Part shown: positions 1-34,483 of the stretch, piece after piece | How positions within the stretch are numbered: the first letter of the stretch is position 1 | Layout: each line of letters starts with the position of its first letter | Source: Veillonellales bacterium | GTDB lineage: Bacteria; Bacillota; Negativicutes; JAAYSF01 | DNA length: 34,483 bases | NCBI GenBank assembly: GCA_039680175.1 | Contig: JBDKTO010000056.1 | Location: 1 to 34,483, forward strand | Direction of reading: 5' to 3' | Translations under genes and position numbers: made by a program | The notes under the pieces: model-generated | The model's database searches: none | Told to the model about the DNA's origin: nothing | Seen by the model: the letters and a program-made list of their open reading frames with translations, nothing else

Positions 1-184
1 AGATCATCAGGTATACCGAAAGCTCTTCCGACCAGGGCGGCGTATAGTGCAGAACATAGCGTTCAAACACCTGATAGGTGACCAGAACAACCATCATCAC
101 CGTCAAAACAACCATTACAAATTCCACACCCTTAGCCACCCAATCCATGATACCGTTGGGGGATTGCTTGCTGTCTGCTGTCAT
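1..184 (-). CDS. TRAP transporter small permease (DctQ-like), 3' part outside window
   Basis: Only the first 61 codons are present; the gene runs off the left edge. The start is ATG at 184, behind an AAAGGATG ribosome site. The product begins with a short polar stretch, then a hydrophobic helix (VMVVLTVMMVVLVTYQVF), then RYVLHYTPPWSEELSVYLMI. An aromatic-rich loop ending in P-W-(S/T)-E-E is the hallmark of the four-helix DctQ subunit of tripartite ATP-independent periplasmic transporters. These import organic or sugar acids using an ion gradient and a periplasmic binding protein. The large permease and binding protein would be expected further left. A ROK regulator lies 44 bases upstream on the same strand, so sugar or sugar-acid uptake is likely, but the substrate cannot be read from this fragment. 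Confidence 0.82.
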   Translation of the reverse strand, partial: MTADSKQSPNGIMDWVAKGVEFVMVVLTVMMVVLVTYQVFERYVLHYTPPWSEELSVYLMI

Positions 185-228
185 AAAACCATCCTTTCTA
201 AATCGAATTTTATCCCTTCCACGCCGGT

Positions 229-1494
229 CTAAGACTTAGCCGCTGCATCGCCGGTCAGCACATCCGCATCCTCCAGCAGCATTGAATTTGACGATTGAAA
301 CAATCCCTTCAGCGCCAGGGCACAAGCCCCGATGGATGCGGAATTTCTGCCTAAGGCAGAAACCCTGATTTTCGTTGCCGCCGCTACCTCCGGAAAAGCA
401 TGGGTATTTACCGTTTCCCGGATTCTATTCATAAACTCAGCGGTATCTACGGCCATTTTCCCACCTAAAAATACAACTTCCGGATTATACACATTGATGA
501 GATTCGCAGTGACCAGCCCCACATTCCGTCCCACCTGATCGATCAAGTCTGCTGCATAGCCGATTCCCCGGGCTGCTGATTTTAATATATCATCAATCGT
601 AATCTCGCCCTTGTCTTGCCAAATTTTCTTCAGCGGATCTTCCTGATCTATGAGCGGCAGCTCCGATTTCGCTTTACCGACAACAGCCGGTATCCCGCAG
701 ATCGCTTCCAAACATCCCCGGTTGCCGCAATTGCATAATGCCCCGTCCTCCACTACAACAATATGTCCAATCTCACCGGCATATCCCTGATAGCCTTGCA
801 AAATTTGATCAGCTATAATAATACCGGCACTTATGCCCTCGCCAAGGTTGATGTACACTAAATCCTTACAGCTGACTCCGGCCCCGAACCATCGTTCCGC
901 CAGCACGGATGCATTGGAATTGTTTTCGATAAAGACCGGTAAATTCAATTCTGTTTCCAGCGCTTGCTTGACAGGAAAACCGTTCCATTGCGGACCTAAG
1001 TTAATTGACCGTCTAACCATTCCCTCTTTCACATTTAATAAACCGGGAAACGCCAATCCAATTCCCAGGAATTTCTTATCATGGTGCTTTTTATCCATTA
1101 AATTCCGGACAGCCGACACCAGATGCTGTACCCCCAGCTCTGGTTCACTCATGTTCACTCCTATCGCCTGAATAGCGGTAGGAATATTTTTTAGATCCGC
1201 TACCGACAAAACAGCCTCTCTGCTAGTAACTTCAATACCGATTACATTGCCTGCTTTGCAATTAAATTTAAGTTTTATCGGTCTGCGTCCGCCTTTTGAT
1301 GTACCTAAACCAACTTCTTTTACAAAACCTAAATCAATTAGCTCGCGAACAATTCCGGTAATAGCCGGGGGAGTAAGGCCTGTTTGCTCCGACAATTGAT
1401 GACGAGATACCGGTTCATAATCCTTAATCACATTTAAAACTGTCATTCGGTTGAATTTCTTTACATATTTACTATTACCAGGTTTTTTCGTCAT
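229..1494 (-). CDS. ROK family transcriptional regulator (NagC/XylR type)
   Basis: About 421 residues. The N-terminus (about 1-75) is a winged helix-turn-helix of the MarR-like kind found in XylR/NagC repressors (NVIKDYEPVSRHQLSEQTGL). A ROK sugar-kinase-like domain follows, with the ROK zinc signature CNCGNRGCLEAICG and the sugar/ATP-fold motif FIENNSNASVLAERWFGAG. Such proteins repress sugar genes and are released by a sugar ligand. The frame opens further up at 1521, but an AAAGG lies 9 bases before the ATG at 1494 and the 1521 codon has no ribosome site, so 1494 was chosen. It probably controls the TRAP genes directly downstream, possibly in one transcript. Kinase activity is unlikely given the DNA-binding domain. 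The inducer is unknown. Confidence 0.9.
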   Translation of the reverse strand: MTKKPGNSKYVKKFNRMTVLNVIKDYEPVSRHQLSEQTGLTPPAITGIVRELIDLGFVKEVGLGTSKGGRRPIKLKFNCKAGNVIGIEVTSREAVLSVADLKNIPTAIQAIGVNMSEPELGVQHLVSAVRNLMDKKHHDKKFLGIGLAFPGLLNVKEGMVRRSINLGPQWNGFPVKQALETELNLPVFIENNSNASVLAERWFGAGVSCKDLVYINLGEGISAGIIIADQILQGYQGYAGEIGHIVVVEDGALCNCGNRGCLEAICGIPAVVGKAKSELPLIDQEDPLKKIWQDKGEITIDDILKSAARGIGYAADLIDQVGRNVGLVTANLINVYNPEVVFLGGKMAVDTAEFMNRIRETVNTHAFPEVAAATKIRVSALGRNSASIGACALALKGLFQSSNSMLLEDADVLTGDAAAKS

Positions 1495-1541
1495 TCTCAT
1501 CATCCTTTGATCCAATATCATAAATTAGCGCAATTTTTATA

Positions 1542-1558
1542 TTAGTTAACTTAGTTAA
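1542..1558. promoter_or_regulatory. Possible operator for the ROK regulator
   Basis: TTAGTTAACTTAGTTAA is an 8-base direct repeat (TTAGTTAA twice, one base apart) with a GTTAAC palindrome at its centre. It lies about 50 bases upstream of the ROK start. XylR-type repressors bind AT-rich sites built on GTT/AAC half-sites, so an autoregulatory operator is plausible. The rest of the gap up to 1740 is AT-rich with nothing else recognisable. Confidence 0.3.
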
Positions 1559-1743
1559 TTTATTATGGAAATCAGCCCTGCTTTTTTTGCTAAAACAAGC
1601 CACAACGTCTTTTTATACTCACCTCTTTTACATTCTTTCTTAAACAGTTTAATTATCTGAACAATTTTATATTTCCATATAATTTCTTATATTCCTTCTT
1701 ATTGTGAATATTTTTTTAAATTTATTTATTCAGTGAACCGGCA

Positions 1744-1784
1744 GCAAAAAAAGATTGTCTCTGAATGAGACAATCTTTTTTTGC
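1744..1784. terminator. Intrinsic terminator after speE
   Basis: A perfect 18-base-pair stem (1744-1761 with 1767-1784) closes a 5-base loop. Both outer arms carry runs of seven A or T, so it can work in either direction. It lies 30 bases past the speE stop codon and separates speE from the ROK gene. Confidence 0.9.
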
Positions 1785-1813
1785 TATAAAGCAAGCTTGG
1801 TCGAATGATGCTC

Positions 1814-2647
1814 CTATTTCAAAAGCTGCTGCACAAAATTAGGCAGGGCAAAACAGCTTTTATGGATCGCCTGATTATAGTAACGTGCTCCCAGATCCGG
1901 TTTAATATCGGGAGAAACCTGAAGGGGATCATATTTTTTCGATCCCATGGTAAAACAGTGCAGTCCTCCCGGATACAAAGGAATATTCGCCAGGTACAAC
2001 CGGGTCACCGGAAATAAAGCGTCGATATCCTGATACAGCCGTTTAATCAGCGGCTGATGGTAAAATGGCGACTCTGTTTGCTGTACGAATAATCCATCGG
2101 CCTTTAACGCTTTATAGACATTCCGGTAAAAATCATGGGTAAATAACCCTTCGCCGGGCCCAATGGGATCGGAGCAGTCAACAATGATAACATCATATTC
2201 ATTTTCCGCTTCCTTCATATGCTGAATCCCATCACCGATTTTCAAGCGCAGTTTGGGATGATCGGCGATTAATGCCGAACTGATTTCCGGTAAAAACTTC
2301 TTTGAAACTTCAACGACCATACCGTCGATTTCCACCATTTGTACCTGCTCGACAGCAGAATGCTTGACCACCTCCCGTACCGTTCCCCCGTCGCCGCCGC
2401 CGATAACCAGTACTTTTTGCGGATGTGGATGAGTAAACAAAGGCACATGAGCAATCATTTCATGATAAATATATTCATCAAAAATTGCCGCCTGAAAAAC
2501 CCCGTCCAATACCAGCATGCGGCCAAATTGACAGGAATCAACCACCGCTACTTCCTGAAACTGGGACTGACCGGTAAACAATGTTTTCCTAATTCTGGCC
2601 GTCAAGCCTAAATCTTTTGTCTGAAATTCAGTAAACCATAATTCCAT
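1814..2647 (-). CDS. speE: Polyamine aminopropyltransferase (spermidine synthase)
   Basis: 277 residues, the usual bacterial SpeE length. The enzyme moves an aminopropyl group from decarboxylated S-adenosylmethionine to putrescine, giving spermidine, in the cytosol. A small N-terminal beta domain (about 1-65) contains the GRMLVLDGVFQ motif. The Rossmann core has the nucleotide loop VLVIGGGDGGTVREVV (about 85-100), an acidic ribose-binding residue in VEID, and the catalytic stretch VIIVDCSDPIGPGEGLF. The ATG at 2647 sits behind a strong GGAGG. It stands alone between two terminators, so it appears monocistronic. No speD or speA/speC is in the window. Confidence 0.94.
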   Translation of the reverse strand: MELWFTEFQTKDLGLTARIRKTLFTGQSQFQEVAVVDSCQFGRMLVLDGVFQAAIFDEYIYHEMIAHVPLFTHPHPQKVLVIGGGDGGTVREVVKHSAVEQVQMVEIDGMVVEVSKKFLPEISSALIADHPKLRLKIGDGIQHMKEAENEYDVIIVDCSDPIGPGEGLFTHDFYRNVYKALKADGLFVQQTESPFYHQPLIKRLYQDIDALFPVTRLYLANIPLYPGGLHCFTMGSKKYDPLQVSPDIKPDLGARYYNQAIHKSCFALPNFVQQLLK

Positions 2648-2824
2648 CCCTATCTTCCTCCAAATAAAGTCCTCATAACAGTAATTAGTGATAGCTTAAG
2701 CAAATCCCTGCTGCATTATGTTAATTCCAGGAAATAAATTCACTTAAAGCCTTCAAGAAGCCAGTCTGAAAACAAATTACCAAAAAAACGAAGGAATCAT
2801 CATCGCCATATATACTTTTGCCAA

Positions 2825-2866
2825 AATAAAAAACAGAGCCTGCAGCCGTTACGCCGCAAGCTCTGT
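2825..2866 (-). terminator. Intrinsic terminator after gdhA
   Basis: On the minus strand ACAGAGC pairs with GCTCTGT. An inner GC-rich stem with two mismatches follows, and the hairpin ends in TTTTTTATTTT. It lies about 30 bases beyond the gdhA stop codon. Confidence 0.85.
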
Positions 2867-2898
2867 CTTGCTCTAGATTTCCTTCCTATTTACCTGCT

Positions 2899-4254
2899 TT
2901 ATACCAACCCCTGGGCTTTCATTGCTTCAGCGACTTTAATAAACCCAGCGATATTGGCGCCAACAACCAAATTATCCTTACAGCCATACTCTTCAGCCGC
3001 TTGGCTGGCATTTTTATAAATATTGAGCATAATTGTTTTCAGCTTTGCATCCACTTCTTCAAAGGACCAGGCTATCCGCATGCTGTTTTGAGCCATTTCA
3101 AGGCCCGAAACGGACACGCCGCCGGCATTGGCAGCTTTTGACGGTCCAAGGTATACGCCGTTCTCCTGCAGATAGGCAATTGCTTCGTTAGTGGAGGGCA
3201 TATTTGCTCCTTCGCAAACAAATTTCACTCCATTCGCCACAATCTTTTTGGCATCGTCAAGCAGAATTTCATTTTGCGTAGCACAGGGAATAATCACATC
3301 AACTTTAACATTCCAGGGCTTTTCTCCCGGATAGAATTTGACGCCGTATTTCTCGGCATAATCTTTCACCCGATCACGGCAGGACGCTCTCATTTCCAGC
3401 AGATATTCAATTTTTTCACCGCTGACTCCGTCAGGATCGTATACATATCCGTCAGGACCTGAAAGGGTAACAACTTTGCCGCCCAATTCGGTAACCTTTA
3501 TTACCGTCCCCCAAGTAACATTGCCGAAGCCGGACACCGCAACCTTTTTACCGTCAAAAGATGTGCCCTTGGATTTCAACATTTCCTGACAGAAATAAGC
3601 GATGCCGAAGCCCGTGGCTTCCGGCCGGGCCAGGCTGCCGCCAAAAGAAAGACCCTTGCCGGTTAAAACGCCATTTTCATAATTGCCTTTTATTCTCTTA
3701 TATTGTCCAAACAGATAGCCAATCTCCCTGCCGCCGACACCGACGTCGCCTGCCGGCACATCGGTATTCGGACCGACATATCGGTATAGCTCCGTCATAA
3801 AGCTCTGACAGAACCGCATAACCTCCGCGTCTGATTTGCCTTTAGGATCAAAATCAGAACCGCCTTTGGCGCCGCCCATTGGCAAGCTGGTCAGTGAATT
3901 CTTGAAAGTCTGTTCAAAGCCAAGGAATTTGATAATGCTGATATTGACCGACGGGTGGAACCGGAGACCTCCTTTGTAGGGTCCAATCGCACTGTTGAAC
4001 TGAACCCTGAAGCCACGGTTCACTCTTACTCTGCCCGTATCGTCCATCCAGGGTACACGGAATATAAACTGCCGCTCCGGTTCCACCATCTTCTCAACGA
4101 TTCCCATTTCAATATACTCGGGATTTTTTTCAAGAACAGGCACCAGCGAACTAAGCACTTCCCGGACTGTTTGATGAAATTCAGGCTCATTGGCATTTCG
4201 TTCAACAACTCGGCGATAAAGTTCATCACAATACTTTTTAGCATTTGTAGTCAT
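2899..4254 (-). CDS. gdhA: NADP-type glutamate dehydrogenase
   Basis: 451 residues, matching hexameric bacterial GdhA. It reductively aminates 2-oxoglutarate to glutamate. The N-terminal substrate domain has the family motifs GPYKGGLRFHPSVN and LPMGGAKGGSDFDPKGKSD, with substrate and catalytic lysines in KGG and GGAKGG, and then VPAGDVGVGGREIGYLFG. The dinucleotide domain carries GFGNVTWGT. The length and the short hexamer-type layout favour the biosynthetic NADP enzyme, although coenzyme preference is not certain from sequence alone. The frame extends to 4272, but GGAGGGGG is correctly spaced for the ATG at 4254 and not for the one at 4272. It appears to be a single-gene transcript with its own terminator. 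Confidence 0.93.
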   Translation of the reverse strand: MTTNAKKYCDELYRRVVERNANEPEFHQTVREVLSSLVPVLEKNPEYIEMGIVEKMVEPERQFIFRVPWMDDTGRVRVNRGFRVQFNSAIGPYKGGLRFHPSVNISIIKFLGFEQTFKNSLTSLPMGGAKGGSDFDPKGKSDAEVMRFCQSFMTELYRYVGPNTDVPAGDVGVGGREIGYLFGQYKRIKGNYENGVLTGKGLSFGGSLARPEATGFGIAYFCQEMLKSKGTSFDGKKVAVSGFGNVTWGTVIKVTELGGKVVTLSGPDGYVYDPDGVSGEKIEYLLEMRASCRDRVKDYAEKYGVKFYPGEKPWNVKVDVIIPCATQNEILLDDAKKIVANGVKFVCEGANMPSTNEAIAYLQENGVYLGPSKAANAGGVSVSGLEMAQNSMRIAWSFEEVDAKLKTIMLNIYKNASQAAEEYGCKDNLVVGANIAGFIKVAEAMKAQGLV

Positions 4255-4296
4255 GTTCCAATCCCCCTCCATGTATTGTTAATCTACGTTACTTAC

Positions 4297-4325
4297 ATTA
4301 TACATCCTTTTATGTATTTTGTATG
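4297..4325 (-). promoter_or_regulatory. Candidate sigma-A promoter for gdhA
   Basis: On the minus strand a perfect TATAAT (4297-4302) lies 17 bases after a weak -35 (CATACA, 4320-4325), about 40 bases upstream of the gdhA start. The remainder of 4255-4572 is very AT-rich with no gene. Confidence 0.4.
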
Positions 4326-4503
4326 CGCTAATTTAACGGAATTTTCGCTCTTATTTCCCGCCTAATCCGTTCCTGGCGGACTATGTATTTTTTTAGCACA
4401 CAAATTTAATTTAAATAAAAACAAACAAAACTTTTTTTTAGAATTTGCCAGGCATTTTTCTTTGTGTATTTTTCAAAAATATTTTTGTAGTTTTAAAAAG
4501 TAC

Positions 4504-4542
4504 AAAAAAATTCAAAAAAAATTTAATTTTTTTGAATTTTTA
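4504..4542 (-). terminator. AT-only hairpin, probable terminator after the PEP-binding-domain gene
   Basis: An inverted repeat of AAAATTCAAAAAAA type pairs across a short loop and is followed on the minus strand by a long T run. It lies 30-70 bases past the stop codon of the 984-residue gene. The stem has almost no G or C, so its efficiency is doubtful. Confidence 0.45.
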
Positions 4543-4572
4543 ATTTGCCGTATTTATTATTGTCTATTTATT

Positions 4573-7527
4573 CTATTTGTAGATAATCCCTTTGAAATTT
4601 CTACCGTCAAGTTTAGCCTTAAATGGCTCCTGCCGCCTAATCAGTTTGACATATTTCGTTTGCTGCAGAACAGGCTGGCTGCGCAGCCACTCCCAATCAA
4701 GCATCCCGGCAGCTTGATTATCATATTGGATATGAAAATATCCCATATGGGTAGACGTCAAATTATGAAAAAAGTGGCTGCCCAGCGAAGGTTCTGGCCG
4801 AAGATTCTTAAGATCAACTTCCACAATGATCAGCGCCTGTGACATTTGCTCCCATCTCAAAGGAATTCCTAACCATCGATCCGCTGTTCCCATTCTGCCA
4901 AATCCGACAAGAATGCACCGGCGTCCTTCCTTAAGCAGTACCTGATTCAGTTCGGCAATCTCAGCCGCAATTTGAACGCTGTCCGCAAGATTAAAGGCCT
5001 CCGGATCGACAAAAATAACATCGTGAATATTTTGATAGATTCCGTTGCCAATAGTACGCCGGCTGAAACACCAGGATTCCTCCGGCTCATCCATACTAAC
5101 CTCAAAAACTTCCCGGCCAACCACCATCGGTCTGATCTGCAGAAAATTAAACTCTTTCGGTTTGTTATTATCCTTAGGAATATTGACAGCAAATTCAATT
5201 TCAACATCAGTGCCAAAGGATTGTTTTCCCAACCGCAGCAAGTCTTTAACAATCTGCCGCAGCGGCAGCCTGTTATACTTGAGAATGGGCGCAAACGTCA
5301 CCAGTTTTGGCCCCGGCTGATTTACGTTGTCATAAATACAGTCATTTTCGGCAGAATAGGTGCTGCCAATATACTCCAATGACTGATCTTTCTGTGCCTG
5401 GGAAATCGGTAGCTTCTTGTAAATATAGTCTTCGTCGGCCCGCAGCGTAATGTCGGCAGAATCTTTTAAATTTATCGCATAAAACGCATGCTGCGATTTT
5501 TCCAGATATTCCTTAGGACCTGAAACAAGCGGGTTGAGCTTTGGATAAACCGGGGAAAAACGGTATACCCGCTCCCCTTCAACAATGGCCTTCCCTAATC
5601 CCAAAGCCAAGCTTACTGTTCCGTCCTCCGGCTTCAGCGGGTCATAGGGATAAAAGTTGTAGGACTGAGCCACGCCGGAAATAACCGGATAATAATGATC
5701 ACCATAGCGTTCTCCCACCAGTTCCTGGATCAAAACGGCCATTTTCTCTTCCTCAATCCAGATATCGGCATTCTTGGCATATTGCACCGGAGCCGCGTAA
5801 AATACCGAAGCGTAAACCAGCTTAACCGCATCCTCAAGCTGTTTAACCCGAATTGCAAGGTCGTCATGACAATTTGGAACTACATATGTATTATAGATTC
5901 CGGCAAAGGGCAGTACCCGCGAATCCTCCAGAATGCTTGATGAACGAACGGCAAGGGGACATTTTATATATTGGGTCAACACACACAGGCTTTGCTGCGT
6001 GGCGGCCGGTAAAGGGCTTTCGGTAAATTTTTGTGCAATCGCCGCTTCTGTTGGGTTCGCGGCAAGAAAGGCATCCAACTGATTCTCTTCCATAAATTTT
6101 TCAAATACGTCACTGCCAATGACAAATGAGCGTGGTACCTTGACTTTCATATCCTCGTAATTATCTGCCAGCTGAGCTTTGGTAATCATGCCGTTCATAA
6201 AGGCAATTCCTCTGGCCTTCCCCCCCAGGGACCCTGTCCCCAGTTTAATAAACGCATTCTCCATATCTTTTTTGGCAAGGCCCTCAAAATCAAGCACCGA
6301 GCCAAATTGATATTTTCGAAAATAGTCATTCAGCACTTTTAGAATATAGTCGCGAATATCCCGGATATCAGCAGCACTGGCCCTTCGTTCTGTATCCACA
6401 AATCTCAGCCTGTCCGCCACTTCAACTTCGGCTCTGGCACGAAACCAACGGGAAAAATGATTTTTAGTCGCATGATAGTAAAGGCTCTCATCCGGTAAAT
6501 CACGGATTATTCTTTCCAGACTTGTGACATCCGTTGCTTCATCAATAACTCTGCCATCAGGATACTTAAATACAAAAGAGCCGAAGCCGTAGTTTTCCAG
6601 AATGTACTTGCGCAAATTATGCAGCAGGCTGGGAGAGTTTTTGTTGAGAAAATCCAAATGCAGTGCTTTGGCCTTTTCGGCATTTTCCAATTCCTCGGAC
6701 TGTAATAAAAACAGCAGGTCAGGGCTTATCTCCCGCACTATTTTACTGAGTTCAAAACCGGCCTGTGGATTTAGGGATCCATCCTTGGGAAACCTCACAT
6801 CAGAAATTACCCCCAGCAAATTATAGCGGTACTTGCCGATAATCGCCATGGCTTCTTCGTAGGTTTCCGCGAGCAGGATCTTCGGTCTAAGGCGAACTCT
6901 AAGCAACCCATGCTTGATATTCATGGCATGCAGCACCAGGCACCGGGTCTGTTTCAAGATTTCCGTATAAATAGCAGGCAATATTTGCGAGTAATATGCC
7001 GGCGAATCATCCACCAGCAGGATAGCCTGAACTCCCAATTTACTGTCTGCTTCAACATTCTGCTTGTCCTCTATATATTTAATAATCGCTACCAAAACCT
7101 TAGTATCCCCCGACCAATGGAACACCCGGTCTATACAAGAAGTTCCCCGGATCCGGGCAATCATTTCCGGAGTCATCCGATCATAAGAAAGCATAACAAT
7201 CGGGATGTTGGGGTACGCTTCATGTATTTTTGTTTCAAACTCAAATGAACTCATATCGCTTATACGGGACATAGTAATAATCAGATGGATGGTTCCCATT
7301 TCCAGCTCTTCCCAAGCATCTGCTCCGGTGGCTACCCAATGAATCCTGGGGATAAAAGGAATACTCAAGTCGTTGAAATGATGGTAAATCTGTTCGGCTA
7401 ACCGTCCATCTTCTTCCAGAACATACGCATCGTATGCGGTTGATATCAGCAGTATTTCTGTAACCCTGAATTTCATCAGATCATGAATACCGGAAAAACG
7501 GGCTTTCATATCACCGAATTTCTTCAT
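4573..7527 (-). CDS. Receiver-like / PEP-pyruvate-binding (PPDK_N) fusion protein
   Basis: 984 residues; ATG at 7527 behind AGGAG. The first third holds two receiver-like regions: about 20-150 (VTEILLISTAYDAYVLEEDG) and about 165-320 (AILLVDDSPAYYSQIL, then LGVISDVRFPKDG). From about 430 comes the N-terminal nucleotide-binding domain of PEP synthase and pyruvate phosphate dikinase: LGTGSLGGKARGIAFM, then PLAVRSSSILEDS (an ATP-grasp arginine motif) and FLQIRPMVVG. The histidine-bearing swivel domain and C-terminal PEP barrel of PpsA are not recognisable, so it is unlikely to make PEP. A signalling or phosphotransfer-control role is inferred. It stands alone between gdhA and azlD. Annotators may label it PEP synthase; I would not. 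Confidence 0.78.
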   Translation of the reverse strand: MKKFGDMKARFSGIHDLMKFRVTEILLISTAYDAYVLEEDGRLAEQIYHHFNDLSIPFIPRIHWVATGADAWEELEMGTIHLIITMSRISDMSSFEFETKIHEAYPNIPIVMLSYDRMTPEMIARIRGTSCIDRVFHWSGDTKVLVAIIKYIEDKQNVEADSKLGVQAILLVDDSPAYYSQILPAIYTEILKQTRCLVLHAMNIKHGLLRVRLRPKILLAETYEEAMAIIGKYRYNLLGVISDVRFPKDGSLNPQAGFELSKIVREISPDLLFLLQSEELENAEKAKALHLDFLNKNSPSLLHNLRKYILENYGFGSFVFKYPDGRVIDEATDVTSLERIIRDLPDESLYYHATKNHFSRWFRARAEVEVADRLRFVDTERRASAADIRDIRDYILKVLNDYFRKYQFGSVLDFEGLAKKDMENAFIKLGTGSLGGKARGIAFMNGMITKAQLADNYEDMKVKVPRSFVIGSDVFEKFMEENQLDAFLAANPTEAAIAQKFTESPLPAATQQSLCVLTQYIKCPLAVRSSSILEDSRVLPFAGIYNTYVVPNCHDDLAIRVKQLEDAVKLVYASVFYAAPVQYAKNADIWIEEEKMAVLIQELVGERYGDHYYPVISGVAQSYNFYPYDPLKPEDGTVSLALGLGKAIVEGERVYRFSPVYPKLNPLVSGPKEYLEKSQHAFYAINLKDSADITLRADEDYIYKKLPISQAQKDQSLEYIGSTYSAENDCIYDNVNQPGPKLVTFAPILKYNRLPLRQIVKDLLRLGKQSFGTDVEIEFAVNIPKDNNKPKEFNFLQIRPMVVGREVFEVSMDEPEESWCFSRRTIGNGIYQNIHDVIFVDPEAFNLADSVQIAAEIAELNQVLLKEGRRCILVGFGRMGTADRWLGIPLRWEQMSQALIIVEVDLKNLRPEPSLGSHFFHNLTSTHMGYFHIQYDNQAAGMLDWEWLRSQPVLQQTKYVKLIRRQEPFKAKLDGRNFKGIIYK

Positions 7528-7703
7528 AACATTTCTCCTATCCTTGAAATAATCTCAAAATCCCCTTACTATCAGTATACACCAATTTAAATTAGGAATC
7601 GATGTCGTATGGTATAGCTTTTCGCCAACCCATGATTGTGGATTTCGACTATTGAACCGCACGGATACAGATTTTTGCAAATACCATTTTGGTTCAAAAC
7701 AAA

Positions 7704-8030
7704 TCAAATTCCAAGGCTGCGTATTGCCAGCATAGCGGCCATTCCTCCTCCCATAGTAATCAGGGGGGGTTGACGAAAATAGGCCAAAAGCGCTGCTATT
7801 GCACCGGCAATAAGATAGCTATTCCCCATTGAAAAATCAATATACCCGTGTGGAGCGAACAGTGCAGGAGCAATTAAAGCAGTAAGTATCGCGGTTGGTA
7901 CGTACTTCAAAAACCGTTTTAGCTTCGTTGAGATGCCCGTATCACCTAAAATCGCAGGGCTGGTAAACCGCGTAAAGAAAGTAGCAACCGCCATAGCCAC
8001 AATGGTTATAATAACCTCAGTTCTCATCAT
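7704..8030 (-). CDS. azlD: AzlD family branched-chain amino acid exporter subunit
   Basis: 108 residues, highly hydrophobic, with three to four predicted membrane helices. It contains FFTRFTSPAIL, and VPTAILTALIAPALFAP near the middle, as in AzlD proteins. AzlC and AzlD together form an exporter of branched-chain amino acids or analogues. The start was placed at the ATG at 8030, nine bases after GGAGG, instead of the GTG at 8039 that abuts the ribosome site. It overlaps the end of azlC by 14 bases, which suggests translational coupling. No clear terminator follows; 7528-7703 holds no gene. Confidence 0.88.
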   Translation of the reverse strand: MMRTEVIITIVAMAVATFFTRFTSPAILGDTGISTKLKRFLKYVPTAILTALIAPALFAPHGYIDFSMGNSYLIAGAIAALLAYFRQPPLITMGGGMAAMLAIRSLGI

Positions 8031-8706
8031 TGCTTGCACCCTCCATCATTCCGCCGGCTGCAACAGCGGTTAAACATGCGATAATGATATACCAATTTCC
8101 AGGGATAATAACAGCCGCTATTACACTAACCCCCGCTGCAATCAAACATACCAATATGTTAAATTTGTCAATAAGACGAGGAACTAATAAGGCTAAAAAG
8201 GTTGCCGGCATGGCAAAATCAAGTCCCCAAGAGAGTGGATCATTAATGCGGCTGCCGAGAAGAACTCCCCCCGCGGTAGACAGAACCCACGTAACATAGC
8301 CGGCCATATTGCTTCCTAATTGATACGCAGCACTATAGCCAATTGCCTGGGTGCGGCTAATCGTAACCGCATAAGTTTCATCAGCCATACCAAATGAGAG
8401 CAGAGCTTTATGAGGCAAAGATAATTCACTCATATACGGAGCAAGCGATATCCCCATGAGCAGATGGCGAAGATTTACGAGTAAAACGGTTAAAGCAATC
8501 ATTGCCACCCCAGCCCCTTCCGCAAACATAGGAAGGCTGATAAATTGGGCTGCCCCAGCAAAAACCAGCACCGACATCAATAAAGTTTCTCCCGGAGTAA
8601 GGCCTATCGATTGAGCGACAATACCATAAGCAAGACCAAATGGAAATACTCCCACCATAATCGGAAGTGTATCCTTCAGTCCTTCAACCAATTCTTTAAC
8701 TTTCAT
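8017..8706 (-). CDS. azlC: AzlC family branched-chain amino acid exporter
   Basis: About 229 residues with several membrane helices. It opens with GLKDTLPIMVGVFPFGLAYG, the conserved AzlC N-terminus, and later has FAGAAQFISLPMF, VNLRHLLMGISLAPYM and GMADETYAVT, all family blocks. It is the larger half of the AzlCD exporter. The ATG at 8706 follows GGGGGGAG; the frame extends to 8733 without a suitable ribosome site. It is the first gene of an azlCD operon and divergent from the MocR-type regulator at 8844, the probable controller. Confidence 0.91.
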   Translation of the reverse strand: MKVKELVEGLKDTLPIMVGVFPFGLAYGIVAQSIGLTPGETLLMSVLVFAGAAQFISLPMFAEGAGVAMIALTVLLVNLRHLLMGISLAPYMSELSLPHKALLSFGMADETYAVTISRTQAIGYSAAYQLGSNMAGYVTWVLSTAGGVLLGSRINDPLSWGLDFAMPATFLALLVPRLIDKFNILVCLIAAGVSVIAAVIIPGNWYIIIACLTAVAAGGMMEGASNDEN

Positions 8707-8757
8707 TTTTCTCCCCCCAGCAAGCTCGCTCAAGCCAATATTGATTAATTATTATTT

Positions 8758-8786
8758 ATAATAGTCGGCAGGAATGAGTCTGTAAA
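8758..8786 (-). promoter_or_regulatory. Sigma-A promoter for azlCD
   Basis: On the minus strand TTTACA (8781-8786) and TATTAT (8758-8763) are separated by exactly 17 bases. The site sits about 50 bases ahead of the azlC start in the divergent gap. Confidence 0.6.
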
Positions 8787-8804
8787 TATCCAATATAATA
8801 ACAA

Positions 8805-8820
8805 AACAATACCAATTGTT
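8805..8820. promoter_or_regulatory. Inverted repeat in the azlC/MocR divergent gap, possible operator
   Basis: AACAAT-ACCA-ATTGTT is a perfect 6-base inverted repeat 24 bases ahead of the regulator's start codon and close to where its own promoter must lie. It is a reasonable autoregulatory site for a GntR-type protein. Binding is inference. Confidence 0.35.
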
Positions 8821-8843
8821 ATATATTAGGGAGAAATAGATAA

Positions 8844-10352
8844 ATGGATATTACCAAAATTTTAAATGGTATTCGGATTGATCCAAAATCGTCAGCACCT
8901 ATGTATTTGCAAATTGCTAATAGCTTAGCAGCTAAAATCAATGAGTGTACACTGCCGGCCGGCAGCAAACTACTGCCTGAACGCGATCTTGCCAGTCTGT
9001 TGGCTGTAAGCCGGACAACGATAATTAACGCTTATCGATTATTAGAAGAAAGAGGACTAGTATCAACAAGAATCGGCAGCGGAACTTATGTAGCAGATTT
9101 AGCCAGTGCTGATCAACCAACCAGCGGTATGCCATGGGAACAGTTGTTTAAACCCCAGTATAAATCGCCGTTATCGTATTTACTTCGCTCATTAGTCGCT
9201 GCCCCGATAGCGGATGAAACTATTTCTTTTGCTGCAGGCATGCCTGATCCGACACTTTATGATCTCAGCATTATTGAAAAAGCCCTTAAAGAGAATCACT
9301 GCCTAGAAGCAGAAGATTACGGCTACATACCAATTGAAGGTTATCCGCCGCTCAGGCGTTCCTTGTCAGCCTGGCAGACTGCTCAGGGAATACACGCCTC
9401 TCCTGATAATATTCTAATCGTTTCCGGTTCACAGCAAGGACTTTATCTTATTGTGAAAGTCTTTATCGAACCGCGGGATTATGTTATAGTGGAATCGCCT
9501 ACCTATCTTGGGGCAATTCAAATGCTAGAGGCCGCTGGGGCCCGTATTTTAACCCTTCCCGAGTCTAGCAGCCTTGATCTGGAGATATTTGAAGACTATC
9601 TGATCCGTTATCGTCCTAAATTCTTTTATACAATCCCTACATATCAAAATCCTACGGGTCAAGTCATGCCGCTTCGCCATCGTCAAGAGATCATCCGTTT
9701 AGCGGCTCGCTATCACCTAACCGTTGTGGAAGATGACCCATATAGTCAGCTGTATTATGATCGTCAGCCCCCGCTTTCCCTCAAAAGTCTTGACACTTAT
9801 GGCGGAGTAATTTATTTGAGTACATTTTCTAAGATACTTTTCCCCGGTCTGAGAACCGGTTGGGTAACTGCCGCGCCCCAAGTCATTAATCGATTGGCCC
9901 AGGAAAAGCAGTACGTCGATCTCCACAGTAATAATCTTTCCCAAATAATTCTTCATAGTTGTCTAGAACAACACTATTTAGCGAATCATCTGACTGTTGT
10001 ACGAAGAGAATATAAAAAACGTCGCGACACTCTTGCGGGAGCAATTCGACAATACTGCAGCAATCATTTGGATTTCGGAGTGCCTGAAGGCGGTTTTTAT
10101 CTTTGGTGTACCGTTCATCCCCCTGCATCCCCAGCCGAACTTCTTCGGCGTTCCGCTGCTGCGGGCGTTACTTTCGTACCCGGTGAGGCATTCTATCTTA
10201 ACAATCCTAAAAGTCGTCAAATCCGGCTTTGTTTTGTAACGCATAAAAACGAGCAGTTAATTGAAGGTATTCGACGACTAGCAAAAATCTTCAAGTCAGG
10301 CGCTGCCAACGTTACACTACCTACTGCAGCAGCCGGTCGCCCTCTTATTTAG
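8844..10352 (+). CDS. MocR-type PLP-dependent transcriptional regulator
   Basis: 502 residues. Residues about 12-85 form a GntR winged helix (LPAGSKLLPERDLASLLAVSRTTIINAYRLLEERGLV). The rest is a fold-type I aminotransferase domain, with the PLP lysine at residue 330 in STFSKILFPGLRTGW and the upstream PTYQNPTGQ motif. MocR/PdxR/GabR-class proteins use a bound PLP-amino acid adduct to sense ligands and do not transaminate as their main job. The ATG at 8844 follows GGGAG. The divergent azlCD operon is the obvious target, which suggests branched-chain amino acid sensing (inference from position). It is followed by a bidirectional terminator shared with namZ. Confidence 0.92.
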   Translation: MDITKILNGIRIDPKSSAPMYLQIANSLAAKINECTLPAGSKLLPERDLASLLAVSRTTIINAYRLLEERGLVSTRIGSGTYVADLASADQPTSGMPWEQLFKPQYKSPLSYLLRSLVAAPIADETISFAAGMPDPTLYDLSIIEKALKENHCLEAEDYGYIPIEGYPPLRRSLSAWQTAQGIHASPDNILIVSGSQQGLYLIVKVFIEPRDYVIVESPTYLGAIQMLEAAGARILTLPESSSLDLEIFEDYLIRYRPKFFYTIPTYQNPTGQVMPLRHRQEIIRLAARYHLTVVEDDPYSQLYYDRQPPLSLKSLDTYGGVIYLSTFSKILFPGLRTGWVTAAPQVINRLAQEKQYVDLHSNNLSQIILHSCLEQHYLANHLTVVRREYKKRRDTLAGAIRQYCSNHLDFGVPEGGFYLWCTVHPPASPAELLRRSAAAGVTFVPGEAFYLNNPKSRQIRLCFVTHKNEQLIEGIRRLAKIFKSGAANVTLPTAAAGRPLI

Positions 10353-10426
10353 TAAATTTGTTAGCCCGGATATTCGGAAACTGACCTTGTCAACCATTAT
10401 ATTACACATATCCACTCAAAAGTAAA

Positions 10427-10450
10427 AAAAACGCTCTTGCGAGCGTTTTT
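10427..10450. terminator. Bidirectional terminator between the MocR gene and namZ
   Basis: AAAAACGCTC (10427-10436) and GAGCGTTTTT (10441-10450) form a perfect 10-base-pair stem with a 4-base loop, flanked by A and T runs. Both convergent genes can end here. Confidence 0.9.
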
Positions 10451-10457
10451 ACTTTTG

Positions 10458-11678
10458 TTACTGATACAGAAGGTAATTTGCCGATAGTTTTTTGAATTCC
10501 TTAGCCTCCTGCTCCCAGCGGCTGACTTGATCGGCTGCAGCTGCCGGATTTTCCCGCAGCTCACTTTCACCCATTGCCAAATCAAAGCCGCGGGGATTGG
10601 AATAAACAAAATGCTCCCCGCCCAATTCCTGAATAACAACCAGCAAATTCACCGCAGTCACTACCGGCTTAAAAGCAGTACGATTGATAACATGCAGCTG
10701 AACCCCGCCGCAGACTTCACCGGCATGCTCCCCGAAGCGAGGGGTGAAATAAGTGGGCCGGAAGTACACGCCAGGCAAATGCATATCGTTCATCCGTTTC
10801 GCCAATTCAAAGGGATCCAGCCAGAAGGCTCCAACCAATTCAAAAGGCCGGGTAGTTCCGACCCCCTCGGAAACATTGGTATCGCCAAACAGCCCTGTGC
10901 CGCTGAACACCAAAGCCGTATCCGGTGTGGGAATGTTAGGCGAAGTCATCACCCAGGGCAATCCCGTATCCTGCCAATACATATCCCGGTGCCAGCCTGT
11001 CATTTTTACAACCGCCAGGTCGCAGTCAATATGAAACTCTTTATTGAACAACAGCGCCAATTCGCCAATGGTCAGTCCGTGGCGCACCGGTATCGGGTAC
11101 AAGCCGATAAAGGATTCGAACCCCGGTTTTAATACGGGTCCCTCTACCTCCCTGCCGCCAACCGGATTGGGCCGGTCAAACACGACAAAGGTTTTATGCT
11201 GTTCCCGGCAGCTTTCCATAGCATACGCCATCGTATACATATACGTATAAGAACGGGCGCCAATGTCCTGAATATCAAAGCAAAGAATATCAACATCGGC
11301 CAGCATCTCCGGCGTTGGTTTCTTCGTATCACCATAAAGGCTGTAGACTTTTATCCCGGTTTGTTCATCCACACCTGAAGCCACCGTCGAGCCGGCAGCA
11401 GCAGTACCCCGAATGCCGTGTTCCGGTGAAAATAAAGCCACTAGGTTGGTCTTTTCCCGTAAAATATCCACCGTACTTTGCAGCCGGCTGTCAACACCGG
11501 TTTGATTAGTAATCAGTCCGACCCGCTTCCCCTGAAACAGGCAGAGATACGAATCAATATTATCAATACCCAGCTTTACCGGTTCCATTTTTGCCGAAGC
11601 GTGTACCGGCAAAGCTCCGCCTGCCAGCCACAAAACAATTGTAAGCAACAGAATGCACCGATTCACAATTTTAAACAT
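10458..11678 (-). CDS. namZ: DUF1343 exo-beta-N-acetylmuramidase (NamZ-like), secreted
   Basis: 406 residues with an N-terminal signal peptide: a basic start, the hydrophobic ILLLTIVLWLAGGALP, and probable cleavage near VHASA. The mature part shows DUF1343 blocks: GKRVGLITNQTGVDS, FSPEHGIRG, CFDIQDIGARSYTYMYTM, DRPNPVGG and WVMTSPNIPTPDTA. A characterised family member, Bacillus subtilis NamZ, releases N-acetylmuramic acid from peptidoglycan fragments outside the membrane. It is the last gene of the apparent lysA-PHP-namZ operon, 37 bases after its neighbour. The ribosome site (CAGGCAGG) is only moderate. Function is by family, with substrate specificity untested here. Confidence 0.85.
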   Translation of the reverse strand: MFKIVNRCILLLTIVLWLAGGALPVHASAKMEPVKLGIDNIDSYLCLFQGKRVGLITNQTGVDSRLQSTVDILREKTNLVALFSPEHGIRGTAAAGSTVASGVDEQTGIKVYSLYGDTKKPTPEMLADVDILCFDIQDIGARSYTYMYTMAYAMESCREQHKTFVVFDRPNPVGGREVEGPVLKPGFESFIGLYPIPVRHGLTIGELALLFNKEFHIDCDLAVVKMTGWHRDMYWQDTGLPWVMTSPNIPTPDTALVFSGTGLFGDTNVSEGVGTTRPFELVGAFWLDPFELAKRMNDMHLPGVYFRPTYFTPRFGEHAGEVCGGVQLHVINRTAFKPVVTAVNLLVVIQELGGEHFVYSNPRGFDLAMGESELRENPAAAADQVSRWEQEAKEFKKLSANYLLYQ

Positions 11679-11715
11679 ATCCTGCCTGCTTTCCCCCCAT
11701 TATTGCCAACAGCCG

Positions 11716-12483
11716 TCATAGATACTCCGGTTTGCGATCTTTGAACCGAACCGCTTTCAGTCCGCACTCACCGGCAAGCTGTAATGCAAGCTTCATCCCC
11801 TTGCCAATATCCTTAGGCTTATGCGCATCCGATCCGACAGTCACCAGCCGGCCGCCCAGATCATGAAACCGCCGGTATACGGGCAGGATATTTTCAATCC
11901 GCTCCCGGCTGTCCAAGCGGCGGGTGTTGATTTCCAGCGCCTTGCCCTGTCCCGCCAGGATACCCAATATCCGGTCAATAGAATCTTTAAATTGATCATA
12001 GTAGATCTCCGGATCATCATACCTGCCGTAGCGGGCAATATAATCAATATGTCCCAGACAATCGATAAATTCATATGTCTCTAAGCAATCGATCATCGCG
12101 TTAAAATACTGACCGTACACTTCTTCCTTGCTGCGGGAACGATAAAAACTCTCGCAATAGATATCGACATTGTCAATCACATGAATGGAGCCGATTACAT
12201 AATCAAAAGCATGTCCTGCCGCAATCTGCCGGTTATCCTCCCGGCAATCCGTCCGCATGCCGATTTCGATTCCCAGCAGCAATTCGTCACTGCGATATTT
12301 TTCGTATTCCCGGAAATACCCCTCTATATCAAGCAAAAAAGCCTGGGGCTCCGGATACGCTAAGTCCATATGCTCCGTAACGGTAATTCCCAGATTCAAT
12401 TCCCGGGCCTTAGCCACAGCCTCTTCCAGCCGCATTTGGGAGTCAGTTGAAAACTTAGTGTGCATATGAGTGTCGAACAACAT
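11716..12483 (-). CDS. PHP-domain phosphatase (histidinol-phosphatase family)
   Basis: 255 residues forming one PHP metallo-phosphoesterase domain. The metal ligands are visible in order: DTHMHTKFSTD at the N-terminus, TEHMD (about 37), GIEIG, GSIHV, CLGHIDYIARYG and GSDAHKP near the C-terminus. This layout is that of HisK/HisJ-type L-histidinol-phosphate phosphatases, step eight of histidine synthesis. The neighbours are lysine and cell-wall genes and not his genes, so another phosphate ester is possible. ATG at 12483 with AAAGGAAG upstream. It sits 48 bases after lysA and appears to share its lysine-riboswitch transcript. Confidence 0.83.
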   Translation of the reverse strand: MLFDTHMHTKFSTDSQMRLEEAVAKARELNLGITVTEHMDLAYPEPQAFLLDIEGYFREYEKYRSDELLLGIEIGMRTDCREDNRQIAAGHAFDYVIGSIHVIDNVDIYCESFYRSRSKEEVYGQYFNAMIDCLETYEFIDCLGHIDYIARYGRYDDPEIYYDQFKDSIDRILGILAGQGKALEINTRRLDSRERIENILPVYRRFHDLGGRLVTVGSDAHKPKDIGKGMKLALQLAGECGLKAVRFKDRKPEYL

Positions 12484-12531
12484 AAAAAGCTTCCTTTCGC
12501 CGATCAGTCCGGCTGTGAACCGCTGCCGCTA

Positions 12532-13821
12532 TTATTGTCCTGTTGTCGAAGCAGCCGCCAAATTCAATTTAAAACTGTCAAAATCCAAAGTGGCAAAATA
12601 GTCATCCAGCGTTTCCGCCCGGCGGATCTTTTGTACGCTGCCGTCCGGCCGCAGCAGCAGCTCCGCCGAACGCAATTTCCCGTTATAGTTGAATCCCATG
12701 GCATGGCCGTGAGCACCGGCGTCATGGATGACCAGGATATCGCCGATATCAATAGCAGGAAGCTTGCGGTCAATAGCAAACTTATCATTATTTTCGCACA
12801 ATGAGCCGGTTACATCATAAGTATGATCAAGCGGCTGATTTTCTTTACCAACTACCGTAATATGGTGGTACGCGCCATAAAGCGCCGGCCGCATTAAATG
12901 AGCCATGCATGCATCCAGCCCGACATAGTTTTTATAGGTTTCCTTCTTATGCAGTACTGTGGCGACCAAATAACCGAAAGGTCCGGTAATCATCCGGCCG
13001 CATTCCATGACGATCTGTAAGGGATGCAGTCCGTTGGCAACGATCTTTTCGTTATATAAATGATGAATTGCCTGTCCCAATGCGGCCAAATCCACCGGTT
13101 CCTGTTCCGGCTTGTAAGGAATGCCGATGCCGCCGCCGAAATTGACAAATTCCAAAGAAATTCCCAGTCTTTGCTTCAGTTCAACCGCCAAATCAAACAT
13201 CATATTGGCAGTTTCGATCAAGCCTTCCGGATTAAGTTCATTGGAAATCACCATCGTGTGCAGGCCAAAGCGCTTAACCCCTTTGTCTTTCATGATTTGA
13301 TAAGCAGCAAAAATCTGCTCCCGGGTTAAACCGTACTTAGCTTCTTCCGGATAGCCGATGATCGTATTGCCGCTTTTCCGCAGCGGACCGGGATTGTAAC
13401 GGAAGCAGATGAGCGCCGGGATGCCGGCATGTTTTTCCAGATAATCAATATGGCTGATATCATCCAGGTTGATAATCGCTCCTAATTCTCTGGCCTTTTG
13501 GAATTCAACAGCCGGAGTGTCATTAGAAGTAAGCATAATGTTTTCACCCCGAATGCCGCTTCGTTCACACAAAATTAATTCTGCCAGTGAACTGCAGTCG
13601 CCGCCGGCTCCTTCTTCCCGTAAAATCCGGAGGAGATAAGGATTGGGAGCCGCCTTTACCGCATAATACTCTTTGAAGTCCGGTGCCCAGGAAAAAGCGG
13701 CAATTAAATTTCGTATGTTTTTGCGGATTGCTTTCTCATCATAAATATGAAAAGGTGTTGGATACTGCTGAATAATTTCCGCCAGCTTCGCTTGTGTAAA
13801 AGGCAATGTTTTGTCCGCCAT
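12532..13821 (-). CDS. lysA: Diaminopimelate decarboxylase
   Basis: 429 residues, a fold-type III PLP decarboxylase. The PLP lysine is Lys56 in YYAVKAAPN. CSSLAEL, FGGGIGIPY (the phosphate-binding glycine loop) and SLCENNDKFA (the C-terminal active-site cysteine region) follow in the expected order. LysA converts meso-diaminopimelate to lysine in the cytosol. Related enzymes use ornithine or carboxynorspermidine, but the lysine riboswitch directly upstream favours LysA. The ATG at 13821 follows GGGAGG; the longer frame to 13881 would start inside the riboswitch terminator and was rejected. It is the first gene of an apparent operon with the PHP phosphatase and namZ. Confidence 0.9.
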   Translation of the reverse strand: MADKTLPFTQAKLAEIIQQYPTPFHIYDEKAIRKNIRNLIAAFSWAPDFKEYYAVKAAPNPYLLRILREEGAGGDCSSLAELILCERSGIRGENIMLTSNDTPAVEFQKARELGAIINLDDISHIDYLEKHAGIPALICFRYNPGPLRKSGNTIIGYPEEAKYGLTREQIFAAYQIMKDKGVKRFGLHTMVISNELNPEGLIETANMMFDLAVELKQRLGISLEFVNFGGGIGIPYKPEQEPVDLAALGQAIHHLYNEKIVANGLHPLQIVMECGRMITGPFGYLVATVLHKKETYKNYVGLDACMAHLMRPALYGAYHHITVVGKENQPLDHTYDVTGSLCENNDKFAIDRKLPAIDIGDILVIHDAGAHGHAMGFNYNGKLRSAELLLRPDGSVQKIRRAETLDDYFATLDFDSFKLNLAAASTTGQ

Positions 13822-13880
13822 GCTTGTAACCTCCCAAATTATAATATTTGCACTCCGCCAATGTCCGCCGTGCGCAAACA

Positions 13881-13917
13881 AGAAAGCAGTTCACGAGTTA
13901 CCCTCCCGCGAACCGCT
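13881..13917 (-). terminator. Riboswitch-controlled terminator in the lysA leader
   Basis: On the minus strand a 13-pair stem (AGCGGTTCGCGGG with CTCGTGAACTGCT, including G-U pairs) is followed by TTCTTGTTTG. It lies 25 bases after the lysine aptamer and ahead of the lysA ribosome site. This fits premature termination when lysine is bound. Confidence 0.78.
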
Positions 13918-13941
13918 AAAATTTTTTACTTAGCCGTGCAC

Positions 13942-14111
13942 GATAGCGCTCCACCCAAACGGAGTTTCGGATGACAGTTTTGTATTTGTTAAACACAAAA
14001 CCAGCCAATGTTTTTCGCCAAAAAAACATTCACTTCGGCAGTTATTCCTTTCCGTGTCCCTCATCGCCGGCATTCTCCGAACACGTACTCTTAATAAACC
14101 GCACCTCTATC
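13942..14111 (-). promoter_or_regulatory. Lysine riboswitch (L box) aptamer
   Basis: Read on the minus strand, the conserved L-box pieces appear in order: GATAGAGGTGCG at the 5' side, TTAAGAGTA, GAGGGACACGGAAAGG, CTGCCGAAGTGAATG, GCTGG, GTCATCCGAAACTC and finally GGTGGAGCGCTATC. GATAG and CTATC close helix P1. It senses lysine and controls lysA and probably the two genes after it. Recognition is from known consensus segments; covariance scoring was not possible here. Confidence 0.93.
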
Positions 14112-14192
14112 TTCTACGCTATAAAGTTGTATTTGATAAAAGTATAAAATAACGGCGGCAGGGTGTCAACTCATCTTTGCTGTATTTCTCCG

Positions 14193-15281
14193 TCAGCCCT
14201 TCTTTTGAGCGAATATTTCCAGCTGCTCATTTCCGGTCAGCAGCCAGCGGGCAGCTTTGCGGTGCGGCCCGGCAAACGACAGCTGCGGCCAATCCTTCCT
14301 GGTAAACCATCCGGCCGGCACCGTATCCGGCAGAGGGCTTTCCTGTTCCAGCCGGCAGCGATAAAAGGACATCTCCCATTGCCGGTGGCTGAAGGTATGG
14401 CTCAGTTGAAACAACAACTTGCCTACAGTAATCTTCTGATTCAAATTGGTATCAATGGTAATTGGGAGTTTTTGCGCTCCGTCTTCCGCCCGGCTGACTT
14501 CTACGGCTGGAAATTCCCACATTCCGGCCAATAATCCCTTGTCCGGCCGCCGCCGCAGCAAAAACCGGTCCCCACAGCAGATAACGCCGGCGACAATAAA
14601 AACAATCCGGGGCGGCGCTTTTTTCTTTTTTACCGGCAATCGCTGCTGCAAATTTTGAAGCTGAGCAACACACATTTCCGCTAACGGGCAGTCCTGGCAG
14701 CGGGGAACCCGCGGAATACAAACCGCTGCCCCCAGATCCATCAGCGCCTGATTAAAATTTCCCGGACAGTCAGCCGGCATTTCCCGTTCTACCAGCTGCC
14801 GAATAAGCCGCTTCCCCGCCGGCAAGGTTACGTCTTCCCAAATGCCGTACACCCGGCTGAACACCCGCAGCACATTACCGTCAATCGCCGGCTCCGCCTG
14901 ACCGTAAGCAATACTTAATACCGCACCGGCGGTATACTCTCCAATCCCGGAAAGTCCCATTATTTCCGACCGGTTGGCAGGTACCTGTCCACCATAAGCC
15001 GCCTGAACCTCGCGGACTCCTTGCAGAAGGTTCCGCGCCCTGGAATAATAACCCAGCCCCTGCCAGAAGCGAATGACTTCCTCTTCCTCCGCCCGGGCCA
15101 GTTCCGGCAACGTAGGAAACCGCTTCATCCACCGTTCATAATAAGGCTTAACCATTTCGACCCGGGTTTGCTGCAGCATAATCTCCGATACCCAGATTTT
15201 ATAAGGATCCGTTTCACCGCGCCAGGGCAGTTTCCGGCCGCATTTTCTATACCATTTCAATAATTTTTCCGCTAACAGCAT
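14193..15281 (-). CDS. mutY: A/G-specific adenine glycosylase
   Basis: 362 residues. It removes adenine mispaired with 8-oxoguanine. The catalytic domain starts with LPWRGETDPYKIWVSEIMLQ, has the helix-hairpin-helix MGLSGIGEYTAGAVLSIAYG, and the catalytic aspartate in AIDGNVLRVFSR. The iron-sulfur loop is CIPRVPRCQDCPLAEMC, matching the Cys-x6-Cys-x2-Cys-x5-Cys pattern of MutY. The last 130 residues form the NUDIX-like domain that recognises 8-oxoG. The ATG at 15281 follows AAGGAG. It is a single gene between the lysA leader and the divergent hypothetical gene at 15466. Confidence 0.95.
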   Translation of the reverse strand: MLLAEKLLKWYRKCGRKLPWRGETDPYKIWVSEIMLQQTRVEMVKPYYERWMKRFPTLPELARAEEEEVIRFWQGLGYYSRARNLLQGVREVQAAYGGQVPANRSEIMGLSGIGEYTAGAVLSIAYGQAEPAIDGNVLRVFSRVYGIWEDVTLPAGKRLIRQLVEREMPADCPGNFNQALMDLGAAVCIPRVPRCQDCPLAEMCVAQLQNLQQRLPVKKKKAPPRIVFIVAGVICCGDRFLLRRRPDKGLLAGMWEFPAVEVSRAEDGAQKLPITIDTNLNQKITVGKLLFQLSHTFSHRQWEMSFYRCRLEQESPLPDTVPAGWFTRKDWPQLSFAGPHRKAARWLLTGNEQLEIFAQKKG

Positions 15282-15396
15282 CTTTTTTTCTCCTTACCCG
15301 AACCGACAAAAATCCGGTACTGCATACTTTCGACACAACAGATAAAAATCCTTATGGGAAAAAGAGGAACCTTCCTGCTGCTGTCGGCAAATCATT

Positions 15397-15430
15397 GGCA
15401 GGAGTTTAATCAATCCGGGCAGAATAATAA
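15397..15430 (+). promoter_or_regulatory. Promoter-like motif before the hypothetical gene at 15466
   Basis: GGCAGGA, then 18 bases, then GAATAATAA, ending 35 bases before the start codon. The same block spacing (GGCAGGA-N18-AATATAATA) occurs at 8767-8800 in the azlC/MocR gap. Identity as a promoter is a guess. Confidence 0.3.
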
Positions 15431-15465
15431 GTACATGAAAGTGATAACGGATTGAGGAGCGTACG

Positions 15466-16299
15466 ATGAAAAATCAAGCACAGCTAGTATCAACCAGCGA
15501 AATATTGGAACAATTCTATAATTACGTCTTTGGGGAAGTTCCCTCCTACCATTTTACCGTACCCAAAAGTCCCGCTTTTATCCCGGCAGTCATCCCCGGT
15601 AAAGAAAGTCGCTGCCTGCATTGCGGCAAAATCATTGCCACAGCCTATGAAAATCGCGGCGAACTGTATCTCGACAAAACCCGGCTGATTCAGCAGCAGC
15701 AATTGTACAGCAAATACGGGTTGCCGTTTCCCGACATTGCCCAAGGCATCCCCCTTGTCTATCAACAGGAAGGCTACTGTACCGAATGCTTCCCGGTTAT
15801 TCAGAAAAAATCTCGGGAAGCAGCTCAGTCTGTCTACAATCTCTGCAGTCAAATCATTCGGCGGGATACCCGGCTCACTCCCGCTTTGACCGCTTTGGCT
15901 AAGCAGAAACTGCCGTCCGCCGTCATCACAAAGGAAAAAATGCGTTCCCTTCTCAGCGCCGATAAATCAATACAAACCATGCTGCAGCAGTATCGGCAGC
16001 AACGCCAAAGTCTTACCGCCTCAGTCACCAACCTGCTGGACAAAATCGGCAGTCCCCAACTGGAAGCCTATGTAGGCAAGCCGCTGAATATCCTGGAGTC
16101 TATGTCGGGATCTATTTACAACGAATATACGGCGGCTATTCCCGCTAAGGATACCCCGAATGAATATTTCTTCGTAAAAGCAACGATAAAAAAATCCAGT
16201 GTGGAAGATTTCTTAGAGCTGCCCCGAATCGACAGCGTGGAAAAGTATCTCGCGGAACCGGGAGTGGAAGAAGCTTTGCTTATAGCTTATAGCTCATAG
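15466..16299 (+). CDS. Hypothetical protein with two CxxC pairs (zinc-ribbon-like)
   Basis: 277 residues, not a family I recognise. The ATG follows GAGGAG. Cys50-x2-Cys53 (CLHCGK) and Cys105-x2-Cys108 (CTECF) are about 51 residues apart and look like a zinc-binding site, with tyrosine- and glutamine-rich sequence between. The middle (about 115-195) is Gln/Lys-rich and probably helical. The C-terminal third is mixed alpha/beta with no motif. There is no signal peptide or membrane helix. It is a lone plus-strand gene between mutY and sfsA, followed by a terminator. Its last codons and stop lie inside a 7-base tandem repeat, so the C-terminal LIAYSS probably comes from repeat expansion. Confidence 0.72.
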   Translation: MKNQAQLVSTSEILEQFYNYVFGEVPSYHFTVPKSPAFIPAVIPGKESRCLHCGKIIATAYENRGELYLDKTRLIQQQQLYSKYGLPFPDIAQGIPLVYQQEGYCTECFPVIQKKSREAAQSVYNLCSQIIRRDTRLTPALTALAKQKLPSAVITKEKMRSLLSADKSIQTMLQQYRQQRQSLTASVTNLLDKIGSPQLEAYVGKPLNILESMSGSIYNEYTAAIPAKDTPNEYFFVKATIKKSSVEDFLELPRIDSVEKYLAEPGVEEALLIAYSS

Positions 16300-16306
16300 C
16301 TCATAG
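16279..16306 (+). repeat. 7-base tandem repeat across the end of the hypothetical gene
   Basis: Four head-to-tail copies: CTTATAG twice, then CTCATAG twice, with a partial CTC after. The in-frame stop TAG (16297-16299) is supplied by the third unit. A similar GGCTCAT-type tract is at 26440. Confidence 0.85.
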
Positions 16307-16330
16307 CTCTTATACATCTTTTATAAAGAA

Positions 16331-16372
16331 GTCCGCTGAGACTCATTCCCCCAGCGGGCTCCTTTTCTTTTT
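16331..16372. terminator. Terminator between the hypothetical gene and sfsA
   Basis: GTCCGCTG (16331-16338) pairs with CAGCGGGC (16352-16359, one G-U), followed on the plus strand by CCTTTTCTTTTT. It lies between convergent genes and may serve both. Confidence 0.75.
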
Positions 16373-16379
16373 ACGTTGC

Positions 16380-17066
16380 TCATAACACAAAAGAAACTGG
16401 ATTGCCCAAAAAAATCTCATCTTCCCGCACTACCGAGTCATAAACCAGAATCCTGACGCCCTTCTCGGCGGCAATTGATAACGCCTCGGCAAAATCTGCG
16501 TCCATTTTCCGGTTTGGCGTAAAGTGGCTGACCTGATTCATCTGCACTAAAAAAAAGATGCAGCCTGCGTATCCCTGACCGACGGCATGAACCATCTCGT
16601 AGATATGTTTAGTGCCCCGGACGGTAGGGGCATCCGGGAACAATACTGTCCCGTCCTGCTCCAGCGTAACCCCTTTTACTTCAATAAATCCTTTTTGACC
16701 GACTGACTCAAAATAAATATCAAACCGGGAATTTCCATAAGTCACTTCCCGCCGAATCCGATCTACTTGTCCCACTTCGGCAATCTTTCCCTGCTGCAGC
16801 GCTTCCGCCACAACCTGGTTGGGCACCTGAGAGTCCATGTTAATCAGTTTTTTCCCTTTATATACGGCAATTAAAGAATAGGCCGTTCTGCGGTTTGGAT
16901 TCACCGCTTTCGCCAAAATAACAGTGACACCGGGCAGCAGCAGTTCTTTGCAGCGCCCGGTGTTTTTCACATGAACAACCTCTTCCCTGCCATCCACCCA
17001 TACCCGGGCGATAAACCGGTTGTCCCGTTTGATAAATTTGCCGCTGATTACCTGTTCATATTTCAT
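16380..17066 (-). CDS. sfsA: SfsA family protein (sugar fermentation stimulation homologue)
   Basis: 228 residues, the normal SfsA length. The N-terminal OB-like part has KRDNRFIARVWVDGREEVVHVKNTGR. The C-terminal nuclease-like core has SRFDIYFE, IEVKGVTLEQDG, FPDAPTVRGTKH and FLVQMNQVSHFTPN. The conserved D and E-x-K residues resemble restriction-endonuclease-like nucleases, and Escherichia coli SfsA binds DNA; the true role is unsettled. The start at 17066 has AAGGA some 13 bases upstream, slightly long spacing. It lies 15 bases after the pyruvate-kinase-like gene and probably shares its transcript. Confidence 0.93.
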   Translation of the reverse strand: MKYEQVISGKFIKRDNRFIARVWVDGREEVVHVKNTGRCKELLLPGVTVILAKAVNPNRRTAYSLIAVYKGKKLINMDSQVPNQVVAEALQQGKIAEVGQVDRIRREVTYGNSRFDIYFESVGQKGFIEVKGVTLEQDGTVLFPDAPTVRGTKHIYEMVHAVGQGYAGCIFFLVQMNQVSHFTPNRKMDADFAEALSIAAEKGVRILVYDSVVREDEIFLGNPVSFVL

Positions 17067-17081
17067 CTGTGTTTGTTTTCC

Positions 17082-17627
17082 TTATCGGCAAACCGGCTTG
17101 CAGATAATCTCGGCAATAAAAGTATCCAATATATTGCCGGCATGGGCCGGCCTAATGATTACGGCCGTATCGGCGCCATGGCCGGTGCCGCCGATGGCGA
17201 TAATATCTTTTCCGTAAGGAACGAGTCCGGCATCCAGAGCCATTACCGCAATTTCAACACAGACTTTAACTCCCTGACCGAACATTCTCAAGCTGTGGGC
17301 CATAATTTCAACCGGATAAGCGCCGCCGAATTTACGGCTGATTCCCCGTTCCGCTCCGGAAAGCACATGGGTAGTCGTCAGCAGCCTTACTCCCTGTCCG
17401 GCAAGCTCCTGCCGCACTTTTTCCGGCATATCGCTGGCACCGGGCACTGCATAACCATTGGCATGCGTAACACAGACAATATTTTTCGCCTTTCCCGCCA
17501 ATAAACCGGCCGTTTTACCGCTGCCGGAAGCTGCAACAATATCCGTTATTCCCCTTTCCCTGGCTTCTTTCAGCGCCAGTTCAACCGTCTGTTCCGTATT
17601 AGCCTCGCCGGATGACATAAAATACAT
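17082..17627 (-). CDS. Pyruvate kinase C-terminal-domain-like protein
   Basis: 181 residues from ATG 17627, which is eight bases after GAGG; the GTG at 17636 overlaps the ribosome site. The protein resembles a free-standing pyruvate kinase alpha/beta (C-terminal) domain: ANTEQTVELALKEARERGI, VAASGSGKTAGLLAG, VTHANGYAVPGASDMPEKV, then GRDI-type IIAIGGTGHGADTAVIIRPA. It has no barrel domain, so it is not a kinase. Members of this conserved group are uncharacterised. SGSGKTAGLLAG suggests ligand or nucleotide binding, which is inference. It is followed closely by sfsA. Confidence 0.75.
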   Translation of the reverse strand: MYFMSSGEANTEQTVELALKEARERGITDIVAASGSGKTAGLLAGKAKNIVCVTHANGYAVPGASDMPEKVRQELAGQGVRLLTTTHVLSGAERGISRKFGGAYPVEIMAHSLRMFGQGVKVCVEIAVMALDAGLVPYGKDIIAIGGTGHGADTAVIIRPAHAGNILDTFIAEIICKPVCR

Positions 17628-17663
17628 AGTAACCACCTCGTTTAAAATCTGTTCTTATTCTCT

Positions 17664-17693
17664 ATTATACTCCAATGCCTGTTAGCCTGCCAG
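17664..17693 (-). promoter_or_regulatory. Sigma-A promoter for the pyruvate-kinase-like gene and sfsA
   Basis: On the minus strand a perfect TATAAT (17664-17669) follows CTGGCA (17688-17693) with an 18-base spacer, about 37 bases before the start codon. Confidence 0.5.
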
Positions 17694-17771
17694 AAACAGA
17701 CCTCACTTGTCCGGGAAACTATTGCCTTTAGGACGAAGGCTGCAAGCGGTACGTACTTTTTCTCCATTCAG

Positions 17772-18488
17772 TTATCCTTTTGGTTTTATCGGTACCGCCG
17801 GCTTGCCGGAATACCAGACAATATCCCGATCGCTGAACACTTTCGCCGTAACCCGCAGCACAACTGAAACATCAAACTCGCGGTTGCACTTTTTAGGTTT
17901 TTTGCAGCAGGGTTTCGGCTTGCATTTCGGCTTGCACTCCGGTTTGCACTCCGGCTTGCACTCCGGCTTGCACTCCGGCTTTGACGGTTTAAGACAGCCG
18001 CATTCGTCTTCCCAGTCATCATCGTTATGACAGTACTCACTGTCATCCCAGCAATCGTCATAATTTTTATACCAGTGAGCCCGGGTACGTTCATCACAAT
18101 CATAGTCGACAAATTCCACTTCAACCCCCGCATCCGCCTCCATACCCGGGCGTGCTCCCGGAATATGGGCATAAGCGGTAAACCGTATATGCCGTACTTC
18201 GGCTGCGTGCACCGTCTGCTGGGGCCGGCAGGCCACATAAATCCCTTTCACCTCAAAATCTCCGCGAACAATCACTTTATTGGGTATAACATCCACACTG
18301 ATAATCCGCAGCTGTTTTATAAATACATCAATGATTTGCTCAATGGCAGGTTTCCGCTTCGGCACAACAATATGAATATCCATGGATTTTTGCGTTGTCA
18401 CATTTCCTAACACCTGATGCACCGTAATAGCCTGAGGTCCGGTATGCTGATTCCAGCATTGTCCGGCCCACAATCGTTCCTCTTCCAT
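17772..18488 (-). CDS. SPOCS (DUF3794) protein with Cys-rich KPEC repeat insert
   Basis: 238 residues; ATG 18488 behind AAGGGAGA. The first half (about 30-125) is a SPOCS/DUF3794-like beta domain (VIPNKVIVRGDFEVKGIYVA, then VRHIRFTAYAHIPGA), known from SipL, which binds the coat morphogen SpoIVA. An acidic stretch rich in Asp, Tyr and Trp (about 128-160) follows. Then comes a Lys/Pro/Cys segment with four KPEC units and KPKC, KPKPCC and KKC. A final beta-rich piece (FDVSVVLRVTAKVF) resumes the DUF3794 pattern. It probably sits at the spore surface, where the cysteines could cross-link or bind metal (inference). It is monocistronic, with no LysM domain, unlike SipL. Confidence 0.75.
   Translation of the reverse strand: MEEERLWAGQCWNQHTGPQAITVHQVLGNVTTQKSMDIHIVVPKRKPAIEQIIDVFIKQLRIISVDVIPNKVIVRGDFEVKGIYVACRPQQTVHAAEVRHIRFTAYAHIPGARPGMEADAGVEVEFVDYDCDERTRAHWYKNYDDCWDDSEYCHNDDDWEDECGCLKPSKPECKPECKPECKPECKPKCKPKPCCKKPKKCNREFDVSVVLRVTAKVFSDRDIVWYSGKPAVPIKPKG
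17916..17981. repeat. 12-base tandem repeat encoding KPEC units
   Basis: Five head-to-tail copies of CGGCTTGCACTC and near variants (plus-strand reading), with a degenerate sixth at the right end. They encode the KPEC/KPKC repeats inside the SPOCS protein gene. The unit is a multiple of three, so copy number can change without breaking the frame. Confidence 0.9.
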
Positions 18489-18517
18489 TTTTATCTCTCC
18501 CTTCCAACCTGTTGTAG

Positions 18518-18526
18518 TAATATATG
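18518..18526 (-). promoter_or_regulatory. Possible mother-cell sigma (sigma-K or sigma-E) -10 element
   Basis: The minus strand reads CATATATTA, fitting the sigma-K -10 pattern CATAnnnTA and close to the sigma-E -10. It lies about 30 bases ahead of the SPOCS gene. The -35 AC is 18 bases away, slightly long, so this is weak. Confidence 0.3.
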
Positions 18527-18567
18527 CAGCAGGATGGCCGCAAAGTGTGTGTTTGCTTCAGCCAGGC

Positions 18568-18593
18568 AAAAAAAAAGAACCTCTGCCGAGGTT
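18568..18593 (-). terminator. Terminator after hrpB
   Basis: AACCTC and GAGGTT form a 6-pair stem with a TGCC loop. On the minus strand it is followed by CTTTTTTTTT. It lies about 40 bases beyond the hrpB stop codon. Confidence 0.8.
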
Positions 18594-18630
18594 TTCAATA
18601 AAACAATCCGTATCATATAAGGCTGCTCGT

Positions 18631-21138
18631 CTAATGACGTGGCCGGGTGCGATTCGTCGGAACAGCCTGCAGCGGATCATCCGGCCAATAATGCCTGGGA
18701 TAGCGTCCCATAAGGTCTTTTCTCACCTCATAATAAGCCTGACGCCAAAAGCTGGCCAAATCCCGGGTCACCTGCACCGGACGATGAGCCGGCGACAGCA
18801 GATGCAGTGTCAGAATCACTTTTCCTCCCCCGATGGCGGGAGTTTCGTCGAGACCGAACATTTCCTGCAGTCTCACAGCCAATACCGGACAGGAAATATC
18901 GCTATAGTCAATGGGAATGCGCTGTCCGCTGGGAACAAGGATATGCGTGGGAACCCATTCATCCAGCTTCTGCCTTTGCTGCCAGCTAAGCATATCCTGG
19001 AAAACAGCGGCGAGCTGAATTTTTTGCAAATCTTCCCTCCCGGTAAAACCATATAAATAAGGAGCCAGCCATTTATCAACCGTCGCCAGGAGAGCCTGAT
19101 CCGACACATCCGGCCAACCCTCTCCCAGTTGTCCCATGAGCCTGAGCCGCTGCCTAATCTGGCAGGCGGCCTTATTCCAGGGTAAAATTTGCAGTCCTTC
19201 CTCTGTAATTCCCCACAGCAGGGATGCCCGAACCTCCTCCCGGTCAGGATCGGGGATGGAAGTCTCATTTAACAGGATCGCCCCCAGCCTCTCAGACTGG
19301 CGGGCCCGAACTGCCTGGGCGCTACGATCCCAGGCAATTGCCTTATCCATCACAATCCGCTCAGGGAAATACCGCTTTATATCGGCAAGTTCCAACGGCG
19401 CCGCCAGCAGGATGCGGCTTTCTGTTCCCTGATCAGCCAATTCCGCAGCAACTAAGTAAGGCGCATGGGAGAGCGGCTGACTTTGGGAAAAGACCGCTCC
19501 CCGGCCATTGCTGAGCAAAAACCGGCCGTCTCCCCGGCCCTGGGCAATCCGGTCAGGATAAGCAAATGCCAGCAGCAAGCCGCAATGTTCCACACCGCCG
19601 CCCTCAGCCGGCGGAATGGCAAAAGCCTGCTTCCAGTAGCGAATTTCGGCGCAGATCCGCCGGTAAACCGCCGGATCGATCTCATGGCCGGCAGCAAGCC
19701 GCTCATTCTTATTCCGGGAAAACTGCCGAACCGTTTCGACCCTCAGGCGCAAATCGTCATCCCGGGAAAGACCTTCTCCCCGGAATAAGTCCCGTTCACT
19801 CAAAACAACCGCCAATTCGCAGGCTAAACCGCCCAGTCCCAAAGGAACTGCCGTCAGAATCATATGCGCCAGCCGAGGATGAAGGCCATATCCGGCCATA
19901 CACCGCCCGTGAGCCGTAATGACTCCATCCCGGTCTAGGGCCCCTAACTGACTTAATAATTCCCGGGCCTGAGTAATAGCAGCCGATGGCGGACAATCCA
20001 GCCATAACAGTTCCGCCGGATCCGCTACCCCCCACAAAGCAAGCTCCAGCGCCAGCGGCACTAAATCCGCCGCCAAGATCTCCGGCGTACTGCAAGGCGA
20101 CAGATGCTGGTTATCCTGTTCTGTCCAAAGCCGGAAGCATTTGCCCGGACCTAAGCGGCCCGCCCGGCCCCGGCGCTGATCGGCCGATGACCGGGAAACA
20201 GGAATCGTTTCCAACCGGGTCATACCGGTCCGCGGTGAAAAACGGGGAACGCGCATCAAGCCGCTGTCAATCACCACACGAACTCCCTCCACCGTAAGGC
20301 TGGTTTCGGCAAGAGAAGTAGACAGCACAATCTTCCGCTGCCCCGGCGGGCTGGAAGCAATAGCCATATCCTGAAGCTTCTGCGGTAAATTGCCGTAAAG
20401 GGGCGCAATCTGAACCTGCCGGCTAAGATTCTTCTCCCTAAGCCGCGATGCTGCCCGGCGAATTTCACCTGCTCCCGGCAAAAATACCAGAACATCACCG
20501 TCAGTACTGTTCAACGCATTGCAAACGGCGTCCACAACCATTTCTTCTGCCTTTTTCTCCGGGCGTCGTCTTAAATAGCAAGTTTCTACCGGAAATATCC
20601 GGCCCTCGCTTCTCAGCACCGGAGCATTGCCCAGAAGCGTCGCCACCGATTCCGTGTCCAGAGTAGCGGACATAACCAACAACCGCAAATCCGGCCGGAG
20701 CAGAGCCTGGGACTGCAAGCAAAGCGCCAGTCCCAGATCAGCATGAATGCTGCGCTCATGAAATTCGTCGAAAATAACCAGTCCCACCTGCTCCAGCGCC
20801 GGATCGGCCTGGAGCAGCCGGGTCAGTACACCTTCCGTAATCACCTCAATCCTGGTTTTCGGTCCGATCCGGGTATCCAGACGGATCCGGTATCCAACCG
20901 TTTCACCCACACTTTCTCCTAATGCGGCCGCCATATACCTGGCAGCGGCGCGAGCTGCCAGGCGACGCGGTTCCAACAACAAAATCCGCTTCCCCTCCAG
21001 CCAGGATTCCTGCAGCAATGCCAAAGGAACCCTGGTCGTCTTTCCCGCTCCCGGCGAAGCAGACAAAACCACATTTTTATGAATTCGCAGGGTATCCTTC
21101 AATTCCGGCAAAATCGATTCAATCGGCAAATTTATCAT
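18631..21138 (-). CDS. hrpB: ATP-dependent helicase HrpB (DExH box)
   Basis: 835 residues, full length for HrpB. Helicase motifs in order: SASPGAGKTTRVPLALL (Walker A, about 28-44), LLEPRRLAARA (Ia), VIFDEFHERSIHADLGLAL (DEFH box), LLVMSATLDT (III), and in the second RecA domain STSLAETSLTVEGV and SADQRRGRAGRLGPG (VI). The C-terminal half has the helicase-associated domain and the HrpB-specific end (FWRQAYYEVRKDLMGRYPRHYWPDDP). The cellular role of HrpB is poorly defined, with RNA remodelling assumed. ATG 21138 behind AAAGGTGA. It starts 18 bases after the MFS gene ends, so the two probably share a transcript. Confidence 0.95.
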   Translation of the reverse strand: MINLPIESILPELKDTLRIHKNVVLSASPGAGKTTRVPLALLQESWLEGKRILLLEPRRLAARAAARYMAAALGESVGETVGYRIRLDTRIGPKTRIEVITEGVLTRLLQADPALEQVGLVIFDEFHERSIHADLGLALCLQSQALLRPDLRLLVMSATLDTESVATLLGNAPVLRSEGRIFPVETCYLRRRPEKKAEEMVVDAVCNALNSTDGDVLVFLPGAGEIRRAASRLREKNLSRQVQIAPLYGNLPQKLQDMAIASSPPGQRKIVLSTSLAETSLTVEGVRVVIDSGLMRVPRFSPRTGMTRLETIPVSRSSADQRRGRAGRLGPGKCFRLWTEQDNQHLSPCSTPEILAADLVPLALELALWGVADPAELLWLDCPPSAAITQARELLSQLGALDRDGVITAHGRCMAGYGLHPRLAHMILTAVPLGLGGLACELAVVLSERDLFRGEGLSRDDDLRLRVETVRQFSRNKNERLAAGHEIDPAVYRRICAEIRYWKQAFAIPPAEGGGVEHCGLLLAFAYPDRIAQGRGDGRFLLSNGRGAVFSQSQPLSHAPYLVAAELADQGTESRILLAAPLELADIKRYFPERIVMDKAIAWDRSAQAVRARQSERLGAILLNETSIPDPDREEVRASLLWGITEEGLQILPWNKAACQIRQRLRLMGQLGEGWPDVSDQALLATVDKWLAPYLYGFTGREDLQKIQLAAVFQDMLSWQQRQKLDEWVPTHILVPSGQRIPIDYSDISCPVLAVRLQEMFGLDETPAIGGGKVILTLHLLSPAHRPVQVTRDLASFWRQAYYEVRKDLMGRYPRHYWPDDPLQAVPTNRTRPRH

Positions 21139-21156
21139 TCAATCACCTTTTCCCTA

Positions 21157-22347
21157 TTACAAAGACGTTTCTACCGGTAAACATTTCTTTTCCGGAATTG
21201 CCGCCGCAATCCCAATAGCGACGACCAGCGGCACGATCGACCACAGCAGGGCCGTCTCAAGTCCGATCACGTCCGCTGCCGCTCCGGTAATTGCCGCTCC
21301 AACTCCGCCTAGGCCGTAGGATAATCCCAGCATCATGCCGGAAGCCATGGCCGCATTGGACGGCAGCATATCCTGTGCCCACACAATGGAAGACGGCAGT
21401 GTACTTTGCAAGCTGGCGCCGCTTAAAAATAAAGTCGCCCAGGTGAAAATGGAAGCATCCTTACTGATGAGAAAGAAATAAAGTGCCGGAATACATACCG
21501 CCAGGGAGCCGATAATACAATTTTTCCGGCCGACCTTGTCGCCAAGATAGCCGCCGAAAACACTGCCCACCGCACCGCCGAAAAAAAACACTGTCAGCAT
21601 AATTCCTGCCAGGGCTGTTGACTGGCCTTGCTGTATGAGCCATACGGCCAAAAAGTTAGGAACAGCATTCTGGGGCCATGACCGCAGCCCCATTACAACA
21701 TTCAGCTTCAGCAAATTGACCGAACGATACCAAGGAATACCACCAGCAGGGACGCTCTTTTTTTTACCGGACGAAACCAGCTGTATCCGGTGAACTCCGG
21801 CAAAATAGCAGCCAACCGTAAGTAAAATTCCGGGAACAGCCAACCACACCAGCTGTTCGGCCGGATACCGCGTCAAAAATAAAATTACCGCCAAAGGCGC
21901 CGCTGCAACACCTACATTGCCGCCGCCAATAAAAAAAGACATGGCAAGTCCTCTATTTTCCCCCATCGCCGCTTTTACCAGCAATGCCGACGCCAGCGGG
22001 TGGAACACTGCGGCAGCCAAACCGCTGAGAGCAAAAAAAAGGAACAGTATGGCGACATTACCGGCAATCGGCGACAGACAGATAAACAGCGCGCTGACGG
22101 GAATTGTCACCAGAATCAGCCAGGACAAGCCGCTTTTATCAATAAAGTAGCCGACAACCGGCTGAATGATATTGGAAGCAAAGGAATAAACCATTACCAG
22201 CAGCCCGCTTAGTGTCAGTGATAATCCCAACCTTTCCATCACCACCGGCAGCAATCCCGGTAAAAAGGTCACATAAAAATCGCTAAAAAAATGACCGGCA
22301 GCCAAAAGCGCAATCAAATAAGCGCTGCAGCGCGATGAATTTCCCAT
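21157..22347 (-). CDS. MFS transporter (fosmidomycin-resistance/Fsr-like)
   Basis: 396 residues and about 12 membrane helices. It begins YLIALLAAGHFFSDFYVTFL and continues PGLLPVVMERLGLSLTLSGL, typical of the FSR-type MFS drug exporters. The loop 2-3 region is VVGYFIDKSGLSWL, and the central loop has GGYLGDKVGRKNCIIG. The substrate is unknown; a toxic compound or metabolite exporter is likely. The frame runs open to 22671, but that extension overlaps spoVAC on the other strand. The ATG at 22347 follows GGAAGGGAG and begins the family N-terminus, so it was chosen. hrpB follows after 18 bases. Confidence 0.88.
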   Translation of the reverse strand: MGNSSRCSAYLIALLAAGHFFSDFYVTFLPGLLPVVMERLGLSLTLSGLLVMVYSFASNIIQPVVGYFIDKSGLSWLILVTIPVSALFICLSPIAGNVAILFLFFALSGLAAAVFHPLASALLVKAAMGENRGLAMSFFIGGGNVGVAAAPLAVILFLTRYPAEQLVWLAVPGILLTVGCYFAGVHRIQLVSSGKKKSVPAGGIPWYRSVNLLKLNVVMGLRSWPQNAVPNFLAVWLIQQGQSTALAGIMLTVFFFGGAVGSVFGGYLGDKVGRKNCIIGSLAVCIPALYFFLISKDASIFTWATLFLSGASLQSTLPSSIVWAQDMLPSNAAMASGMMLGLSYGLGGVGAAITGAAADVIGLETALLWSIVPLVVAIGIAAAIPEKKCLPVETSL

Positions 22348-22393
22348 AAATAAACAAACTCCCTTCCCCCGCAAAACACAAATCAACAGTACT

Positions 22394-22402
22394 AGTATAG
22401 CA
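22394..22402 (-). promoter_or_regulatory. Extended -10 promoter for the MFS gene
   Basis: The minus strand reads TGCTATACT, an extended -10 (TGn plus TATACT), 47 bases upstream of the MFS start. The -35 region is poor. Confidence 0.5.
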
Positions 22403-22439
22403 AAAAATGAAAGCCGCACACCAGCACTTAATTTTCTAT

Positions 22440-22468
22440 GTATGTATCCATGCCGAAAGCTCATACTA
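22440..22468 (+). promoter_or_regulatory. Sigma-G-type forespore promoter for spoVAC-spoVAD
   Basis: GTATG (22440-22444), a 17-base spacer, then CATACTA (22462-22468). These match the Bacillus sigma-G consensus GHATR and CATnHTA at every position. It lies 26 bases ahead of the spoVAC ATG. spoVA genes are transcribed by sigma-G in Bacillus. Confidence 0.75.
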
Positions 22469-22494
22469 AAAATAAATAAAACGGAGGCGACAGC

Positions 22495-22950
22495 ATGCCC
22501 AATCAGCAACAGCAGCAGCAAGCCCAGCAGCAGTTTCAAAATAAATTCAATCAAATCAATCCCAAACCGCCTATATTGAAGAATATAACATGGGCCTTTA
22601 TCGTTGGCGGGCTCATTTGTGTCTTCGGCCAGTTTATCCAGAACTATTTTGTCGGTCTGGGATTTTCCCAAAAAGAAGCCGCCGGTCCCACCTCCGCTGT
22701 TCTTGTCTTTCTAGCGGCATTTTTTACCGGTCTGGGAGTGTATGACGAGTTGGGAAAACGAGCCGGAGCAGGCTCCATTGTCCCAATTACCGGCTTTGCC
22801 AATTCTATCGTAGCACCGGCCATGGAATTTAAACGGGAAGGCTATATTTTCGGCGTAGGCGCGAAAATGTTTGTAATTGCCGGACCGGTTTTAGTCTATG
22901 GTATGGTCACAGCATTTATTGTCGGTTTGATTTACTGGCTGACACGATAA
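22495..22950 (+). CDS. spoVAC: Stage V sporulation protein AC
   Basis: 151 residues, the same size as Bacillus SpoVAC. It is a membrane protein of the forespore inner membrane channel that loads dipicolinic acid into the spore and releases it at germination. After an unusually glutamine-rich start (a run of six Q, encoded by CAG/CAA codons) come several helices: ITWAFIVGGLICVFGQFI, PTSAVLVFLAAFFTGLGVYD, then PITGFANSIVAPAMEFKREG, the strongly conserved SpoVAC block. The ATG follows CGGAGG. It is directly behind a sigma-G-like promoter and 12 bases ahead of spoVAD. Confidence 0.96.
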   Translation: MPNQQQQQQAQQQFQNKFNQINPKPPILKNITWAFIVGGLICVFGQFIQNYFVGLGFSQKEAAGPTSAVLVFLAAFFTGLGVYDELGKRAGAGSIVPITGFANSIVAPAMEFKREGYIFGVGAKMFVIAGPVLVYGMVTAFIVGLIYWLTR

Positions 22951-22962
22951 AGGAGGGCTATA

Positions 22963-23967
22963 TTGAACAAAAAGAAAGGGAGCCAAAGTATTCTGTTTAA
23001 AGCTCCGCCCTTTATTACAAGTACCGCCAATATTGTCGGCCCCATGGAAGGCCGGGGATTTTTGACGGATTACTTTGATCAAATCATGGAGGACAATCTG
23101 AATCATCACGACAGCTGGGAAAAATGCGAATCCTTCATGCTGGAGTGGGCCATCCGCAAAGCGGTGGAAAAGGAAGGCAGCGTCATCGACGCTGTGGATT
23201 GCATCCTGGCCGGCGATTTGCTGAATCAATTAATGGCGACTCATTTCGCCCTGCGAAGTTTAGCCAGGCCGTTTTTAGGCTTATACGGAGCCTGCTCCAC
23301 TCTGGCCGAAAGTATGCTGCTGGGCTCTGTCCTGCTGGATGGCGGATTTTTGGACAAAGTCGCCATTGCCGTATCCAGTCACCATGACACGGCGGAACGG
23401 CAATATCGTTTTCCTACCGAACAAGGCGTCCAGCGGCCGCCTGTTTCCCAATGGACCGTCACCGGCTCCGCCGCCGCCGTATTATCGACGACCGGCAGCG
23501 GACCGAAAGTGACGGCAGCGACCATCGGCAAAATCGTCGATATGGGAATTAAAGACCCCAATGCCATGGGACCGGCAATGGCCCCCGCCGCCGCCGACAC
23601 CTTATATCAGCATATCCAGGATACGGGACGGCAGCCCGCTTATTACGACATGATCTTTACCGGCGATCTGGGCAGTATCGGTAAAGCCCTGGTCATTGAC
23701 CTGCTCCGGGAGAAAGGCCTGGATATATCGTCAAACTATGAGGACTGCGGCTGCATGATCTACCGGGAGGAACAGGATGCTCACGCCGGTGCCAGCGGCT
23801 GCGCCAGCTCCGGCATCGTTTTTTCTGGTTATTTGTATCAGCAGCTGCTGACAGGCAAACTGAAAAAAATTTTACTCATCGGCACCGGCAGTTTGCACAG
23901 CACGACTTCCTACCAGCAAAAAGAATCCATTCCCTGCATCGCCCATGCCGTAGCTGTGGAAACATAA
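22963..23967 (+). CDS. spoVAD: Stage V sporulation protein AD
   Basis: 334 residues, near the usual 338. SpoVAD has a thiolase-like fold and binds dipicolinic acid on the outside of the inner spore membrane. Family blocks are FITSTANIVGPMEGRGFL near the start, YGACSTLAESMLLGS, VAVSSHHDTAERQYRFPTE, GYVT-type WTVTGSAAAVLS, and FTGDLGSIGKALVIDLLREK. The start is TTG at 22963, well placed after AAAGGAGGG; no ATG fits. It is co-transcribed with spoVAC. The usual third member, spoVAE, does not follow: only 91 bases separate it from the DUF1657 gene. Confidence 0.96.
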   Translation: MNKKKGSQSILFKAPPFITSTANIVGPMEGRGFLTDYFDQIMEDNLNHHDSWEKCESFMLEWAIRKAVEKEGSVIDAVDCILAGDLLNQLMATHFALRSLARPFLGLYGACSTLAESMLLGSVLLDGGFLDKVAIAVSSHHDTAERQYRFPTEQGVQRPPVSQWTVTGSAAAVLSTTGSGPKVTAATIGKIVDMGIKDPNAMGPAMAPAAADTLYQHIQDTGRQPAYYDMIFTGDLGSIGKALVIDLLREKGLDISSNYEDCGCMIYREEQDAHAGASGCASSGIVFSGYLYQQLLTGKLKKILLIGTGSLHSTTSYQQKESIPCIAHAVAVET

Positions 23968-23989
23968 CCGGCTTTCCTATAATTTTTAC

Positions 23990-24018
23990 TTATGAAATAT
24001 TTCAAACCGGTCATACTA
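23990..24018 (+). promoter_or_regulatory. Sigma-G-like promoter for the DUF1657 gene
   Basis: TTATG (four of five GHATR positions, 23990-23994), 17 bases, then a perfect CATACTA (24012-24018), 40 bases before the TTG start. The -10 is identical to that of spoVAC. Confidence 0.6.
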
Positions 24019-24058
24019 TTCATGGGTACGTAATTCATTATCTAAGGGGGCTACATTT

Positions 24059-24265
24059 TTGACTGTTAAAAAAGATTTGGACAAAGCCGTTGCCGCAGCG
24101 GAATCTGCCAAAGGCACCTATGCTTCCTTCGCCGCAGCTACTGATGATCAGGGAGCTAAAGCAATGTTCGAGCAAATGTCTCAGGATATGGATCGTCATA
24201 TCGCCCAATTAAACAGCCGGGTCAGTTCTACCGCAGAAAACAAGTTGAAAAATCAACAACAATAG
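24059..24265 (+). CDS. DUF1657 small spore-associated protein
   Basis: 68 residues, start TTG (24059) behind AAGGGGG. Composition is Ala/Lys/Gln/Asp-rich and probably all helical: VKKDLDKAVAAAESAKGTYA, then MFEQMSQDMDRHIAQLNSRV. This is the DUF1657 pattern. In Bacillus, DUF1657 genes occur in spoVA operons, notably the mobile spoVA-2mob operon, next to spoVAC, spoVAD and a DUF421 gene. The position after spoVAD fits this. Molecular role is unknown. It has its own sigma-G-like promoter and ends at a strong terminator. Confidence 0.87.
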   Translation: MTVKKDLDKAVAAAESAKGTYASFAAATDDQGAKAMFEQMSQDMDRHIAQLNSRVSSTAENKLKNQQQ

Positions 24266-24267
24266 TC

Positions 24268-24298
24268 AAAAGGGAGGTAGATACGCTGCCTCCCTTTT
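24268..24298 (+). terminator. Terminator after the DUF1657 gene
   Basis: AAAAGGGAGG (24268-24277) pairs perfectly with CCTCCCTTTT (24289-24298). It starts two bases after the stop codon. Only 29 bases separate it from the next gene, so the DUF2229-like gene must depend on read-through or a promoter inside this short gap. Confidence 0.85.
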
Positions 24299-24327
24299 AC
24301 TCAGCTAACTTTAAAGGATGATCCGCT

Positions 24328-25293
24328 ATGCAAATTAAAGTCGGTATTCCCCAGGCTATGCTGTATCATGAATTCGGCGGCCTTTGGAATATTTTTTTTC
24401 AAAATATGGGTATTCCTGTTGTTCTTTCCGGCGAAACCAATAAACAAATACTAAACCGGGGTACGCTGCTGGCCATGGATGAATCCTGCCTTCCTCTGAA
24501 GGTATATTTAGGCCATGTCGACGCTTTACTCCCAGAATGCAGCCATATTTTTGTCCCCCGGATTGCCCAATACCACCCTAATTTTCACTTCTGCGCTAAA
24601 TTCGCCGGGCTGCCTGATATCGTGCAAAATACCTTTCGGCTGTCTTCCGATCAGCTGATTTCTCCCAATATCGAACATAAGTCGCCGGTAAAGCAGCTGC
24701 AAGCCCTGCAGGATACCTGCCGGTCTATTGGACTATCCGCTGTACCTGGCTATTTCTCCTACCGTCACTCACTGAAATCATGGAAAAACAACACCTCCGG
24801 CAATACGCTCTCCAAGCGCAGCATCGCTGTTATTGGCCACAGCTATTTAGTAAAAGACGCCTTTTTCTGCCATGATATCATGAATATGCTGACCTCTCGC
24901 GGGATTGCCGTTGTCACGCCGGAACATGTGGACAATAAAGCGCTCTACGCTGAGGCTAAAATATTTGAACCGGATATCTACTGGCAATTGTCGGCAAAGA
25001 TTGCCGGAGCGGCTCACTTCTTCTGCCGTCAAAGGAATGTTATCGGTATTATTGTGCTGTCAAGTTTCGCCTGCGGCCCTGATTCACTAATGAATGAATA
25101 TATAACACATCATATATTGAAAAAAAGCGATAAACCTTACATTATTATCAGTATTGATGAACATACGGGAAGTGCTGGTCTTATGACACGGATCGAAGCC
25201 TTTTGCGATCTGGTGGAATGGAGAGAAAAACATGAAAGTAGCCTACCCTCATATGGGATATCTGAACATACCCATTGCAAAAATGCTCAGTGA
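24328..25293 (+). CDS. Acyl-CoA dehydratase activase-related protein (DUF2229-like), copy 1
   Basis: 321 residues; ATG after AAAGGATGA. It opens with VGIPQAMLYHEFGGLWNIFF, followed by DESCLPLKVYLGHVDALL, the DUF2229 pattern found in the middle of large 2-hydroxyglutaryl-CoA dehydratase-activase proteins. The C-terminal half has SSFACGPDSLMNEYI and SIDEHTGSAGLMTRIEAFCD. The paired cysteines (CLP and CGP blocks) are good cluster ligands. It matches the gene at 27774 block for block. Unlike that copy it runs some 20 codons past the family end (after CDLVEWREK), overlapping the next gene by 62 bases, which hints at a lost stop codon. Function is inferred to be reductive iron-sulfur chemistry. Confidence 0.8.
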   Translation: MQIKVGIPQAMLYHEFGGLWNIFFQNMGIPVVLSGETNKQILNRGTLLAMDESCLPLKVYLGHVDALLPECSHIFVPRIAQYHPNFHFCAKFAGLPDIVQNTFRLSSDQLISPNIEHKSPVKQLQALQDTCRSIGLSAVPGYFSYRHSLKSWKNNTSGNTLSKRSIAVIGHSYLVKDAFFCHDIMNMLTSRGIAVVTPEHVDNKALYAEAKIFEPDIYWQLSAKIAGAAHFFCRQRNVIGIIVLSSFACGPDSLMNEYITHHILKKSDKPYIIISIDEHTGSAGLMTRIEAFCDLVEWREKHESSLPSYGISEHTHCKNAQ

Positions 25294-26314
25294 CCTTAAA
25301 ATTGAAACCGCCGAAGTGCCGCCGATTTCCCGCAAGACAATAGAATTAGGCTCGCTTTATTCTCCGGAAGGCGTATGCCTGCCGTATAAAATCAATATGG
25401 GAAACTTCCTGGAAGGCATTGAGCGGGGAGCCGACGCTTTAGTCACCATCTGCGGTGCCGGTAAATGCCGCATGGGGTTTTACAATGCCGTACAAAAAAT
25501 CACGCTGGCGGAAAAAAAACAATTACAATTCTATACCATCAATACAGACAGTCTCTTCCGGGACCTGCACCGGTTTTTATGCACGGCGGCGCCTCATGCC
25601 GGATCTTTTTCGGTTATTAAAAGCATCGTCGCAGCAATCCAGATGCTGAAAGCCATCGATGCCACAAACGAGGCAAAAAATTTCTACGGGGCGCGCTCAG
25701 CCAATCCCGAAGAAATCATCCATATATTTGACAATGGGCTGCAGCTTTTCAGGGACTGCCGCAAATTCAGCGATATCAGCCGCAGCCGCAATACCGTAAT
25801 AAACCAAATGCAAAAAATAACCGGTCCTACGGAAATCCAACCGGCAAAAGTCGCCTTGCTGGGTGAATTTTATGTCTTAATGGAACCCCATGTCAATCAC
25901 AGGATTGAGAATCTGCTGATCAAACAAGGCATAGAGGTCAAAAAATTTGCCTGCACCGGCGATTGGGTCTATTCCAAAACACTGCTCCAGACTTTAGGAT
26001 TTTATAATGAAGAAAAGGACTGCCTCAGCCAGGCCCGCCCCTATCTAAACTATCACGTAGGCGGCGAGGGCTTAAAATCCGTAGGCAACGCTTTAGCCTG
26101 TGCCCGCGGCGGCTATGACGGAGTCATTCATATCTATCCTTTTGGCTGTACACCGGAAATAGTAGCCCAATATGCGCTGAAAAACATTGCCGCCGACTAT
26201 CATATGCCCTTATTGACACTAAGCCTCGACGAACACTCCAGCGACGTCGGCATCATTACCCGGGTGGAGGCTTTCGCCGACTGCATCAAGCGAAAAGCGG
26301 CGCAGAGAATATAG
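25232..26314 (+). CDS. 2-hydroxyacyl-CoA dehydratase (HgdB-like) subunit, copy 1
   Basis: 360 residues; the ATG follows GGAGAG inside the end of the previous gene. Blocks in order: VAYPHMGYLNIPIAKML, VPPISRKTIELG, YSPEGVCLPYKINMGNFLEG, ICGAGKCRMGFYNAVQ, VALLGEFYVLMEPHVNHRIE, HVGGEGLKSVGNALACARGG, HIYPFGCTPEIVAQYALKN and SLDEHSSDVGIITRVEAFAD. The conserved cysteines (VCLP, CGAGKC, GCTPE) suit [4Fe-4S] or double-cubane clusters, as in HgdB-type and DccP-type proteins. It probably forms a complex with the preceding protein, powered by the activase encoded at 26666. No CoA substrate can be named. The paralogue is at 28685. Confidence 0.82.
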   Translation: MKVAYPHMGYLNIPIAKMLSDLKIETAEVPPISRKTIELGSLYSPEGVCLPYKINMGNFLEGIERGADALVTICGAGKCRMGFYNAVQKITLAEKKQLQFYTINTDSLFRDLHRFLCTAAPHAGSFSVIKSIVAAIQMLKAIDATNEAKNFYGARSANPEEIIHIFDNGLQLFRDCRKFSDISRSRNTVINQMQKITGPTEIQPAKVALLGEFYVLMEPHVNHRIENLLIKQGIEVKKFACTGDWVYSKTLLQTLGFYNEEKDCLSQARPYLNYHVGGEGLKSVGNALACARGGYDGVIHIYPFGCTPEIVAQYALKNIAADYHMPLLTLSLDEHSSDVGIITRVEAFADCIKRKAAQRI

Positions 26315-26360
26315 GGATTGGTTCATGGCTCTATTCCCCTCTAGAAAGATAGATGAGACT

Positions 26361-26383
26361 CGAAACCACGCACTTTGGTTTCG
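26361..26383 (+). terminator. Hairpin after copy 1, possible terminator
   Basis: CGAAACCA (26361-26368) pairs perfectly with TGGTTTCG (26376-26383); outer GACT/AGTC can extend it. It is 46 bases past the stop codon. No real T run follows, so termination is uncertain. Confidence 0.4.
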
Positions 26384-26433
26384 TTAGTCGAATTATGCAA
26401 AGCTGGGGTGGCGCGCAGCGACGGGGTGTGTAT

Positions 26434-26517
26434 GGTTCTTGGCTCATTGGCTCATGGAACTTGAAACTTAGAACTTAGGACTTGGAAATTTGGACTTGGT
26501 AGTTGGAAATCGGAACT
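26434..26517. repeat. Degenerate short tandem repeat tract
   Basis: About 84 bases made of 7-9-base variants: GGTTCTTGGCTCATTGGCTC, followed by imperfect TTGGAACT/TTAGAACT/TTGGAAAT units. It is non-coding and sits between two convergent genes. Its GGCTCAT units resemble the CTCATAG units at 16293. Confidence 0.75.
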
Positions 26518-26523
26518 AAATTC

Positions 26524-26555
26524 TGTCATTGCGAGCGGCAGCGAAGCAATCTCAT
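26524..26555. repeat. Palindromic intergenic repeat of the CATTGCGAG type
   Basis: TGTCATTGCGAGCGGCAGCG followed by AAGCAATCTC; ATTGC and GCAAT form the ends of a hairpin. Elements with the form TCATTGCGAG...GAAGCAATC are scattered through many bacterial genomes. This is the only copy seen in the window. Confidence 0.7.
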
Positions 26556-26574
26556 GACTGCTACGGTCGCCTAG

Positions 26575-26594
26575 CCAGCGTTGATAACGCCTGG
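26575..26594. other. Short hairpin next to the intergenic repeat
   Basis: CCAGCGTT, GAT, AACG-C-CTGG: an 8-pair stem with one bulged C. It may be the second half of the same intergenic element. No T run follows in either direction. Confidence 0.5.
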
Positions 26595-26623
26595 TGAAAC
26601 AGCCCATCGCTCTTGAAAATCCA

Positions 26624-26658
26624 GTAAGGCATCTCTCTTTAACGGAAAGATGCCTTAC
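26624..26658 (-). terminator. Hairpin after the activase gene, probable terminator
   Basis: GTAAGGCATCT (26624-26634) and AGATGCCTTAC (26648-26658) form a perfect 11-pair stem eight bases past the activase stop codon. The T content after it is modest on both strands. Confidence 0.6.
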
Positions 26659-26665
26659 GTTTCTC

Positions 26666-27628
26666 TTAGCTGCCAGGTACTTTATTACTCCATTTGCCGC
26701 AGCGATCCCCCCAGCGGGCCGCTATTTCATTATTAATTTGCAGCTCTATTACTTCACACAAATTCGGACAGCCACTGCATTCAAAGCTATGGGGAATAAA
26801 ACTGTAATCAACTAAATCAAAGCCGCGAAATGATGTTGGCCGCTCTTCGCTAACCTGCTCTTTCGACAAAAGAGCAGCGCCAATAGCGCCCATAACATTA
26901 TAATGGGGCGGAACAACAACCGGACAGCCAAGAGCTTCTTGAAAAGCCCGCTTCATCCCCTGATTCGCCGCTACCCCGCCCTGAAACAGGATAGGAGCCT
27001 GAATGTTCTTGCCCTTGCCGACATTATTTAAATAATTGCGTACCAATGCCTGGCACAGACCGTTTAAAATATCGGCAATTTGATGTCCGGTCTGCTGTTT
27101 GTGAATCATATCCGACTCGGCAAATACGGCACAGCGCCCGGCAACACGCACCGGCGTCGTTGACTCTAAAGCGCGGCTGCCAAAATTCTCAATCGGCATA
27201 TTGAGCCGCGCCGCCTGTTGATCCAAAAATGATCCCGTTCCGGCGGCACATACTGTATTCATAGCGAAATCAGTGACGACGCCATTACGGATAATGATAA
27301 TTTTAGAATCCTGGCCACCGATCTCAAGGATCGTCTGTACGTCAGGCACAATATGCATAGCCGCCACCGCATGGGCGGTAATTTCATTTTTAACGGAATC
27401 GGCCCCAAGGACGACTCCTGCCAAATGCCGGCCGCTGCCGGTTGTCCCTACGCCGGAAACCGTCACGCCGGGATTATGCTCCCTGATCTGCTTAAGACCA
27501 TTTTGCACAGCCTCAATCGGCCGGCCCTGCGTCCGTATATATAACGTATCGATTACTTCCCCTTGATTGCCAAGCATGGCGACATTGGTGCTGACCGAAC
27601 CAACATCAATTCCCAGGAAAACTTCCAT
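26666..27628 (-). CDS. Acyl-CoA dehydratase activase (BadF/BadG/BcrA/BcrD ATPase)
   Basis: 320 residues from ATG 27628 behind AAAGGAGG; the open frame to 27709 has no ribosome site. The ASKHA ATPase blocks are FLGIDVGSVSTNVAML, VGTTGSGRHLAG, ILEIGGQDSKIIII and GGVAANQGM. Cys127 (VCAAGTGSFLDQQA) and Cys166 (GRCAVFAESDM) are the cluster ligands; as I recall, the numbering equals that of the dehydratase activator HgdC, whose homodimer shares one [4Fe-4S]. It should hydrolyse ATP to push an electron into a partner dehydratase. An extra C-terminal CSGCPNLCEV segment could hold another metal. It lies alone on the minus strand between two copies of its likely partners, with a sigma-G-like promoter. 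Confidence 0.92.
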   Translation of the reverse strand: MEVFLGIDVGSVSTNVAMLGNQGEVIDTLYIRTQGRPIEAVQNGLKQIREHNPGVTVSGVGTTGSGRHLAGVVLGADSVKNEITAHAVAAMHIVPDVQTILEIGGQDSKIIIIRNGVVTDFAMNTVCAAGTGSFLDQQAARLNMPIENFGSRALESTTPVRVAGRCAVFAESDMIHKQQTGHQIADILNGLCQALVRNYLNNVGKGKNIQAPILFQGGVAANQGMKRAFQEALGCPVVVPPHYNVMGAIGAALLSKEQVSEERPTSFRGFDLVDYSFIPHSFECSGCPNLCEVIELQINNEIAARWGDRCGKWSNKVPGS

Positions 27629-27660
27629 TCCGATTCCTCCTTTGACACGGCGAACTCTAT

Positions 27661-27690
27661 TATTATGCCCTTTTAACAAAAAAATAATGC
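27661..27690 (-). promoter_or_regulatory. Possible sigma-G-type promoter for the activase gene
   Basis: On the minus strand GCATT (27686-27690, four of five GHATR), 18 bases, then CATAATA (27661-27667), which fits CATnHTA, 32 bases before the start. The facing copy-2 genes share this gap, which also has a CTGAATA/TATTCAG inverted repeat (27722-27756). Confidence 0.45.
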
Positions 27691-27773
27691 CGCTTTTGCA
27701 CCAAGGCAATTATATAAATTACTGAATATGTAAATAATATGAATATTGCTATTCAGAAAGAGGCGAATGAAAT

Positions 27774-28691
27774 TTGACGGTACGAATCGGTATACCGCGA
27801 GGATTACTCTACTACCAGTACGGAGCACTGTGGGAAAGATTTTTGCAGGGACTGGGGGCTGAAGTTGTCGTTACCGGCGATACTTCCAAAGCAACTCTGG
27901 ATTGCGGCAGCGTATTGGATGATGTATGTCTGCCGGTGAAAGTTTATTTCGGACACATTTATGAATTAGCCGCCAGGAATGTCGATTATTTATTCACCCC
28001 ACGGATCATCAGTGTTGCCGCCAGACAATACTGCTGCCCCAAAATTATCGGCATGCCGGATATTTTACACAGCAATATGGAGCAGCTGCCGCCGCTGCTG
28101 GATATAAATGTAAACCTTCACCAAAATGGGTGCAGCCTGTATCAGGCGGTTATAGCCGCGGGCCGCAGGCTGGGGAAAAATCCGCTATTCAGCCTGTATG
28201 CCTGGCATAACGCCTGGCAGAACCACCGAAGGGAGCAGCCTTTTTTTTGTCCCTGCCGGACAGACCGGCAGCGAATCGGCCTGATCGGCCATTCCTACAT
28301 CATCCACGATCATCAAATCAGCATGAATGTAATTGACAAGCTGAGCAACCTTGGCTTTGAAGTGATTACACCTGATATGGTCAGCCTTTGCCAGGCCGCC
28401 GCTGCTGCTAAGACACTAAACAAAAAAATTTTTTGGTCGAACAGCCACCATATGGCCGGTGCTGCCTTGACCTTGATACAGTCAACACCTCCGGTTGACG
28501 GGCTGATTTTTATGACTTCTTTTGCCTGCGGGCCGGATGCCTTAATCGGTGAACTGATAAAGCGGCGGGCTCATGCACTCAATATCCCCTGCATGCTATT
28601 AACAGTAGATGAACATACGGCTGAAGCCGGCTTTGTAACCAGGCTGGAAGCCTTTACCGACATGCTGAGCCGGAGGCGGCAGCCATGTTGA
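27774..28691 (+). CDS. Acyl-CoA dehydratase activase-related protein (DUF2229-like), copy 2
   Basis: 305 residues, start TTG (27774) about ten bases after GAGG. It follows the copy at 24328 throughout: VRIGIPRGLLYYQYGALWER, DDVCLPVKVYFGHIYELA, IGLIGHSYIIHD, SNSHHMAGAAL, TSFACGPDALIGELI and TVDEHTAEAGFVTRLEAFTD. It ends soon after that last block, as the family normally does, and overlaps the next gene by only seven bases. The conserved CLP and CGP cysteines are kept. The two copies are clearly diverged, so the duplication is old. It probably pairs with the protein encoded at 28685 and is served by the divergent activase. Confidence 0.82.
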   Translation: MTVRIGIPRGLLYYQYGALWERFLQGLGAEVVVTGDTSKATLDCGSVLDDVCLPVKVYFGHIYELAARNVDYLFTPRIISVAARQYCCPKIIGMPDILHSNMEQLPPLLDINVNLHQNGCSLYQAVIAAGRRLGKNPLFSLYAWHNAWQNHRREQPFFCPCRTDRQRIGLIGHSYIIHDHQISMNVIDKLSNLGFEVITPDMVSLCQAAAAAKTLNKKIFWSNSHHMAGAALTLIQSTPPVDGLIFMTSFACGPDALIGELIKRRAHALNIPCMLLTVDEHTAEAGFVTRLEAFTDMLSRRRQPC

Positions 28692-29776
28692 TTACTTTCC
28701 CCCACATGGGAGATATGAGCATCGTCCTGAAAACGTTATTTAATGGTCTTGGACGCCAAGTATCCGTTCCGCCGCCGATTTCCAAGCGAACCTTGGAACT
28801 TGGCATGAAATATTCCCCGGAGACCGTCTGCCTCCCGTTTAAAGTGAATGTAGGAAACTTTATCGAAGCCCTTGAACAAGGGGCCGATACCATTGTGACC
28901 TGCGGCGGGGTCGGCCCCTGCCGGTTAGGCTACTACGCCGAAATACAGCGGAGCATTCTTCAAGATCTGGGGTTTCGGTTTGATATGATTGTGGTCGAGC
29001 CCGCTATCACCAATATCTTAAAAAACTTGCACCGGGTCGCGCCTAAGCAGAGTCTGCCGAATATCTATTCGGCCTTTCGTCTGGCAACCGCCAAAATGAA
29101 TACACTGGATAGTCTGCAGCAAAAAGTATACCGCCTGCAGCCGCGGGAAATAAATCCGGGAGAGGCGGATTCTGTCCGACTGCAAGGAGTCCGGGAAATC
29201 GACACGGCCGAAACTCTGACAGCATTAGCCGCCGTCCGGCAGGAAACGGAAAGCAAGTTGGACAGCGTCAAACTCCGCTCCGGCATTCAGCCGCTGCGGA
29301 TCGGTATCGTGGGCGAAATTTATGTCATGCTGGAACCTTTTATGAACCAGGACTTAGCCAGTCATTTGGGAAACATGGGAGTAGAAGTACATCAAACCAT
29401 GTTTCTCAGCGATTATGTAAATGGTCATTTGTTCAGAAAACAAGAATATCTAAAACTATTTCAGCACCTTGCCGCTTTAGCACAGCCATATCTTCGCCAC
29501 ACCATAGGCGGTCACAGCTTAAAAAGCATTGGTCATACGGTCAATATGGGCCGGAAAAACTTCGACGGCGTCATTCATATATTTCCCTTTACCTGTATGC
29601 CTGAAATAGTTGCGAAAAACATCCTGCCTAAAGTCAGCAGCGACGCAAATATCCCTGTGCTGTCGCTGACTTTCGATGAACAATCCGGCGAAGCCGGGTT
29701 AATGACCCGTTTGGAAGCCTTTGTTGACTTATTGAAATACCGGCGTTCCAGCCAAACCGCTGCTGATCCCGATTAA
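28685..29776 (+). CDS. 2-hydroxyacyl-CoA dehydratase (HgdB-like) subunit, copy 2
   Basis: 363 residues; ATG after CCGGAGGCGG. It parallels the gene at 25232: ITFPHMGDMSIVLKTLF, VPPPISKRTLELG, YSPETVCLPFKVNVGNFIEA, TCGGVGPCRLGYYAEIQ, IGIVGEIYVMLEPFMNQDLA, TIGGHSLKSIGHTVNMGRKN, HIFPFTCMPEIVAKN and TFDEQSGEAGLMTRLEAFVD. The same cysteines (VCLP, CGGVGPC, TCMPE) are kept, so cluster binding is probably conserved. Its last motif resembles the last motif of the DUF2229-like partner, suggesting that the two subunits share ancestry. Its stop codon overlaps the convergent DUF421 gene by four bases. Confidence 0.82.
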   Translation: MLITFPHMGDMSIVLKTLFNGLGRQVSVPPPISKRTLELGMKYSPETVCLPFKVNVGNFIEALEQGADTIVTCGGVGPCRLGYYAEIQRSILQDLGFRFDMIVVEPAITNILKNLHRVAPKQSLPNIYSAFRLATAKMNTLDSLQQKVYRLQPREINPGEADSVRLQGVREIDTAETLTALAAVRQETESKLDSVKLRSGIQPLRIGIVGEIYVMLEPFMNQDLASHLGNMGVEVHQTMFLSDYVNGHLFRKQEYLKLFQHLAALAQPYLRHTIGGHSLKSIGHTVNMGRKNFDGVIHIFPFTCMPEIVAKNILPKVSSDANIPVLSLTFDEQSGEAGLMTRLEAFVDLLKYRRSSQTAADPD

Positions 29777-30507
29777 TCCGTTTTCTCCTGGGATGAAGAC
29801 TGATTCCGTTCCCCTGCCGGACTTCTCCGGCTGCTGATAAACAGCTGGCCCTTGGAATCAATCACCGCGTAAGTCACCTGGGAGGGATGAGCGATATTGC
29901 GATCCACCAGCTGCTGTTCCAGCCAGGCCCGGGAACGGTTTTGCTTATCTAAATTTTCTTCAATGATTTGTCCGTCCATGATGATCTCCACCGGTAAAGC
30001 AGGATCAGCCAAATGAATGTTAAAGTCGGTCTTAGTCAGCGGCTGATAGTCCGATTTCTTGATCACGCTTAATTCCCCGGTTGTTTCCACAATAGCGTAT
30101 TGCACCTCGGACACATCGAATATTCCTTTCTCCCGCAGCTTGCCGCTTAACTCATCCAGGTCAAACCGCATGCCCCGCATATTTTCCGCGATGATATGCC
30201 CGCTTTTAATCACAACCGTCGGTGAACCTTCAATTATTTTTCGCAGCGGCCGGCTTTTTATCGTAACAAAGGATAAAGAATAGGTAAGAACAATAAACAA
30301 CACCAAATCATAATAATGGCTCCATAACTTTTCCGGATCTGTGGAGAGAATACTGCCGGCAATCGAACCAATAGTAATACCGCTAATATATTCGTAAAAA
30401 GTCAATTGTCCCACTTGGGTTTTACCCAATATCCGGGTAAAAATTAATAAACTAAAAAACACCATGGCAGTTTGCCATGTATCACGAAATATTCCCTGCC
30501 ATTCCAT
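29773..30507 (-). CDS. DUF421 membrane protein (YetF/2Duf-like)
   Basis: 244 residues from ATG 30507, eleven bases after GGGGAGG; a TTG at 30528 lies before the ribosome site. The first 85 residues hold about three helices: AMVVF-type TAMVFFSLLIFTRILGKTQV, QLTFYEYISGITIGSIAGSI and YDLVLFIVLTYSLSFV. Two soluble YetF-type lobes follow, with the family motif GMRFDLDELSGKLREKGIFD and the repeat VQYAIVETTGELSVI / VTYAVIDSKGQLFIS. In Bacillus spoVA-2mob operons a related DUF421 protein sits in the spore inner membrane and raises heat resistance. Presence near spoVAC, spoVAD and DUF1657 suggests the same here. The C-terminus is polar and Ser/Gln-rich. Confidence 0.9.
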   Translation of the reverse strand: MEWQGIFRDTWQTAMVFFSLLIFTRILGKTQVGQLTFYEYISGITIGSIAGSILSTDPEKLWSHYYDLVLFIVLTYSLSFVTIKSRPLRKIIEGSPTVVIKSGHIIAENMRGMRFDLDELSGKLREKGIFDVSEVQYAIVETTGELSVIKKSDYQPLTKTDFNIHLADPALPVEIIMDGQIIEENLDKQNRSRAWLEQQLVDRNIAHPSQVTYAVIDSKGQLFISSRRSPAGERNQSSSQEKTD

Positions 30508-30650
30508 AAACCGACGGCCTCCCCTCAATGCATATATTATAGGCTGAACAAAATAACGGAAAATTATTACACAATTTCTTTGTTTCCACTCACCATTTCA
30601 TGACCAGCCGAATACTAATATTAGAGAGAAACGTATAGGAGGTTAGGGGA

Positions 30651-31070
30651 ATGGAGCAAGAGGAAAGAAAAAAGCTCTGCAACTATCATTTGGTGCATGT
30701 ACACAGCTATTCAACCCAAACCGGCGTCGCCAACGACCATCAGCATGTAATTATGAGTGTAAGCGGTCCAAAAATTACAGCCGACGGATCGCATATACAT
30801 GTTCTTAAAGGCCGGACCGACTTTCATATTGATCACTGGCATTCCTATGAAGTAGAAAGCGGACCCGCTCAAGTTCAGCCCGACGGACGCCATTGCCATT
30901 ATTTTCAGGGAGTCACCTCCGTAGATTTAAACCACTCTCATCCTTATTCCGGCGTAACGGGACTAACCTTTGATGTAGGCGCCGATGACCGGGACGATGA
31001 TGATGACGATGACTATAACTATATGCCGACAAAAGCCGGACAAAAATATAAATACGGTCACCGGGAATAG
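30651..31070 (+). CDS. YmaF family His-rich protein
   Basis: 139 residues; ATG after AGGAGGTTAGGGG. Histidine pairs recur through the chain (HLVHVHSYST, NDHQHVIM, SHIHVL, DHWHSYEV, RHCHYFQG, NHSHPYSG) in about six repeats. The tail has an Asp run (DDRDDDDDDDYNY) and then a Lys/Tyr-rich end. YmaF-like proteins have this repeating H-x-H layout. The function is unknown; metal binding is a fair inference from composition. There is no signal peptide. It is divergent from DUF421 and ends at a strong bidirectional terminator. Spore location is possible given the neighbours, but there is no direct evidence. Confidence 0.82.
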   Translation: MEQEERKKLCNYHLVHVHSYSTQTGVANDHQHVIMSVSGPKITADGSHIHVLKGRTDFHIDHWHSYEVESGPAQVQPDGRHCHYFQGVTSVDLNHSHPYSGVTGLTFDVGADDRDDDDDDDYNYMPTKAGQKYKYGHRE

Positions 31071-31081
31071 CTTGTTTTCTG

Positions 31082-31118
31082 AAAAAAGGCTGAGAGATAT
31101 CATCCCTCAGCCTTTTTT
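31082..31118. terminator. Bidirectional terminator between ymaF-like and ABC genes
   Basis: AAAAAAGGCTGAG (31082-31094) pairs perfectly with CTCAGCCTTTTTT (31106-31118). The right arm also encodes the last codons (K-K-G and the stop) of the minus-strand ABC gene. Confidence 0.92.
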
Positions 31119-32837
31119 CAGTATCTTTTCCAGCTTCCAGCCACCCTGGCCGTCAAGCTGGAGCCGCCGAGAATGGTATTTTTGCAAGGAAGGACGATGA
31201 CCTACACTAATCACTGCCGTTCGCGGCAATTTCCCCAGCAGCAATTCATATACCCATCGCTCCGTAGCTTCGTCCAGCGCGGAAGTTACTTCGTCAAGGA
31301 ATAGCCAGTCCGGTTTTAGCAGCAGCATCCGTACGAAAGCGATCCGCTGCTGCTCCCCCAGAGAAAGAACCTGGCCCCAATCCATTGTTAGTTCCAGTTT
31401 ATCCGCTAAATAAGGTAACCGGCAGTCTGCCAACTGCTCCAGCAGCTCCCTGTCTTCTACCGGCCTGGCTGCTCCCGGATACAGCAGAACCCGGCGAAAC
31501 TGATCCACCGGCATATAGGGGCGCTGGGGTATAAACAAAACCTTTGCTCCCCTGGGGACCCGGATACATCCGTCAGCATAAGGCCAAAGTCCGGCCAGCA
31601 CCCGAAGCAGTGTGCTTTTGCCGCAGCCGGAAGGGCCGGCGACCAACAGCCGCTCTCCCGGCCGAAAGCTGACGGTCATATCCTGTATGAGGCGATAACC
31701 ATCCGGTCGAAAAACAGTAACATGATCCCCGGCAAACTTCTCTTCCTGCTTGTACTGCCGTTTCATTTTATAATGAGTTTCTTCTTGCCGAACCGCCTCC
31801 ATATACACCAAAAAGTTATTAAGCCGGTTGACGACAGCACGCCACTGGGCCAAGCGGGTGAAACTGTCGATGATAAACGAAAACCCGGTTTGAACCTGAT
31901 TATAGGCGTCAATAATTTGAAACATTTGGCCCAAATGAATTTGATTGCGAAAATAACGGGGTGAAGCAACCAGCACGGCAAAAATCACGCCAATTTTGGA
32001 ATAGCCTGTCGTCAGCCACATCAACTTTTTGCGCAGCCGGATAATGTGAGTATAATTGAAAACGATTTGTTTGAATTGCTGCAGACAGTTTCTTTTTTCC
32101 TGCAACTCGCCGCCATATAAAGCAATACTCTCCGCATGATCCCGAACACGCACCAGACTATAGCGAAAGTCGGCTTCATAGCGCTGCTGATCATAATCCA
32201 GCCTGACCAGCGGCCGCCCCATCTTTACTGTCCAGTAAGTACCAATGATCGCATAAACCAAAGCCGCCCAAACCAAATAGCCGTAAATCGGTACTTCCAG
32301 CCCTCCCGCCGATAAAAAGATCACCCCGGATAAATCCCATAAAATCAGAACAAAAGAAAAAACTGTCGCCGCATCCTGGAGGAAATCCAAGGTAAGCCGC
32401 AGAGTAAGATGAACAAACATTTCAATGTCCTCACTAATCCGCTGATCCGGATTATCCGCCGCATTCCCGGCGATAAGCTGCAAGCGGTAGTACGTTTTTT
32501 GCCCCAGCCAGTCGGATAAGTAATAATCCGTCAGCCAGCGGCGCCAATGAATATGCAGCAGCATCCGGGCATACAGCTGATACCCTTTTACGATCACAAA
32601 CAATCCGGCCAGCCCGGCAAACCTCACAATCGCATCCATAAATCCGTCATAATTATAGTCCTGAATGACCTGATAGAAAAATCCCTGCCACACATTCAAC
32701 TGTACGGCAATGTACACGACCCCTAAATTCAAGCCAATCACCAGCAATAGCAGCCGCCATGCCGACAGCTTCTCCGCTGAAAGCCAGTAAGCCCGGCCAA
32801 TTCTCCAGGCGCTTCGCAGCACGAAGCCTCGCTTCAC
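31107..32837 (-). CDS. ABC exporter, fused permease-ATPase (SbmA/BacA/YddA-like)
   Basis: About 576 residues. The N-terminal half has about five or six helices of the ABC_membrane_2 type (LLLVIGLNLGVVYIAVQLN, DLSGVIFLSAGGLEVPIYGY) and the loop NPDQRISEDIEMFVHLTLRL, a marker of the SbmA/BacA/peroxisomal-ABC group. The C-terminal ATPase has GPSGCGKST (Walker A), VLSLGEQQRIAF (the signature, LSLGE for LSGGQ, normal in this group) and LFLDEVTSALD (Walker B). The start is uncertain: the frame is open to 32999, which overlaps thiC. The GTG at 32837 or 32846 near GGGAGG looks best; the ATG at 32885 lacks a ribosome site. The substrate is unknown. Confidence 0.85.
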   Translation of the reverse strand: MKRGFVLRSAWRIGRAYWLSAEKLSAWRLLLLVIGLNLGVVYIAVQLNVWQGFFYQVIQDYNYDGFMDAIVRFAGLAGLFVIVKGYQLYARMLLHIHWRRWLTDYYLSDWLGQKTYYRLQLIAGNAADNPDQRISEDIEMFVHLTLRLTLDFLQDAATVFSFVLILWDLSGVIFLSAGGLEVPIYGYLVWAALVYAIIGTYWTVKMGRPLVRLDYDQQRYEADFRYSLVRVRDHAESIALYGGELQEKRNCLQQFKQIVFNYTHIIRLRKKLMWLTTGYSKIGVIFAVLVASPRYFRNQIHLGQMFQIIDAYNQVQTGFSFIIDSFTRLAQWRAVVNRLNNFLVYMEAVRQEETHYKMKRQYKQEEKFAGDHVTVFRPDGYRLIQDMTVSFRPGERLLVAGPSGCGKSTLLRVLAGLWPYADGCIRVPRGAKVLFIPQRPYMPVDQFRRVLLYPGAARPVEDRELLEQLADCRLPYLADKLELTMDWGQVLSLGEQQRIAFVRMLLLKPDWLFLDEVTSALDEATERWVYELLLGKLPRTAVISVGHRPSLQKYHSRRLQLDGQGGWKLEKILKKG

Positions 32838-32869
32838 TCGCCTCACCCACCTCCCTATGTTATATTTTA

Positions 32870-32896
32870 CCGCTGCTCCCAGCATGACAGCAGCGG
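32870..32896. other. Inverted repeat in the ABC gene leader
   Basis: CCGCTGCT (32870-32877) pairs perfectly with AGCAGCGG (32889-32896), directly after the U run of the thiC terminator. It could hold an RNA stem ahead of the ABC ribosome site or act as an operator. Confidence 0.4.
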
Positions 32897-32931
32897 CAAA
32901 AAAAAAAGAACCCCTGCTCACTGCAGAGGCT
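32897..32931 (-). terminator. Terminator after thiC
   Basis: On the minus strand AGCCTCTGC pairs with GCAGGGGTT (two G-U pairs) over a 5-base loop, followed by C and ten T. It starts eleven bases past the thiC stop. Confidence 0.85.
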
Positions 32932-32941
32932 CCTTTCTCAC

Positions 32942-34243
32942 TTATTTCAGGCTGATTGCTTCGCCGTTTAATATCTTTTTCATATTCTTCATCGGGCACA
33001 TCTTACCGCACATGGTACAGGTATCTTCGCATTCCGGCTTCGATTCCGCCCGGTAGCGTCCGGCTTTTTCCGGATCAATGGACAGTTCAATCATCCGGGG
33101 AAAATTGCTGTCGGTTCTGGCGGCGCTCATTGCGTTGTCCCAGTCCCGTGCGCCGGGTATTCCTTTGGCAATATCGGCCGCATGCGCCGCGATCCGGGCG
33201 GCAATAATCCCCTCCTTCATATCATCCAGGTTGGGCAGCCGCAAATGTTCGGCTGGCGTCACATAACAAAGAAAATCGGCGCCGCTGGCAGCGGCGATGG
33301 CACCGCCGATAGCGCTGGTAATATGGTCGTAACCGGGAGCAATATCCGTCACCAATGGCCCCAGCACATAGAACGGCGCTCCATGGCACAATTTCTTTTC
33401 CAGCATCATATTGGCGGCAATTTCATTCAAAGCCATATGTCCGGGGCCTTCGATCATAACCTGGACATTTCTGGCCCAGGCCCGTTTGGTCAATTCGCCC
33501 AATGTAATTAACTCTTCAATCTGAGCCGCATCGGTAGAATCCTGGGTCGATCCGGGACGACAGGCATCCCCCAGGCTCAGGGTAATATCATATTCTTCGC
33601 AAATATCCAGCAGCCGATCATAATATTCGTAAAACGGGTTTTCCTTCTTATTCAGCTCCATCCAGGCAAACAGCAACGAACCGCCCCGGGAAACAATATT
33701 GGTCAGCCGTTTGTTTTTCTTCACCCGTTCGGCGGTATTCCGGTTCATGCCGCAGTGAATGGTCATAAAATCCACACCGTCTTCGGCATGACGTTCCACC
33801 ACTGAGAAAAACTCATCCACAGTAATCTCTTTCAAATCCTTATTCAGCATTCCGACCGCATCATACATCGGCACAGTGCCGATCATAGCCGATGAAAAAT
33901 CAACCAATTTCCGCCGAAACGATTGAGTTTGTCCGTAACAGCTTAAATCCATGATAGCCTCTGCCTTTAATTCAATTGCCTTCCTAACCTTCTCCATCTC
34001 GCCGTCAATATCGCAGCAGTCTTTCGACACTCCCAGATTCACATTGATTTTTGTCCGTAATCCCGCTCCTACACCTTCCGGATCCAGGCTGGTATGATTT
34101 TTATTGGCAGGAATGACCACTTTCCCCTCTGCCACTAAATTTCTTAGAACCGCTGCCTCCATGTTTTCTTTTTTGGCCACAGTCCGCATTTGGTCCGTAA
34201 TGATTCCCTTTTTGGCAGCATCCATTTGTGTGGTATAATTCAT
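32942..34243 (-). CDS. thiC: Phosphomethylpyrimidine synthase
   Basis: 433 residues, the short bacterial form. This radical-SAM enzyme turns aminoimidazole ribotide into the pyrimidine phosphate of thiamine. Blocks: [106 protein letters not shown] and CYVTPAEHL. The cluster motif at the C-terminus is CTMCGKMC (Cys-x2-Cys-x3-Cys), one residue shorter than the Cys-x2-Cys-x4-Cys of Escherichia coli. The ATG at 34243 follows AAAAAGGGGA; an upstream in-frame ATG at 34294 lies in the leader. It is controlled by a TPP riboswitch. Confidence 0.97.
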
Positions 34244-34301
34244 TCTGTTTTCCCCTTTTTCATTTTTTATAAAACTCACAGCCAATTCGTCCAATCATAC
34301 A

Positions 34302-34328
34302 AAAAAGCTTACCAACGGTAAGCTTTTT
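34302..34328 (-). terminator. Riboswitch-controlled terminator in the thiC leader
   Basis: AAAAAGCTTACC (34302-34313) and GGTAAGCTTTTT (34317-34328) form a perfect 12-pair stem ending in a T run on the minus strand. It lies between the TPP aptamer and the thiC start, so TPP binding probably stops transcription here. Confidence 0.88.
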
Positions 34329-34340
34329 CCTAACTCTGCA

Positions 34341-34420
34341 AAGCTTCCCTACGGTGGAATTACCCACATCAGGTGTAAGGGTTGGAATAAATCCTCTCAG
34401 CCATTAAGCGCCCCTAGCCA
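34341..34420 (-). promoter_or_regulatory. TPP riboswitch (THI element)
   Basis: The minus strand shows the THI-box order: TAGGGGCGC, GGCTGAGAG, ACCCTTACACCTGATGTGGG, TAATTCCACCGTAGGGAAGC. CTGAGA and ACCTGA-type segments bind the pyrimidine and pyrophosphate parts. It controls thiC. Confidence 0.97.
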
Positions 34421-34438
34421 ATCTTCTATTGTAAGAAT

Positions 34439-34467
34439 ATTGTACAACATTTTCCACAAGCTGTAAA
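34439..34467 (-). promoter_or_regulatory. Sigma-A promoter for thiC
   Basis: On the minus strand TTTACA (34462-34467), exactly 17 bases, TACAAT (34439-34444). It is located about 20 bases upstream of the TPP aptamer. Confidence 0.75.
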
Positions 34468-34483
34468 CAAAAATCGTATAGTC

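Follow-up and report, generated by a model that had tools for sequence, protein, structure and literature searches.

A candidate ATP-driven redox gene trio associated with the sporulation loci of clostridial spore formers

In 41 of 53 sampled families across the phylum, genes for two HgdA/B-like proteins (A and B), usually accompanied by the gene of a BadF-type activase, occur in the dacF-spoIIAA-spoIIAB-sigF-spoVA locus. This A-B-activase trio is a common component of that locus in clostridia and has apparently gone undescribed. The trio is described here from a window (the whole stretch of DNA analysed, 34,483 nucleotides) of a Veillonellales bacterium. On balance, it is judged slightly more probable than its negation that the trio encodes a split relative of the HAD/benzoyl-CoA reductase (BCR)/DCCP enzymes, driving ATP-powered transfer of low-potential electrons within the forespore programme.

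Gene content of the window

Pfam and NCBIfam profiles recover spoVAC, spoVAD, a DUF1657 gene, two A-B pairs, one activase gene, DUF421 and YmaF, bearing out the gene list of an earlier sequence-only reading with corrections of strand, start and partner. The set opens on the plus strand with spoVAC (22495-22950; TIGR02838, 195 bits against an equivalog cut-off of 164, E 4.6e-58) and spoVAD (22963-23967; PF07451, E 7.6e-142), the latter being the sole SpoVAD copy in the 4.08-Mb genome. These are followed by the DUF1657 gene (24059-24265, plus strand; PF07870, E 3e-15), which encodes the small protein of spoVA2-type operons, and by pair II, comprising A2 (24328-25293, plus strand; DUF2229, of the HAD/DCCP-like fold family; PF09989, E 7.2e-38) and the HgdB-like B2 (25232-26314, plus strand; DUF2229 with a weak HGD-D match and three invariant cysteines). 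The activase, an HgdC/BadF-type ATPase, lies on the minus strand (26666-27628; mechanical ORF 26666-27709; PF01869, E 1.7e-48), ahead of pair I on the plus strand, namely A1 (27774-28691; DUF2229; PF09989, E 1.6e-42) and the HgdB-like B1 (28685-29776; DUF2229 with a weak HGD-D match; C49, C79 and C304 invariant). A DUF421/YetF membrane protein (29773-30528, minus strand; PF04239, E 2.1e-40) and the His-rich YmaF protein (30651-31070, plus strand; PF12788, E 4.3e-19) complete the set.

The A-B pair is thus present twice, with diverged copies and one activase common to both, and the B protein of pair II belongs to a separate, type-II clade. The set does not form one operon because the activase and DUF421 genes stand on the minus strand; a single-operon reading is further ruled out by a strong terminator- or attenuator-like hairpin between DUF1657 and A2 (24264-24301, plus strand; 38 nt, -22.2 kcal/mol, z -5.0), which also weighs against the favoured reading, and by a dispersed repeat that separates B2 from the activase gene. 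Some neighbours recur elsewhere, as DUF1657 adjoins the type-II pair in loci L056, L058, L059 and L060, and DUF421 adjoins A-B in L058, L059, L060, L163 and L167. YmaF, which had been counted as a cluster member, shows no conservation beside the trio; it is ruled out as a part of the system and is probably a mere neighbour.

Linkage to sporulation loci

The 53 families constitute a one-per-family sample taken from the best-scoring matches; five further families show genes of the lysA-scpAB side only. Among named loci (n = 80), 46 carry spoVA/sigF, four spoIIE/yab and nine the lysA-scp side only, with the operon genes verified by HMM. Homologues located mostly away from spoVA would have spoken against the spore link proposed by the sequence-only reading, and these counts favour it. 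Its remark that no described system combines these parts agrees with the literature searched, while the combination is wider than supposed, is not peculiar to this genome and is probably older.

The housekeeping genes lysA, trpS and scpAB occupy the same sigF-spoVA locus, and this lends some weight to a rival explanation, in which the trio would be an anaerobic redox enzyme of general function, such as a vegetative electron donor or small-molecule reductase, retained near sigF-spoVA by old synteny and having no spore role. Against it, the trio moves among sporulation loci instead of following lysA/trpS: in Sporomusa, its close kin and the window's family it is found in the yabPQ-spoIIE locus, and in other loci with spoVAD/DUF1657/DUF421. 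A point against the spore link is that, in the window's class, neither a spo gene nor DUF1657 lies within about 9 kb in 11 of 20 loci. The host genome, in contrast, speaks against the rival. Its sigF locus holds spoVAEb, spoVAEa and spoVAF; spoVAC, spoVAD and A-B-activase have been lost from it, and all of these are found in the window, where the trio accompanies spoVAC-spoVAD and not trpS-scpAB. These parts of a putative ancestral locus stand together here, away from sigF.

Occurrence with and without sporulation genes

The B gene is present in 268 of 335 SpoIVA-positive genomes against 15 of 63 SpoIVA-negative ones, a strong co-occurrence that again argues against a general enzyme. Other genomes support that rival. 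The B gene is kept by eight Bacillota genomes that have none of SpoIVA, SpoVAD and SpoIIE; within the stretch read, most of these show the full A-B-activase set, and in no case does it adjoin sporulation genes. Five Actinomycetota/Atribacterota MAGs without SpoVAD and SpoIIE also have trio genes. Further, the neighbours can be ferredoxin-linked, with NfnAB adjoining the trio in genomes without SpoVAD, an association that also suits the favoured electron-transfer reading. The trio is not confined to spore formers, since a few genomes in which the tested sporulation genes are missing still carry it as an intact operon, and a strictly spore-specific reading is ruled out. The expectation that homologues would not lie mostly in non-spore-formers holds for the SpoIVA comparison, with the exception of these intact copies. 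No DUF2229 family member was detected in Bacillus subtilis (control genomes).

Promoter signals

Sigma-G-type promoters were searched with the B. subtilis consensus GHATR-17/18-CATWHTA. The sole perfect match on either strand of the 34-kb window is GTATG-17-CATACTA (22440-22468, plus strand), 55 nt upstream of spoVAC. Matches with one mismatch lie upstream of DUF1657 (TTATG-17-CATACTA, 23990-24018, plus strand) and 62 nt before the activase start (GCATT-18-CATAATA, 27661-27690, minus strand), and a near-identical GCATT-17-CATAATA precedes the activase in locus L061. For A1-B1 in the window no clear sigma-G-type promoter was seen, the best candidate having two mismatches, and this counts against the proposal.

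Across loci, the motif with at most one mismatch precedes 23 of 119 trio-first genes, compared with 60 of 1167 others (p 4e-7), and the perfect motif 8 of 119 against 8 of 1167. To judge from these promoter matches, expression of the trio would probably depend on sigma-G or sigma-F, in the forespore. This enrichment also counts against a general redox enzyme without a spore role, which, all lines considered, is held to be rather unlikely.

Predicted subunits and activase

Exactly three cysteines are invariant in the A proteins (equivalent to C52, C88 and C252 of A1; n = 144) and exactly three in the B proteins (C49, C79 and C304 in B1; 148 of 148). AlphaFold models of A1 (pLDDT 94; Z 15.7 to both 3o3m, HAD, and 7yzm, DCCP) and B1 (pLDDT 93; Z 16.3 to DCCP, 16.2 to HAD and 15.8 to BzdNO) predict that A and B share the HAD/DCCP/benzoyl-CoA reductase subunit fold. 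By sequence, all four subunits score below the HGD-D cut-off (19.9-24.3 bits against 28.4), and only the last ~65 residues of the A/B profiles align with solved structures, which leaves the N-terminal cysteines outside the aligned part.

The activase profiles exceed their cut-offs (PF01869, 165.9 bits against 31.5; TIGR00241, 191.7 against 125.4), and the protein resembles HgdC, HadI, MbdQ and DCCP-R, with MbdQ (9gai) as best match. Alignment indicates that it probably starts at Met28 (27628) rather than at the mechanical TTG at 27709, from which residues are numbered here. The bridging-cluster cysteines C154 and C193, already recognised from the sequence, are confirmed in 106 of 106 proteins and align with the cysteines of HgdC (1hux) and MbdQ. 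In addition to what had been noticed, a C-terminal Cys4 tail (CxxCxxxC-x18-C) is present, and all six cysteines are invariant in 106 of 106.

Comparison with known systems

The trio resembles HAD (HgdAB/HadBC) in the predicted fold of A/B (Z about 16 to 3o3m/3o3n), in its pair of related subunits, each of which keeps three invariant cysteines, and, relative to HgdC/HadI, in an ASKHA activase with bridging cysteines 39 residues apart. It differs in that A/B can hardly be identified from sequence (an HGD-D score under the cut-off, the C-terminal part alone aligning, a DUF2229 profile), in the extra Cys4 tail of the activase, and in its location in sporulation loci with no CoA-transferase genes seen adjoining. 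DCCP/DCCP-R of Carboxydothermus provides the best sequence and fold matches (6eno, 7yyl, 7yzm) and likewise an ATP-driven reductase partner. The homodimeric DCCP holds one [8Fe-9S] double cubane in each monomer, and such a cluster is ligated by six cysteines in BzdN, while BzdO has three (PMC11971306). In contrast, A and B are separate genes whose products each keep only three invariant cysteines instead of six, and a DCCP-like double cubane is rejected on this ground. Class I BCR (BzdNOPQ/MbdNOPQ) shares the catalytic-subunit fold and, in MbdQ, the closest activase; A-B differs from it by 3+3 instead of 6+3 cysteines and by one activase gene instead of two.

A natural fusion chain of 1405-1450 aa joins activase-activase-A-B, an argument in favour of A, B and activase working together. 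These fused acyl-CoA dehydratase activase-related proteins (BcrAD x2-DUF2229-HGD) have the same parts, with a Cys motif between, and differ by their two ASKHA domains; none of seven lies in a sigF-spoVA locus, L203 having an isolated sigma-factor match. As for spoVA/spoVA2-type operons, the window likewise has spoVAC, spoVAD, DUF1657 and DUF421/YetF; the literature searched does not describe operons of this type that include A-B-activase genes.

The nearest folds (HAD, benzoyl-CoA reductase, DCCP) and the presence, as in HAD, of two 3-Cys subunits that are not identical would also suit a catalytic enzyme with a defined substrate made or used in spores. The activase would then serve as starter for a reaction such as a 2-hydroxyacyl-CoA-like dehydration or a Birch-type reduction of a ring, the compound perhaps being a spore metabolite. 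This is considered improbable, as the neighbourhoods examined showed no recurrent CoA-transferase or other pathway gene beside the trio and the HGD-D score is under the cut-off; the neighbouring genes gave no consistent pointer to a CoA-ester substrate. That unrelated genes merely stand side by side in one genome, by chance or as an annotation artefact, draws on the mixed strands of the window and nothing else, and is practically dismissed, being already refuted by neighbourhood counts and recurrence over dozens of families.

Proposed mechanism

In the favoured reading, A and B would form a heterodimer with one 3-Cys-ligated [4Fe-4S] cluster per subunit, and the activase would be a homodimeric BadF-type ASKHA ATPase in which a [4Fe-4S] cluster bridges the two chains and a Cys4 domain has been added. 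By analogy with the family, reduced ferredoxin would load the activase, ATP hydrolysis would drive single low-potential electrons from it into A-B, and A-B would hand them to a small-molecule or protein acceptor. The ATP-driven transfer envisaged by the sequence-only reading gains support from the predicted fold and the invariant cysteines, and that reading, which also suggested redox priming or thiol/CoA chemistry at germination, is partly supported overall. In anaerobic spore formers, where its genes close the sigF-spoVA locus or stand in another sporulation locus, the complex would be part of the forespore programme. For its purpose, the weakest step of the proposal, the preferred candidate is that it would provide electrons of very low potential, either in the forespore or when the spore germinates, and so re-reduce over-oxidised metallocofactors of an anaerobe. 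More tentatively, and with less than even confidence, the trio may be an ancestral, overlooked core element by which anaerobes sporulate. It would be produced alongside SpoVA in the forespore, would act as an electron pump driven by ATP to maintain or re-establish reducing conditions in an anaerobe's spore or germinating cell, and would have been lost by aerobic Bacillus-type spore formers.

Significance

Sporulation genetics is largely built on Bacillus subtilis, and no description of the trio genes in sporulation was found in the literature searched. If the proposal is true, anaerobic spores would have an energy-driven electron-transfer step that is absent from every model, a redox machine would be encoded in what is, for many anaerobic families, the most conserved forespore locus, and the HAD/DCCP superfamily would gain a developmental role. 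The restart of low-potential metabolism by an anaerobe's spore after exposure to oxygen would thereby become a directly testable question.

Gene Content of the Window

All of the families named in the sequence-only reading were borne out by Pfam and NCBIfam profiles. On the plus strand, spoVAC, spoVAD and DUF1657 are followed by pair II, comprising a DUF2229 subunit (A2, 321 aa) and an HgdB-like subunit (B2, 360 aa) whose reading frames share a 62-nt overlap, and further on by pair I (A1-B1) and YmaF. As the single activase (BadF/HgdC type; with A and B, the trio) and the DUF421/YetF gene lie on the minus strand, the window holds a gene neighbourhood and a one-operon reading is ruled out. The conserved start of the activase is Met28 of the mechanical ORF (position 27628; residues are numbered here from the mechanical start, 27709). 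A strong terminator-like hairpin (24264-24301) lies ~27 nt 5' of the A2 start, so that expression of A2-B2 would need read-through or attenuation, or an unrecognised promoter. The gap between B2 and the activase carries a dispersed intergenic repeat (26320-26650), with about 50 partial copies across the genome (4.08 Mb, 121 contigs). One more DUF2229-domain relative, a fused protein of 1435 aa, is encoded on another contig.

Cysteines and Predicted Folds

Exactly three cysteines are invariant in B (C49, C79 and C304; 148/148 proteins) and three in A (C52, C88 and C252; 144/144). The high-confidence AlphaFold models (pLDDT 93 for B, 94 for A) have as closest structures DCCP, 2-hydroxyisocaproyl-CoA dehydratase and benzoyl-CoA reductase subunits, all tied (B: Z 16.3, 16.2 and 15.8, respectively, over ~290-307 residues, rmsd ~4 Å; A: Z 15.7, 15.7 and 15.6 over ~260 residues, rmsd 3.7-3.8 Å), and the third cysteine of each subunit aligns with one in DCCP and HAD. 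In benzoyl-CoA reductase, six cysteines ligand the [8Fe-9S] cluster of BzdN, while three ligand the [4Fe-4S] cluster of BzdO (PMC11971306). With three invariant cysteines apiece, unlike BzdN, A and B should by analogy each carry one [4Fe-4S]-type cluster.

The activase resembles MbdQ, HgdC, HadI and DCCP-R and keeps C154 and C193. Furthermore, all 106 activases compared end in a CxxCxxxC-x18-C-type tail (residues 311-337, window ~26699-26779, minus strand), before which the alignment to the shorter solved relatives stops; this tail is probably a further cluster or metal site. A similar motif also occurs inside fused homologues. In these proteins activase, A and B are joined in a single chain, which argues that the three work together.

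Linkage to Sporulation Loci

The surroundings of B were annotated for 80 named relatives in bacterial genomes, and spoVA/sigF genes were found nearby in 46, spoIIE/yabPQ in four, only the lysA-scp side in nine (some cut by contig ends) and other surroundings in 21. A second, non-random sample took one genome per family from the best-scoring B matches and covered 53 families of the phylum: 41 genomes had spoVA/sigF genes, five only the downstream side and seven other surroundings. The expectation that B homologues lie mostly beside spoVA genes is thus upheld, and none of seven fused homologues, taken as controls, occupied such a locus. In many Clostridia, the order dacF-spoIIAA-spoIIAB-sigF-(dodecin)-(spoVAA-spoVAB)-spoVAC-spoVAD-spoVAEb-spoVAEa-spoVAF-A-B-activase-(trpB)-lysA runs on one strand throughout; in Halonatronum, the majority of these genes were identified by HMM. 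In B. subtilis, lysA comes after spoVAF, which places the clostridial trio between these two genes. A gene for dodecin, a flavin- or CoA-binding protein, separates sigF from the spoVA genes across a large fraction of the Clostridia loci as well as in the genome studied here. DUF421/YetF also adjoins A-B away from spoVA genes, in two relatives' loci (L163:11139-11831 and L167:10186-10710).

The genome's own sigF locus (within contig 45, 16000-35000) reads dacF-spoIIAA-spoIIAB-sigF-dodecin-spoVAEb-spoVAEa-spoVAF-M50-trpS-scpA-scpB-ytfI-ytfJ-dacF-like; spoVAC, spoVAD and the trio are absent from it and are found together in the window. The spoVA operon is therefore split, with spoVAC and spoVAD at 22495-23967 of the window. 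This spoVAD is the sole copy in the genome, and the SpoVAC/SpoVAEb family has two members, the window spoVAC and the spoVAEb of the sigF locus.

Within the class Negativicutes, an activase-A-B set is flanked by yabR and spoIIE in two genomes of the family to which the one studied here belongs (L047 and L048), and A-B by spoIIE and tilS in Sporomusa ovata (L065). Elsewhere in the class, three genomes (L058, L059 and L060) have a type-II pair next to SpoVAD and DUF1657, and a fourth locus (L056) has one next to DUF1657. Sporulation or DUF1657 neighbours are absent within ~9 kb from 11 of the 20 loci of the class, across which the spore link is looser. In a FastTree phylogeny, pairs I and II fall in separate clades, and a spoVA-linked relative (L054) is sister to the Negativicutes type-I clade (89% local support).

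Putative Forespore Promoters

Scanning both strands with the sigma-G consensus of B. subtilis (GHATR-17/18-CATWHTA) gave a sole perfect match in the window, 55 nt 5' of spoVAC, and single-mismatch sites upstream of DUF1657 and of the activase. Across the loci, where start codons are approximate and rows are related, sites with at most one mismatch precede 23/119 of the trio genes that have a separate gap upstream vs 60/1167 other genes (p 4e-7), and perfect sites 8/119 vs 8/1167 (p 3e-5). Such enrichment suggests that the trio may be expressed in the forespore.

Occurrence Beyond Spore Formers

Among 398 genomes spread evenly over the phylum Bacillota, 283 have B and 335 have SpoIVA; cross-tabulated by hand from the two genome lists, B occurs in 268/335 SpoIVA-positive vs 15/63 SpoIVA-negative genomes (odds ratio 12.8, uncorrected for kinship). 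Six of these 15 have SpoVAD and one further has SpoIIE, while eight lack all three markers; in most of the eight, the stretch that was read encodes the complete trio, away from spo genes. Actinomycetota and Atribacterota MAGs carry the trio too. B is strongly tied to SpoIVA without being confined to spore formers; the trio is therefore a functional unit able to exist without spores. In non-spore loci, ferredoxin-linked enzymes sometimes adjoin it: genes of the NfnAB type (NADH-dependent ferredoxin:NADP oxidoreductase) lie beside or near it in MAGs of Actinomycetota and in one of Thermosediminibacterales (L116, L125, L112 and L134), and NfnB-like and 2-oxoacid oxidoreductase-like genes, named from their first residues only, surround locus L208. 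These neighbours fit ferredoxin as the electron donor.

Proposed Function

No description of the trio genes in sporulation was found in the literature searched, and a term search of a sporulation-gene survey (PMC3533761) gave no match to them; priority for the link is uncertain. Taken together, the predicted folds, invariant cysteines and fused chains point to a likely ATP-driven flow of electrons from ferredoxin via the activase to A-B. The trio tracks spore-forming anaerobes, and B. subtilis, one of the control genomes, gave no match to the DUF2229 family. For these reasons, our favoured guess is that in an anaerobe the trio would return oxidised cofactors to the reduced state, either in the forespore or in the spore as it germinates.
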